From NCBI GenBank assembly GCA_017439185.1, contig JAFRTM010000017.1:1-50642 (forward strand): 50,642 bases of DNA. The letters are read 5' to 3'. Within the stretch, counting starts at the first letter, position 1. Each line of letters starts with the position of its first letter. The DNA is from Bacteroidales bacterium (GTDB lineage Bacteria; Bacteroidota; Bacteroidia; Bacteroidales; P3). Under the pieces are notes generated by a model that worked only from the letters and a program-made list of their open reading frames with translations, did not search any database and had not been told where the DNA came from. The translations under genes were made by a program, and so were the position numbers. Below are positions 1-50,642 of the stretch, in pieces.

Positions 1-2
1 AT

Positions 3-338
3 TACGAGAAGGTGAAGATCGCACGCGGCCTGCTGCTGCCCACCTACTCCATGACCTGCAGCGTCCTCGGGGCTCAGCACAAATGCTCCTACTCCTGGAC
101 CGACAACAGCGGCCAGGGCGACGCGGAAGCCACGGACAAAATCTGCATCAACCTCTACAACCCAACCAAGGGCGTCAGCATGATGTTCGAAGACGTGGCA
201 ACCCGCGCCGCCGAGGCCTGCCAAGTCCAGTACAGCACCGCCTGGGCCGGCGACACGGTGTATAACTACATCTTCTGGAAGAAGGCGGACGGCAGCTGCA
301 GCGATTCTATCCTCGTCAACTTCTTCGTGGCCGAGTAA
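3..338 (+). CDS. DUF6266-like protein, C-terminal part (5' end outside window)
   Basis: The reading frame is open to the left edge, so only the last 111 residues are visible. A GTG at 12 is unlikely to be the true start because the frame continues upstream of it. The tail, with WAGDTVYNYIFWKKADG followed by SDSILVNFF, resembles the C-terminal half of DUF6266 proteins, a Bacteroidetes family of unknown function whose last domain looks like a beta sandwich. That family match is from memory of its WxGDTV...F..xDG...SDS pattern and is moderate. No catalytic residues can be proposed. The gene is followed by two stem-loops and faces the TonB receptor gene. Confidence 0.6.
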   Translation, partial: YEKVKIARGLLLPTYSMTCSVLGAQHKCSYSWTDNSGQGDAEATDKICINLYNPTKGVSMMFEDVATRAAEACQVQYSTAWAGDTVYNYIFWKKADGSCSDSILVNFFVAE

Positions 339-366
339 AGAGCCAAGCCCTTCGGGGCTTGAGCTC
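339..366 (+). terminator. Stem-loop just after the DUF6266-like gene
   Basis: An inverted repeat (aagccc/gggctt around a ttcg tetraloop, extended by agagc/gctct) begins right after the stop codon. There is no T-tract directly after it, so it may be a processing or stabilising hairpin instead of a terminator. Confidence 0.5.
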
Positions 367-445
367 TGTCGAGGCAAGAAGAAGTCTTTGCAAAGCAAAA
401 ACTTTTTTGTTGCAGAATAGTCTGCGACAAAAAATTGCCGAGTGG

Positions 446-477
446 TTGATATGTTGATACGTTGATACGTTGATATG
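446..477. repeat. Four tandem copies of an 8-bp unit (ttgata[tc]g)
   Basis: Four back-to-back octamers, ttgatatg, ttgatacg, ttgatacg, ttgatatg, lie in the gap between two convergent genes. No function is evident. Confidence 0.85.
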
Positions 478-483
478 GCAAAA

Positions 484-509
484 GGGGAGCCTCCGGGCTC
501 CCTTTGTTT
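484..509. terminator. Bidirectional terminator between convergent genes
   Basis: A 7-bp GC-rich stem (gggagcc/ggctccc, loop tccg) is flanked by an A-run on the left and a T-run on the right. It could stop both the DUF6266-like gene (+) and the TonB receptor gene (-). Confidence 0.7.
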
Positions 510-559
510 GCTACCCAAACCACCTGTTCTGCCGATAGAGACGATGAGTATAAGGATTG

Positions 560-2923
560 TCAGTAGGAGAAGTTGATGCCGAAACAGCCCATGATGGGGA
601 GCTGGTTGACGCGCTCGAAGGTTACACGGTTGAAGTAGAAGATGTTTTGACGGGAATAGACGTTGGTGACGCTGGCGTTGAGGGTGAGGATGCAGCGTTT
701 GCCGAGGGAGAACTTGCGTTTGACGCCGAGGTCGAGGCGGTGATAGGCGGGCAGGCGGCCCTGGTAGATCTCGGCATAGTGGACACCGAAATCACCGTTG
801 GCAGTGGTGTAGTCGGTGGCGATGCCGTCCTGGTTGAAGAGAATGTTCTCGTAGGCTCCCTGGGTCTGGGTGAAGGGGAAGCCGCTGCCGAAGTTCCATC
901 GGGCGCTGAGTTCCCACTGGCGCTGGGAGCCGAGGGCATAGGTGGCGAGGATGTTGATGGTGTGGCGGCGGTCGTAGTGGGGCGAGTAGGTGCCGTCGGC
1001 ATCGTTGGTGCGGTTGACCCAGCCGAGGGAGTAGGTGCCCCAGACGTAGAGGCGTTCGATCTCGTAGCGTACGCTGAAGTCCATACCGTAGGCCATGCCT
1101 TTCTCATAGACGAAGTCGGTGGAGAGATAGTCGGGCTTCGGGTAGGCGCCGGAGGAGGAGTAGGCGGGGTCGCCGCTGTAGATCTTGTTGTGGTTCATAT
1201 TGAGGAGCTGGGTAAAGGCTTTGAGGTAACCTTCGAGGTTGAAGGCGAGGTGACGGTTGAGGTCGTATTCGGCACCCACCACCAGATGCCAGGCGTTCTG
1301 CTTGCAGCTCTTGACCTGGTTGCCGAGGAACTTGGCACGGTTGAGGTCGCCGGTGGCGGTGAGGAATCCCGAGAAGAGGTTGACGATGTCGTTGTCGGAC
1401 CGGGCGTCGAGGAGTATCTGGCTATAGCGGCCGCCGGCAAACTTGAAACGGAGGTGGTCGGTGGCGTTGATCTTGGCTGCCAGACGAGGTTCGAGGCTGT
1501 GTTCCTTGAGCGAGGTATAGAAGATGTAGCGCACTCCCGGGTCGAGGAGCACGCGGTCGGAGAAGTTGAGCTTCATGGTGGCGTAGGCCGAGATGTTGGT
1601 GGTGTAGGTGGATTGCTCGACGGAGTTGCCGTACTGGTTGGTGAACTGGTACTTGGTGGCGTAGCCTTCCATGCTCAAGCCCGCTTTGAGGCGGTGTTTG
1701 CCTAAAAAGTTGGTAACGTTGAGGCTGGCATTAAATCCGCTGACGCTGCTGAACTTGTCGGCCTCGGCGCCGTCGCTCGGGGTGTCGTCGAGGGTTATCT
1801 TGTAGTTGGAGTAGGCCACCGTACCGTCGAGGAGTGCCGAGGTGCCGGTGACGGCCACAAAGTTGGTGCCCGCTCCCCAGTTGACCCAATGGTAGTCGGC
1901 GATAGACTGGTAGTTGTTGACGCGGTCGTCATAGCGGAAGCCGAAGAGGTTCCACTTGGAGCCGTTGCCCGAGTTGAGGCTGAGTTTGCCGTAGGCGTCG
2001 ATAAAGTCGAACGGCAGCCCCCCTTTGACGTAGGGGTATATCCACTGCGACGTCTTGGAGAGGTATGAGCCCTTGGCGGCGAGGAGGTAGGTGAGGGTGC
2101 TCTTGCTTTCGGCCTTCTCGCGTTTGAGAGGTCCTTCGAGGATGAGGTTGGCGCCGAAAGTGTTGAGGCCCACCTGACCCGAGTGGCGTTTCTTGTTGCC
2201 GTCGCGGGTGGTGATGTCCATCACCGAGGAGAGCCGGCCGCCGTATTCGGCGCCGAAGCCTCCGGTGTAGATGTCGGCGTTGAGGATGATGTCGGTCTCG
2301 AAGATAGAGTAGAGGCCGATGGAGTGGAAGGGGTTATAGACGATCATGCCGTCGATGAGGCAGAGGTTCTGGATCATAGAGCCGCCGCGGATGTAGAGCT
2401 GACCACCCTGGTCGCCGGTGGAGTTGACACCCGGCAGGACCTGCATATACTGGGCGATGTCGGCCTGGCCGCCGATGGAAGGCATCTGCTGGATTTGGGT
2501 GGCGGTGATCTTCTCGACCGACACCTGGGTTTCCACCTTACGCTCCTCCATACGGTTACCGGTGATGACCACATCCTTGAGCATCTGGGCAGTCTCTTTG
2601 AGCTTGATGTTGAGGGTCATGGTCTTGTGGTTGGCGAGGTCCAGCGGCTGGGTATAGTTCTCGTAGCCCACATACTTGACGACGAGGGTGTAAGACCCGT
2701 CGGGGATCTTGTTGATGAGGAAGAAGCCGTTGATATCAGTTTGGGCGGCATGTTTGGTGCCTTCGATGAGCACGTTGGCGAAAGGGATGGCCTCGCCCGA
2801 GGCGTCGTCGTAGAGGACACCCTTGACGGTGTTCTGGGCGGTAGCGGAGAGGGAGCAAGCGAGCAGCAGCAAAGGCAGGAGGAGTAGTCGGGCGGCAGAG
2901 CGGATTCTATTGACAAAAGACAT
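560..2923 (-). CDS. TonB-dependent receptor with N-terminal carboxypeptidase-regulatory-like domain
   Basis: Outer-membrane active transporter, 787 residues; the substrate cannot be read from the sequence. An N-terminal signal peptide ends near SLSATAQ. It is followed by a CarboxypepD-reg-like beta sandwich (about 32-115, with VKGVLYDDASGEAIPFANV) and a plug domain (about 120-240, with QMPSIGGQADIAQYMQVLPG and a YIRGG motif). A long 22-strand-type barrel ends in a C-terminal aromatic residue (NFSY), as outer-membrane barrels usually do. No SusD partner is adjacent, so this is not a classic SusCD pair. The start lies 17 bp after the holA stop, so the two are probably co-transcribed. The G-rich + strand here also produces long antisense open frames that I regard as shadows. 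Confidence 0.93.
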   Translation of the reverse strand: MSFVNRIRSAARLLLLPLLLLACSLSATAQNTVKGVLYDDASGEAIPFANVLIEGTKHAAQTDINGFFLINKIPDGSYTLVVKYVGYENYTQPLDLANHKTMTLNIKLKETAQMLKDVVITGNRMEERKVETQVSVEKITATQIQQMPSIGGQADIAQYMQVLPGVNSTGDQGGQLYIRGGSMIQNLCLIDGMIVYNPFHSIGLYSIFETDIILNADIYTGGFGAEYGGRLSSVMDITTRDGNKKRHSGQVGLNTFGANLILEGPLKREKAESKSTLTYLLAAKGSYLSKTSQWIYPYVKGGLPFDFIDAYGKLSLNSGNGSKWNLFGFRYDDRVNNYQSIADYHWVNWGAGTNFVAVTGTSALLDGTVAYSNYKITLDDTPSDGAEADKFSSVSGFNASLNVTNFLGKHRLKAGLSMEGYATKYQFTNQYGNSVEQSTYTTNISAYATMKLNFSDRVLLDPGVRYIFYTSLKEHSLEPRLAAKINATDHLRFKFAGGRYSQILLDARSDNDIVNLFSGFLTATGDLNRAKFLGNQVKSCKQNAWHLVVGAEYDLNRHLAFNLEGYLKAFTQLLNMNHNKIYSGDPAYSSSGAYPKPDYLSTDFVYEKGMAYGMDFSVRYEIERLYVWGTYSLGWVNRTNDADGTYSPHYDRRHTINILATYALGSQRQWELSARWNFGSGFPFTQTQGAYENILFNQDGIATDYTTANGDFGVHYAEIYQGRLPAYHRLDLGVKRKFSLGKRCILTLNASVTNVYSRQNIFYFNRVTFERVNQLPIMGCFGINFSY

Positions 2924-2940
2924 AATATATGGAGAGTTTC

Positions 2941-3969
2941 TTAGTGGATAATCTTGAAAATAAGTTCTTTCAGTATTTCGCCCTCGGGCAGCGAGGTGGT
3001 GTTGTGGTAGCCTTGGGAGCGGCGGCTGGCCTCGAAGAGATAGCCGATGCAGGCCGCCAGCTTGGGGAGGGAATAGTTGGAGGCGGCGATGGCATAGTCC
3101 TTCACGAAGAAAGGATTGATCTTGAGCGCGGAAGCCGCCGAGTATTGGGACTTGTCGTCGAGCTGGTGGTAGATCATGACCTTTATGAAATAGGAGTAGA
3201 GGCTTGCCACGAGGACCGGCATAGGGCAGGCCTTGGGGTTGTCGCCGAAATAGCGGATAATCCTGTTGCAGCGGAGGGCGTCGCGACGGCCGATGGCATT
3301 TTGCAGCTCGAAGACATTATAGTCTTTGCTGATGCCCAGGATGCGTTCGAGGACCGAGTCGTTGATGACAGAGCCCTGCGGCATGATGGAGAAGACCTTC
3401 TGAAGTTCGTTGGCGAGCTTGTTGAGGGCGTTGCCGCCCGCCTCGATAAGCATCATGGTAGCCTTCTCGGTGATGGTGTAGCCGTGTTGCTTGACATAAT
3501 TGCCGATCCATGTTGGGACAGCCGACTCTCTCAACTTGTCGTGCTCGAAGACGACGCCAGTTTTGGCGATGGCCTTATAGGCGTTGGTGCGTTTGTCCAA
3601 TTTCGTATGACGGTAGCAGAGAACCAGGACAGTCTGAGGCATGGGAGCCTTGAGATAGTCCACCAGCTGCTCGTATTCCTTCACGGCGATTTCCTGGGCT
3701 TCCTTCACCAGTACCAGCTGACGTTCAGACATCATCGGGAAACGCCGGGCCATCATGACCACTTCGGACATAGAGGTATCGATGCCGTAAACCACCGTCT
3801 GGTCGAAATCGCGGTTCTCCTCGGGGACGATGTTCTTCTCGAAAAAGTCAGACAGAAGGTCAATATAGTAGTTTTCCTCGCCCGTAAGAAAATATATGGG
3901 GGCGAACTTTCCCGCTTGTATATCGGCTATTATCTGATTTTCAGTTAATGAAGAACTATTATTTGCCAT
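2941..3969 (-). CDS. holA: DNA polymerase III subunit delta
   Basis: Clamp-loader delta subunit, which opens the beta clamp in the replisome. The N-terminus has the family pattern PIYFLTGEENYYIDLLSDFFE (the degenerate P-loop region), with ARRFPMMSERQLVLVKEAQ further on and a C-terminal helical collar. The length, 342 residues, is normal for the family. I chose the ATG at 3969 (MANNSSSLTEN). A longer frame to 4050 would add 27 mostly hydrophobic residues and would run over a textbook Bacteroidetes promoter whose -7 box lies at 3992-3999. The TonB receptor gene follows after 17 bp. Confidence 0.93.
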   Translation of the reverse strand: MANNSSSLTENQIIADIQAGKFAPIYFLTGEENYYIDLLSDFFEKNIVPEENRDFDQTVVYGIDTSMSEVVMMARRFPMMSERQLVLVKEAQEIAVKEYEQLVDYLKAPMPQTVLVLCYRHTKLDKRTNAYKAIAKTGVVFEHDKLRESAVPTWIGNYVKQHGYTITEKATMMLIEAGGNALNKLANELQKVFSIMPQGSVINDSVLERILGISKDYNVFELQNAIGRRDALRCNRIIRYFGDNPKACPMPVLVASLYSYFIKVMIYHQLDDKSQYSAASALKINPFFVKDYAIAASNYSLPKLAACIGYLFEASRRSQGYHNTTSLPEGEILKELIFKIIH

Positions 3970-3991
3970 AAATGGAACCCTTAAGAAAATG

Positions 3992-4022
3992 CAAAGATAC
4001 GAAAAGAGAAAGAATTGGCAAA
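3992..4022 (-). promoter_or_regulatory. holA promoter, Bacteroidetes type
   Basis: On the - strand, TATCTTTG (-7 box, 3992-3999) is preceded by TTTG at -33 with about 19 bp between them. This matches the known Bacteroidetes primary sigma consensus TTTG-N19-TAnnTTTG and supports the start of holA at 3969. Confidence 0.8.
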
Positions 4023-4080
4023 ATTTATTTTTTATATAGTTGTAAAACAATAAAAAACGGTTTTATCCGTTAACCAATAT

Positions 4081-4470
4081 ATGATACAACCAGGAATACA
4101 AGGAAAACACGAACAAACGGTCACCGAAGCGTTGACCGCCGGGCGCATCGGGAGCGGAGACCTGCCGGTGTTTGCGACGCCTATGATGGTGTCATTGGTA
4201 GAGCAGACCTGCTGGCAGAGTGTGGCCGACCATTTAGGAGAAGGCGATACGACCGTAGGGACACAGGTTAACATAGCCCATCTCGCCGCCACTCCGGTGG
4301 GCATGAAAGTGAGGTGCGAAAGCGAGCTGACCGAAGTCGAGGGCCGCCGGCTGAGATTTGCAGTCAAGGTGTTCGACGAGTGCGGGCTTGTGGGCGAAGG
4401 AACCCACGAACGTTTTATCGTCACCACCGACAGGTTCCTCGCCAAGGTGAAAAGCAAGGCAGCACAATGA
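4081..4470 (+). CDS. FlK-like hot-dog fold thioesterase
   Basis: Small 129-residue acyl-CoA thioesterase of the fluoroacetyl-CoA thioesterase (FlK) type. The catalytic triad known for FlK (Thr42, Glu50, His76) is present with exactly the same spacing: T33 in FATPMM, E41 in LVEQT and H67 in NIAHLAATP (offsets 8 and 26). The Bacteroidetes members are not expected to act on fluoroacetyl-CoA; their natural substrate is unknown, and I infer a housekeeping or detoxifying acyl-CoA hydrolase. The stop codon overlaps the start of the fucosidase gene (ATGA), so the two are translationally coupled, an odd pairing. Confidence 0.88.
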   Translation: MIQPGIQGKHEQTVTEALTAGRIGSGDLPVFATPMMVSLVEQTCWQSVADHLGEGDTTVGTQVNIAHLAATPVGMKVRCESELTEVEGRRLRFAVKVFDECGLVGEGTHERFIVTTDRFLAKVKSKAAQ

Positions 4471-5906
4471 GAGGAGCAAAGCTACTAATAGGGACAATCC
4501 TCGCCGTGGTGGCAGCAGGATGTGCCCGTCCGCCAGCCGCCTACGGCCCGGTGCCGACGCCCGGACAGTTGAGGTGGCAGGAAAGCGAGATGAACATGTT
4601 CTGCCATTTCGGCCCCAACACCTTTACGGGTAAAGAATGGGGCGACGGCGACGAAAGCGAAGCGCTGTTCAACCCCACGCAGATGGACTGCCGGCAATGG
4701 GCAAGAGTGGCGCGGCAAACGGGATTCTCGTCTATCGTCGTCACCGCCAAGCACCACGACGGCTTCTGTCTCTGGCCGTCGAAATACTCCAGCCATACGG
4801 TAGCCCACTCTCCGTGGAAAGAGGGCGAAGGCGACGTGCTGAAAGAGCTGGCGGCAGCCTGTGCCGGAGAGGGAATCGGGATGGGGGTTTATCTCTCGCC
4901 GTGGGACCGCAACGCACCCAGTTACGGAACTCCGGAATACAACGAGGTGTTTGCCGGCATGCTCGGCGAGGTGCTGAGTGGCTACGGAGAGATCAGCGAG
5001 CAGTGGTTCGACGGAGCCAACGGCGAAGGCCCCAACGGGAAGAGGCAGAAATACGACTGGGAACTGTTCAACTCTACGGTGGCGAAGCTGCAGCCCGATG
5101 CCGTAATATTCAGCGACGTGGGGCCCGGATGCCGGTGGGTAGGCAACGAGAGCGGAGTGGCGCCAGACAGCTGCTGGGCGACCCTCAACACCAAAGGATT
5201 TGAGCCCGGGAAAGCGCCGTCGGCCGATGTGCTCGGACATGGTAACAGAAAAGGGAAGGAATGGATTCCGGCAGAGGTGGATGTGTCGATAAGGAACAGT
5301 TGGTTTTGGCAACCCGGGGAACATCCCAAGACACTTGCCGAACTGCTGAGGATATACTACACCAGCGTAGGGCGCAACGCAGTGCTGCTGCTGAACGTGC
5401 CGCCCGACAGGCGAGGCCTGATAGACCCGGAAGACTCGCTAAGACTTGTAGAATTCCGGACAGCCCTCGACAGCATATTCTCACACAATATGGCCGACGG
5501 AGCCCGCTTCGAGACCTCGTCGGATTACAACCACCTCTACCGGGCGCAAAACCTCGCACTCGCATTTGACGGATTCTGGGCGGCAGGGAAGGCAGACTCA
5601 GAGCCAGTGATAAATGTGGAGTTGCCCGAGGGGCGCACATTTAACCGTATAGTGCTGCAGGAAGCCATCGCCTTCGGACAACGGGTGGAGAATTTCAAAA
5701 TCGAATATCTCGCACCCGACGGCTCTTGGAAAGCACTTACCTCTGGCTCGACAATAGGCCATAAGCGCATACTACAGATACCCATGGTAACCACTTCGGG
5801 ACTGCGAATCACCTTCCACCGCAGCCTTGCGCCTCCGGTCATAAAGTCGGTTGCGCTCTACCGTGACAACTATCAAATGGACGGAGAACAGCCATTGGGG
5901 GAGTAA
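4467..5906 (+). CDS. Alpha-L-fucosidase, GH29, lipoprotein
   Basis: Hydrolyses terminal alpha-linked fucose from glycans; 479 residues. A lipoprotein signal with lipobox VAAGC places the lipid-bearing Cys at 19, so it should be anchored in the outer membrane or periplasm. The TIM-barrel has HFGPNT (47-52), KHHDGF (95-100) and WFDGA (180-184), whose D182 is the expected nucleophile. E270 in PAEVDVSIRNSWFW is the likely acid/base, which is the GH29 subfamily B arrangement (alpha-1,3/1,4 specificity). Residues from about 370 on resemble an F5/8 type C (CBM32-like) module. I chose the ATG at 4467, overlapping the previous stop, because the signal peptide starts there; the frame upstream of it has no signal. 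Confidence 0.92.
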   Translation: MRGAKLLIGTILAVVAAGCARPPAAYGPVPTPGQLRWQESEMNMFCHFGPNTFTGKEWGDGDESEALFNPTQMDCRQWARVARQTGFSSIVVTAKHHDGFCLWPSKYSSHTVAHSPWKEGEGDVLKELAAACAGEGIGMGVYLSPWDRNAPSYGTPEYNEVFAGMLGEVLSGYGEISEQWFDGANGEGPNGKRQKYDWELFNSTVAKLQPDAVIFSDVGPGCRWVGNESGVAPDSCWATLNTKGFEPGKAPSADVLGHGNRKGKEWIPAEVDVSIRNSWFWQPGEHPKTLAELLRIYYTSVGRNAVLLLNVPPDRRGLIDPEDSLRLVEFRTALDSIFSHNMADGARFETSSDYNHLYRAQNLALAFDGFWAAGKADSEPVINVELPEGRTFNRIVLQEAIAFGQRVENFKIEYLAPDGSWKALTSGSTIGHKRILQIPMVTTSGLRITFHRSLAPPVIKSVALYRDNYQMDGEQPLGE

Positions 5907-5940
5907 AAAAATGATAAATTGTAAAAAAAAGAACAGAATC

Positions 5941-5973
5941 TTGTAGTTTATTACGAAAAATATTGTATCTTTG
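5941..5973 (+). promoter_or_regulatory. Promoter of the 6017 gene
   Basis: TATCTTTG (5966-5973) is preceded by TTG at 5941 with 22 bp between them, and lies 43 bp before the ATG at 6017. The spacing is slightly longer than the usual 19-20. Confidence 0.7.
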
Positions 5974-6016
5974 CAGTCATAAATAATGCCGTCACAAGCG
6001 AAATATTATCGTCTAT

Positions 6017-6625
6017 ATGTTTGATATAAAGAATATTATAACACGATTTGGGTTACCGTGCATCATGGTACTATTGCTGACGGGAGCCCTTGTCGCCCCC
6101 CTTTCGTCCTCGGCACAGCGAAAAGAGCTGCCCGAAGAGTGGAGCAAAACCCACATGATCATGTGGGGCCTTGGAGCTTCGGTAGCGCCGCAGTGGTCGT
6201 TCGGCATCACCTACGGGCAGGTGCAGATACTGGGATGGTATGTGAGTGCGTGGACCGGCACCGGCTACCACTACAACGGGGACTACCTGCTCAACTACAG
6301 CGGATGGGTGGAAGGCGACTATCCCAACAGGGAGGACTCCTACAACGGCCGCATATCCAAGTCGCGCTTTTCCATAACCGGAGGAATGCTTTTCCGCACG
6401 ATAAAGCCCTTGTGGGGTTATGTCGGAACAGGGTGGAGCTACCGCAGCGTGCTGTTCGGCACCGAGAGCGGCAACTGGCTGAAGTCGCAGGAGTACTCGG
6501 CTTCGGGCATAGCCGTAGAGGCTGGCCTCATCTACAACTACCGCCGAGTGGTGTTCAGCCTTGGCTTCTCGACCATAGGATTCAAATACATCGACGGCCG
6601 TGCAGGAATCGGTTTCACATTCTAA
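6017..6625 (+). CDS. Exported outer-membrane beta-barrel-like protein
   Basis: A 202-residue protein with a signal peptide ending near SSSAQ. It is followed by alternating Gly/aromatic beta strands such as SFGITYGQVQILGWYVSAWTGTGY and a C-terminal AGIGFTF, which ends in Phe as small outer-membrane barrels do. I recognise no specific family. It is the first gene after a good Bacteroidetes promoter, and the FISUMP-like lipoprotein gene follows after 13 bp, so they probably form an operon and may work together at the surface. Confidence 0.7.
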   Translation: MFDIKNIITRFGLPCIMVLLLTGALVAPLSSSAQRKELPEEWSKTHMIMWGLGASVAPQWSFGITYGQVQILGWYVSAWTGTGYHYNGDYLLNYSGWVEGDYPNREDSYNGRISKSRFSITGGMLFRTIKPLWGYVGTGWSYRSVLFGTESGNWLKSQEYSASGIAVEAGLIYNYRRVVFSLGFSTIGFKYIDGRAGIGFTF

Positions 6626-6638
6626 CATCAGGAATCAA

Positions 6639-7496
6639 ATGAAAAAGACAGCAACAATAATAGTTTCGATTGTCACACTTCTTGCCGTGTCGTGTACCAA
6701 GGACCCCCAAGCCCCCGAACGCGGCACCGCCCTCGCCTACCGTACGGCCGGCGAGTTCTCGGTAAGCGAGAACTTGAAGGTGAGGTTTTCGCCGGGCAAC
6801 CTGCAATATCGTGCAACCACCCATGAATTCAGGTTCGCCGAGCACCAATGGGACTATATAGGAGACGACAATATCAACATAGGGTCCAACTACGACGGAT
6901 GGATAGACCTCTTCGGGTGGGGAACCTCGGGATTTATGATTGCGCCCTACACCTCGACCCAAGACCCCGACGCATACACCAACGACGGCAACTCGGCCAC
7001 CAACAACAACTACGACTGGGGTGTGTTCAACGCCATAGTCAACGGAGGAAACACCCAAGGAGCGTGGAGAACGCTCAGCTCCGAGGAATGGGAATACCTG
7101 CTTGACGGACGCGAGAAAGCCGACCAGAAAGTAGCTCCCGCCCTGGTGTGCGACGTGCCAGGCATCGTGATTCTGTCAGACTATTTCGCAGTGCCCGACA
7201 GTTGTGTGTTTGCCGCAACCTTCGACAACGGATTCGAGTCTAACATATACGACGAACACTTCTGGAACAAGATGGCGGCGGCAGGTGCAGTATTTCTGCC
7301 CGCAGCCGGATATAGAGACGGCGCCGTAATACTCGACTGCGACGAATATGGAGCCTATTGGTCAACCACGTTCAACCCGACACACCAGGCTTTTGCCGTG
7401 TGCTTCTCGCCTTACCAGATAAGTATTCCGCTGCTTGCGAACCAGAACTTCTACGGTAACTCGGTACGTCTGGTACAGAATATCACAGAAGATTAA
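6639..7496 (+). CDS. FISUMP-like lipoprotein
   Basis: A 285-residue lipoprotein (lipobox LLAVSC) with a compact domain of the type VRFSPGNLQY...FAEHQWDYIG...W...LFGWGTSG...WRTLSSEEWEYLL...FLPAAGYRDG...YWSTT...SVRLVQ. This block order recalls FISUMP/FGE-like C-type-lectin folds that are abundant in Bacteroidales; function unknown. The same domain forms the C-terminal half of the transglutaminase protein at 42190-43899. I chose the ATG at 6639 because the signal peptide (MKKTATIIVS) begins there. An earlier in-frame start at 6600 would overlap the previous gene. Confidence 0.72.
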   Translation: MKKTATIIVSIVTLLAVSCTKDPQAPERGTALAYRTAGEFSVSENLKVRFSPGNLQYRATTHEFRFAEHQWDYIGDDNINIGSNYDGWIDLFGWGTSGFMIAPYTSTQDPDAYTNDGNSATNNNYDWGVFNAIVNGGNTQGAWRTLSSEEWEYLLDGREKADQKVAPALVCDVPGIVILSDYFAVPDSCVFAATFDNGFESNIYDEHFWNKMAAAGAVFLPAAGYRDGAVILDCDEYGAYWSTTFNPTHQAFAVCFSPYQISIPLLANQNFYGNSVRLVQNITED

Positions 7497-7507
7497 CCAA
7501 GAAAGAA

Positions 7508-7882
7508 TCACTGTTGCCGTTCAAACTCACGGCGCACAGTCAATCCGGTCTTGTCCTCGTTCAGTATCATCACGCTCTCGTCGAGACGTTCGATGCTGGC
7601 TATTATAGAGGTTCCGCTGATGGTCATTTCCACCACCTTGTCGCTATTGGTCAGGCTATAGGAACCCCGTTCCACCGAACCGTCCATCGTAAAGGAGCAT
7701 GTGCCGTCATCGCCGAACTCCCAAACAGAGCCGATAGCCACGCCCATATTGCTTGCGGCGGTCAGTTTCCACTTGCCGACAATGAGTGCTCCGTTTTCTT
7801 CGGAGTCATTCTTGCAGGCGCAAGTCAACATTGTCACAGCCAAGCAGAGTGCCACAATTGAGAGTCGTATGGTATTTTTCAT
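7508..7882 (-). CDS. Small lipocalin-like lipoprotein
   Basis: A 124-residue lipoprotein with lipobox MLTCAC. The mature part starts with the lipocalin-like signature LIVGKWKLTAA and continues with EFGDDGTCSF and GSYSLTN, a pattern common in Bacteroidetes lipocalin-like (DUF4923/5004-type) proteins. The ligand is unknown. I chose the start at 7882 (MKNTIRLS) instead of the frame start at 7906, as the signal peptide begins there. It converges on the FISUMP-like gene with only an 11-bp gap and no visible terminator. It stands alone on its strand. Confidence 0.72.
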   Translation of the reverse strand: MKNTIRLSIVALCLAVTMLTCACKNDSEENGALIVGKWKLTAASNMGVAIGSVWEFGDDGTCSFTMDGSVERGSYSLTNSDKVVEMTISGTSIIASIERLDESVMILNEDKTGLTVRREFERQQ

Positions 7883-7935
7883 ATTTGCCTTATTATATTG
7901 ATACATATTATTAGATATGGACCGTTTCCGAATTG

Positions 7936-7943
7936 CAAAAGTA
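7936..7943 (-). promoter_or_regulatory. -7 box of the lipocalin-like gene
   Basis: TACTTTTG on the - strand, 53 bp before the start at 7882, fits TAnnTTTG. No clear -33 element is visible. Confidence 0.55.
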
Positions 7944-8069
7944 CAACATTTTTTTTAACCTGCGATAATTTTTTAGCCGCCAATATATAATATGCTGATA
8001 TGTATAATCATAACGGCAAAAAGATTTACGGGAGAGAGCGATGTAAATAAAAAAAAAACGGGCAATTTC

Positions 8070-8099
8070 TTGCCACAATAAAAAAACTTAGTATCTTTG
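8070..8099 (+). promoter_or_regulatory. Promoter of the cobalamin-riboswitch operon
   Basis: TTG at 8070-8072, 19 bp of spacer, then TATCTTTG at 8092-8099. Transcription would begin near 8106, immediately before the riboswitch, giving a leader of about 360 nt ahead of the ATG at 8464. Confidence 0.85.
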
Positions 8100-8114
8100 C
8101 AGTCGATTTGGTTG

Positions 8115-8330
8115 CCGAAAGACGGGTCGTTTTATGTATTAAAATCGTAAAGACCAGTCCGTTAGGCATCAAAAGGGAACCAGGTGAAAATCCTGGGCAG
8201 TCCCGCTGCTGTAAGTTCTACAAAAGCTGCAGCCCAATCTACCAAGTCACTGTGCGGCGCAATAGTCGTGCGGGAAGGCAAGGGCAGCAGAGAACAAGCC
8301 AGAAGACCTGCCAAGTCAAAACTATCGGTA
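8115..8330 (+). ncRNA. Cobalamin (adenosylcobalamin-type) riboswitch
   Basis: Several conserved blocks of the cobalamin riboswitch occur in the right order: AAAGGGAA, CCAGGTGAAAATCCTGG (a helix capped by GTGAAAATC), GCAGTCCCGCTGCTGTAAG, the CACTGTGCGG...GTGCGGGAAGG arm, and the B12 box GCCAGAAGACCTGCC at 8298-8312. No intrinsic terminator is obvious between the aptamer and the ATG at 8464. A short hairpin (acggc/gccgt, 8364-8378) follows, so control at translation is more likely than attenuation. Ends are approximate. Confidence 0.92.
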
Positions 8331-8463
8331 CACGCTTTCGAGGAAAAAGCTCTCCGACAAATTACGGCATTAAGCCGTTGCCGTCGATAAAGACAATCCC
8401 CAGTTTTGCGTGACTATTGCCGATATTGGAATTGGAATTATTAACAATTAAAACAATAACAAT

Positions 8464-10104
8464 ATGGTAAAAAAACTATTTTCTCTCTTTCTGGGATTAG
8501 GCCTGTTGTTCAGTGCAAATGCCCAGACCGAATCTACAATCAGCGCCAACGACATCCTTTATTGGGTAGGCGAAGGCGAGGACCAGGCCATCTTGGTCGT
8601 TGAATTTGGCGAGACCGCACTCGCATGGGGCTACCGCTTTGACGAAGCAGATGGCCCGACCGTTCTCAATATGATTACAGCCATCGATGCTGCCGATCCG
8701 CGTCTCGCATATGCGATAGACTGGGAAAGATATGATGGCGAAAACGATTATTATTCATTCTACTATCATCCTTTGCTGGCAGCACTTACCACATTCCGCT
8801 TCAAGGTTGACGGAGTTCTCGCCGATAGCGATGAAGAATTTTCAGACTATGATGTGGAAGATGAAATGTTGGTAAAAATCAGTGCAAATGCCAATGATGT
8901 ATGGTCGACCACTATTGCACCTGCTACCGTAGCAGTGACTCCCGTAGATGCCACCATTGAGGCTTCCGCCATCCGTTACTGGGTTGGAGAAGGCGCCAAC
9001 AGCGCCGTGATAGCCATCAACTGGGGAGAGCCTGACACTGCACTCGCCTGGGGTCTCCGGTTTGAAGGTTCCATTACAGTGAGCCAGGCCATAAAAGCAC
9101 TTGACTCACTCGAGGACCGCCTTACCTATAATGAGAACAACGACGTTATCACATATAGCGACGGCACCACCACCCTTAACTTCCACGAGGCACCTGAAAG
9201 TTATCTTCAGTTCGTCCTTAACGGTAATGGCCAAGCCGGCTGGAATTCGCAGCTTTCAAACGGTTCTTTCCTCAAAATCGGAGAGTCGGCATTTGGAATG
9301 GGGTATGATTCCACATTGACCTATGGCATGTGGTTCCCTGCCGGCGTGGTATGGCCCACCGCCATCACTCCGGTCAGCGATCCCAACGCACCCGCCGTTG
9401 TTGACGCTACCATCGATATGGACGACATCGTTTACTGGGTAGGCGAAGGCACCAACAAGACCATCCTGGTTGTGAACTGGGCCGACACCTCGCTGGCTTG
9501 GGGTTACAAATTCAATGACGCTTCGGTGGTTCTCTCTGACATTATGGACGACATACAGGAAGCCGACCCGCGCTTTGCATACTCTTTGGACAATTACGGC
9601 TACCTGGCCAACATAACCTTCCAAGAGGGAACCGTAAACCTTGGCATCACACCCGGAAACTATTTTGACCACAAGATCAACGGTACCTATGGCAGCGGCC
9701 TGACCCAGACCGTTGTCAACGGAGACCTCAACATGTGGGCAGACCCTGCAGCAGGAGTGGCTATCGACAGCAGCTACTATGACGGCTGGGGCTGGTCGTA
9801 CTCGTACGCCTACCCGATGACCATCACTCCGGTAAGCGTACCGAGACCGGGCAGCATCAGCGAGGCAGAGGCAGTGGAGATGAACGTCTATCCCAATCCT
9901 GCCAACAATGTGCTGAACATCAGCGTGAACGACCTTCAGGAGGCCACCGAGGCTGTGCTGTATGACATGACAGGCCGCAAAGTGGTTGCACAGAATGTAG
10001 AGGCTGGAAATTCGCAGGTGAGCATCGTCACCTCGTCGCTGCCCAATGGAGTTTACATGCTCCGCGTAGGCGGCAAGGTGCAGAAAGTAGCTGTTCGTCA
10101 CTAA
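8464..10104 (+). CDS. T9SS-secreted protein with three YWVGEG repeats, under cobalamin riboswitch control
   Basis: A 546-residue exported protein. The signal peptide ends near FSANA (residue 20). Three homologous repeats of about 150 residues carry YWVGEG at 33-38, 172-177 and 324-329. Each continues with a hydrophobic strand (ILVVEF, VIAINW, ILVVNW), then LAWG[YL][RK]F, a helix with DI/DAADPR, and closes with a T-P-V segment. The last 75 residues, from VYPNPANNVLNISV to VQKVAVRH, are a T9SS type A sorting domain. I do not know a characterised function for the repeat. The riboswitch makes capture of cobalamin or corrinoids at the cell surface the best guess; this is inference. The next gene follows after 16 bp. 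Confidence 0.85.
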   Translation: MVKKLFSLFLGLGLLFSANAQTESTISANDILYWVGEGEDQAILVVEFGETALAWGYRFDEADGPTVLNMITAIDAADPRLAYAIDWERYDGENDYYSFYYHPLLAALTTFRFKVDGVLADSDEEFSDYDVEDEMLVKISANANDVWSTTIAPATVAVTPVDATIEASAIRYWVGEGANSAVIAINWGEPDTALAWGLRFEGSITVSQAIKALDSLEDRLTYNENNDVITYSDGTTTLNFHEAPESYLQFVLNGNGQAGWNSQLSNGSFLKIGESAFGMGYDSTLTYGMWFPAGVVWPTAITPVSDPNAPAVVDATIDMDDIVYWVGEGTNKTILVVNWADTSLAWGYKFNDASVVLSDIMDDIQEADPRFAYSLDNYGYLANITFQEGTVNLGITPGNYFDHKINGTYGSGLTQTVVNGDLNMWADPAAGVAIDSSYYDGWGWSYSYAYPMTITPVSVPRPGSISEAEAVEMNVYPNPANNVLNISVNDLQEATEAVLYDMTGRKVVAQNVEAGNSQVSIVTSSLPNGVYMLRVGGKVQKVAVRH

Positions 10105-10120
10105 TTTCCGATTACAGTAG

Positions 10121-11104
10121 ATGAGTAAGAGTTTCTTCATAATCAGTCTGGCGCTGCTCCTCGCCGGTATAAGCCGGGCGCATGGGCAGGGGCCATTCTG
10201 TGGCGTAGTCGGCACCGAAGGATGCACGGCAGTGTCAAACAACGACCCGAGAATCATAGGGTGGGCTACCGGCTGCACGGTAGAATTCGGACCGATTAAC
10301 ATCCAGAATTACCCAGACTCGATAGTGACCTTCGCCAGGACAGGCGACAGCGCCTTGGGACCGGCATGGACCAATGGCGTTTACCATGTTGTACCTCTTG
10401 GCGACGGAGGAAGAGCCACTGTCACTTTCGACGAGCCGATACACAACGTTGACGGTTACGACTTCGCGGTGTATGAGAACTCCAACGACGGACTGTTCCT
10501 CGAACTCGCCTTTGTGGAGGTAAGCTCCGACGGGGAGCATTTTGTGAGGTTCCCCGCCACATCGCTGACGCAGACTGAGACACAAGTTGGCACTTTCGGA
10601 CAGCTGGACGCCACGAATCTGAACAACCTGGCAGGCAAATACAAGGGCGGTTACGGAACCCCTTTTGACTTGAACGAGTTGAGAGACAGTGCAGGAATCG
10701 ACATAAACAATATCACACATGTGAGGGTGGTTGACGTGGTCGGAAGCATCGACCCCGCCTACGGCACCTACGACGCCTATGGACATCTGGTGAACGACCC
10801 CTACCCTACCCCGTTCTATAGCTGTGGTTTCGACTTGGATGCGGTATGCGTGCTGGGAGATCCGAATGCCATCAGAGAGGCTAACTCGCCGATTGTGGAG
10901 TTGTTCCCCAACCCGGCCACCGACAAGATAATGGTGAGATTGAAGAAACCGGTGTCCGTGGCACTCTTTGACTGCACCGGCAGACAAGTGACACAACCGC
11001 GTATGGCCGAGGGCGTTGCAGAGATTGAGGTCTCGATGTTGCCCAATGGAATATATTTCCTGAGGGCTGGCGAGAACTGCCGGAAGGTGGTTGTCAGACA
11101 TTGA
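10121..11104 (+). CDS. T9SS-secreted surface protein, second gene of the cobalamin-riboswitch operon
   Basis: A 327-residue protein with a signal peptide (ending near SRAHGQ). One beta-rich domain contains VYENSNDGLFLELAFVEVS, RFPATSL, NLAGKYKGGYGTPFDLNEL, ITHVRVVDVVGS and GFDLDAVCVLG. This block recurs in secreted surface proteins of Bacteroidetes and in PEP-CTERM proteins of other phyla and has no assigned function that I know. A type A sorting domain (ELFPNPATDKIMV ... RKVVVRH) makes up the last 75 residues. It lies 16 bp after the repeat protein and should share its riboswitch. I infer that it acts with that protein in corrinoid capture, but nothing in the sequence proves ligand binding. 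Confidence 0.82.
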   Translation: MSKSFFIISLALLLAGISRAHGQGPFCGVVGTEGCTAVSNNDPRIIGWATGCTVEFGPINIQNYPDSIVTFARTGDSALGPAWTNGVYHVVPLGDGGRATVTFDEPIHNVDGYDFAVYENSNDGLFLELAFVEVSSDGEHFVRFPATSLTQTETQVGTFGQLDATNLNNLAGKYKGGYGTPFDLNELRDSAGIDINNITHVRVVDVVGSIDPAYGTYDAYGHLVNDPYPTPFYSCGFDLDAVCVLGDPNAIREANSPIVELFPNPATDKIMVRLKKPVSVALFDCTGRQVTQPRMAEGVAEIEVSMLPNGIYFLRAGENCRKVVVRH

Positions 11105-11140
11105 AGAAGATACAGTTGTTTTTCATTTTATACATTGGTA

Positions 11141-11175
11141 GGGAGCGGGCTCTGAGGGGCTCGCTTCCGTTTTTA
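11141..11175 (+). terminator. Terminator of the riboswitch operon
   Basis: A stem (gggagcgggctc / gggctcgcttcc with G-U pairs, loop tgag) is followed by gttttt. Confidence 0.75.
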
Positions 11176-11207
11176 TGCCATGGGGGATTTGGGCATATAG
11201 CAAATTT

Positions 11208-11350
11208 ATGGTTGAGTTATGGTTGAGTTATGGTTGAGTTATGGTTGAGTTATGGTTGAGTTATGGTTGAGTTATGGTTGAGTTATGGTTGAGTTATGGT
11301 TGAGTTATGGTTGAGTTATGGTTGAGTTATGGTTGAGTTATGGTTGAGAT
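11208..11350. repeat. Thirteen tandem copies of an 11-bp unit (atggttgagtt)
   Basis: Twelve perfect copies and a thirteenth ending in -gat form an uninterrupted minisatellite between two + strand genes. Because 11 is not a multiple of 3, every frame cycles through the unit. A TGA occurs in each forward frame and a TAA in each reverse frame every 33 bp, so the block cannot encode protein. Perfect copies suggest recent slippage, and the copy number is probably variable between strains. The rest of the 11105-11437 gap holds only the terminator upstream and nothing recognisable downstream. Confidence 0.97.
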
Positions 11351-11437
11351 TAGTTGGAGGGGCACGAAAAAAGATTATAGAGATACAATAATATGAGTTA
11401 ACGGGCGTTATTATGGTGGTTGTTTATTATAGAGAAT

Positions 11438-11884
11438 ATGAAACGTTATACACTATTATTGATTGGTGTGGTGTCGCTGCTCTTGACATCCTGCGATTAT
11501 TTTGGGGATTACACCTTTGATATAGAGAACAAGTCAGACGACACCGTGACTGTGGCTTATTATGAGCAGGTACAATCGACGGAGGATATCCTGCCGACAT
11601 ACGAGCACGGAGAAGACTACGAATGGATACACTTGGCAGACACCCCCACGGTGGTGACCTTGGAACCGGACAGCACGTTCAGACGGGTATATGAAGTAGG
11701 CATGGTTTCTAAACAATGGCCTACCGAGGAAGACACGCCTGAGAGGTACCATATTGTACCGATGTGGGACAGGATAGCGTATATCACCCTCGGGGCTGAC
11801 ACCCTGAAAGCGGAAGACTATGAGAAGGCGGAATGGACCAATCCAAACGGGTCAAGATGTTGGTATAAGCTGGAGGTGTGGTAG
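11438..11884 (+). CDS. Small lipoprotein of unknown function
   Basis: A 148-residue lipoprotein with lipobox LLLTSC and a beta-rich mature part (YTFDIENKSDDTVTVAYYEQ; VVTLEPDSTFRRVYEVG) ending in WYKLEVW. I recognise no family. I chose the start at 11438 (MKRYTLLLIG), where the signal peptide begins; the frame could extend to 11420. No consensus promoter is visible upstream; the tandem repeat ends about 90 bp before it. The next gene starts about 20 bp after its stop and may be co-transcribed. Confidence 0.68.
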   Translation: MKRYTLLLIGVVSLLLTSCDYFGDYTFDIENKSDDTVTVAYYEQVQSTEDILPTYEHGEDYEWIHLADTPTVVTLEPDSTFRRVYEVGMVSKQWPTEEDTPERYHIVPMWDRIAYITLGADTLKAEDYEKAEWTNPNGSRCWYKLEVW

Positions 11885-11904
11885 TAGAGATAAGATTCAG
11901 GGCA

Positions 11905-12660
11905 ATGGTAACGGAGGAGACAAAGAGTCTTTTGAGGGAGTATGCGGCGAGGTATGAGACGGAGAAATTTATAGATGGGGACCCGTCGTGGTTTATGCAC
12001 CAGGTGGAGGACCCGCTCGACAGGGAGACCATTGCTTTTGTGGCGGCAGCGTTGAGTTACGGCAGCCGCCCGCAGTTTATGCCCAAGATAGAGACGCTGC
12101 TCAACTATGCTGAGGGAAGGCCGTACAGATGGGTAAAAGAGTCGCTGTTTGAGGAAAGATTTTCGGCAGACAACCATTGCTGCTTCTACCGTATGCAGCA
12201 GGTGGCCCACTTGTACGAGTTTCTGAGCAGTTATAGCCTGCTGCTTAAACAGTATGGAAGTCTCGGAGAGTTCGTCCGGTCATCAATTTCATCGCCCGAA
12301 GCCATTGAGGCATTGCAAGCCATCACCGCCTTCTTTGCCGCCCATGGCAACGGCGGGCTGGTGCCGAGGAGTACGGAGTCGTCGTGCAAACGGCTGTGTA
12401 TGTTTATGAGATGGATGGTGCGGGACCAGTCGCCAGTGGACCTTGGGCTGTGGAGTGGGATTGTGAACCGGCGGACACTGATAATGCCGATGGATACTCA
12501 TGTTGTGAAGCAGTCGGTGAGGCTCGGACTACTCTCCTCCCCTACCACATCGATGAGCAATGCCCAACGGCTGACACGCACCATGGCAGAGGTGTTTCCT
12601 GACGACCCCGTGCGAGGGGATTTCGCCCTGTTCGGCTATGGGGTGAACCACAAGATTTGA
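11905..12660 (+). CDS. TIGR02757 (DUF2400) family protein
   Basis: A 251-residue cytosolic protein of the TIGR02757 family, conserved but uncharacterised. Family signs are FVAAALSYGSRPQFMPKIETLL near the N-terminus, CKRLCMFMRWMVR in the middle, followed by VDLGLW and MPMDTHVVKQSVRLGLL, and FALFGYGVN near the end. The arrangement of its helices resembles helix-hairpin-helix base-excision glycosylases (the DTHV segment), so a DNA-related role has been suspected; I treat this as inference. I chose the ATG at 11905; an earlier GTG at 11878 would overlap the previous gene. Its stop directly abuts the stop of the convergent barrel gene with no intervening base. Confidence 0.85.
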   Translation: MVTEETKSLLREYAARYETEKFIDGDPSWFMHQVEDPLDRETIAFVAAALSYGSRPQFMPKIETLLNYAEGRPYRWVKESLFEERFSADNHCCFYRMQQVAHLYEFLSSYSLLLKQYGSLGEFVRSSISSPEAIEALQAITAFFAAHGNGGLVPRSTESSCKRLCMFMRWMVRDQSPVDLGLWSGIVNRRTLIMPMDTHVVKQSVRLGLLSSPTTSMSNAQRLTRTMAEVFPDDPVRGDFALFGYGVNHKI

Positions 12661-13296
12661 TTAGTTTTCTATCTCGACTGCCGGCTCGACAGCCTTTGTG
12701 TGCCGTTTGCCGTCGAAAGACCAGCCGATTTTCATCGTTATCAACATGGCTGCATAATTAGCATAGTCGAGGTTATGCTGTATCAAGCCACCGTCCTTTT
12801 CCTTTGCCAACAATACGCCTAAAGAATTCTCCAACGTCAGACCGAAAGGAATGTTAACTTTAATGCCTATAGTCAGAGCCGGCCGTACTCGTGCCTGCTT
12901 CATCATGTAGGGCGTCGTTTCGATATCCCAACCGTCGTTACCGGTCATCACGTTCACCTTGTTCCATCCTTGCGCATAGTTCAGGCCAAAGCCTATGAAC
13001 ATGTTGGGCCTGCTTCTCTTCTGCTTCCACGGGTAAACCCTGTACTGTGCCTGCAAAAACAAACCACTCACACCTTTCGTGGTCCAATGTTTGAAAGGGA
13101 TGGCAAAGCCCAGATCGGCAAATACCGCCGACCGGCAACCTATCCTATACTCATAACCTATGGTAGGAGTACCAAACCACATAGACCATACTCCTCCCGT
13201 GACAGTATGACGAGCCACACCGTCTTGGGGTTGCTGGGCATTTGCTCCGCCAACACATAGAGCAAGGAACACAAAAGCAATTATCGCCTTCTTCAT
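12661..13296 (-). CDS. Outer-membrane beta-barrel-like protein
   Basis: A 211-residue protein with a signal peptide (ends GGANAQ) and a series of amphipathic strands with paired aromatics (WSMWFGTPTIGYEYRIG; LFLQAQYRVYPWK; MFIGFGLNYAQGW; TIGIKVNIPFGLTLENSLGV). I infer a small outer-membrane barrel of the kind often annotated DUF3575-like; the precise family is uncertain. A charged tail (VEPAVEIEN) follows the last strand. Its start overlaps the stop of the upstream lipoprotein gene by 4 bp, so the two are an operon. Confidence 0.68.
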   Translation of the reverse strand: MKKAIIAFVFLALCVGGANAQQPQDGVARHTVTGGVWSMWFGTPTIGYEYRIGCRSAVFADLGFAIPFKHWTTKGVSGLFLQAQYRVYPWKQKRSRPNMFIGFGLNYAQGWNKVNVMTGNDGWDIETTPYMMKQARVRPALTIGIKVNIPFGLTLENSLGVLLAKEKDGGLIQHNLDYANYAAMLITMKIGWSFDGKRHTKAVEPAVEIEN

Positions 13297-13778
13297 CTGG
13301 CACCTCCTTTCCCGCTTAGGGTGTCGGTCTCGGGAGCGACAACCGATGTGGTATCAGACGGGCTGGCCGGAGGCCAACAACCGGGGTACAACCTCATAAG
13401 ATTCGAATCATTGATACCACCTTTGTAGATGACACTTCCATCATATATGATAGCCACACCACGATAACTACGATCAAACGTGAACTTGCTGTTCATATAG
13501 GGATTTTCAAGATTTGTAACAAACTGAAATCCCCATCGCCCTTCCCTGTCGGTTACGGCCGTTCCAAGATAGTCGCCAAAATCCTGAGTGTCGTAATTCT
13601 CATAATCGGGATCGATCCAGACTTCCATGAACTTCAATTCCACGCCACTGATAGGGGTAGTCAGTGAGCTGTCGCTGAATAACTGTCCCCGCACCTCCAT
13701 CTCTTCATATTCATAGCCGCAACCCGACAACGCCACTCCCGTGAGCAGAATCATCATCCAAAGGCTTATTCTTTTCAT
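13293..13778 (-). CDS. Lipoprotein with Ig/CarboxypepD-reg-like fold
   Basis: A 161-residue lipoprotein (lipobox VALSGC) with a single transthyretin-like segment: MEVRGQLFSDSSLTTPISGVELKF, then GTAVTDREGRWGFQF. That is the usual layout of regulatory-like domains in surface proteins. Its C-terminus is rich in Ser, Thr and Pro. It overlaps the barrel gene by 4 bp. A structural or adaptor role at the outer membrane is inferred from this pairing; no enzyme residues are seen. Confidence 0.65.
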   Translation of the reverse strand: MKRISLWMMILLTGVALSGCGYEYEEMEVRGQLFSDSSLTTPISGVELKFMEVWIDPDYENYDTQDFGDYLGTAVTDREGRWGFQFVTNLENPYMNSKFTFDRSYRGVAIIYDGSVIYKGGINDSNLMRLYPGCWPPASPSDTTSVVAPETDTLSGKGGAR

Positions 13779-13837
13779 ATTACGACATTTTTTATATTAA
13801 ACGTAAAAGAGTGGCAAATATTACATTGCACTGTAAA

Positions 13838-15004
13838 TTATTTGCATTTTTGCTTATGAGACCTGATCCATTGCCAGTTGAAATGCTGAAACCAGAGTTC
13901 ACATGCGCCGTCAGGATTTTTCTCTAGATAAGCGCCTATGGAACCGTCATGCAGTAATGTCAGCGAGCTATAAACTGACGGACCTTCAGCCAGCCTTACC
14001 ACATCAGTCCAACTTTTACCTTCGTCGTAGCTTACGAAGAGACTCACATCACGACGTTCCATAGAGTTCGGCACCGAATGGAGCAGGACGTCCACGCTCT
14101 CGCCCGTCACCTCCTTGGGAAGGCGAAGCATATCGCCGTTACAGGCGTTAACCTTCATCTCGGGCCACAAGCCCTGCGTTCCCCAAGTCTCACCACCATC
14201 TTTTGAGAGGTTCCATCCCCGTTCTCCACTACGCCTGACGCTGAGCAATATGTCTCCGGACTCAAGCTCTAAGAGCTTCGCTTCGTCGCCCTCGGAGAAA
14301 GCCAACTCCGACACCGACCAGCTTTCCCCGCAGTCATCGGAATAGACAATAAAATTGTCCGATGTCCAAGAGCCCACCCTACACATCGCCACGGCAAACA
14401 AAACCCTTCCCTTGTGAGGTCCCTTTTTCAACACCAGTCCGTTACCCGAAGCGGCGAACGCCCCTCTGTAGTTCCTGCATTCCGGCCGCTGGGCCTCACT
14501 ACCCCAGAGCATCTTTGTCAAATCCTGCCGTTCCTCCCAAGTCCTGCCGCCATCCTTGCTTCTGCTCATATATACCCTTATAGGTTTTTCTTCGGAAGAA
14601 GCGAAATAGCCGTTACCACCGGCATACAGGCACAGGACATCGCCTCCGCCACACTGTACCAATGCCGGGTCCCCGAAACCCTTACCTCTACCTTCCCCCT
14701 CTGCCACATATATCATCGTCCCCCACGTATTGCCGCCATCGACACTCCTGCAACACACCACGTCGATATCTTCCGGCAGGTCCCCTTCGTTGTATTTCCG
14801 TCTGTCGTTGGCAACCAGCAAGGAGCCGTCGGAAAGAGCCCAAAGAGCAGGAATACGCCAATTGGACGACCCCTCGTCGCCGGGGGCATAGAGCCTTTGC
14901 TCACTAAAAAAAGGCTTTTGCGCCATACAATACCCATACACATGCGCCAATCCAGCAACCAGCACAGCTATAAAGACAATATTTCTTAATCGAATCATGC
15001 GCAC
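13838..15004 (-). CDS. Exo-alpha-sialidase, GH33
   Basis: Removes terminal sialic acid from glycoconjugates; 388 residues with an N-terminal export signal. The six-bladed propeller is marked by the RIP motif (WRIPAL, 49-54) and five Asp boxes (SVDGGNTW, SKDGGRTW, SDDCGESW, SKDGGETW, SYDEGKSW). The Glu in EAKLLELESGD and the Tyr in GPSVYSSLTLL fit the catalytic pair of GH33, and Arg residues of the triad are present (RIP, SVRRSGER). There is no T9SS tail and no clear lipobox, so it is probably periplasmic or loosely anchored. It lies directly downstream of tRNA-Gly. With the GH29 fucosidase it suggests use of mucin-type glycans. Confidence 0.9.
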   Translation of the reverse strand: MRMIRLRNIVFIAVLVAGLAHVYGYCMAQKPFFSEQRLYAPGDEGSSNWRIPALWALSDGSLLVANDRRKYNEGDLPEDIDVVCCRSVDGGNTWGTMIYVAEGEGRGKGFGDPALVQCGGGDVLCLYAGGNGYFASSEEKPIRVYMSRSKDGGRTWEERQDLTKMLWGSEAQRPECRNYRGAFAASGNGLVLKKGPHKGRVLFAVAMCRVGSWTSDNFIVYSDDCGESWSVSELAFSEGDEAKLLELESGDILLSVRRSGERGWNLSKDGGETWGTQGLWPEMKVNACNGDMLRLPKEVTGESVDVLLHSVPNSMERRDVSLFVSYDEGKSWTDVVRLAEGPSVYSSLTLLHDGSIGAYLEKNPDGACELWFQHFNWQWIRSHKQKCK

Positions 15005-15013
15005 CGCCTATAC

Positions 15014-15036
15014 GAAAAAACAGGTTCTTCACCTGT
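15014..15036 (-). terminator. Terminator after tRNA-Gly(CCC)
   Basis: On the - strand, a 6-bp stem (acaggt/acctgt, loop of five) is followed by TTTTTT, 14 bp after the tRNA and just before the sialidase start. Confidence 0.75.
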
Positions 15037-15049
15037 CTTATTCATTTTG

Positions 15050-15122
15050 AGCGACAGACGGGGCTCGAACCCGCGACCTGCGGCTTGGGAAGCCGCCGCT
15101 CTACCAACTGAGCTACTGTCGC
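15050..15122 (-). tRNA. tRNA-Gly(CCC)
   Basis: A full cloverleaf of 73 nt: acceptor GCGACAG/CTGTCGC, D-stem GCTC/GAGC, anticodon loop TTCCCAA (anticodon CCC) on stem GCGGC/GCCGC, and T-loop TTCGAGC. CCA is not encoded. Confidence 0.95.
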
Positions 15123-15130
15123 TTTCTTTC

Positions 15131-15172
15131 AAAAAATGCAACCAATCTAAATTCTCAATCGGTTGCATTTTT
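15131..15172 (-). terminator. Hairpin with T-tract after tRNA-Gln
   Basis: Inverted repeat aaaaaatgcaacc / ggttgcattttt. On the - strand the stem ends in a T-run. It sits between tRNA-Gln and tRNA-Gly, which leaves only 8 bp for a tRNA-Gly promoter. The hairpin is therefore either leaky or serves processing. Confidence 0.65.
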
Positions 15173-15173
15173 G

Positions 15174-15244
15174 TTGTCCATCCAGGACTCGAACCTAGAC
15201 TGGCTGATCCAGAGTCAGATGTGCTACCATTACACCAATGGACA
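15174..15244 (-). tRNA. tRNA-Gln(CTG)
   Basis: 71 nt: acceptor TGTCCAT/ATGGACA with discriminator A, anticodon loop CTCTGGA (anticodon CTG), T-loop TTCGAGT on stem CTAGG/CCTGG. The first pair of the anticodon stem is a mismatch. Confidence 0.9.
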
Positions 15245-15271
15245 AGTTCTCTTTTCTCTTGAAAACGGTTG

Positions 15272-15303
15272 CAAAAGTACTACTTTTTTATATTTCTACC
15301 AAA
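15272..15303 (-). promoter_or_regulatory. Promoter of the tRNA-Gln/tRNA-Gly unit
   Basis: On the - strand, TTTG (15300-15303), 20 bp of spacer, then TACTTTTG (15272-15279), 28 bp before the tRNA-Gln 5' end. The remaining 15304-15420 gap is AT-rich and holds nothing else I can identify. Confidence 0.75.
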
Positions 15304-15420
15304 TATTTTTTTATTTTTTTTATTTCATCTCTGGTTTTCAATGATTTATAAATTGAAATTATATCATATTCTCCACCAAAAAAGCCCAACGATACGGCAT
15401 ATTTCCCGTTTTTAAGGCAT

Positions 15421-15455
15421 AAAAAGAGTGCGTACAATGGTTTGCACGCACTCTC
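15421..15455 (-). terminator. Terminator of the C10 protease gene
   Basis: A 9-bp stem (agagtgcgt/acgcactct) ends on the - strand in CTTTTT, 20 bp after the stop codon. Confidence 0.85.
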
Positions 15456-15473
15456 TATCTGTCAATCAACCGA

Positions 15474-16937
15474 TTAGCGTACCGTAAACTTATGAGTCTT
15501 ACCGTTCACACGATAGACATACACACCGTGAGGATATTTCGATACGTTTACCACCACCTCGGTCTCGCCGGGAGTCATCACGTATTGTTCCATCTGACGG
15601 CCTTCAATATTATAGATTGTAAGCATTGCGCTCTGGTTGCCTGTCAAATCGTAGGGGATATGCACCTCAGAGACTGCCGGGTTGGGGTAAGCGGGATAGG
15701 TGGTCACATCGGCCACTTTAGGAATAGACAGCACCCAGTTGGAGTCTGCCGGCGGCACGAAATTCACGATAACCCTGTGGTTGTCGTTGAAATGATAACC
15801 TGCAGCATTAAGTGCCGGAGTGGCCAGGTTGTTCCAGCCGTTGGCGGTGTAACGGGGACCGCCCCAACCCCAGTTGAAATGGAACATATTGGTATCGTCA
15901 GGATCAACTCCGTCGCACACGAAAGCGTGACCTGCGTCAACATCAGTGCTGGCATTGTCATAAGCTCCAAACATCACGGGATAACGTTTTTCTATCTCAG
16001 ACTTTACGAGTGACACAAACTGCTTGGTAGTCATATTTTCACGTGACTTATATTGAGCTGCCGGGTATTTGAAATAGGTTTTTAACGGAGTTACGATATT
16101 GGCCTGATTCACATAGGAGCCGCTAGCGTCAATGCCCCAAGACATATTGGACAACACGCCCATGTGGAAACAGAGCTGGGCTGCCGCGTCTTTGTTTTCC
16201 TGTGTCCAGCTGGAGTTCAGAGTGTCACGCATCAGGTCATACCTATATGTTTGCTGAGCGAAGTTGATTGAACCGTTTTGGGTGCCATTGTACGACCACC
16301 ATTTGCTACCTTTTCCGGTATAGGGGTATCTCCAATAGTGGACAATCTGCGACATGGCGAGTGCCACGCATCCTACGGCGCAATGGACAGTCTGGCCATT
16401 CTGTATTTCATAAGGGCACATACCGTTGAATGGATCATCCTGCGACCAGAAGTCTTTCAGCAAGAACTTCCTGGCCTTTGTGCCATTGGCAGTCATCGGA
16501 ATAGAATGGTTCAGCAGATTATCCCACTTCTTCTCTATTTCCATAGAAGCTTCGGTTCCCTCGTTCTGAGCCTGAGAGACCGCAGCTGCCCAACCGTTAA
16601 GCCACCAGTTCATCGACGGAGGCATATTGTCGACGTCCAATGCGCTCTCGTATGAGTAGGACACTATCGGCTCGGCGCTGGTAGAACCGGTAACTATCAC
16701 ATAACCATCTTCTCCGAGATTGAAGATATAGATTGCCGGAACACCTTTCTCTTCGTTCATAATTGTCTTGGCGAGCTTCACCTGAGTCATATCTCCCCAA
16801 ATCTTACCTACCTTCTGCGACCAATAATAGACTCCCACCCTGCGGGCCGTCTCCTGATCGACATCTTCGGCATTTGCGACAAATTGCACACCCACGGTGG
16901 CAAACAACAGCAGTAATGTAACGATTGCTTTTTTCAT
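15474..16937 (-). CDS. C10 family cysteine protease (streptopain/PrtT type) with T9SS sorting domain
   Basis: A secreted thiol protease, 487 residues from the start at 16937 (MKKAIVTLLL); an earlier frame start at 16979 lacks a signal peptide. In order: signal peptide to ANA (23); a Spi-like inhibitory propeptide (about 24-150); the C10 catalytic domain with nucleophile C190 in CAVGCVALAMSQI, H337 in AGHAFVCDG and the NWGWGG block at 355-360; and a type A sorting domain (YPAYPNPAVSEVHIPY ... HKFTVR). Family members process host or other surface proteins after propeptide removal. The T9SS locus at 28-35 kb is its predicted exporter. It is a single-gene unit with its own promoter and terminator. 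Confidence 0.93.
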   Translation of the reverse strand: MKKAIVTLLLLFATVGVQFVANAEDVDQETARRVGVYYWSQKVGKIWGDMTQVKLAKTIMNEEKGVPAIYIFNLGEDGYVIVTGSTSAEPIVSYSYESALDVDNMPPSMNWWLNGWAAAVSQAQNEGTEASMEIEKKWDNLLNHSIPMTANGTKARKFLLKDFWSQDDPFNGMCPYEIQNGQTVHCAVGCVALAMSQIVHYWRYPYTGKGSKWWSYNGTQNGSINFAQQTYRYDLMRDTLNSSWTQENKDAAAQLCFHMGVLSNMSWGIDASGSYVNQANIVTPLKTYFKYPAAQYKSRENMTTKQFVSLVKSEIEKRYPVMFGAYDNASTDVDAGHAFVCDGVDPDDTNMFHFNWGWGGPRYTANGWNNLATPALNAAGYHFNDNHRVIVNFVPPADSNWVLSIPKVADVTTYPAYPNPAVSEVHIPYDLTGNQSAMLTIYNIEGRQMEQYVMTPGETEVVVNVSKYPHGVYVYRVNGKTHKFTVR

Positions 16938-16992
16938 ATTAGTAAAGTATCTGTTTCGTATATTTTGTATTACTTTCACTTATAAAATTGTG

Positions 16993-17000
16993 CAAAAATA
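16993..17000 (-). promoter_or_regulatory. -7 box of the C10 protease gene
   Basis: TATTTTTG on the - strand fits TAnnTTTG and lies 55 bp before the start at 16937. No clear -33 element is visible. Confidence 0.6.
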
Positions 17001-17041
17001 CATTTTTTTTTCTAATTATAACACTTTTAACTAATATTTAA

Positions 17042-17078
17042 CAAAAAAGAGCAGGGCAACACCTTTGTATTACCCTGC
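17042..17078 (-). terminator. Terminator of the rpsF-rpsR-rplI operon
   Basis: On the - strand, stem GCAGGG.../...CCCTGC with inner G-U pairs and loop AAAG is followed by TCTTTTTTG. Confidence 0.85.
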
Positions 17079-17100
17079 TTCTCTTCTTATTTTCAGGCAC

Positions 17101-17550
17101 TTATTCTGCCACAACTTCTATCTTCAACTCAGCCTTGATATCTCTGTAGATATTGACCATCGCAGCATATTCTCCGACAGTTTTTATCTTTTCGCCATCA
17201 AGAACGATGTGTTTGCGATCCACATCATAGTTGTGCTGCTCTTTCAGAGCCTCGGCAACCTGCTGGTTGGTGATAGAGCCGAAAAGCTGACCGTTCTCGC
17301 CAACTTTGGCCATCAGTTTTACCGACTTGCCAGTCAATGCAGTCTGCAATGCCTCGGCGTCTTTTCTCAGTTTCTCCTCTTTGAAAGCGCGCTGTTTGAT
17401 GTTCTCGGCGAGGATTTTCTTGTTCGAAGGAGTGGCGATAATAGCCAGACCCTGCGGAAGGAGATAGTTGTTGGCATAGCCGTTCTTCACCTTCACTATT
17501 TCGTCTTTGTAGCCCAAGTTGGCCACATCTTGTTTCAGTATAATTTCCAT
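17101..17550 (-). CDS. rplI: 50S ribosomal protein L9
   Basis: 149 residues, normal length for L9. It has the conserved N-terminal rRNA-binding domain (MEIILKQDVANLGYKDEIVKVK, then NGYANNYLLPQGLA), a long connecting helix rich in Lys/Glu, and the C-terminal domain with GQLFGSIT. It is the last gene of the rpsF-rpsR-rplI operon, 17 bp after rpsR, and ends before a strong terminator. Confidence 0.98.
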   Translation of the reverse strand: MEIILKQDVANLGYKDEIVKVKNGYANNYLLPQGLAIIATPSNKKILAENIKQRAFKEEKLRKDAEALQTALTGKSVKLMAKVGENGQLFGSITNQQVAEALKEQHNYDVDRKHIVLDGEKIKTVGEYAAMVNIYRDIKAELKIEVVAE

Positions 17551-17567
17551 CTATCTTCCTCCTATTT

Positions 17568-17834
17568 TTATTTTAAACAATCTGCTACATAGGGCATCAG
17601 AGCTATATGACGGGCACGCTTGATAGCCTGCGACACCTTTTTCTGGTATTTGTTCGAGGTACCGGTGATGCGGCGGGGAAGGATCTTACCCTGCTCGTTC
17701 ACGAACTTCAGCAAGAAGTCGGCATCTTTATAGTCAATGTATTTAATACCGAGTTTCTTGAAACGGCAATATTTCTTGCGCTGGGTCTCCACTGCTATAG
17801 GAGTCAGATATTTTATCTCAGTTTCGTTAGCCAT
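17568..17834 (-). CDS. rpsR: 30S ribosomal protein S18
   Basis: 88 residues with the S18 core [36 protein letters not shown] and the C-terminal [11 protein letters not shown]. It lies between rpsF and rplI, the usual order. The single Cys in KKYCRFK is where zinc-binding forms have one of their ligands; the other Cys ligands are absent. Confidence 0.98.
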
Positions 17835-17874
17835 ATTCTTATATGTTTTTTATTCTTAATTAATAATGAATTGC

Positions 17875-18237
17875 TTAAGCCTCTACAGGAGCTGCCTCGG
17901 CGGCCTGTTTCTTGGCGTTACGTTTTTTCTCGTTGTAGGCGATAGCGTGCTTGTCGAGCGACACTGTGAGGAATCTGAGCAGACGCTCGTCACGTTTGTA
18001 AGCCACTTCGAGGTCGGCAATCAAGCTACCCTCGGCTTTGAACTCGATGAGATAATAAAATCCGGTCGTTTTCTTTTTGATGGGGTAAGCAAGTTTCCTC
18101 ATTCCCCAGTTGTTGGTGTACACGATCTCTGCACCACGTTCTTTCAAGAAGTTTTTGTACTTCTCAACCGTTTCCTTCATCTGTTCGTCAGACAAAACGG
18201 GAGTTACAATGAAAACGGTTTCATACTGTTTTACCAT
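17875..18237 (-). CDS. rpsF: 30S ribosomal protein S6
   Basis: 120 residues; MVKQYETVFIVTPVLSDEQMKETVEKYKNFL and the basic NWGMRKLAYPIKKKTTGFYYL segment are typical of S6. The C-terminus is extended by a Lys/Ala-rich tail (KKRNAKKQAAEAAPVEA), common in Bacteroidetes. No TAnnTTTG box lies in the short gap to the upstream tRNA terminator, so it may depend on readthrough from the tRNA operon or on an unusual promoter. Confidence 0.97.
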   Translation of the reverse strand: MVKQYETVFIVTPVLSDEQMKETVEKYKNFLKERGAEIVYTNNWGMRKLAYPIKKKTTGFYYLIEFKAEGSLIADLEVAYKRDERLLRFLTVSLDKHAIAYNEKKRNAKKQAAEAAPVEA

Positions 18238-18271
18238 ACTTTAATAATTTATTAATGTTATTACTATAAAT

Positions 18272-18303
18272 AAAAAAAGGACAGGGCCACGCCCTATCCT
18301 TCA
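18272..18303 (-). terminator. Terminator of the six-tRNA operon
   Basis: On the - strand, an 11-bp stem (AAGGATAGGGC / GCCCTGTCCTT) is followed by TTTTTTT, directly after tRNA-Thr. Confidence 0.88.
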
Positions 18304-18308
18304 TTTTG

Positions 18309-18381
<73 letters not shown>

Positions 18382-18435
18382 ACTTTCTGGTGAAGCCTCT
18401 TATAGTCTGCAGTTCAAGACTACTTTGTGAGGTTG

Positions 18436-18509
18436 TCGGGGTGAGAAGACTCGAACTTCCGGCCTCCACGTCCCGAACGTGGCGCGCTAGCCAACTGCGC
18501 TACACCCCG
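18436..18509 (-). tRNA. tRNA-Pro(CGG)
   Basis: 74 nt; acceptor CGGGGTG/CACCCCG with discriminator A, anticodon loop TTCGGGA (CGG) on stem CCACG/CGTGG, T-loop TTCGAGT. Confidence 0.95.
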
Positions 18510-18516
18510 CAATTTG

Positions 18517-18589
18517 TGTCCTGGCAGGGACTCGAACCCTGGACCCATTGATTAAGAGTCAATTGCTCTACCAACTGAGCTACCAAGAC
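18517..18589 (-). tRNA. tRNA-Lys(CTT)
   Basis: 73 nt; acceptor GTCTTGG/CCAGGAC (one G-U pair) with discriminator A, anticodon loop CTCTTAA (CTT) on stem ATTGA/TCAAT. Confidence 0.94.
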
Positions 18590-18716
18590 AACTCTCCTTC
18601 ATCGTCTTTCAGCCTCTGACACAGCCGCTCTCTTTCAAGCAGCGTCGTTGGACGTGGTTATTGTCAAAGACTTTCACTATTTCAAATATCTCTCGCGAGA
18701 TGCTCTTTCTCGCTTG

Positions 18717-18799
18717 TACTCCGGGTGGGACTTGAACCCACACGACCTTGCGGTCAAGGGATTTTAAGTCCCTCGTGTCTACCATTCCACCACCAGAGC
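18717..18799 (-). tRNA. tRNA-Leu(TAA)
   Basis: 83 nt class II tRNA with a long variable arm (TTGACCGCAAGGTCGT). Acceptor GCTCTGG/CCGGAGT includes G-U pairs; anticodon loop CTTAAAA (TAA) on stem AGGGA/TCCCT. Confidence 0.94.
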
Positions 18800-18836
18800 G
18801 TTGTCTGCAGCCTTGGATGCGGCTTCGTAGACTTTG

Positions 18837-18909
<73 letters not shown>

Positions 18910-18948
18910 ATTTGTTCCGACTATCGCCGGCTTTATTTCAATGTCCTG

Positions 18949-19021
<73 letters not shown>

Positions 19022-19047
19022 AGTGCTTTTTTCCTCAAAAGCGGGTG

Positions 19048-19079
19048 CAAAGGTACAAACTTTTTTTATTCTGACAAAA
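19048..19079 (-). promoter_or_regulatory. Promoter of the six-tRNA operon
   Basis: TTTTG (19075-19079), 19-bp spacer, TACCTTTG (19048-19055) on the - strand, 26 bp before the first tRNA. It lies inside a 60-bp block that recurs upstream of the tRNA-Leu pair at 22991-23050, and it overlaps the region just past the mutS stop. Confidence 0.85.
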
Positions 19080-19086
19080 TTATTTT

Positions 19087-21714
19087 TTATTTTTTCTTTA
19101 CAATTTTTTTTATCTCGTTCAATTTCAGCAACGCTTCCAATGGCGTAAGTGTGTCTATATCAATATCTAACACCTTGTCTCTTATTTCCAGCAACGTCGG
19201 ATCGTCGAGTTGTATAAAACTCAGCTGATACCCTCCGTTTTCCACTTTTTTCTCTGCCGTTTTTGCTGTTTTTCCATTTTTTTGACCTTCTCCGTCTCTC
19301 TTATTTTCCAACCGCTCCAACATCGCACTTGCCCGATTCAGCACTTTCGCCGGCATTCCCGCCATTCTCGCCACATGTATTCCGAAGCTATGCTCACTTC
19401 CTCCCGGCTCCAATTTCCTCAAAAACAGAACTTTATTTCCAACCTCTTTGACAGATATATGGTAATTCTTTATCCTCTCGTACTTCTCAGCCATATCTAT
19501 CAACTCGTGATAGTGTGTTGCAAACAATACTTTAGGCCGCGCATTGGGTTGCTCGTGAAGGTATTCGGTGATCGCCCATGCTATTGAAATTCCGTCGTAT
19601 GTACTGGTTCCCCTGCCTATCTCGTCGAGCAGTACCAGGCTCCGGTCCGACACGTTGTTCAAAATGCTTGCCGTCTCGTTCATCTCTACCATAAAGGTGG
19701 ATTCTCCCGAAGAGATGTTGTCCGACGCTCCCACTCTCGTGAATACCTTGTCCACCACTCCTATCTTGGCCTCTCGTGCCGGGCAATAGCTTCCCATCTG
19801 AGACATAAGCACTATCAATGCCGTCTGTCGCAACAAAGCCGACTTTCCCGACATGTTGGGACCGGTGATAATGATTATCTGCTGTTCCTGGTTGTCGAGT
19901 CTCACGTCGTTGCTCACATACTGCTCTCCCAGTGGCAACTGGGTCTCTATCACCGGATGACGTCCCTCTTTGATATCTATCACCTGACCATCCGAAAGCT
20001 GGGGCCGGCAATAGCTATTGCTCAACGCCACCTCGGCAAAACTCTGCAGACAGTCGAGTCTCGCCGTCAGTTGGGCATCCATCTGTATCGGCGACAAATA
20101 ACCCGTGATGTCGGCAAGCAGCTGGTTATACAGCTGCGTCTCTAACGCCAATATCTTCTCTTCGGCTCCCAGTATTTTCTCTTCATATTGTTTCAGTTCT
20201 GGCGTGATATATCGTTCTGCGTTGGTCAAAGTCTGCTTGCGGGTCCACTCTGCCGGCACCTTGTCTTTGTGGGCATTAGTCACTTCCAGATAATATCCGA
20301 ACACGTTGTTGAACCCTATCTTCAGCGACGGAATTCCTGTCTGCTCGCTCTCTCGCTGCTGTATCGCCATCAGGTATTCTTTCCCTGAGCCGGCCATCGA
20401 CCGCAGCTCGTCGAGTTCCGCGTTTACTCCTGGGGCTATCACTCCTCCCTTGTCCACCTTCACCGGCGCCTCTTCGTTCAGTTCCCTCTCCAGACGCTGA
20501 CTGATCGTCTGGCACTCGTTCATCTGCTCGCCATACTTGCGCAACTCTTCGGCATCGGCTTTCTCGCACAGCCGCTTCAACTCTCCTATTCCTTGCAACG
20601 AGCGCTTCAGCTGCAACAGTTCTCGGGGATTTATCCTCCCCACCGACACTTTGGATATCAGTCTTTCCAAATCCCCTATTCCTCTTATCGCCTGCTCCAT
20701 ATTGGCGGCAAAGTCTCTTTCTCTTACAAGATAGTCCACCACTTTCAGTCTCTGCTCTATGAGTCCCACCTCTTTCAGCGGCATCACTATCCAGCGTCTC
20801 AGCAGGCGCGAACCCATGGGCGTCAACGTCTGGTCCATCACATCCAGCAGGGTCTTCGCCTTCTCATGGGGCGAATATATAAGTTCAAGGTTTCGAGCCG
20901 TGAACTTGTCCAGCCACACATACCTGTCTTCGTCAATCCGGCTCATCTTGCATATATGCTGGGTCCTGTCGTGCTGGGTGTCCTGCAGGTAGTAGAGCGC
21001 CGCGCCGGCTGCCACCACTCCCTCTTCCAAATCCTCCACGCCAAAACCTTTCAGCGACGTGGTGCCGAACTGTTTCAGCAACAACTCGTTGGCGAAATCT
21101 TTTGTAAAAACCCAATCTTCGAAGGTGTTGGTATAGAACCGGCCTCCGTATGTCGTGTTGAACCACTGCAGTTTCTTCTTCTGCAACACTATCTCCGACG
21201 GGTCGAAACTCTGCAACAGCTTGTCTATATATTCCCAGTCGCCCTGTGCCACATAGAACTCTCCCGTCGAGACATCAAGGAAACTCACTCCGTGTATCTT
21301 GTCTGCGATATGCAGCCCGCACAGGAAGTTGTTTTCCTTCACGTCGAGCACCATGTCGTTGTAGGCCACTCCCGGGGTCACCAGCTCAGTGATCCCTCTC
21401 TTTACCAGACCTTTTACCGTCTTCGGATCTTCCAGTTGCTCGCATATAGCCACCCTCAAGCCCGCCTTCACCAGCTTGGGCAGATATTGCTCTATCGAGT
21501 GGTATGGTATTCCTGCCAAGTCGCAGTAGCCGCCACCTCCGCTCGCTTTCCTCGTAAGGGTGATGCCGAGTATCTCCGACGCCTTGCGGGCATCTTCCCC
21601 GAAGGTCTCGTAGAAGTCTCCTACGCGAAACAACAGCATCGCGTCCGGAAACTTGCGTTTCATCTCGGCGTGCTGCCGCATCAACGGCGAGTCGTTTTCC
21701 CCACTCTTTGCCAT
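19087..21714 (-). CDS. mutS: DNA mismatch repair protein MutS
   Basis: 875 residues, normal length. The N-terminal mismatch-binding domain has LLFRVGDFYETFGEDA (the Phe-x-Glu wedge is FYE). Then come the connector, core and clamp domains. The ATPase has Walker A GPNMSGKSALLRQ near 617, the SSGESTFMVEM signature, Walker B LVLLDEIGRGTSTYDG and the switch FATHYHEL. A helix-turn-helix dimer domain follows. The linker GEGQKNGKTAKTAEKKVENGG is typical for Bacteroidetes. It is 9 bp downstream of the zinc peptidase gene and probably in one operon with it. Confidence 0.97.
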   Translation of the reverse strand: MAKSGENDSPLMRQHAEMKRKFPDAMLLFRVGDFYETFGEDARKASEILGITLTRKASGGGGYCDLAGIPYHSIEQYLPKLVKAGLRVAICEQLEDPKTVKGLVKRGITELVTPGVAYNDMVLDVKENNFLCGLHIADKIHGVSFLDVSTGEFYVAQGDWEYIDKLLQSFDPSEIVLQKKKLQWFNTTYGGRFYTNTFEDWVFTKDFANELLLKQFGTTSLKGFGVEDLEEGVVAAGAALYYLQDTQHDRTQHICKMSRIDEDRYVWLDKFTARNLELIYSPHEKAKTLLDVMDQTLTPMGSRLLRRWIVMPLKEVGLIEQRLKVVDYLVRERDFAANMEQAIRGIGDLERLISKVSVGRINPRELLQLKRSLQGIGELKRLCEKADAEELRKYGEQMNECQTISQRLERELNEEAPVKVDKGGVIAPGVNAELDELRSMAGSGKEYLMAIQQRESEQTGIPSLKIGFNNVFGYYLEVTNAHKDKVPAEWTRKQTLTNAERYITPELKQYEEKILGAEEKILALETQLYNQLLADITGYLSPIQMDAQLTARLDCLQSFAEVALSNSYCRPQLSDGQVIDIKEGRHPVIETQLPLGEQYVSNDVRLDNQEQQIIIITGPNMSGKSALLRQTALIVLMSQMGSYCPAREAKIGVVDKVFTRVGASDNISSGESTFMVEMNETASILNNVSDRSLVLLDEIGRGTSTYDGISIAWAITEYLHEQPNARPKVLFATHYHELIDMAEKYERIKNYHISVKEVGNKVLFLRKLEPGGSEHSFGIHVARMAGMPAKVLNRASAMLERLENKRDGEGQKNGKTAKTAEKKVENGGYQLSFIQLDDPTLLEIRDKVLDIDIDTLTPLEALLKLNEIKKIVKKK

Positions 21715-21723
21715 AACCCTTCT

Positions 21724-22443
21724 CTACCTCCTGCCAAGATACACCATTATATAATATAGCAACGTCGCCAACGACGTCAGCGCCGCCACCACGTATGTGT
21801 GTGCCGCCGATTTCAGCGCACTCTCGGCATAGCGATGGGTCTCGGGCGATGTCACCCCCCTGCTCTCCAACCACACCAGGGCCCGCTTCGAGGCGTTCAC
21901 CTCCACCGGAAGGGTTACAAAGGTAAACAACGTTGTCAAGGCATACAGCACTATTCCTATCAGCAACAGAGTGGCCCCCAACTTGTTGACCAGCAGCATC
22001 CCTGCCAGCAATACCCACATCACCAGGTGGTTCGAGATACTTACCGTCGGCACCAATGTCGAACGAAGACTCAGCCAGGCATATCCCGTAGCGTGCTGCA
22101 CCGCGTGACCGCATTCGTGGGCTGCCACAGCTGCTGCCGCCACACTGTTTCCGTGATACACCTCATGGCTCAGATTCAACGTCTTGTTCGTCGGGTTATA
22201 GTGGTCCGTAAGCATTCCTCCCGTCTCCACAACCCTCACGTCATGTATGTCGTTGTCGTACAGCATCTTCTCGGCCACTTCCCTCCCTGTCATACCGTAA
22301 TTCATCGGTATCTTGCTGTACTTCTTGAACTTCGACTGAAAACTCTTGCTCACGATCAGGCTCAGTACCGCCAACGCTATGAAAGCCACCCACATCCAGG
22401 TGCTATTACCTCCCATGGGCAACATTATCAGCATCATTTCCAT
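21724..22443 (-). CDS. Membrane zinc metallopeptidase, YugP type (Peptidase_Zn 2)
   Basis: A 239-residue membrane protein of the YugP-like family (PF04298). It has an N-terminal hydrophobic helix, then VAEKMLYDNDIHDVRVVETGGMLTDHYNP, the zinc-binding HECGH motif in AAHECGHAVQHATGYAWL, and two or three further membrane helices (LVMWVLLAGMLLV, LLLIGIVLYALTTLFTFVTLPVE) before VNASKRALVWLESRG. Substrates are unknown; a role in membrane protein turnover is presumed. It precedes mutS by 9 bp. No consensus promoter is evident in the 22444-22600 gap, which otherwise holds AT-rich sequence. Confidence 0.9.
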   Translation of the reverse strand: MEMMLIMLPMGGNSTWMWVAFIALAVLSLIVSKSFQSKFKKYSKIPMNYGMTGREVAEKMLYDNDIHDVRVVETGGMLTDHYNPTNKTLNLSHEVYHGNSVAAAAVAAHECGHAVQHATGYAWLSLRSTLVPTVSISNHLVMWVLLAGMLLVNKLGATLLLIGIVLYALTTLFTFVTLPVEVNASKRALVWLESRGVTSPETHRYAESALKSAAHTYVVAALTSLATLLYYIMVYLGRR

Positions 22444-22602
22444 CCTTGTTTCCTTTCTTATTTTATATACTCTATAACGCTCTCATCTCATTTTTATTGT
22501 GCCTCTCCATCATTTTTTTTCTTTCTCATCTTATCCTCACTATTCAAAAGTGCACTTCTTTTAGTTGTAGAAACTTGAGCTCCGCACAAAGGACTGTGGA
22601 GG

Positions 22603-22635
22603 GCAAAAAAAAGAGAAATCATCCGATTTCTCTCT
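22603..22635 (-). terminator. Terminator after the tRNA-Leu relic
   Basis: Stem gagaaatc/gatttctc with loop atcc; on the - strand it runs into TTTTTTTT. It parallels the terminator at 22734-22768 in position relative to a ggtgcccgg tRNA end. Confidence 0.75.
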
Positions 22636-22732
22636 GGTGCCCGGTGCCGAAGGCCTGCGACCCCAATGGAGCAAACGGGACTTGTGCTTTGGCGTCGGCT
22701 CGGCCGACAACCTGCACTCCTTTCGGAACACG
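22636..22732 (-). pseudogene. Relic of a tRNA-Leu(CAG) gene (3' part only)
   Basis: A 24-nt stretch (22709-22732) is identical to the variable-arm-to-T-loop segment of tRNA-Leu(CAG) at 22790-22813. The left end (ggtgcccgg, 22636-22644) is identical to the acceptor 3' end at 22770-22778. Between them lie about 64 nt of unrelated sequence, and the 5' half of the tRNA is missing. It cannot fold as a tRNA. Either a decayed duplicate or a scar of an element that used the tRNA as an attachment site would explain it. Confidence 0.65.
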
Positions 22733-22733
22733 T

Positions 22734-22768
22734 AAAAAAAAAGAACTCATCGCTTGATAAGTTCTCTT
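22734..22768 (-). terminator. Terminator of the tRNA-Leu pair
   Basis: On the - strand, stem GAACTTATC/GATGAGTTC with loop AAGC is followed by TTTTTTTTT, starting a few bases after tRNA-Leu(CAG). Confidence 0.88.
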
Positions 22769-22771
22769 TGG

Positions 22772-22853
<82 letters not shown>

Positions 22854-22893
22854 ATCTGGTAGAGACTCGTTCTCTCGAGCCTTTCTTTATTTG

Positions 22894-22977
22894 TGCCCAG
22901 GACAAGACTTGAACTTGCACCGCCCTACGGCGACTACCCCCTCAAAGTAGCGTGTCTACCAATTCCACCACCTGGGC
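22894..22977 (-). tRNA. tRNA-Leu(GAG)
   Basis: 84 nt class II tRNA; acceptor GCCCAGG/CCTGGGC with discriminator A, anticodon loop TTGAGGG (GAG) on stem CTACT/GGTAG, variable arm TCGCCGTAGGGCGG, T-loop TTCAAGT. Confidence 0.94.
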
Positions 22978-23000
22978 TTTCTTCCTTCCGAAAGCGGGTG

Positions 23001-23032
23001 CAAAAGTACAAACTTTTTTTATTCTGACAAAA
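23001..23032 (-). promoter_or_regulatory. Promoter of the tRNA-Leu pair
   Basis: TTTTG (23028-23032), 19-bp spacer, TACTTTTG (23001-23008) on the - strand, 23 bp before tRNA-Leu(GAG). The surrounding 60 bp (22991-23050) match 19038-19097 at 58 positions. Confidence 0.85.
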
Positions 23033-23202
23033 TTATTTTTCATTTTTTCTCTTACACCACTGATTATCAACAGTAAATTTCTTTACTTCCACCACAAAAA
23101 CCCTCCAAACAACATCACCCTCACACCTCCCTACATCAAAAAATACCTCTTGTTCAATCACACCTTTCTCTCTACATATACCCTACTATCACATTCTATC
23201 CC

Positions 23203-23219
23203 GTGTGCCAACGGCACAC
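23203..23219. other. Short stem-loop downstream of the WG-repeat gene
   Basis: gtgtgcc-aac-ggcacac forms a 7-bp stem with a 3-nt loop, 25 bp after the stop of the WG-repeat gene (- strand). There is no T-tract, so termination is uncertain. The rest of the 23051-23244 gap is AC-rich with nothing recognisable. Confidence 0.45.
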
Positions 23220-23244
23220 TGCCTTCTATAATTTGGATTGAGTG

Positions 23245-24648
23245 TCAGTAATCCTCTCCCATTGATTTTATATAATTCTTGTAAAACAGATCCTGTTTCT
23301 CTGGCACTATATATTTGGAATCAATATTATTGAGCTTGAATTTCCAAACGCCATCCTCAGTGGGGGCTTCATCTTTGTTTACTTGATTTGACAAGTTGTT
23401 TAATACCAGATATTTTTTCATACAAGTCCTCAACTGCCGTACTTCATTGTCCTTATTGTCTCCACCCCACTCACACGACCAACAATGATACCAAAGTCCT
23501 CCTTTCTTTCCTATAAAATATGGCGACCATCCAGTAAACATTGGTCGACCCCACTCAGACTCAGACTCAGATCTCATATCTATTATGCCAATACTATCAT
23601 ATTCACACTCTGATTTGTACTGTACAATGTTTCCGTTTTCATCACTAAGATAATTTTCATAATAATAGAAACCATACTTATCCCCTTTCTTTAGAATCCA
23701 TATATTATACAGACAGTCAAACTCATCAGCATCATCTCCGCGCAGTCTCAACAATGGAATTTCGTACCAACTTGTTATTTCATCATACTCACAACTCAGC
23801 ACTTCTTCCCCTTTGAAGTTAGCCAATCCCCACTTGCCATTCTGTTTAACTTTTGCAAGGTTCTCCACCGCCCATTGATATCCAACCACAACATCTTCAT
23901 ACTTACATGGTATCATCAATTCCCCAAAATCATTAACTGCTCCCCATTTGCCGTTTTGTTTTACCGACATCACTCCTACAACTCCAGCCTCATACAATCC
24001 TTTCGTCTCTTCATAAACCGCCAACCTCGCCAAATCTTCTTCTGTATATAGTTCCTCTAGGTTAAGAAATCCATATTTCCCATCTTTCTTGAATAATACA
24101 AGTCCACACCCCGCACTCTGCATTCCCCATGGTTCATCATCACCTCCAGCACCCACACACTCATACTCAAACTTCTCATTCTTCTTCACATTTATATAGT
24201 AATTATGCCACTTCCCTTTCTTATACCCATTTATTATTAACACATCCGGATTGTGCCACTCTTCCATAAAATAACTAAACGGTGCAAAACCAATTCCATT
24301 ACCAAAATTAACATCCGAAATCGTATCATAATCAACCCCCAACTCAAAGTCTAGAATCTTCGTATTGTACAATCCACATTTACCTCCTTTTGCCACCACT
24401 AAACGGTTCGTCATTTTCAATATCACCGCATTTCCTTCATTGTACTCTCCTCCTTCTCCAACCGATATTATACTGTCATATTTTATCTTGAGCAGCATTT
24501 TACCGTTCTCATCCACCAATCCATACTTCCCATTCCTTTCCACTATAGTCAAGCCGCCAGGTACCGAAGTCACTTCTTTATATTCTCCTTGACTACAACT
24601 CACACATATCATAATCAAGGCCATCCATAAAAAGAAATTTGTTCTCAT
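23245..24648 (-). CDS. WG-repeat lipoprotein
   Basis: A 467-residue lipoprotein (lipobox CVSC) built from WG repeats (PF14903-like). At least five G-K-[YW]-G units are visible: GKYGLVDENGK, GKYGFLN, GKWGAVNDFGE, GKWGLANFKGE and DKYGFYYYENYLSDENGN. They are interleaved with longer insertions containing CKYEDV and CEYDEI. These repeats are thought to form beta structures used in binding; no enzyme function is known. I chose the start at 24648 (MRTNFFLWM), where the signal peptide begins and just after a consensus promoter; the frame extends to 24759 without a signal. The gene is richer in A/T than its neighbours, which may point to separate origin. Confidence 0.82.
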   Translation of the reverse strand: MRTNFFLWMALIMICVSCSQGEYKEVTSVPGGLTIVERNGKYGLVDENGKMLLKIKYDSIISVGEGGEYNEGNAVILKMTNRLVVAKGGKCGLYNTKILDFELGVDYDTISDVNFGNGIGFAPFSYFMEEWHNPDVLIINGYKKGKWHNYYINVKKNEKFEYECVGAGGDDEPWGMQSAGCGLVLFKKDGKYGFLNLEELYTEEDLARLAVYEETKGLYEAGVVGVMSVKQNGKWGAVNDFGELMIPCKYEDVVVGYQWAVENLAKVKQNGKWGLANFKGEEVLSCEYDEITSWYEIPLLRLRGDDADEFDCLYNIWILKKGDKYGFYYYENYLSDENGNIVQYKSECEYDSIGIIDMRSESESEWGRPMFTGWSPYFIGKKGGLWYHCWSCEWGGDNKDNEVRQLRTCMKKYLVLNNLSNQVNKDEAPTEDGVWKFKLNNIDSKYIVPEKQDLFYKNYIKSMGEDY

Positions 24649-24673
24649 ATCTTTTTCGTTTAAAATTGATTTG

Positions 24674-24703
24674 CAAAGATACACATTATTTTTTACTCCA
24701 CAA
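24674..24703 (-). promoter_or_regulatory. Promoter of the WG-repeat gene
   Basis: TTG (24701-24703), 19-bp spacer, TATCTTTG (24674-24681) on the - strand, 25 bp before the chosen start at 24648. Confidence 0.8.
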
Positions 24704-24782
24704 CTTTCCCTCAATTTTTTTCCACCACACCCCTCCCTTCCCAATAAAAAAACCGACAACTGATCTCAAGCCACAAACTATA

Positions 24783-24915
24783 AAAAACTGACCACTGACT
24801 ACTAGTCACTGACCACTTGACTTATCTTAGACTTACCATAGAGTTGATACTATTTGATACCTAGTTATCAGCTATTTGGCTCCTTTCAGAATTCTCCCCC
24901 TCCTCAAGTTTTTTG
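24783..24915. repeat. Dispersed intergenic repeat, copy A
   Basis: The core (24832-24880) begins CTTACCATAGAGTTGATAC and continues to CCTAGTTATCAGC. It matches copies at 41850-41898 and 50574-50622. To the left, aaaaactgaccac, and to the right, ttctccccctc followed by tcaagttttttg, are also shared with copy B. It occupies the 24649-25023 gap between divergent genes. Confidence 0.8.
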
Positions 24916-24995
24916 CAAAAATAAGTACTCCTCTATTTATCAACCATTTAACCACATTTCTCTCTTTTTTTTCTTCCCATTTCAAAAAATCTTGC

Positions 24996-25003
24996 TATCT
25001 TTG
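24996..25003 (+). promoter_or_regulatory. -7 box of the PaaI-type thioesterase gene
   Basis: TATCTTTG 20 bp before the ATG at 25024; no clear -33 element is seen. Confidence 0.65.
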
Positions 25004-25023
25004 CAAATTATTTACTCACCTCT

Positions 25024-25515
25024 ATGGAAAAAATTAAAAATCCCTGGATAGGACACCCCAGCTACCACTGCTTCGGCTGCGACCCCAACAACCCCGTAGG
25101 ACTGCACATGCAGTTCTTCCAAGAAAACAACGAAGTCGTTTGCCTCTGGAAACCACAATCTTACTACCAAGGATGGATCGACACCATGCACGGCGGAATC
25201 CTCGCCACCCTCATCGACGAGGCCTGCGGTTGGGTACTCTTCCACCTCTACCACGCCTCGGGCTACACCACCCGTCTCAACCTCAAATACCGTAAGGCCG
25301 TAAGCAGCAACGACCCCCAACTCACCATCCGTGCCTACGCCACTCGCCAGGCCCACGGCCTCCTCTTCCTCGAAGCTTCCATCACCAACGCCGCCGGCGA
25401 ACTCTGCGTCGAAGGCGAAGCGGTCTATTTCACCCTCCCCGATGAAAAAGCACGCAAACTGGGTCTCTTCCTCTCTCCCGAAGAGAAAGACGCCCACGAC
25501 CACAAACTCTCCTAA
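25024..25515 (+). CDS. PaaI-family hot-dog thioesterase
   Basis: A 163-residue acyl-CoA thioesterase of the PaaI/YbgC group. The N-terminus HPSYHCFGCDPNNPVGLHMQF is the CFGC-type motif found in one PaaI subgroup, and the catalytic region is MHGGILATLIDEACGW with the HGG turn and the E/D general base. NLKYRKAV is the usual central strand. Substrate is unknown. It stands alone on the + strand with its own -7 box. The ATG at 25024 fits the promoter position. Confidence 0.88.
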   Translation: MEKIKNPWIGHPSYHCFGCDPNNPVGLHMQFFQENNEVVCLWKPQSYYQGWIDTMHGGILATLIDEACGWVLFHLYHASGYTTRLNLKYRKAVSSNDPQLTIRAYATRQAHGLLFLEASITNAAGELCVEGEAVYFTLPDEKARKLGLFLSPEEKDAHDHKLS

Positions 25516-25519
25516 ATCC

Positions 25520-25696
25520 CTACTCCTCCGTCTCTTTCTTGTGTTTCGCCTTGCGCGAATAAACTTTCTTGCTCCTCTCCACCCTCGTCCTCGAGTGGAA
25601 TCCGTCTCCTTTCAACTCCCTCTCTGCCAGCCGATTGCCACGCCTCACGGCAATAATCTCCAGCGGTACTCTCCGCTTCTTCCTCTTCGTTTTCAT
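25520..25696 (-). CDS. Small basic protein, 58 residues, coupled to the HD-domain gene
   Basis: A short open frame (MKTKRKKRRVPLEIIAVRRG at the N-terminus, VYSRKAKHKKETEE at the end) with about 40 percent Lys/Arg. Its ATG overlaps the TGA of the HD-domain gene (ATGA at 25693-25696), a strong sign of translational coupling. The tail with SKKVYSRKAKHK resembles small conserved Bacteroidetes proteins whose function is unknown; the charge suggests binding to nucleic acid or the ribosome (inference). It converges on the thioesterase gene with a 4-bp gap. Confidence 0.75.
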   Translation of the reverse strand: MKTKRKKRRVPLEIIAVRRGNRLAERELKGDGFHSRTRVERSKKVYSRKAKHKKETEE

Positions 25697-26298
25697 CGTC
25701 TCTCGGTCTCCTCCATCAGCGACGAGGCGAATCCGTCGGCCAGCTGTATCAGCGAGCAGAGCTTGTACTTCTCTTTAGCCGCATTGATATTGCCTTTGGC
25801 CTCGGCACTCTGGAAAGGCAAGTCCCATGCCGTCATGTGCCACCGGATGGCGGCTATCTCGTCATCGGCCATCGACAACCCTAACCGCAGCAATATTATC
25901 ACGCTTTTCTCTCCGTGCCCTAACGGGAAGTTGTTGTAATCCACAGCATATCCCTGATACTCCTCCCAACGCCCGAAACTGTTCTGTCTCTTTTTCGTAA
26001 CTTCCTTATACACATCGGCTTTGCATATATCGTGCAGCAATGCGGCTATCGCCACACTGTCCTCCGGCAACGCCTCTTCCAACGCCGGATTCAGACTCAA
26101 CGCCGTGGCTCTCAGCCTCATAGCGGCAATATACACGTTTAGCGAATGCTCCGCAAGTCCTCCTTCGTAGTTCCCGTGGAACACGGTGGAGGCGGGAGCC
26201 TCGAAAAAGCCGCTCCCCTTCAGCCATTCCATCACCTCGTCGATACCTTCTCGGTCTGTATTGTTCAGTATATCAAGTATTTTCTCTTTCGTGGTCAT
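25693..26298 (-). CDS. HD-domain phosphohydrolase-like protein
   Basis: A 201-residue cytosolic protein. The HD metal site is visible as H51 (GLAEHSLNVY), H89-D90 (ALLHDICKADVY), H128 (LGHGEKS) and H154 (IRWHMTAWD). The family hydrolyses phosphate esters of nucleotides or small molecules; the exact substrate is unknown. I chose the start at 26298 (MTTKEKILDIL), which lies 27 bp after the promoter -7 box; the frame extends to 26355 across that promoter. The downstream small basic gene overlaps its stop by 4 bp. Confidence 0.85.
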   Translation of the reverse strand: MTTKEKILDILNNTDREGIDEVMEWLKGSGFFEAPASTVFHGNYEGGLAEHSLNVYIAAMRLRATALSLNPALEEALPEDSVAIAALLHDICKADVYKEVTKKRQNSFGRWEEYQGYAVDYNNFPLGHGEKSVIILLRLGLSMADDEIAAIRWHMTAWDLPFQSAEAKGNINAAKEKYKLCSLIQLADGFASSLMEETERR

Positions 26299-26324
26299 CT
26301 TCTTTCCTTTCTTGTTTGAAAGTG

Positions 26325-26356
26325 CAAAGATACGCACTATTTTTGGAATGACCAAA
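26325..26356 (-). promoter_or_regulatory. Promoter of the HD-domain operon
   Basis: TTTG (26353-26356), 20-bp spacer, TATCTTTG (26325-26332) on the - strand. Confidence 0.8.
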
Positions 26357-26465
26357 TTTCATCTGAATTTTCATCCTCTTCTTCCCCTTTTCAAAAAAAT
26401 ACCCTTCCCAACACAATATTTTCACTCTCTTTGCGTTTGCTATATATTAATATAAGGTTCTAACA

Positions 26466-27719
26466 ATGAAACAAATCACAGTAGCCGGTGCCGGATATGT
26501 CGGTCTCAGCATTGCCACCCTCCTGGCTCAACACAACCAAGTCACTGCCGTTGACATTCAGCCTGAACGGGTTGACCTCATCAACCGCCGCCTCTCCCCT
26601 ATCCAGGACGACTATATCGAACAATACCTCCGCGAAAAGCCCCTTAACCTCACTGCCACCACCGATGCCGACAACGCCTACCGCAACGCCGACATCGTGG
26701 TCATCGCCACTCCCACCAACTACGACAGCGTGCGCAACTTCTTCGACACCTCGGCAGTGGAACAGGTCATTGACCAAGTCCTGTCGGTCAACCCCGATGC
26801 CGTCATGGTAATCAAAAGCACCATACCGGTCGGATTCACCGCCTCCACCCGCAGCCGCATCCTTGCCTCGGGCAGCAAATGCAACCTCCTCTTCGCCCCC
26901 GAGTTCCTGCGCGAGAGCAAAGCCCTCTACGACAACCTCTACCCCAGCCGCATCATCGTGGGTTACGACCACGACGAACCGCTCCTCGCCGAAGCGGCCA
27001 GAGAGTTTGCAACGCTGCTGCAAGAAGGTGCCATCGCCCAGAATATCCCGACCCTTTATATGGGTTCCACCGAAGCGGAGGCTGTTAAGCTCTTCGCCAA
27101 CACTTACCTCGCTCTTCGCGTATCCTACTTCAACGAACTGGACACCTACGCCGAACTGAAAGGGCTTGACACACAACACATAATAGAAGGCGTATGCCTC
27201 GACCCGAGAATAGGCAACCACTACAACAACCCCTCCTTCGGCTACGGCGGCTACTGTCTGCCGAAGGACACGAAGCAACTGCTCGCCAACTACGACGATG
27301 TGCCGGAAGAGCTGATTCGAGCCATAGTGGAGAGCAACCGCACTCGCAAAGACTTCATAGCCGACCAGGTGCTGAAGAAAGCCCACTACTATGACTACTA
27401 CAACCGCGGCGACTACAATGCACAGGATGAGCGGGAATGCATAATCGGAGTGTATCGCCTGACAATGAAGTCGAACTCCGACAACTTCCGCCAAAGCAGC
27501 ATACAAGGCATCATGAAGCGTGTAAAGGCCAAAGGCGCCAAGGTGATAATCTACGAGCCTACGCTGCAAGACGGCTCCACCTTCTTCGGAAGCCTGGTGG
27601 TGAACGACCTTGAGAAATTCAAGGCTCAGAGCCAGGCAATCGTAGCCAACCGCTACGACAGCCAACTCGACGACGTGGCCGACAAGGTATATACCCGCGA
27701 CATTTTCAAACGCGACTGA
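26466..27719 (+). CDS. ugd: UDP-glucose 6-dehydrogenase
   Basis: Oxidises UDP-glucose to UDP-glucuronate with NAD, providing precursor for surface polysaccharides. 417 residues. The N-terminal Rossmann motif is GAGYVG (8-13); FAPEFLRE (143-150), K208 and N212 in [12 protein letters not shown], and the catalytic C264 with D268 in [11 protein letters not shown] are all present. This is the short HasB-like form. It is followed after 8 bp by a UpxY-type antiterminator gene, which in Bacteroides leads capsule operons; here no capsule genes follow. Codon third positions are strongly C-rich. Confidence 0.94.
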
Positions 27720-27727
27720 CTCTTCCT

Positions 27728-28228
27728 ATGCCTTGGTATATTGCCCACACCCGCTCTTGCCAGGAACACCGCATAGCCGATTCTCTGACGGCTCTAGGCA
27801 TCGAGTCTTTCATTGCCGAGCAAGAAATCGTAAGGATTTCTAACGGCCGCAAACGCCGCTCCCGCAAACGCCTGCTGCCAGGCATTGTGTTCATCAACTG
27901 TGAGCCCACCCTCAGGGTGCCGCTCATGAAGCAAGTGTATGGCATAGTCCGCTATATGACTACAGGCCTTGACGGAAACCCGGCAGTGGTTCACGACGAC
28001 GACATGCAACTGTTTATCAGTATGGTGGAGCAACGTGAGACGGAAGCAACCATAGACCCGACGACACTGAAACGCGGCGACCGTGTGAAGATAGTCAACG
28101 GCAGCTTCAGCGGCATGGAATGCGAAGTGCTGAACCTCAAGTCGCACCACTATATAGTAGCCCGCCTCAGCATATTGGGCTCGGCACTGGTTGAGGTCCC
28201 CCTAAGCGCAATAGAGACAATTTCCTAA
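27728..28228 (+). CDS. UpxY-family transcription antiterminator (NusG-like)
   Basis: A 166-residue paralogue of NusG. The NGN domain starts MPWYIAHTRSCQEHRIAD and continues with SFIAEQEIVRISNGRKRRSRKRLLPGIVFI. The C-terminal KOW region has LKRGDRVKIVNGSFSGMECEV. In Bacteroides, UpxY proteins prevent premature termination in capsule operons and act on their own 5' leader. Here it is the second gene behind ugd and is followed by a convergent T9SS operon, so its target must lie elsewhere or have been lost. Confidence 0.9.
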   Translation: MPWYIAHTRSCQEHRIADSLTALGIESFIAEQEIVRISNGRKRRSRKRLLPGIVFINCEPTLRVPLMKQVYGIVRYMTTGLDGNPAVVHDDDMQLFISMVEQRETEATIDPTTLKRGDRVKIVNGSFSGMECEVLNLKSHHYIVARLSILGSALVEVPLSAIETIS

Positions 28229-28273
28229 CTGCCATCTATAGCTAAAATACGGCATCTATTTAATTCGGTTTCA

Positions 28274-29146
28274 TCAGTAGTCCCACATGTCGAGACTCAT
28301 GTCCAGCAACTTGTTCTCGATGTCCTCGGCCGCCATTATAGCATCTATGCCCGTAAGGTAACTGCCTATAGTTCGGTTATAGCGATTGGACTCGCGCGTG
28401 ATAAATGAATGGAACCGTCTCTGCTTGAATATTGCCAGCCACGATGGCAGGTTGGCAATATTGTCCTCGAAATATGCCTCGTGACGGGCAAACAGGTTAC
28501 GCACGTTCCTTGACAACATCGGCACCCAGAAAAGCTCTACAGTGCCTATGTAGTCTCGCTCTCCGTCTCTCTCCTTGAAAAGGTCCTTGACCATCGTCAA
28601 CCCCAATATCCTCACCTCCTGTTCGGTTATCTGCTTGCTGATATACCACGCCTCCTTGAGCCTGTACTGGTATATCTCTTCCGACGTAAACTCCTTCGGC
28701 ACCAGTATCGTCTCATACTCATATTCCTCGTTCTCGTCTATTATCTCGAGTATTATTGTGTCGGCCCGCGTATATTTCTCTACGAAATAGTCGTTCTCTA
28801 TCGGTATCTTGAACTCGTCGTCTTCGTATATCTGTATCTCGTTGTTTTTCACAGCCTCCCACAACACATAAGCGAGGTTCTTACGACCCATCGACCCTTC
28901 GGGCTCCAACGGATAATAGAATAGTTGGTTGAACTTCTCCCTCAAGTCTATAGTGCGCCAGATGCGATACTCCCACACCACATCGTTCTCCCTCACAAAC
29001 TGCAGTTCCTCGGCATCCTGACCTTCGATAAGCGACTTGCGGGTGTAGTAATTGCCATATACATCTTGCCCTTCCTGTGCTACCATCGGTCCTCCGGCAA
29101 CCAGAATTCCTAGAAACAAGACTATATAGCAATAACGATGTGCCAT
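28274..29146 (-). CDS. GldN/PorN-like type IX secretion protein, second paralogue
   Basis: A 290-residue exported protein homologous to the adjacent gldN product. Shared blocks are ENDVVWEYRIWRTIDLREKF, YEDDEFKIP, LKEAWYI, VELFWVPM and the C-terminal FITRESNRYNR...SYLTGIDAI...LDMSLDMWDY. GldN/PorN forms a periplasmic ring with the GldK lipoprotein. Flavobacterium johnsoniae also has tandem gldN and gldO with partial redundancy, so this is probably the gldO counterpart. It is separated from gldN by 105 bp that contain a strong hairpin, unlike the close spacing of gldM and gldN. Confidence 0.88.
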   Translation of the reverse strand: MAHRYCYIVLFLGILVAGGPMVAQEGQDVYGNYYTRKSLIEGQDAEELQFVRENDVVWEYRIWRTIDLREKFNQLFYYPLEPEGSMGRKNLAYVLWEAVKNNEIQIYEDDEFKIPIENDYFVEKYTRADTIILEIIDENEEYEYETILVPKEFTSEEIYQYRLKEAWYISKQITEQEVRILGLTMVKDLFKERDGERDYIGTVELFWVPMLSRNVRNLFARHEAYFEDNIANLPSWLAIFKQRRFHSFITRESNRYNRTIGSYLTGIDAIMAAEDIENKLLDMSLDMWDY

Positions 29147-29158
29147 CTAATAAGTAAA

Positions 29159-29200
29159 AATAAGAGTTAAGAAACGCGCTCGCACTTCTTAACTCTTATT
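29159..29200 (-). terminator. Perfect 15-bp inverted repeat between the two gldN paralogues
   Basis: aataagagttaagaa / ttcttaactcttatt, loop 12 nt. On the - strand it ends in ATTTTTA and lies 12 bp before the second paralogue's ATG. It could act as a partial terminator lowering expression of the second copy, or as an mRNA stabiliser for gldN. Confidence 0.65.
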
Positions 29201-29251
29201 GTCTATCCGTAGTCTTCAAACACTGCTGCGTGAATCAGACTGAGGCTGGGA

Positions 29252-30136
29252 TTAATACTCCCACATATCCGACTCGATATCTCCGATTTTGGTCTCTATC
29301 TCCTGCGACTCTATGATGGCATCCATTCCGGTGAGGTAAGATTCAATCTTACGGTTGAAACGGTTGGACTCACGGGTCACATAGCTATCGAAATAGCGGT
29401 CTATAAAGACATCATCGTAAGAGCGCTCGGCTGCAATGTTATGCTCGTCGTATGCATTGACCTTCACAAGAGCATTGCGTACTCGCATATCGTTCATTGG
29501 AACCCAGAACATGTCGATCGAGTTGCACTCGCGACCGTCCTCACGCTCCTTGCACTGCTGATATACAAGCGCCAAACCGACGATACGCACTTTCTGACGG
29601 GTGTCCTGCTTCTCAATATACCAGAACTCCTTAATCTTGAATGCGAAGATGTCGGCCGCGTCAAGCTTGGTCTCAAACTTCTGCCACGTTCCTTCAGTCT
29701 CATCGCCCCACTCGTCGAGTTCGCCCGGCACATACACCGAGTCAACCCTGTTGAGCAATGCAGAAACTGCCTCCCAGTCTCTCGGGATTTTAAGCTCGTC
29801 GTCCTCATAGACTTCGAACTGGCCGTCCTCAAGGGCACGTATGATTGCATTGGCGAGGTTCAGACGTCCCTGTGCGTCACGCTCGGGATCTGTGGGGAAA
29901 TAGAAGAACTGGTTGAACTTCTCCCTCATATCTATCGTACGCCAAATACATGTCTCCCATACCACGTCGCTCTCCCTCAAATGCTGATAGGGCATTGCTT
30001 CCTTGCCTTTCGACAGTGTTTTCGCATAGAAGTTGTCGTTGTGCGATTCTTCTGCATCTATGATGTTCTGTGCATCGAGATGCATTCCACCCATCGTGAA
30101 CAGGGCGAGGCCTAAGCAAAACAATAACTTTTTCAT
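29252..30136 (-). CDS. gldN: Type IX secretion system protein GldN/PorN
   Basis: 294 residues with signal peptide (ends GGMHLDAQ). Family blocks are ESDVVWETCIWRTIDMREKF, YEDDELKIP, IKEFWYIEKQDTRQKVRIVGLA, IDMFWVPMNDMRVRNALVK and the tail YVTRESNRFNRKIESYLTGMDAI. It forms the periplasmic ring under the outer membrane together with GldK and contacts GldM. It is 19 bp downstream of gldM, completing porP-gldK-gldL-gldM-gldN. Confidence 0.94.
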   Translation of the reverse strand: MKKLLFCLGLALFTMGGMHLDAQNIIDAEESHNDNFYAKTLSKGKEAMPYQHLRESDVVWETCIWRTIDMREKFNQFFYFPTDPERDAQGRLNLANAIIRALEDGQFEVYEDDELKIPRDWEAVSALLNRVDSVYVPGELDEWGDETEGTWQKFETKLDAADIFAFKIKEFWYIEKQDTRQKVRIVGLALVYQQCKEREDGRECNSIDMFWVPMNDMRVRNALVKVNAYDEHNIAAERSYDDVFIDRYFDSYVTRESNRFNRKIESYLTGMDAIIESQEIETKIGDIESDMWEY

Positions 30137-30155
30137 ATTAGAGTCGTTTTTATGT

Positions 30156-31847
30156 TTATTTCAATCTGAATGTTGCTTTCAGTTTGTGGGTCTGACCATC
30201 AGGCGTCTTCACCACCACATTGTCTATATATACCTTCTGGCCTTTCTTGGCATTCTTCAGTCTGCTTACCATCTCGGGGTTGAAGGAGTTGCCCTGCCCC
30301 GTCAACTCAAACGAGTTGGATCCGGACACCTGGAACTCGAACGAAGTAACCTTCAGTGGAGGCAGCTGGAAGTCGAAGTCATCCATTATTGCATTTATCT
30401 TACCCACTGCAGCCAATGCGTTCTTGTCCACAACATCGCCGTCCTTGAACGAACCAACCTTCAGCACTGGTGCAGGAATCTTCTTGGCACGGAGCAACTG
30501 GGTTCCCATGGTCTTCGTTCCGCCACCGTCCATCTTGGCATCTACACGTATGGTGATCTTACCCATCTTCGAAGCCCTGATGATATAGTCACCAGCCTTT
30601 CCGTTAGGATCTTTGGTAAGCGTAGCGGCTCCTTCTGCCACCACCGGAACCACGTTACGGGAGTCAACACCGGGAACTGAGATCGACACAGGATTGTCGA
30701 TACCGGCATAGACCACGTTCATCTTCGTCAAAGCCACTACGGCAACAGGTGGTGCCACAAAGTAGCTGTCGTCAAACGTATATTCCTCAGCAGGACCGCT
30801 GTCTTTCTTCACATATATGGTACCGTGCACCTTCTTCTCACCAGGAGTAGTGCAAGCTGCCTTATAGGTCACCGAACCGTTCTCATCACTTGTAAGCGTT
30901 GAGCCGTTGACGTTGGCCGTAAAGGTAGCGCGGGAGTCGTATGCTCCGATATTAACCTTGGTCTCATACGTGCCACCCTGAATGATATATGTAGCCGACG
31001 GACGCGAAAGAACCGTCACCTTGTCGAACTTGAAGTCGTCTGCACTGATCTTGTCAAAAAGTTTTTTCAGCACATCGTTCTCAAGGGTCAGAAGCTCACC
31101 TTTCATACGAGCCAGAATAACCATGTCAGCGATGGCAAGTGTACCGTTGAAAGTAAAGTTTTCCCAGTCGAGCGAGTCTTTCTCGGCATTGAGGAATTTG
31201 CCCTCTACCACAAGGCCCATGCTCTTCTGCGGGATTGAATCGTCTCCCAGAATCTTATTCACACTGGCCTTATAATCGAGAACCTTTTTCTTCAGTTTTG
31301 CAGCACGGCAGTTTTCGGCCCCTTTATCCACATCGCTGAAACCGCTTCCATCCTCAGGAGCGAGGAAATATGTGGCTCCACCGTGTGTGTCGTCAGCCTT
31401 GGTCATACAGTCGAACTTGCCTTCTATCAATGCCTTTCTGACAGTATCGTACAATGGCTGCTTGTTCTCATCCATCAGCTTAAGTTTTACGGACTTGCCT
31501 TCGGCATCCGTATAACTGACAGATTGTTGGATGTATGCAAAGAATCCATGTCGCAGGGTATCGATATAGTGCAACAAATCCAGGGTCTCTGCGTGTATCT
31601 GCTTTGCCTTGTCCCAACTCTCTTGGGTCTTCTCGGGGTTGTTCTTGTATGTATCCTCAAAGTTATTGTAAAAGTCCGTCACCTTCTCGCTGATAGCGAT
31701 ATTGGAAACGTTGATGGCGTCACCGACCGTCTTGAAGCCGGCAAGCACCTCCGCCGACACGTTCAGTGCCAACATGGCGGTGTACACGATGTACATCATC
31801 TGTATCATTTTTTGCCTCGGGGTCTCCGGGCAGTTTGTAGCACCCAT
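30156..31847 (-). CDS. gldM: Type IX secretion motor-associated protein GldM/PorM
   Basis: 563 residues, slightly longer than typical members (about 515). The N-terminus MGATNCPETPRQKMIQMMYI leads into the single inner-membrane helix (about 14-35, VYTAMLALNVSAEVLAGF). The long periplasmic part has the expected series of beta domains (SRPSATYIIQGGTYETKVNIGAYD; VYAGIDNPVSISVPGVDS) and ends with a domain that meets the GldKN ring (TPDGQTHKLKATFRLK). With GldL it forms the proton-driven rotary motor. It lies 88 bp after gldL, with an intercistronic stem-loop between. Confidence 0.95.
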   Translation of the reverse strand: MGATNCPETPRQKMIQMMYIVYTAMLALNVSAEVLAGFKTVGDAINVSNIAISEKVTDFYNNFEDTYKNNPEKTQESWDKAKQIHAETLDLLHYIDTLRHGFFAYIQQSVSYTDAEGKSVKLKLMDENKQPLYDTVRKALIEGKFDCMTKADDTHGGATYFLAPEDGSGFSDVDKGAENCRAAKLKKKVLDYKASVNKILGDDSIPQKSMGLVVEGKFLNAEKDSLDWENFTFNGTLAIADMVILARMKGELLTLENDVLKKLFDKISADDFKFDKVTVLSRPSATYIIQGGTYETKVNIGAYDSRATFTANVNGSTLTSDENGSVTYKAACTTPGEKKVHGTIYVKKDSGPAEEYTFDDSYFVAPPVAVVALTKMNVVYAGIDNPVSISVPGVDSRNVVPVVAEGAATLTKDPNGKAGDYIIRASKMGKITIRVDAKMDGGGTKTMGTQLLRAKKIPAPVLKVGSFKDGDVVDKNALAAVGKINAIMDDFDFQLPPLKVTSFEFQVSGSNSFELTGQGNSFNPEMVSRLKNAKKGQKVYIDNVVVKTPDGQTHKLKATFRLK

Positions 31848-31902
31848 AGTCTATCTTGCTTTTTTAGTGATTAATTTGTTAATTATTAGTTTTTGTCCAT
31901 TC

Positions 31903-31925
31903 GATAAGGCGTTTTACGCCTTATC
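31903..31925. other. Stem-loop between gldL and gldM
   Basis: gataaggcgt-ttt-acgccttatc is a perfect 10-bp stem in the 88-bp gap between two co-directional genes. Without a T-tract it is more likely an mRNA processing or stability element than a terminator. Confidence 0.6.
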
Positions 31926-31935
31926 CACTAAAAAG

Positions 31936-32805
31936 TTAGATACGGGTCTGCATGGCAGCCAACATGTTGCCATAGACATTATTGAGTTCTGATACTTTCT
32001 TGGTCAGTGCGTCAACCTGCTGCTTGTACTGCAGGATACCCTCGGCAGAGTCAGCGAAGTTCACCATCATGCTCTGCATTCTCTCCTGCACTTCCTTGGT
32101 TGCCTCGAGCTGGGCGGTAGAGTTCTGCAACTGCATCTCGTACATTGCATTGATCGACGAAAGGCTGCTTGCCATCTTCTTCATCTCGTCAACGTACGAC
32201 ACATCGCCTGCACTCAGCGACTGAGCGGTCTCCTTATAAATATTGGACAGGGTAGCCACTGCCTCGGGCGCATCTTTCATACTCTGATAGAGCTGACCTG
32301 CTGCCTCGGCTGCAGTGTCCATGTTCGATACAAACTTGTCGGTAGCGACTGTAGCGGTCGCCATATTGTTCATCGATGCGGCGGAATCGGCAAGGTTGCT
32401 CATTCCAACTCCCAAGCGCTCAATAAGGTCGGGGCTTATATTTGCATCCTCCAACATTTTGTTCAACTGCTGCGTGAGTGGATCCGATGCCTCTATCTGC
32501 TCGGGAGCGGCTTCGCCCTCCACTTCGGGATTTCCTTCTTTATTCTCTCCGTCTATCGGCAACATTCCTGCCAACTGGGGATATACCAACGTCCAGTCAA
32601 ACTCTTTGTGTGGGGGCTCGAACGCAGACATGAAGAAAATTATAACCTCGGTGCCCATACCTATAATAAGCATGATGGTACCGCCAGGCCAGTGGTTAAT
32701 CTTGAACAAGGCTCCAAAGATAACAATACCTGCGCCCCATCCATATAAGTACCCCATGAATGTTTTGTACGATTTACTGCGAACGAGTTTGTCAATAAAG
32801 CTCAT
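31936..32805 (-). CDS. gldL: Type IX secretion motor protein GldL/PorL
   Basis: 289 residues. Two N-terminal membrane helices (about 16-34 and 42-60) with E53 in GTEVIIFF, the position matching the essential transmembrane Glu of GldL, flank the conserved FKINHWPGG turn. FDWTLVYPQL follows, and then a long cytoplasmic region rich in coiled-coil and Ala/Ser/Met. It is the stator-like partner of GldM. It is 65 bp downstream of gldK. Confidence 0.95.
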   Translation of the reverse strand: MSFIDKLVRSKSYKTFMGYLYGWGAGIVIFGALFKINHWPGGTIMLIIGMGTEVIIFFMSAFEPPHKEFDWTLVYPQLAGMLPIDGENKEGNPEVEGEAAPEQIEASDPLTQQLNKMLEDANISPDLIERLGVGMSNLADSAASMNNMATATVATDKFVSNMDTAAEAAGQLYQSMKDAPEAVATLSNIYKETAQSLSAGDVSYVDEMKKMASSLSSINAMYEMQLQNSTAQLEATKEVQERMQSMMVNFADSAEGILQYKQQVDALTKKVSELNNVYGNMLAAMQTRI

Positions 32806-32870
32806 AGTTGTAATGTTTTTGTGTGTTACTTATTATTTAATGTATTTATTCTATATAATATATGTATCTA

Positions 32871-34256
32871 TTAATATACGTTGGATGCCGACTTCAGGTT
32901 GTCGCCCTTCACACGGCCCAGATAAGGCTGCACGCAACGGAATCCGATATACGACTTGCTCGTATCCTGGAACTCGTAGGTACGGGTCTGAACCTGGATG
33001 AAGAACTTCTGGTCTTTCCACGAACCGCCACGTATGACTTTACGTTTCATAGCCTGAGGTGCGTCATCTTGTGCATCGTAGTTGTAGTACGGCGACAGGG
33101 CGTTGGTCACAATATAGGTTGCCTCGTTATAGGCATCCAGGCACCACTCACTCACGTTGCCTGCCATATCGTACAGACCATAATCGTTAGGTGCATAGTG
33201 ACCGACCATCAAGGTCTTCACTCCACCGTCATCGTCGTATGCGCCTTTCAGAGGCTCATAGTTGGCGAGGAAGCATCCGTTCGGGTTCCTTACGTAAGGA
33301 CCGCCCCAAGGATAGGACTGCTGTGACATTCCTCCGCGAGCTGCATACTCCCACTCCGCCTCGGTCGGCAGACGGAAGTCGTTCATCTCCGTATAGTCTA
33401 TGCTCTCGAGATAGTTGTTCAGGTAATTGGAACGCCAAATGCAGAAAGCCTTGGCCTGTACCCAGCTGATTCCTACCACCGGATAGTTGTCGTATGCCGG
33501 CGATTTGAAATACTGACGGGTGAAGTCCTCATTCATACTATAGGTATAGTCATGCACCCAGCAGAGCGTGTCGGGATAGATATTCACAACCTCTTTCTTT
33601 ATGAAAGAAGAACGGCTGTTCAATCCCTTCGGACGGCTGGTAAACATCGAACCTCTGTACTCGTCTTTCACATTGGTGGTCTCTTCCTTCAATGCGGCAC
33701 CGTCACCGTGTTTTGCGTTGTTACGGCCGTCGTAGTTGATCCAGTAGTACTCATAGTTCAACTTCGAGGGGTCAATGTCTCTGCGACGATAGAAACGGTC
33801 TTTCTCCGCATAGTACATGTCCTCCAAAGCCTCACGGGTCTCCTGGTCATCCCAACGGATCTTGGTCTTCTTGTTCAGGATTGCCGGCTCTATCGGCTCG
33901 CCATACTGGTCTTCCTCGATCAGGAAACCTTCCATACCTGCCTCACCCAAAGTTCTGCGGGCGATGGAGTCAATCACGAAGTTCACAAACTGGCGATACT
34001 CGTTATTGGTGATTTCGGTCTCGTCCATAAAGAACGACGTAACCTGCATTGTGCGCGGCTGCGAGGGAATTCCGTAAGTAGTGTTCTGGATTCCGGCTCC
34101 CATACTGAAGTTGCCTTGGCTGATAAACACCATTCCCCTGAGGTCTATATCCTCAAAATAGGGACGGTCTTGCACTCCGATGAGTTCTCCTTTGTCGGTG
34201 GATTTGCAGCTCCACAGCAAGGCTGCACATGCTAACACGAACAAGATTTTCTTCAT
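32871..34256 (-). CDS. gldK: Type IX secretion lipoprotein GldK/PorK
   Basis: 461 residues; lipobox LLWSC with lipid Cys at 17. The protein is a formylglycine-generating-enzyme-like (SUMF1) fold without sulfatase activation function: FFMDETEITNNEYRQFVNFV, VVGISWVQAKAFCIW, RLPTEAEWEYAARGG, YDMAGNVSEWCLDAY, RGGSWKDQ and IGFRCVQPYLG. It forms the outer-membrane-associated ring with GldN. It lies between porP and gldL, the usual order. Confidence 0.95.
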   Translation of the reverse strand: MKKILFVLACAALLWSCKSTDKGELIGVQDRPYFEDIDLRGMVFISQGNFSMGAGIQNTTYGIPSQPRTMQVTSFFMDETEITNNEYRQFVNFVIDSIARRTLGEAGMEGFLIEEDQYGEPIEPAILNKKTKIRWDDQETREALEDMYYAEKDRFYRRRDIDPSKLNYEYYWINYDGRNNAKHGDGAALKEETTNVKDEYRGSMFTSRPKGLNSRSSFIKKEVVNIYPDTLCWVHDYTYSMNEDFTRQYFKSPAYDNYPVVGISWVQAKAFCIWRSNYLNNYLESIDYTEMNDFRLPTEAEWEYAARGGMSQQSYPWGGPYVRNPNGCFLANYEPLKGAYDDDGGVKTLMVGHYAPNDYGLYDMAGNVSEWCLDAYNEATYIVTNALSPYYNYDAQDDAPQAMKRKVIRGGSWKDQKFFIQVQTRTYEFQDTSKSYIGFRCVQPYLGRVKGDNLKSASNVY

Positions 34257-34394
34257 ATCAATAATCTTTATTGTTTTCTTTATTATTATTAATGTGCTTT
34301 TTTCTCTATGTATTTTTGCTACTATTTTTCGTTCTTTTACGTCGAATTGTTAAAAATGTTTCTTTCGCCCTAATCTTTTAGCAACCTTTAACAC

Positions 34395-35423
34395 TTACAA
34401 CAGGTAACGCGTATTTCTGTAAATCGACGGCTTCTTCTGCGGGATAACCACTTTGAAGCAGTATTTCAGATAAATTTCCACCGATCCGGCACTCCTTCCC
34501 GACTTGTACGTTCCCAACCTCGTCGTCGTGATATCGTAAGCCAGACCGACTCTCAACTTTTTCCACTGCACACCAGCCAACAGCGACACTGCGTCAAACA
34601 CCCTGTAACTCACACCACCCCAAAACGTGTTCTGGTAATCCAGCAACAGCGAAGCGTCTGCCTGGAACACCGAGAAGTTGGCGGTCTTCACCAACAGCGA
34701 CGGTTTCAGTTTGAACGACGGATTCGCCGGTATCGTGTATTCATATCCTCCGTGGAGGTAAAACACTCTCGAATTCTGATAGTTCAGCGTCTCACTCTTC
34801 GAAGCCAGCAGGTTCTTGGCCGACAGTCCTACGTAGAACGTGCCGGGCACCTGGTAATAAAGACCTGTCGACACGTCAAACAGAAAATCCGACTGCTTGT
34901 CCGTGGCACTCAGCATCGGGTCTCCCGCCGACTGCACCGGCTCCAGATAGTTCCCCGTGAAATCGTCGGTTCCGACCAGCTGCGAATAATCCAGCGTACT
35001 GTTGAACAGGTTCGCCTCAATACCGGCCGCCAGGTTTCCCGGTCCCCAGTACATCCTGAACGCATAATCCAAACTCGCCGAAATCGCTCTGTTGTATCCT
35101 ATCGTCTCTGCATACACCGTCAAGCCGATACCTCCGTGCAGGAATTTTACGGGCATATCAAACGTGAACAGATAATCCTGAGGGGTCGAGCCGGCCCTGT
35201 ATTCGCCACCTGCCACAGGCGCGTCAAGTTTCAGTCCCAGCCACTGGTTACGATACAGCAACATTGCACATATCGATCCCGAACTACCTGCATATCCAGG
35301 GTTATAGGCCAGCCTATTGAACATGTACTGTGTGAACTGCGCTTCCTGCTGCGCCACACACACACCCGACAATCCCACCAAGAGGATGCCGAGGGCTAAT
35401 ATTTTCAGTATGCTGTGCTTCAC
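34395..35423 (-). CDS. porP: PorP/SprF family type IX secretion outer-membrane protein
   Basis: 342 residues with signal peptide (ends SGVCVAQQ). The mature N-terminus EAQFTQYMFNRLAYNPGYAGSSG is the diagnostic PorP/SprF motif, followed by beta-barrel strands (LLYRNQWLGL; GGIGLTVYAETIGYNRAISASLDYAFRM; VLLDYQNTFWGGVSYR). It ends in a basic tail. First gene of the locus, with a promoter upstream; 138 AT-rich bp separate it from gldK. PorP-like proteins anchor or gate substrates at the translocon. Confidence 0.93.
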   Translation of the reverse strand: MKHSILKILALGILLVGLSGVCVAQQEAQFTQYMFNRLAYNPGYAGSSGSICAMLLYRNQWLGLKLDAPVAGGEYRAGSTPQDYLFTFDMPVKFLHGGIGLTVYAETIGYNRAISASLDYAFRMYWGPGNLAAGIEANLFNSTLDYSQLVGTDDFTGNYLEPVQSAGDPMLSATDKQSDFLFDVSTGLYYQVPGTFYVGLSAKNLLASKSETLNYQNSRVFYLHGGYEYTIPANPSFKLKPSLLVKTANFSVFQADASLLLDYQNTFWGGVSYRVFDAVSLLAGVQWKKLRVGLAYDITTTRLGTYKSGRSAGSVEIYLKYCFKVVIPQKKPSIYRNTRYLL

Positions 35424-35518
35424 GTTGTATGTTTGTTAGTACTAACTTCTTTTTTCTTTGCGTCTTTACTTCTTTTACCCCATTTTTTAGGGCACAAAAT
35501 TTATAGTAAATTGACTTG

Positions 35519-35551
35519 CAAAGATAAGAATAATTATTTATATAATAACAA
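35519..35551 (-). promoter_or_regulatory. Promoter of the porP-gldKLMN locus
   Basis: TATCTTTG (35519-35526) on the - strand with TTG at 35549-35551 (22-bp spacer), 95 bp before the porP start. Confidence 0.7.
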
Positions 35552-35741
35552 TTTTTTTGCGGAAATTTTAATATTTTTTTTCTTAACCCTATAAATCAGT
35601 GCGTTACAAAGTTTTAATATTTCCTAAAACTTTCCAACCTTCCTTTTTTTTCCTACTCTCTCCACCTCTCACAAACAATTTTTCTTGATTCTTCCCTCAC
35701 CCCTTTTCTCCCCAAAAACCATCCTCCTCGCTCTCGAATTT

Positions 35742-35785
35742 ACCCTTAATTTGCCCTTAAGTTGCCTTTAAGGAACCTTTAAGTT
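35742..35785. repeat. Short imperfect repeats built on cc[tc]tTaAgttg
   Basis: The segment runs cccttaattt, gcccttaagttg, cctttaagga, acctttaagttg. Four related units, two ending in aagttg, lie just downstream of the RlpA-like gene stop. The rest of the 35424-35815 gap is AT-rich and carries only the porP promoter. Confidence 0.6.
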
Positions 35786-35815
35786 GATATTAACCAACCC
35801 CGGTCTTCCCCCTTC

Positions 35816-36616
35816 CTAATCCGACTCCCTCAACTGGCAACCCGGAAAGTCTTTCTTCAACTTCTCCATCGTGGCCTTCGCTTTCTCGTAGTTCTGCTGC
35901 AACGGCAACACCAGCTGCAGCTTTCCGCTCGCCGGATCTGGCCTCAACTCCACCGCAGCCCTGTGGTGCAGCGGCAACAACGCCACCAGCGAGTCGGCAT
36001 TAACCCTCGCCACTCCCTTCGCCAACACTATATCGTAATGACCGCTCTTCTTTTCTTTCCCTGCCGGCTTCGGTCCGCTCGTCCCTGTCACCTTCTTTAT
36101 CGTCTGCTTCCCGTCTCCTTCGTTTGCCTCCGGCACCTCATCTTCCGGCGATTTCAGCATACTCGCATCCGTCACCAGAAACTGCCTCTTTCCCTCCAAT
36201 TCCCTTATCTCGTCTTGATGTTCCCAATAATACTGCCACGACGGCGGCAGAATCCTTACCGTCACTTGCCCTGCTCCTCTTATTCCCACAGCCTTTATCG
36301 CCTTTCTCGTGAGATCAATGACTCCTCTTATCGGACACCGGTCGTTCACCTTCACCACCATCTGCTCTCCTGTCTTCTTGTTGGTCACCATCACCAATGT
36401 CCCCAGCTTTATCGCATGGTGCGCCGCCGTGTATAGCTCCTGCGAGAAAATCTCCCCACTCGACGTCTTCCTTCCCACAAATTTGTCCGCATAATACGTC
36501 GCCCTCAACGCATATTCCGTAACGGTGTCATTTACGTCGAATTTCTGTCCCTTGGCCACTTCTCCCGTGACCAAAAGCATCATCATTACTGCGATATATA
36601 TTACTTTCTTTTTCAA
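35816..36616 (-). CDS. RlpA-like protein (DPBB domain, SPOR-like tail)
   Basis: 266 residues with signal peptide (ends EVAKGQ). The double-psi beta-barrel domain has ATYYADKFVGRKTSSGEIF (39-57), TAAHHAIKLGTLV and VKVNDRCP with D92, followed by IDLTRKAIKAVG, all typical for RlpA lytic-transglycosylase-like proteins. A Lys/Pro/Gly-rich linker leads to a C-terminal segment (about 190-266) shaped like a SPOR peptidoglycan-binding domain. It is the last gene of a five-gene envelope operon, 16 bp after kdsC. Confidence 0.85.
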   Translation of the reverse strand: MKKKVIYIAVMMMLLVTGEVAKGQKFDVNDTVTEYALRATYYADKFVGRKTSSGEIFSQELYTAAHHAIKLGTLVMVTNKKTGEQMVVKVNDRCPIRGVIDLTRKAIKAVGIRGAGQVTVRILPPSWQYYWEHQDEIRELEGKRQFLVTDASMLKSPEDEVPEANEGDGKQTIKKVTGTSGPKPAGKEKKSGHYDIVLAKGVARVNADSLVALLPLHHRAAVELRPDPASGKLQLVLPLQQNYEKAKATMEKLKKDFPGCQLRESD

Positions 36617-36632
36617 GTTTCTTTCTTTCGTC

Positions 36633-37169
36633 CTACCATTCCAATGCCTCGGGCAAAAACCACTTGCCCTGCAGCCGCAATACCTGCTCTATCACATCTC
36701 TCACACAGCCTTCTCCTCCCTTGTACAGCGAGATATAGTCGGCCGCTTCTTTTATCTCCTCGGCAGCATCCGCCGGACATGTCGCCACTCCACAATGGCC
36801 CATCAGCGGATAGTCGGGAATGTCGTCTCCCATCACCAGCACCTCTCTCTCTTCCAGTCCGTGTTTCGCCAAAAAGTCTTTATACACCTCTTTCTTGCTC
36901 GCCGCTCCTGTATAAATCTCTTTCACTCCCAGCGACGCCATCCTGTTGTCTATACTCTGCGAGGTGGCTCCCGATATCACCGTCACCACATAGCCCATCT
37001 TCACCGCATACTGTATCGCATAGCCGTCTTTTATATTTCCAGCCCTCACCGCCTCTTTGTCGGCATACATCCACACGCTTCCGTCGGTCATCACTCCGTC
37101 GAAATCAAACACAAAGGCTCGTATTTCTGTCAATTTCTCTTTATAATTCATCTCTGTTTCTTTTTTCAT
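36633..37169 (-). CDS. kdsC: 3-deoxy-D-manno-octulosonate 8-phosphate phosphatase (KdsC, HAD family)
   Basis: Releases phosphate from KDO 8-phosphate in lipopolysaccharide core synthesis. 178 residues with HAD motif I FVFDFDGVMTDG (D22, D24), the Ser/Thr of motif II in VTVISGATS, and motif III-IV KKEVYKDFL ... VLVMGDDIPDYPLM. It has no cap domain, as in KdsC. The start at 37169 overlaps the previous stop by 4 bp; an alternative start is Met7. Confidence 0.9.
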   Translation of the reverse strand: MKKETEMNYKEKLTEIRAFVFDFDGVMTDGSVWMYADKEAVRAGNIKDGYAIQYAVKMGYVVTVISGATSQSIDNRMASLGVKEIYTGAASKKEVYKDFLAKHGLEEREVLVMGDDIPDYPLMGHCGVATCPADAAEEIKEAADYISLYKGGEGCVRDVIEQVLRLQGKWFLPEALEW

Positions 37170-38494
37170 TTTTTCGACGGGTCGGCCATCTCCATCATCT
37201 CCTCATACACTCGCTTCCACTCGCCCCAGCCGTCTATGTCGCCTATGTTCTGGTTATGGACTATGCAGCAGAATCTTCCTCCCACTTTCCTCGCCTCTTC
37301 TATCATCTGTCCTAACTCTTCTATCGCCTCATCGGGCGTCTTTTCCTTATATCTCCTGAACGTGGTGTCCATCGTCACGAACGGATGTATCAGCAATTCC
37401 GTCTCGCTGTCTCTCAACAGGTCGAAAAAGGGATAAGGCGTCGCCGTACCTGCACGGTAACCCGGCTCCTCGGCATATCCCATCGTGTAGTCGTGCTTTA
37501 TTCCCGCGTGCATCAACGCCCTGTACGACTCGGGCAACTGCAGCCGCAGGAAATGGAACCGGCTCCTCACTATCGGCCGGTGTATTATGTCCGACAGCCG
37601 CTTCATCTCTTTGTCTATCAACTGGGGATGGGCCAACGACTCGTACGACGGATGTATTCCCATCTTCGCATAGTCGCCCACATGTTTCAGCAACTCTCTG
37701 AACTCGCTGCTGAGATACGATATCGGCTTGTCATAAACGCCATAGTCCCCGAGCAACACAAAGAATATCAAGTGTCCCTGCCTGTATTTTTTCCTCTGCT
37801 CCAATATGTATTCAAACGTGTCATACGGGTCTTTCTCTTTCCCTGTAATCACTCTCATCCGCCTCTTCACTGCCGCCGTATCACGTGCCGAGATGTCTCG
37901 CATCAGGCCCATCAATCCCCGTCCGATGCCTTTGTTCTTGTAGCAATAGGCAGAGTCGATATCTACGGTCTGCACAAATTCGTATTTCCTCTCCGCAATC
38001 TTCATCGACGGGTATTTCTGCGCTATTTTGTCTCTGATCGCCAGCGCCCACCGGTCCACCATCGGATATGCCAACATCCCTTCTTTGTACTGCACGCTCT
38101 CCACCGCCTTGAACCTCCCGTGTTCGTCGGTCAGGTGGGGCAGATACTCCTCATACCTCGAAAGCAGGTAGAACGACGACGCCAGAGGGTCGAACGGGAA
38201 GTCCGACTCTCCGCCGTAAACCGGGAAGAAAGCTCTCTGCCCGTCGTAGGTCAGCGGCCTCAACTCTTGCTCGCTGATTGTGGTCTCGGTCAGCAGCCTC
38301 GCCACCTTTATGAACAACGAGTCGCCGATCCTCTCGGGACCGTAACTGATTTTGGGCCCTTCATACTGCTCCATCGCCTCTCGGCTCACCGTAAGCTGGT
38401 ATTCCATATTCAGGATATAACGGAACACCACATTGAGCGTATAGCCCAACCGGTTGGTCATCTTTGGCGTATATATCAGCAGTTTGTCTGTCAT
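37166..38494 (-). CDS. Polysaccharide-deacetylase family protein
   Basis: 442 residues, cytosolic or peripheral. The N-terminal ~150 residues (IYTPKMTNRLGYTLNVVFRYIL; KISYGPERIGDSLFI; DPLASSFYLLSRYEEYL) match a conserved Bacteroidetes N-terminal domain (DUF7033-like) fused to a CE4-like deacetylase barrel: FVQTVDIDSAYCYKNKG for the catalytic and metal Asp residues, and MGIHPSYES with the His. IVRSRFHFLRLQLPESYRAL is also family-like. Its substrate is not known. It overlaps the LD-carboxypeptidase gene and kdsC by 4 bp on each side. Confidence 0.82.
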   Translation of the reverse strand: MTDKLLIYTPKMTNRLGYTLNVVFRYILNMEYQLTVSREAMEQYEGPKISYGPERIGDSLFIKVARLLTETTISEQELRPLTYDGQRAFFPVYGGESDFPFDPLASSFYLLSRYEEYLPHLTDEHGRFKAVESVQYKEGMLAYPMVDRWALAIRDKIAQKYPSMKIAERKYEFVQTVDIDSAYCYKNKGIGRGLMGLMRDISARDTAAVKRRMRVITGKEKDPYDTFEYILEQRKKYRQGHLIFFVLLGDYGVYDKPISYLSSEFRELLKHVGDYAKMGIHPSYESLAHPQLIDKEMKRLSDIIHRPIVRSRFHFLRLQLPESYRALMHAGIKHDYTMGYAEEPGYRAGTATPYPFFDLLRDSETELLIHPFVTMDTTFRRYKEKTPDEAIEELGQMIEEARKVGGRFCCIVHNQNIGDIDGWGEWKRVYEEMMEMADPSKK

Positions 38495-39411
38495 ATCCTT
38501 GTCTTCAGTTCAAATGTGCCGTCGCCTCTGCTCCTCATCTCCATCTCTCCTCCCAGCAGCAAGGCCCGGTTTTCTGTCCCTATATGCCCGAACGGTGCTC
38601 TGTAGCAAACCGGGTAGCCATACTCTGCCACCGCTTCTGCCACTATCTCTTCCGCCGTCTTGCCGTAGGGCACGGTGTTGTCGTGCATATCTGTCAGTCC
38701 TCCCACTATAAGTCCTTTCAGTCCTCTCAATTTCCCGTTCCTCTTCAGGTTCTGCATCATCCTGTCTATGTGGTACAGATATTCGTCCAGATCTTCTATC
38801 AGCAGTATCTTCCCTTCCGTGTCCACATCGGACGGGCTCCCCAACAGGCTGTACAGTATCGACAGGTTGCCGCCCACTACCTCTGCCTTCGCCTCTCCCG
38901 GCCGGTTCAGCGGGTGGGCTTCGGTCTCATATTCTTCGTGCCCCTCGAACAGCATCTTCTTCAGCGACATGAGCGACGGACAATCCCTCTCTTCCCTCTT
39001 CTCGGGAACATTTATCGGCATCGTCGCATGCAGCGTCGGACATAGTCTATGCCTGTTCACATGGCTGTGTATCACCGTCACGTCGCTGTAGCCTACTATC
39101 CATTTGGGCCTCTCGGCCAGTCCTCTGAAGTCCAGCCTGTCTATCACTCTCACCGTCCCGTATCCTCCTCGGGCACAGAACACCGCCTTTATCTCTTCTT
39201 CATCCAGCGCCCACTGTATCATCTCTCTCCGCTCCTCGTCGCTGCCGGCGAACTGGTTTTCCTCGCCATAAATCCCTTTCGGCAACTTCACCTCCAGTCC
39301 CCAGCTCTCCATCTCCTCTATCGCCGGCCGCAGCTCCGCCTCCGACACTTTACGTGCCGGCGCCACTATCGTCACCGTGTCCCCTCTCTGCAGCGACTCC
39401 AGTCTCTTCAT
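38491..39411 (-). CDS. ldcA: LD-carboxypeptidase, S66 family
   Basis: Trims the terminal D-Ala from tetrapeptide stems during peptidoglycan recycling. 306 residues with VTIVAPARKVSE near the N-terminus, AVFCARGGYGTVRVID, and the nucleophile S109 in WIVGYSDVTVIH. The catalytic Glu and His are expected in ILLIEDLDEYLYHIDRM and YRAPFGHIGTENRALLLG. I chose the ATG at 39411 (MKRLESLQRGD), which overlaps the previous stop (ATGA). The same frame is open further upstream but that part overlaps the previous gene in a different frame. Confidence 0.92.
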   Translation of the reverse strand: MKRLESLQRGDTVTIVAPARKVSEAELRPAIEEMESWGLEVKLPKGIYGEENQFAGSDEERREMIQWALDEEEIKAVFCARGGYGTVRVIDRLDFRGLAERPKWIVGYSDVTVIHSHVNRHRLCPTLHATMPINVPEKREERDCPSLMSLKKMLFEGHEEYETEAHPLNRPGEAKAEVVGGNLSILYSLLGSPSDVDTEGKILLIEDLDEYLYHIDRMMQNLKRNGKLRGLKGLIVGGLTDMHDNTVPYGKTAEEIVAEAVAEYGYPVCYRAPFGHIGTENRALLLGGEMEMRSRGDGTFELKTRI

Positions 39412-40166
39412 TTCTCCTCGGTTATCTTGAACACATACATGCTCTCTCTGTAGTCCATCACATATATCTTGCCGTCTTTCTCCTCTATATATTGCGGCGA
39501 CGAGGCCACCAACACCTTGCTCAGCATATTTCCGTTCTTCTTGTCTATTAGATAGACGTAGTCTTTCTCGTCGGTGAAGCCGTATCCGCAAACTATATAG
39601 TTCTTGTACACTATCAGCACGTCGTTGCTCACAAGGAAATCGGTAACCCATTCCACCTCTCCGCTCTCGGCGTCCATGCAGTACAATGCCGAGCATTTCC
39701 CGTTGTAGCCGCTCGAGTAGGTCGGGCACGCCATATTGAAATAGAATTTCCCTGCCTCGTATCTTATGTCCTGCAACTCCAGGTCGTAACGTTTCGTCTT
39801 CTCGCACAAGTCCCACTCTTTCAGCACATTTCCGTTCTTGTCGTATGTCACCGCCCAGAACTGGTAGTCGTCGGCTCCCAGCGGCAGCCGGTATAGTCCG
39901 AAATATCCGTCGGCTGTCTCTTCCGAGATTTCCAGTTTCAGGTTTGCCGTATGGTCGGTCCTCTGGAGGTTGGTCACCTTCACGTCTTCCCTCAGACGGC
40001 AATACCAGCAGTCGGGCTTGTTCGCTCCCGTCAGGCCGAAACGCGCTGCCCAGCCTGCTCCTACGTTCGGGTGTTTCTTTATGAGAGTCAACCGTTGGCC
40101 CTGTGCCTCTGCCCCCATCGCCAAAAAGGCAATTACAACACTGATAACAAATAATTTAGATTTCAT
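39408..40166 (-). CDS. Exported beta-propeller-like protein
   Basis: 252 residues with signal peptide (ends MGAEAQGQ). The mature part alternates short beta strands in PQQ-like style (FWAVTYDKNGNVLKEWDL; ALYCMDAESGEVEWVTDF; VYLIDKKNGNMLSKV; KIYVMDYRESMYVFKI), which suggests half of a propeller. No named family is recognised. It is the first gene of the operon ending in the RlpA-like gene and has a good promoter. Confidence 0.75.
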   Translation of the reverse strand: MKSKLFVISVVIAFLAMGAEAQGQRLTLIKKHPNVGAGWAARFGLTGANKPDCWYCRLREDVKVTNLQRTDHTANLKLEISEETADGYFGLYRLPLGADDYQFWAVTYDKNGNVLKEWDLCEKTKRYDLELQDIRYEAGKFYFNMACPTYSSGYNGKCSALYCMDAESGEVEWVTDFLVSNDVLIVYKNYIVCGYGFTDEKDYVYLIDKKNGNMLSKVLVASSPQYIEEKDGKIYVMDYRESMYVFKITEEK

Positions 40167-40187
40167 ATCTTATTCTTTTTTATTATG

Positions 40188-40219
40188 CAAAGGTAATAAT
40201 ATTTTTTCAATCGGCAAAA
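40188..40219 (-). promoter_or_regulatory. Promoter of the five-gene envelope operon
   Basis: TTTTG (40215-40219), 19-bp spacer, TACCTTTG (40188-40195) on the - strand, 21 bp before the ATG at 40166. Confidence 0.82.
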
Positions 40220-40228
40220 TCTTTTTTT

Positions 40229-40984
40229 TCAACATTCCCCGTGATGATGGCAGCCACAATCTTCGCAACTGCAATCTTCGCCATGTTCCAAGCGCCTGAT
40301 TCCGCACAACTTGTGGCTGTATTCGCCCCTATCGGCGTTGAATATTCCCCTGTCGTCGATCCTGTCTATCCTCACCTCTCCCGACGCATGTACTATCCTG
40401 TTGTCTCCCAAATAAATACCCACATGGACCACTCTCCCTTCGGCATTCTCGAAGAAACACAGGTCTTCCGCCTTCGCCTCTCCTATGCTCTCTATCTTCT
40501 CCCCGCATTCCGCCTGTTGCGACGCATCGCGCGGCAGGTTCACACCCGCCACCCGGTACACCACCTGCACCAGTCCCGAACAGTCTATTCCCATCAAACT
40601 CTTGCCGCCCCACAGATATGGCGCGTGCAGCAGTTTCAATGCCGACTCCGCCGCTCCCGCCCTGTGCTCACCCAGCCTCTCAGGCAAACGGCTACCCATT
40701 GGCACCAGCAGTCCCCCCGTCTCGTCTCCTATCCTCATCAGCGGATCTTCCACCACACCTTCCCATCTCCCCAGGTCTTCATACTCCTCGCTCGTCAGCA
40801 CCGTATATTGCTTATTGTCTATCCATCCTTCGTAGCCCTCCTCCGTCGTCTTCACGCGGCTCCACTTCTCCCCTCTCTCCAGCACCTCAAACCTCTCGCC
40901 GAACAACAACTGGTTCACCTGCTCCGACCGGTCGCTCCCTTCTGCCCTCATCGGACACAGCGGCAATGAACAAAATCCGTACAT
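40229..40984 (-). CDS. SH3-NlpC/P60 peptidase with a Cys/His-rich tail
   Basis: 251 residues. An SH3b domain covers about 8-110 (VPMR-type start PMRAEGSDRSEQVNQLLFGE; WIDNKQY). An NlpC/P60 domain (about 110-235) has C135 in GIDCSGL, H187 in VVHVGIYLG and H199 in IVHASG, so it should cut cell-wall peptides such as gamma-D-Glu-diamino acid bonds. The last 18 residues (234-251, HGEDCSCEDCGCHHHGEC) hold five Cys and four His and look like a metal-binding tail, which is unusual for the family. No signal peptide is seen. It starts 3 bp after the DUF4294 gene. Confidence 0.9.
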   Translation of the reverse strand: MYGFCSLPLCPMRAEGSDRSEQVNQLLFGERFEVLERGEKWSRVKTTEEGYEGWIDNKQYTVLTSEEYEDLGRWEGVVEDPLMRIGDETGGLLVPMGSRLPERLGEHRAGAAESALKLLHAPYLWGGKSLMGIDCSGLVQVVYRVAGVNLPRDASQQAECGEKIESIGEAKAEDLCFFENAEGRVVHVGIYLGDNRIVHASGEVRIDRIDDRGIFNADRGEYSHKLCGIRRLEHGEDCSCEDCGCHHHGEC

Positions 40985-40987
40985 ATT

Positions 40988-41587
40988 CTACAATTTTCCG
41001 TTTTCAACATACAGCGTTATCCGCTCCATCAGGTTGTCGCGCTTGTTATGCACCGGGTCATACCTTTCCTTCAGCCTGAATCCGAACACCCACGCAAACG
41101 ACTGGTAAAATCCCGCCATCGCCTTCCCCTTCAACTCGCTCGCACATATATACGCCGACTTCCCCGTCTCCCTGTCCAGCAGCTTCAGCAGAACCTTCCC
41201 CTGGCTCACCGAGCACTTCTTCAACTCCGACGCATACTTTGCCATTATCTCATCCTCCTTCACCTTCATATACTTTTTTCTCTCGCTCTTTTTCATTCCC
41301 GCAGTCTCCCTTTCTATTATCTCCAGTTCCTTCCTCGCCGCCTTCGCATACGGCAACATCTTCTTTATATTCCTTATCAGCCTCGCATTCTGCCTTATCT
41401 CCTTCTCCGTCAGCGTCACCTGCCTCTCTATCAGCACCTCCTTCAGGTAATACCTCAGCAGCGTGTCGCCCCCGATCACCACGGCCAGCTGGTAGTTCGG
41501 CTTCCCCTCCACAGGCGTAAGCCCCTGTCCCTTAGCGCCCATCACGGCACCAAGCAGCAAAACCAGTATGACTATCTTCCTATACAT
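40988..41587 (-). CDS. DUF4294 family exported protein
   Basis: 199 residues with signal peptide (ends MGAKGQ). Family blocks are VVIGGDTLLRYYLKEV near the N-terminus, NARLIRNIKKMLPYAKAA in the middle helix, and GKVLLKLLDRETG with FYQSFAWVFGFRLKERYDP at the end, typical of the Bacteroidetes DUF4294 family, of unknown function. It is followed 3 bp later by the NlpC/P60 gene and probably supports cell-wall turnover. Confidence 0.88.
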   Translation of the reverse strand: MYRKIVILVLLLGAVMGAKGQGLTPVEGKPNYQLAVVIGGDTLLRYYLKEVLIERQVTLTEKEIRQNARLIRNIKKMLPYAKAARKELEIIERETAGMKKSERKKYMKVKEDEIMAKYASELKKCSVSQGKVLLKLLDRETGKSAYICASELKGKAMAGFYQSFAWVFGFRLKERYDPVHNKRDNLMERITLYVENGKL

Positions 41588-41717
41588 TATATTATATACA
41601 CCTTATTAATAACGTGGCAACAGAAAAAATATTGCCCTCCTCAAAACATTTTTTCCATTTTAGTACCCCTCGCCCCCTTTTTCTTGCACCACCATAACCT
41701 CCAAAATCATATTTCAA

Positions 41718-41760
41718 AATCCAAAACTCAAGACTCAAGACTTAAGACTCAAGACTCAAA
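41718..41760. repeat. AT-rich tract with 7-bp repeats (ctcaaga)
   Basis: Five near-tandem ctcaaga/cttaaga units occupy part of the 41588-42189 gap. Elsewhere in the gap the 22-bp block ctgccattNNtgtcagtacccc occurs twice (41764-41785, 42011-42032). Confidence 0.7.
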
Positions 41761-41788
41761 CTTCTGCCATTTCTGTCAGTACCCCTCC

Positions 41789-41933
41789 AAAAAACTGACC
41801 ACCGACCACACAAGAACTTTCAATTTTCAATTCTCAATTTAACCATAGACTTACCATAGAGTTGATACCTACTTGTGTCCTAGTTGCCAGCAACTTAGCT
41901 TTTATCGATTTTCTCCCCCTCTTCAACTTTTTG
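41789..41933. repeat. Dispersed intergenic repeat, copy B
   Basis: The core (41850-41898) begins CTTACCATAGAGTTGATACC and ends CCAGCAACTTAG. It matches copy A along its core and, like A, is flanked by aaaaactgaccacc to the left and ttctccccctcttcaa to the right. Copy C matches the core at 40 of 49 positions by hand alignment. Confidence 0.85.
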
Positions 41934-42189
41934 TCAATTTCCGCACACCTTCCATAACTCCACTGTAAACCAACGACTTAATCCAAAATTACCCAAAATT
42001 TTAACATTTCCTGCCATTGTTGTCAGTACCCCCGATTTTCACCCCTTCGCCATGCCGATTTTTACCCCTGTTGAAAAAAAAATTTTACTACCCACGCAAT
42101 ATTTTTTACAATTTCACGTACTAATATTATGGATACGGGTAAAACGTCCGTCCCAATTTAATCATAAATAAGCAAGCAACTGTACAGAT

Positions 42190-43899
42190 ATGAAGAACAA
42201 CATCATCACCCCGAAAACGACTCTCCTCCTCTTCCTCGTCGCTGCCCTCGCTCTCCCCCTCAACTCCACCTTCGCCCAGTCTGACAGCTGGGCCTCGCGC
42301 GCTGCCGCCATCACCAAAGGTGCCAAGACCCACTCCCAGAAAGCCCGCGCCATATACAACTGGATCTGCGGCAACATCGCCTACGACACCGAAAAGAAAA
42401 TCAACACAGCCGAGGATTGCTGGGAAAACCACAAAGGCGTTTGCCAAGCCTACGCCGACCTCTACGTGTCGCTGGCCTCCGCCGCCGGCCTCGAAGCCCG
42501 TACCGTGAAAGGCAACTGCGCACAGAACGAGCTCAAACTCTCCAAGAAAGCGACAGCCAAAAAACTCGAGCCCCACAATTGGGTCATCGTGAAAGTCGAG
42601 AAAGGCGAAATACTCATCGACCCCACTTGGGGCGCCGGCTACGTCTCCTCGAAAGACCACACCTTCCACTTCAACACCAACCACGACGAATGGTACGATG
42701 TTGACCCCTACTGGATGATATTCTCCCACTTCCCCGACAAGAAAGAAGACCAGCTCATCGCTCAGCCCATCGAGCTCAAACGCTTCAAAAACCTCCCCAC
42801 CCTCTACCCCTACCTCGGACTCTACGGCCTCGACGGCAAACAGATATACGACCTCTGCCAGGAACGCCAGCGCCCCCCCATCTTCTACGACAACTACACC
42901 TACCGCCCCTGGACCAAGGTGCGCCTCACCAACATCCCGAAAAACCGCACCATGATCGCCGGTCAGACCTACACCTTCGAGATCGAGAAAATCGACCCCT
43001 CCACCTCACTCTCCATCGTCAGCTCCAGGCACGACTCCATCCTCGAAGCAACACCATGGCTCCGCACCGGAAAACACTTCACCATCCACGTCACTCCCAC
43101 TTCCGCCGACACCATTTCTCTCAACATCGGAGGTTCCCACGCCATCAGCTACATCGTCGAGCTCGCCGGCTTCTCCGTCTCCGAACGCCAGACCGTCTAT
43201 TTCGCCCCCGGCAACCTCCGCTACGACATCAGATCCAAGAAATACGTGTTCCAACAGCACCAATACGACCAGCCCAGCTCACGCTCCGGCAAAGTCGAAT
43301 TCTTCCGCTGGGGAACCGGCGAAAACCCGACCCTCGATAACGCCGACATCGCCAACTACGCCTCCTTCTCCGACTGGGGCGCCAACGTGAAACCCGGCAA
43401 ATGGCGCACCCTCACCATCCTCGAATGGCGCTACCTCCTCACCAAACGCGAAGGCGCCAAAGAGAAGGTGGCTCTCGCCTCCGTTTGCGGACGCCACGGC
43501 CTTCTCCTCCTCCCCGACGAGTGGTCCACTCCCAAGTCCTGCACCTTCACCCCCGGCTTCCGCCGCGGATACCTCACCAACGTCTATAACCTCAAACAAT
43601 GGGAAGACATGGAGAAAATCGGCGCCATATTCCTCCCAGCCGTAGGCAACCTCACCCCCGACGGCAAAGAATGGGGCCGCTACTCCTACGGCCGCTACTG
43701 GACCGCTACTGCCGAAACTGACAAAAACTCCGCAGGCGCTCTCATCTTCGGCTCCGACGTCATATCCACCGGCTCCGACACCCGCAACTACGGACTCCCC
43801 GTCCGCCTCGTAAAAGAACGCCCCTCCTCCTCCGCCCCCGCAGCTTCCTCCACCCAATCCCCAAAAACGCAACAACCCAAACCCTCCACAACCCGATAA
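42190..43899 (+). CDS. Exported transglutaminase-like protein with FISUMP-like C-terminal domain
   Basis: 569 residues with signal peptide (ends NSTFAQ). The transglutaminase core has C85 in HKGVCQAYADLYVSLASAAGL, H129 in EPHNWVIVKV and D144 in LIDPTWGAGY, a full catalytic triad, so it is probably a protease or amidase of the transglutaminase fold rather than a cross-linker. The C-terminal half (about 330-550) has YFAPGNLRYD, FQQHQYD, FFRWGTG, WRTLTILEWRYLL, IFLPAVGN and YGLPVRLVKE, homologous to the lipoprotein at 6639-7496. A Ser/Pro-rich tail follows. It is a single gene with a bidirectional terminator after it and a 600-bp repeat-rich gap before it. Confidence 0.85.
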   Translation: MKNNIITPKTTLLLFLVAALALPLNSTFAQSDSWASRAAAITKGAKTHSQKARAIYNWICGNIAYDTEKKINTAEDCWENHKGVCQAYADLYVSLASAAGLEARTVKGNCAQNELKLSKKATAKKLEPHNWVIVKVEKGEILIDPTWGAGYVSSKDHTFHFNTNHDEWYDVDPYWMIFSHFPDKKEDQLIAQPIELKRFKNLPTLYPYLGLYGLDGKQIYDLCQERQRPPIFYDNYTYRPWTKVRLTNIPKNRTMIAGQTYTFEIEKIDPSTSLSIVSSRHDSILEATPWLRTGKHFTIHVTPTSADTISLNIGGSHAISYIVELAGFSVSERQTVYFAPGNLRYDIRSKKYVFQQHQYDQPSSRSGKVEFFRWGTGENPTLDNADIANYASFSDWGANVKPGKWRTLTILEWRYLLTKREGAKEKVALASVCGRHGLLLLPDEWSTPKSCTFTPGFRRGYLTNVYNLKQWEDMEKIGAIFLPAVGNLTPDGKEWGRYSYGRYWTATAETDKNSAGALIFGSDVISTGSDTRNYGLPVRLVKERPSSSAPAASSTQSPKTQQPKPSTTR

Positions 43900-43929
43900 A
43901 CAATAAAACGACACAACGAACAACAAATA

Positions 43930-43958
43930 GAAAGCGGGCAGCAAAACTGCCCGCTTTC
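43930..43958. terminator. Bidirectional terminator between convergent genes
   Basis: A 12-bp perfect stem gaaagcgggcag / ctgcccgctttc with loop caaaa lies between the + strand transglutaminase gene and the - strand gene at 43982. Confidence 0.9.
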
Positions 43959-43981
43959 TGATTCTATTTCCCACCACTCCT

Positions 43982-45085
43982 CTACAACAAATCCCCGCTC
44001 AAAAAAATACTCATCCGTTCGCTTCCTGTATCGTTCCCCACACTGTAGCTCCCGCACCTCAATATGTCGTTCCGGTCGCAGTGGTGCAAATATTTCAGCA
44101 GGGCGAACTTGTCCTGCGGATGCTCGTCGATATACTTCAGCATGGTGTATGCCACCAGCCTCCGATAGTGGTTATAGCGCAGATTGGGCGAATAGCTGTC
44201 ACGCGACAACCCCGAATATCTCAGGTTGTATGCCGTCCTATAGGCCCTCCACACCAAGTCGAGCAACACCGAATACCGCCCTTCTTCCATTATCTTCTCT
44301 GCCTCTCTTATATGTATCGAGTCGAAACTGTACGTCCCCAACATCGCAAACACCATCGCCGCCCGTGTGTCGAAATCTTTCTCCTTCGCTATCGACTCCT
44401 CCAGTTCTTTTATCTTCTCTTCCGTAGGATCGTCTGCCGCATTGGTAAATTCTTTATACACCGGCGGAAACCATCGGGCGGGCGTCACCGACTCTCTGTC
44501 GGGCACATCGCCTTCTCCTATTTCGCTCATATAATGGCCGTAACGTTCCGTAAACGATTCTCTCAACGATTCTTTTGCCTCCTCCAAGTCGCCAAACGCC
44601 GGACCGCTGACTGCCACATACTTATCTCCCTCCTCTTCGTCAACCTCCACCAGCTCCTCGTCTCCTTTCTTCATCGTCTTTATATATTCTGCCACATATT
44701 CTTGGAACCGCTCTCTTATCTCTTTGTCTTCTATGATGTCTGCCTTCACTCTGCCCAACGCCTCTGCAAAATATGCCGCACCCTCCGTGGTCCACTTGTA
44801 ATAGTCCAGGTCGGTTTCTATTCGCCTATATATCTCCAAATAGTTGTATATGTCTATCAAATCTTTTATCAGCTTGGGATTCTTCCACTTCTTGCCTTGC
44901 GGCATCGGCTGTATCCGGTCACACAAGAACTTGCCAAAGTCTATACTGTCTTCCACCGCCAAAATCGCCGTGTCTGACATCAGCTGCTGATAGGTCTTGT
45001 CTCCTCCTGTCTGCTGCTTCCCTTTGTCGCCGCCTCCCCACAGGCCGCACAGCACTACAAGCACAACTACAAACAAACTCTTCAT
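43982..45085 (-). CDS. Exported protein of unknown function
   Basis: 367 residues with an N-terminal hydrophobic signal (SLFVVVLVVLCGLWGGG); the Cys is preceded by Leu, so a classic lipobox is absent. The rest is charged and mostly helical, with an acidic stretch (GDEELVEVDEEEGDKYV) and long Tyr/Arg-rich helices (RAYRTAYNLRYSGLSRD, YNHYRRLVAYTMLKYIDE). I recognise no family or catalytic motif. It is 14 bp downstream of the nitroreductase gene and may be in its operon. Confidence 0.6.
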   Translation of the reverse strand: MKSLFVVVLVVLCGLWGGGDKGKQQTGGDKTYQQLMSDTAILAVEDSIDFGKFLCDRIQPMPQGKKWKNPKLIKDLIDIYNYLEIYRRIETDLDYYKWTTEGAAYFAEALGRVKADIIEDKEIRERFQEYVAEYIKTMKKGDEELVEVDEEEGDKYVAVSGPAFGDLEEAKESLRESFTERYGHYMSEIGEGDVPDRESVTPARWFPPVYKEFTNAADDPTEEKIKELEESIAKEKDFDTRAAMVFAMLGTYSFDSIHIREAEKIMEEGRYSVLLDLVWRAYRTAYNLRYSGLSRDSYSPNLRYNHYRRLVAYTMLKYIDEHPQDKFALLKYLHHCDRNDILRCGSYSVGNDTGSERMSIFLSGDLL

Positions 45086-45099
45086 ATCTCTCCCTCTTC

Positions 45100-45843
45100 C
45101 TATCCGAGAAATCCCTGCTCTTTCAGGTATTTCTCAAGTTTTGCCGAGATTTCTTCGTTCTGCTTCCTCGGATAGCGTTTCTCCGTGAAGAGTTCGGCCA
45201 GGTTTCTCACCCCGTTCTGCCTCACCATTTCTTGGTTGAACGGAAACTCTTCCCTCAACTGGTGTATCCTGCGGATATCGTCATCGCTATATGCCTTGTA
45301 CTCTCTCTCATGCACTATCCCCTCCAACGGCAGCCTCTCCGACTGGGCAGGCTCTTCGTCGGCATAGCCTATCGATAGTGTTATCACCGGCACCACTCCC
45401 TTGGGCAGTTTCAGCAGTTCTCCAATCTCGGGCGCGTTGTACAACACTGTCCCGAGATAGCAGAACCCCAACCCTTCCGCTTCTGCGGCCACACACAGGT
45501 TTTGCGCAAAGAGCGAGGCGTCTATCGTCGCCGACAACAGCCACAGCAGGTTGCCGTAGGGCGTGTCGCAGCCCGACTGCTCGCACCACAGGTGGTATCT
45601 GTTCACGTCGGCACATATCGTCAGGTACATCGGAGCGGTGCTCCCTTGACCGTAGTGCCACTGCGACAAGGCTTTACGTTCTTCCTCTCCTCTGGTCACC
45701 ACCACCGAGTAAAGCTGCATATTTCCTGTGTTCGAAGCTCTCGCCCCACACTCTATCAGCCTCTCCAGCACCCCCTGGCTTATCTCTTTCTCTTTGTAAC
45801 GCCTGACGCTCCTGTGGCTCAGCAATAGTTCTGTCGTTGTCAT
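45100..45843 (-). CDS. Nitroreductase family protein (NfsA-like)
   Basis: 247-residue FMN-dependent oxidoreductase. FMN contacts are suggested by HRSVRRYKEKEI near the N-terminus, ASNTGNMQLYSVVV, and LCVAAEAEGLGFCYLGTVLYNAPEIGELLKLP; VPVITLSIGYADE is the usual strand. The length is typical of the NfsA/FRP branch, which uses NADPH and a dimer-swapped C-terminus. Substrate is unknown. The unknown exported protein gene follows after 14 bp. Confidence 0.9.
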   Translation of the reverse strand: MTTTELLLSHRSVRRYKEKEISQGVLERLIECGARASNTGNMQLYSVVVTRGEEERKALSQWHYGQGSTAPMYLTICADVNRYHLWCEQSGCDTPYGNLLWLLSATIDASLFAQNLCVAAEAEGLGFCYLGTVLYNAPEIGELLKLPKGVVPVITLSIGYADEEPAQSERLPLEGIVHEREYKAYSDDDIRRIHQLREEFPFNQEMVRQNGVRNLAELFTEKRYPRKQNEEISAKLEKYLKEQGFLG

Positions 45844-45978
45844 ATATCTTTCTTTATTAATCTTTTACACCTTTTCTGCTGCAGCATAAACTGCCTGCTT
45901 TATAAATAAACGTACATTTTTGTAATTTATTGTGCATTTTTCCGTATAAGTATTGTTTATTGCGTAAAATATAATAGT

Positions 45979-47364
45979 ATGAATATAATAATAGCTGGCG
46001 ACGGCGAGGTCGGATTCCATCTGGCCAAACAGCTCACGGAGTTGAGCTTCAACATCACTGTCGTCGACCCTCATAGTGAACTCCTCAAAAAGCTCGAAAG
46101 CGAGAGCGACTTGCTGACCATTGCAGGAGAAGCTACATCTCCCCGTATCCTTGAGGAGGCCAACGTCCGCGAGTGCGACCTCTTCCTCGCCGTGCTCCAC
46201 GACGAGAGTGTCAACCTCATGGCCTGCTGCCTGGCACGTAAATTGGGTGCCAAGAAGACTGTGGCTCGCGTGAGCAATGCCGAACTCCTCGGCGATCGCC
46301 ACCGTTCTATGTTCCGCGAACTCGGCGTCGACGAGATGGTATGCCCCGAACGTATCGCGGCGAAAGAGATCACCAACCTCCTCAACAATAACGTGGCTAC
46401 CGAGACTTTCGACTTCACCGGCGGCCTCCTCACCATGTACCTCCTGCGTCTCGACCGGGGCAGCGCTGTCGTGGGCCTCAGCGTGAAGGATCTCTCGCAG
46501 ACTTACCACTCTCTTCGCGCCCACATAGTTGCTACTGTGCGCAACGGCGAGACCATCATCCCTCACGCCGATTTTGTATTCCGCGAAGGGGACTTGGCCT
46601 ACATCATCAGCGAACGGCAACAGCTCGACGAAATCAAGAAGGTGGTGGGCAAGGAGACGGTGAAAGTCAAAAACGCCATGATTGCCGGTGGTGGCCGCAT
46701 CGGCCGCTATGCGGCTCTCACTCTCAAGGATCGCCTTTCTATCACTCTTATCGAAGAGGATCGCCGCCGTTGTTCTGAACTCTCCGAAATCCTCGGCAAC
46801 ACGCTCATCATCAACGGCGACGCTACGGACATCGACCTCCTCAAGGAGGAAGGCCTGGCCAACCAGGACGCTTTCATAGCTGTCACCAATTCTTCGGAAA
46901 CTAACGTGCTCACTTGCCTCCACGCCAAACAGCTGGGCGTCAAGAAGACTATCGCTCTTGTGGAAAACACGGGATTCATCAGCCTCTCTCAGGATATCGG
47001 CATCGACACCATTATTAACAAGAAGCTCATCACGGCAAGCTACATCGCCCGTTTCATCGTCACTGCCGAAGCGGTCAGCAGCAAGTGGCTCAGCGGAACC
47101 AACGCCGAACTCATCGAGTTTGTCGTGGGAAAACGCTCGGCTGCCACCCGCAAGCCTATCGGCGAACTGAAAGTGCCTCACGACGCCACCATCGGTGGCA
47201 TCGTCCGCGACGACAAGGTTCTCCTGCCCTCTCGCGACACTCAGCTTGCTGCCGGTGACCGTGTGGTGGTGTTCATGCTTCCCAAGGTGATGGCTCAGGT
47301 GGCTCGCCTCTTCAAGGGCAACGACATTCCTTTCTTTTCTCATCTCGACAGCGACAGTCTGTGA
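45979..47364 (+). CDS. trkA: Trk system potassium uptake protein TrkA
   Basis: 461 residues, the double RCK form. The first RCK_N has NIIIAGDGEVGFHLAKQL (GxGxxG at 7-12) and the second AMIAGGGRIGRYAALTL near 230; each is followed by an RCK_C. It binds nucleotide and gates TrkH from the cytosol. It is first in trkA-trkH-trkH and overlaps the next start by 4 bp (GTGA). Confidence 0.96.
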   Translation: MNIIIAGDGEVGFHLAKQLTELSFNITVVDPHSELLKKLESESDLLTIAGEATSPRILEEANVRECDLFLAVLHDESVNLMACCLARKLGAKKTVARVSNAELLGDRHRSMFRELGVDEMVCPERIAAKEITNLLNNNVATETFDFTGGLLTMYLLRLDRGSAVVGLSVKDLSQTYHSLRAHIVATVRNGETIIPHADFVFREGDLAYIISERQQLDEIKKVVGKETVKVKNAMIAGGGRIGRYAALTLKDRLSITLIEEDRRRCSELSEILGNTLIINGDATDIDLLKEEGLANQDAFIAVTNSSETNVLTCLHAKQLGVKKTIALVENTGFISLSQDIGIDTIINKKLITASYIARFIVTAEAVSSKWLSGTNAELIEFVVGKRSAATRKPIGELKVPHDATIGGIVRDDKVLLPSRDTQLAAGDRVVVFMLPKVMAQVARLFKGNDIPFFSHLDSDSL

Positions 47365-48839
47365 ACCACTCCAAATCATACCGCCTCGCCAACTACCGTC
47401 TGATGGCTTTCATCTGCGGCGCCTTGCTACTCGTCTTGGCTGCCGCCATGCTCCTCCCTTTGGTAGTCTCTCTCATCGTGGACGACGGAGCCCTGCCTGC
47501 CCTGCTCATCTCGGAGGCTGTCAATATCGTCCTCGGATGTCTCCTCTATTTCCTCGCGGGTCACCGCCACGACAACGAGTTGCTTGGCCGCGAAAGCTTC
47601 TGGACCACTGCCTTTGCCTGGATTCTCGTCCCTTTGGCGGGGGCTGTCCCTTTCATGTTGCCGCCTCTCTCTTTGTCTCCTGCTGACGCTATCTTCGAAA
47701 GTGTATCGGGATTCACCACCACGGGCTCTTCTGTCATCCCTTCCCCCGAGTCTCTCCCTCTCAGCCTCCTCCTTTGGCGCCATATCTCCCAGTGGCTCGG
47801 CGGCTTGGGCCTTATGCTCATCATTGTGGCTCTCCACCGCAATCTCAGGGTGGGTAGCCTTCGTCTCTACGACGCCGAATTCTCCGGCACGGTTCAGCGC
47901 AAGCTGCACCCTCGCATCGCCACTTCGGTGTCTTACATGTGGCAGGTCTATCTTATACTTACTGTTGTCTTGTTCGCAGGTCTCTTGGCCTGCGGCAACG
48001 GTCTCCGCTCCTCTTTCTGCCTCGCTCTCAGCGCCGTCAGCACCGGAGGGTTCCTCCCTTCCTCCGACGCTCTCGCCTCCGCCAATGTCCCCTCGCTGGT
48101 CCTTATCGGGTTGTTTATGTGGTTCAGCGGCGTCAATGTTGCTCTGCTTCACCACCTCTTCCACGGCCGCGTGTCCAATCTCTTCCGCGACGACGAGTTC
48201 CGAACCTACTCTGCCGTCTCTCTCTTCGCCGCTCTCGCCTGCTTCTTGGCTCTCTCCTTCTCGGGCGGCAACTCCTGGCATTCTCTCGGCTACGGCCTCT
48301 TCCACGTCTCTTCCACCATATCCACCTGTGGCCTCGTCCTCGACAACTCTGTGGATTGGCCCCCTCTGGTCGGTGTCGTCACTTTTCTCCTCATCATCCT
48401 CGGTGCCTCCTCGGGCAGCACCGGCGGCGGCATCAAGGTCAAGCGTATCATGATTCTGCGACGTTATGTGAACAACTACATCTCCCGCATGCTCCATCCC
48501 AACGTGGTCTTCTCTGTACGCCTCAACGGTGTCTCCCTCTCGGGCGACTATGTCGCAAAGGTCTTCGCTTTCCTTTTCCTCTACGTGCTTTTTGTGGTCG
48601 CCGGTGGTGTCGTCCTCGCCCTCTGTGGCTGCGACATTCCCACTGCTCTCACCGTGGCTGCAGCCAACATCGCAAACCTCGGCCCCACCCCTCTCATCAA
48701 CTCCCTCTCCCCTCTCTTCTCCTATGCCGCTCTCCCTCTGGCGGCCAAAGTTTCTCTCATGGTCCTTATGATTGCCGGACGCATCGAGATCTTCGCTCTC
48801 CTCGCCCTCTTTTCTCCGGCCTATTGGCATAAACGTTAA
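47361..48839 (+). CDS. trkH: TrkH family potassium transporter, first copy
   Basis: 492 residues with about ten membrane helices and four pore loops: SVSGFTTTGSSV, ALSAVSTGGFLP, ISTCGLVLDN and NIANLGPTPL, each with the filter glycine. The intramembrane gate loop is SSGSTGGGIKVKR. The start is GTG at 47361, overlapping the trkA stop as GTGA; this coupling makes GTG more likely than later Met codons. The third loop has Cys before the Gly instead of the common Thr. Confidence 0.93.
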   Translation: MNHSKSYRLANYRLMAFICGALLLVLAAAMLLPLVVSLIVDDGALPALLISEAVNIVLGCLLYFLAGHRHDNELLGRESFWTTAFAWILVPLAGAVPFMLPPLSLSPADAIFESVSGFTTTGSSVIPSPESLPLSLLLWRHISQWLGGLGLMLIIVALHRNLRVGSLRLYDAEFSGTVQRKLHPRIATSVSYMWQVYLILTVVLFAGLLACGNGLRSSFCLALSAVSTGGFLPSSDALASANVPSLVLIGLFMWFSGVNVALLHHLFHGRVSNLFRDDEFRTYSAVSLFAALACFLALSFSGGNSWHSLGYGLFHVSSTISTCGLVLDNSVDWPPLVGVVTFLLIILGASSGSTGGGIKVKRIMILRRYVNNYISRMLHPNVVFSVRLNGVSLSGDYVAKVFAFLFLYVLFVVAGGVVLALCGCDIPTALTVAAANIANLGPTPLINSLSPLFSYAALPLAAKVSLMVLMIAGRIEIFALLALFSPAYWHKR

Positions 48840-48852
48840 ATACTGTCCGCTC

Positions 48853-50304
48853 GTGAACGACTTCCGCTACATACTGCGCTTCCTGGGTCTCCTCCTTCTT
48901 GCCGAAGGGGCCATGATGCTCCTCTGCCTCTCGGCCTCTCTCTACTTCCGCGACGGGGCCTGGCTCCCCATCCTCCTCTCGGGCGCCATCTCGCTCTCCT
49001 CCGGTCTCCTCCTCTTCCTCGCCAACTTCCGCTGCCGACGCCTCGAGAAGAAACGCCTCGCCTACCTCCTTGTCTCGCTCATGTGGATTGTCCTCGGACT
49101 CTTCGGCTCGCTCCCCTTCCTCCTCTCCCATTCGGTCGCCAGCTTCTTCGACGCGCTCTTCGAGTCTCTTTCGGGTCTCACCGCCACCGGCGCCACCGCT
49201 CTCCCCGACATCGAAAGCCTTCCCCAGTCGGTCCTCCTCTGGCGCAGCCTCTCCCAGTGGATCGGCGGATTCGGCATCATCTTGCTCGTCCTCGCCATCG
49301 CCCCTCGCTTGGGAATCAACAAATACAGCCTCTACACCGCCGAAGCCTCCGGGGCCGACAACTCCTCCAAGTCCTCCATCCGCATGTCCACCACCATCCG
49401 TCGCATGCTCGTCATCTATCTCTCCCTCTCCGCCGCCTTCTTCCTCCTCCTCTGCCTCTCCGGCCTCTCCCCCTGGGCAAGCCTCAACCTCGTCTTCACC
49501 AACATCAGCAGCGGCGGATTCTCCATCTACAACGACGGCATCGCCCGACTCTCCCATTCCCAGCAGCTCCTCATCGCCGCAGCCATGTGGTTCAGCGGCA
49601 TAAGCTTCGCCATGCTCTACGACCTCTTCACCTTCAAGATAAGCCGCCTCCGCCACAAGCTCGACCAGTTCGGCTTCTACGCCTCCGTCACACTCTTCGC
49701 CGTCCTCACCATCAGCCTATACCTCCGACTCCGCCTCAACCTCTCCACCTCCGACTCCCTACGCCTCGGCATCATCCAGGCCACCAGCGCCATCACCACC
49801 TCCGGCACCATGGCCGCCGATGTCACCCTCTGGAGCCCTCTCGCCAACTACGTCTTCATGATCCTCGCTCTCTGCGGAGCCATGGCAGGCAGCACCTCCG
49901 GCGGTCTCAAAGCCATGCGCGTCCTCATCCTCCTCCGCAACGTACGCATGCACCTCATCCAACGGCTCCATCCAAACTCCACCAACCCCATACGCCTCAA
50001 CGGCCACCCCGTCTCCCCCTCCATCTCCACCAACGTCATGGTCATCTTCTTCCTCTACGTCTTCACTCTCCTCCTCGGCTCCTCTCTCCTCATCACCTTC
50101 GGCGAATCCCCCACCGAGTCCATCGGCGCAGCCGTAGGCTGCCTCTCCGGCTACGGTCCCGGCCTCGCCTCCACCGGCGGCTTCGGCTCCTACGCCGCCT
50201 TCTCCCCAGCCTCCAAAGCCCTCTGCTCCCTCCTCATGATACTCGGCCGCCTCGAATGCCTCACTGTCCTAATCCTCCTGACACGCAAATTCTGGCACCG
50301 CTAA
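48853..50304 (+). CDS. TrkH family potassium transporter, second copy
   Basis: 483 residues, homologous to the preceding gene but only distantly. Pore loops are SLSGLTATGATAL, NISSGGFSIYN, ITTSGTMAAD and CLSGYGPGLAS, and the gate loop is AGSTSGGLKAMR. I chose GTG at 48853 (gtgaacgac, as in the first copy gtgaaccac), 13 bp after the first copy's stop. A longer frame from 48772 would overlap trkH heavily. Two TrkH subunits served by one TrkA could form separate or mixed dimers. Confidence 0.9.
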   Translation: MNDFRYILRFLGLLLLAEGAMMLLCLSASLYFRDGAWLPILLSGAISLSSGLLLFLANFRCRRLEKKRLAYLLVSLMWIVLGLFGSLPFLLSHSVASFFDALFESLSGLTATGATALPDIESLPQSVLLWRSLSQWIGGFGIILLVLAIAPRLGINKYSLYTAEASGADNSSKSSIRMSTTIRRMLVIYLSLSAAFFLLLCLSGLSPWASLNLVFTNISSGGFSIYNDGIARLSHSQQLLIAAAMWFSGISFAMLYDLFTFKISRLRHKLDQFGFYASVTLFAVLTISLYLRLRLNLSTSDSLRLGIIQATSAITTSGTMAADVTLWSPLANYVFMILALCGAMAGSTSGGLKAMRVLILLRNVRMHLIQRLHPNSTNPIRLNGHPVSPSISTNVMVIFFLYVFTLLLGSSLLITFGESPTESIGAAVGCLSGYGPGLASTGGFGSYAAFSPASKALCSLLMILGRLECLTVLILLTRKFWHR

Positions 50305-50321
50305 CCCCACCCTCCCCCCCC

Positions 50322-50512
50322 ACACCCACACCTTATATTATATATAGCCTCTATAAATTCTATAGATTCTATAAATTCTATCCCCCCCTATAAGTCCCAT
50401 TAGACCTATTAGTCCTATTAGTCTTATCCCCCCCCCATTAGACCAATTAGACTAATTAGACTAATTAGACTAATCAGTCCCATAATCCCCCCCTAGTTCA
50501 TCTAGAAAATCC
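50322..50512. repeat. Series of short tandem repeats separated by poly-C tracts
   Basis: Block 1 (50347-50382) repeats [at]ttctata[ag]a. Block 2 (about 50398-50427) has three attag[at]cct units of 9 bp. Block 3 (50439-50475) has attagacca and three attagacta units. Block 4 (50495-50523) has agttcatctag twice. Runs of six to nine C separate the blocks. Blocks 2 and 3 are approximate reverse complements. The gap is not coding. Confidence 0.8.
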
Positions 50513-50573
50513 AGTTCATCTAGTCCAAATTTCTCATTTTTCACCCCCAAATCAATTAAAATTTAACCTTAGC

Positions 50574-50622
50574 GTTACCATAGACTAGATACCTACATGA
50601 TACCTAGTTACCAGCAAATTAG
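50574..50622. repeat. Dispersed intergenic repeat, copy C
   Basis: GTTACCATAGACTAGATACC to CCAGCAAATTAG, 40 of 49 positions identical to copy B by hand alignment. It lies near the right edge of the window and could continue beyond it. Confidence 0.8.
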
Positions 50623-50642
50623 AAAAAGCCATAAAAATAAAA

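Follow-up and report, generated by a model that had tools for sequence, protein, structure and literature searches.

The window analyzed here, meaning the whole stretch of 50,642 nucleotides, is one entire contig (C2) of a Bacteroidales genome that totals 2.15 Mb in 28 contigs and is 92% complete. It carries two neighboring genes, which we refer to as P1 and P2, behind a cobalamin riboswitch. The features of this locus and one T9SS gene located elsewhere in the window are as follows.

8070-8099, forward strand: Bacteroidota-type promoter, recognized by pattern (TTG at 8070-8072, 19 nucleotides, TATCTTTG at 8092-8099)
8106-8316, forward strand: cobalamin riboswitch aptamer RF00174 (cmscan, 82.4 bits, cut-off 31.5, E = 7e-19)
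8317-8463, forward strand: leader from the aptamer to the first start codon, a putative expression platform
8464-10104, forward strand: P1 gene (546 aa), with a signal peptide judged by eye, three repeats and a T9SS sorting domain
8527-8937, forward strand: P1 repeat 1 (alignment)
8938-9387, forward strand: P1 repeat 2 (alignment)
9388-9846, forward strand: P1 repeat 3 (structure model, pLDDT 97.2)
9886-10086, forward strand: P1 T9SS type A sorting domain, residues 475-541 (Pfam, NCBIfam)
10121-11104, forward strand: P2 gene (327 aa), with a signal peptide judged by eye, a BtuH-like domain by predicted fold and a T9SS sorting domain
10190-10876, forward strand: P2 core, residues 24-252 (structure model, pLDDT 90.4)
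10901-11080, forward strand: P2 T9SS type A sorting domain, residues 261-320 (Pfam, NCBIfam)
11141-11178, forward strand: terminator-like hairpin with a T-rich tail (hairpin scan)
30156-31847, reverse strand: GldM/PorM, T9SS motor protein (TIGR03517, 307.6 bits, cut-off 180)

An earlier note on this DNA had described a promoter and a cobalamin riboswitch with a B12 box ahead of two co-directional genes, and this architecture is borne out. The promoter fits what we take to be the Bacteroidota -33/-7 consensus (TTG, 19 nucleotides and TATCTTTG); the window has 10 sites of this type, both strands counted, whereas 20 Markov-simulated sequences average 1.3. The riboswitch is detected by its covariance model far above the cut-off, and the B12 box, AAGCCAGAAGACCTGCC, lies within the aptamer at about 8296-8312. 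A scan for terminator-like sites found none in the leader. P1 and P2 are separated by 16 nucleotides, and 36 nucleotides past P2 begins a hairpin (11141-11168; 12 pairs, eight of them G-C), the longest of five terminator-like sites in the 3.5 kb scanned (3.1 in shuffled sequences). Because this hairpin follows P2, the locus looks like a two-gene unit. Directly past the terminator, 13 perfect head-to-tail copies of the 11-bp unit TTATGGTTGAG occupy positions 11206-11348. On the other side of the locus, a small divergent gene (7508-7906, reverse strand) encodes a weakly lipocalin-like product with no domain over the cut-off. A TonB-plug protein of 787 aa with a SusC-like N-terminal part (560-2923, reverse strand) was considered as a partner receptor and rejected: it is encoded 5 kb away on the opposite strand, its SusC/RagA score beats its weak TonB-B12 score (E = 6.8e-5), and the Rfam scan of the window placed no riboswitch beside its gene.

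The T9SS type A sorting domain that the earlier note had assigned to both products was recovered above curated cut-offs by Pfam (PF18962; 52.6 bits in P1 and 40.4 in P2, cut-off 27) and by NCBIfam (TIGR04183; 48.8 and 32.6 bits, cut-off 23). By eye, both proteins have signal-peptide-like N-termini and no lipobox. The genome encodes T9SS components, namely SprA (2373 bits, cut-off 200) and, in the same window, GldM/PorM, which belong to the export machine that the pair would need. In both proteins the sorting domain was the sole Pfam or NCBIfam family to exceed its cut-off, and identification of P1 or P2 as DUF4465, BtuG or a named adhesin was rejected on this basis. At 15474-16979 (reverse strand), the window encodes a further protein bearing a T9SS sorting domain, without a cobalamin riboswitch.

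The best fold match of the P2 core model is the B12-binding domain BtuH. Sequence searches against the PDB gave graded results: the single P2 sequence retrieved sorting domains and chance matches but no BtuH, the whole-protein profile had no BtuH match up to an E value of 1, and the profile of the core had BtuH as its top match, a weak one (E = 0.011 over 46 residues). Of 75 P2 domain rows, 44 passed the motif filter, and the core alignment comprised 43 relatives. The family is strongly conserved, at 33-46% identity to the window protein, and a conserved NDPxPTPF loop lies directly ahead of the last strand of the core. Pfam offers no domain model for this BtuH-like family. A jelly-roll domain of this kind could also act as a tether, in the manner of CBM32, that binds a surface or host glycan and holds the P1 repeats or a DUF4465 partner. 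We regard this as unlikely: B12-binding BtuH domains top both the fold comparison and the sequence-profile search, conservation is strong and extends to the loop ahead of the last strand, and surface placement is already provided by the T9SS sorting domain, which is present on all 67 P2 proteins scanned (the window protein and 66 of 82 open reading frames from relatives, those of 290-400 aa).

P1 repeat 3, the one of the three repeats that was modeled, is predicted to adopt a beta-grasp fold with a hairpin insert after the helix, as in transcobalamin-like SLBB and DUF4430 domains, and this predicted fold matches the beta domains of transcobalamin, intrinsic factor and haptocorrin. The repeats in the window do not match the Pfam DUF4430 model; among 24 aligned repeats, nine match it at E = 0.01 or better, and two close full-length relatives score above its Pfam cut-off. 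Searches of PDB sequences with P1-repeat profiles (alignment of 81 relatives selected from 123 repeats), and with one relative, found nothing relevant, and the single P1 sequence retrieved sorting domains and chance matches only. The specific folds predicted for P1 and P2, transcobalamin-beta-type and BtuH-like, supersede the label "adhesin-like" that both proteins had been given.

We searched for P2 in 295 genomes of the same order and, among the matches listed, identified full-length homologs in 83 genomes besides the window's own (each genome is represented by a single full-length row with E below 1e-27, a further, fragmentary row of G014 being omitted; weaker rows are sorting tails). When RF00174 was mapped in these genomes with stricter filters, it was located on the same strand 122-3135 nucleotides upstream of P2 in 69 of the 83. 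The 14 exceptions comprise two genomes with the riboswitch 9.3-9.4 kb upstream, three without any and nine with it elsewhere. With approximately 1.6 cobalamin riboswitches per genome of several megabases, simple arithmetic predicts well under one case of linkage by chance. The control consisted of weaker, mostly sorting-tail matches (62 listed besides three from the window's own genome; 38 fall in the 83 genomes), of which four lie within 6 kb of a riboswitch; two of these four are P1-family genes of G218, and one is the gene preceding P2 in G104. The earlier note had allowed that homologs might never be linked to cobalamin riboswitches; with 69 of 83 linked, this objection fails. A scan of named genomes revealed at least 544 P2 relatives among at least 588 candidate stretches, and the 80 loci retained range from ruminant-gut Bacteroidales to Winogradskyella, Flavobacterium and Saprospiraceae. 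RF00174 is found upstream on the same strand in 24 of 26 named loci scanned with Rfam, a non-random sample of 13 of the 14 best-ranked loci (L175, which is short, was omitted) and 13 chosen after a pattern scan; for the remaining 54, a short pattern was the sole criterion for a riboswitch. Four of the 80 duplicate DNA already present in the first set, and the 26 include none of these four; the relatives' loci come partly from short contigs.

Several relatives have unusual arrangements. One locus (L233) has a tandem pair of P2 genes behind a single riboswitch-like site, as judged by pattern. G218 has six cobalamin riboswitches, one preceding a lone two-repeat P1 protein and another preceding a 1466-aa reading frame that has P1 repeats close to each end (L158, L159). 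In G186 and G082, which have eight and seven cobalamin riboswitches, respectively, a 3027-aa reading frame lies between the riboswitch and P2 (L151, L152).

The genome that contains the window has two further cobalamin riboswitches. One, on contig C24, precedes BtuB (E = 1.2e-127 to BtuB1 of B. thetaiotaomicron) and BtuG (E = 2.1e-44 to BtuG1), so a cell without BtuB was rejected; this BtuG has 358 aa and matches the propeller part of BtuG1 only. The genome also encodes one FecCD permease and two B12-binding-domain proteins above the cut-off, and a search of this 92% complete genome for CbiD, a protein of de novo corrin synthesis, found none. The cell probably imports and uses corrinoids and, judging from one gene searched in an incomplete genome, is perhaps unable to make them. 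The other riboswitch, on contig C15 (L073:6001-6190, 6396-7703), precedes a butyryl-CoA:acetate CoA-transferase-like gene (best NCBIfam model TIGR03948, 292.5 bits, below the cut-off of 674.8) and a MarC-type gene; this unusual target may couple a step of fermentation to B12 status.

In relatives, the usual gene order is riboswitch, variable partner, P2, BtuB and BtuG. Among 82 loci (at L156, no called gene covers the match), with neighbors called by blastp at E = 1e-3 or better to the proteins of the window's genome, a BtuB-like gene is near P2 in 51 and a BtuG-like gene in 47; 43 loci have both and 55 have at least one. The earlier note had described the module as lacking a TonB receptor. 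For the system in general, this is not supported, both because BtuB is a frequent neighbor in relatives and because BtuB and BtuG are present in this genome behind another cobalamin riboswitch. In the narrower sense that no BtuB, BtuG or BtuH-type lipoprotein adjoins the pair, the description is right with two corrections: P2 itself is BtuH-like by predicted fold, and BtuB and BtuG are encoded on another contig.

The partner ahead of P2 was examined in 65 proteins, namely P1 and 64 of 74 upstream genes (ten were dropped by eye because their size was wrong or they were evidently a different gene; a few unrelated ones were retained): 34 match DUF4465, and 54 have a sorting domain. P2 is fused to DUF4465 in seven of eight long open reading frames checked, out of 16 that fall outside 290-400 aa. 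In named genomes, P1 repeats are fused to P2 in 37 of 74 loci (the other six of the 80 lack a called P2 gene), and P1 is a separate upstream gene in 12 more. The set includes three genomes of the window's own family, and a search for P2 in one of them, G273, found none. The other two, G079 and G183, have a riboswitch followed by a P2-DUF4465 fusion and, on a separate contig, a riboswitch followed by BtuB and BtuG, a split as in the window's genome. Because these same-family relatives have P2-DUF4465 behind the riboswitch, P1 seems to stand in for this known B12-binding domain ahead of P2. The high share of loci with BtuB or BtuG beside P2 (55 of 82) could also mean that the window holds the decaying remnant of a full BtuB operon from which BtuB and BtuG have moved away. 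Yet the P1 and P2 frames are intact, with sorting domains, riboswitch and terminator, and G079 and G183 show the same split; we give this reading hardly any credence.

We consider it likely that the locus is a cobalamin-repressible accessory unit with a predicted function in scavenging corrinoids outside the cell and handing them to BtuG/BtuB. Corrinoid capture is suggested because the riboswitch linkage of the family, the predicted resemblance of both folds to B12-binding domains and the fusions to DUF4465 point to it; the T9SS-sorted capture module proposed in the earlier note is therefore retained, minus the absence of a receptor. The direction of regulation is taken by analogy from B. thetaiotaomicron operons, in which relief of the riboswitch at low cobalamin has been measured, according to PMC12751083. 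Low intracellular cobalamin would permit expression of P1 and P2. Their putative signal peptides would take them across the inner membrane and the T9SS across the outer one, to the cell surface or into the medium. There, the three transcobalamin-beta-domain-like repeats of P1 and the one BtuH-like domain of P2 would bind corrinoids, singly or jointly, and pass them to BtuG/BtuB, whose genes lie on a different contig behind a separate cobalamin riboswitch; a BtuC-type permease would then import them.

Adhesins are common among T9SS cargo, and corrinoid binding by P1 and P2 is a prediction, so the two proteins might be surface structures for adhesion or a matrix that are co-regulated with B12 status and make no contact with corrinoids. 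We find this very improbable given the family-wide linkage to cobalamin riboswitches and to BtuB/BtuG, the matching predicted folds of P1 and P2, and the fusion to DUF4465, eight assayed members of which bind B12 according to PMC13398666. A bolder version of the scavenging function is that P1 and P2 form a bacterial analog of transcobalamin and intrinsic factor, in which P1 repeats and the P2 domain enclose one corrinoid as a T9SS-released or displayed "corrinophore" that is unloaded at BtuG/BtuB. In animal carriers, the beta domain and an alpha/alpha toroid close round the corrinoid, and P1 and P2 would do likewise. Pfam detects no alpha/alpha toroid family in P1 or P2, a difference from the animal transcobalamin architecture. 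If this reading, which we offer tentatively and think rather doubtful, were true, the P1-P2 fusions would be the one-chain form of the carrier.

B12 is a contested resource in the gut, and to our knowledge, the Bacteroides capture proteins studied to date are surface lipoproteins. The scavenging function would add a widespread second route, in which riboswitch-controlled, T9SS-tailed proteins combine a BtuH-like family with repeats shaped like human B12 carriers. It would give the unnamed, conserved P2 family a testable function and extend bacterial transcobalamin-like domains to Bacteroidota surface cargo, and it hints at a possible B12 carrier that is secreted and can be shared.

Parts of this route have precedents. 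A 2007 paper predicted that secreted bacterial proteins of the transcobalamin-like (SLBB) type scavenge B12 (PMC1796856). DUF4465 is the BtuJ family, and two papers report that 229 of 824 DUF4465 proteins bear the sorting motif IPR026444 (PMC12751083) and, in the discussion, that over 70% are lipoproteins and the rest periplasmic (PMC13398666). Use of the T9SS instead of the lipoprotein route, as suggested for this locus, is already partly implied by the first of these figures. In the open-access literature, mostly titles and abstracts along with parts of PMC9723704, PMC6143338 and PMC12578637, we found no description of the P1-P2 module, of a T9SS-exported transcobalamin-type repeat protein or of the P2 family.

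Among known systems, BtuJ/DUF4465 (PF14717, IPR027828) occupies the same place as P1, before or fused to P2 behind the riboswitch, and, like P1, often has a T9SS sorting domain, although neither P1 nor P2 matches PF14717 in Pfam. The P1 repeats are predicted to share their fold with the beta domain of transcobalamin, intrinsic factor and haptocorrin, with the transcobalamin-like SLBB clade and with DUF4430 (PF14478), from which P1 differs in its tandem repeats lacking an alpha/alpha toroid partner, T9SS sorting domain, occurrence in Bacteroidota and cobalamin riboswitch. Unlike the seven-bladed propeller lipoprotein BtuG, neither P1 nor P2 matches a propeller family in Pfam, and the BtuB-BtuG complex belongs to the same regulon (contig C24) but is encoded outside the P1-P2 unit. 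The predicted P2 fold resembles BtuH2 (BT_1956) and the BtuH domain of BtuG1/BtuGH of B. thetaiotaomicron. P2 has a T9SS sorting domain rather than a surface lipoprotein anchor, its domain is shorter (an aligned span of 202 model residues versus 276 in the chain), it has no PKD or propeller, and its sequence is too distant for phmmer. B. thetaiotaomicron carries the BtuH domain either as a fusion to the BtuG1 propeller or on other lipoproteins, whereas here the BtuG propeller stands alone and the T9SS-tailed P2 would supply a fold like that of the absent domain.
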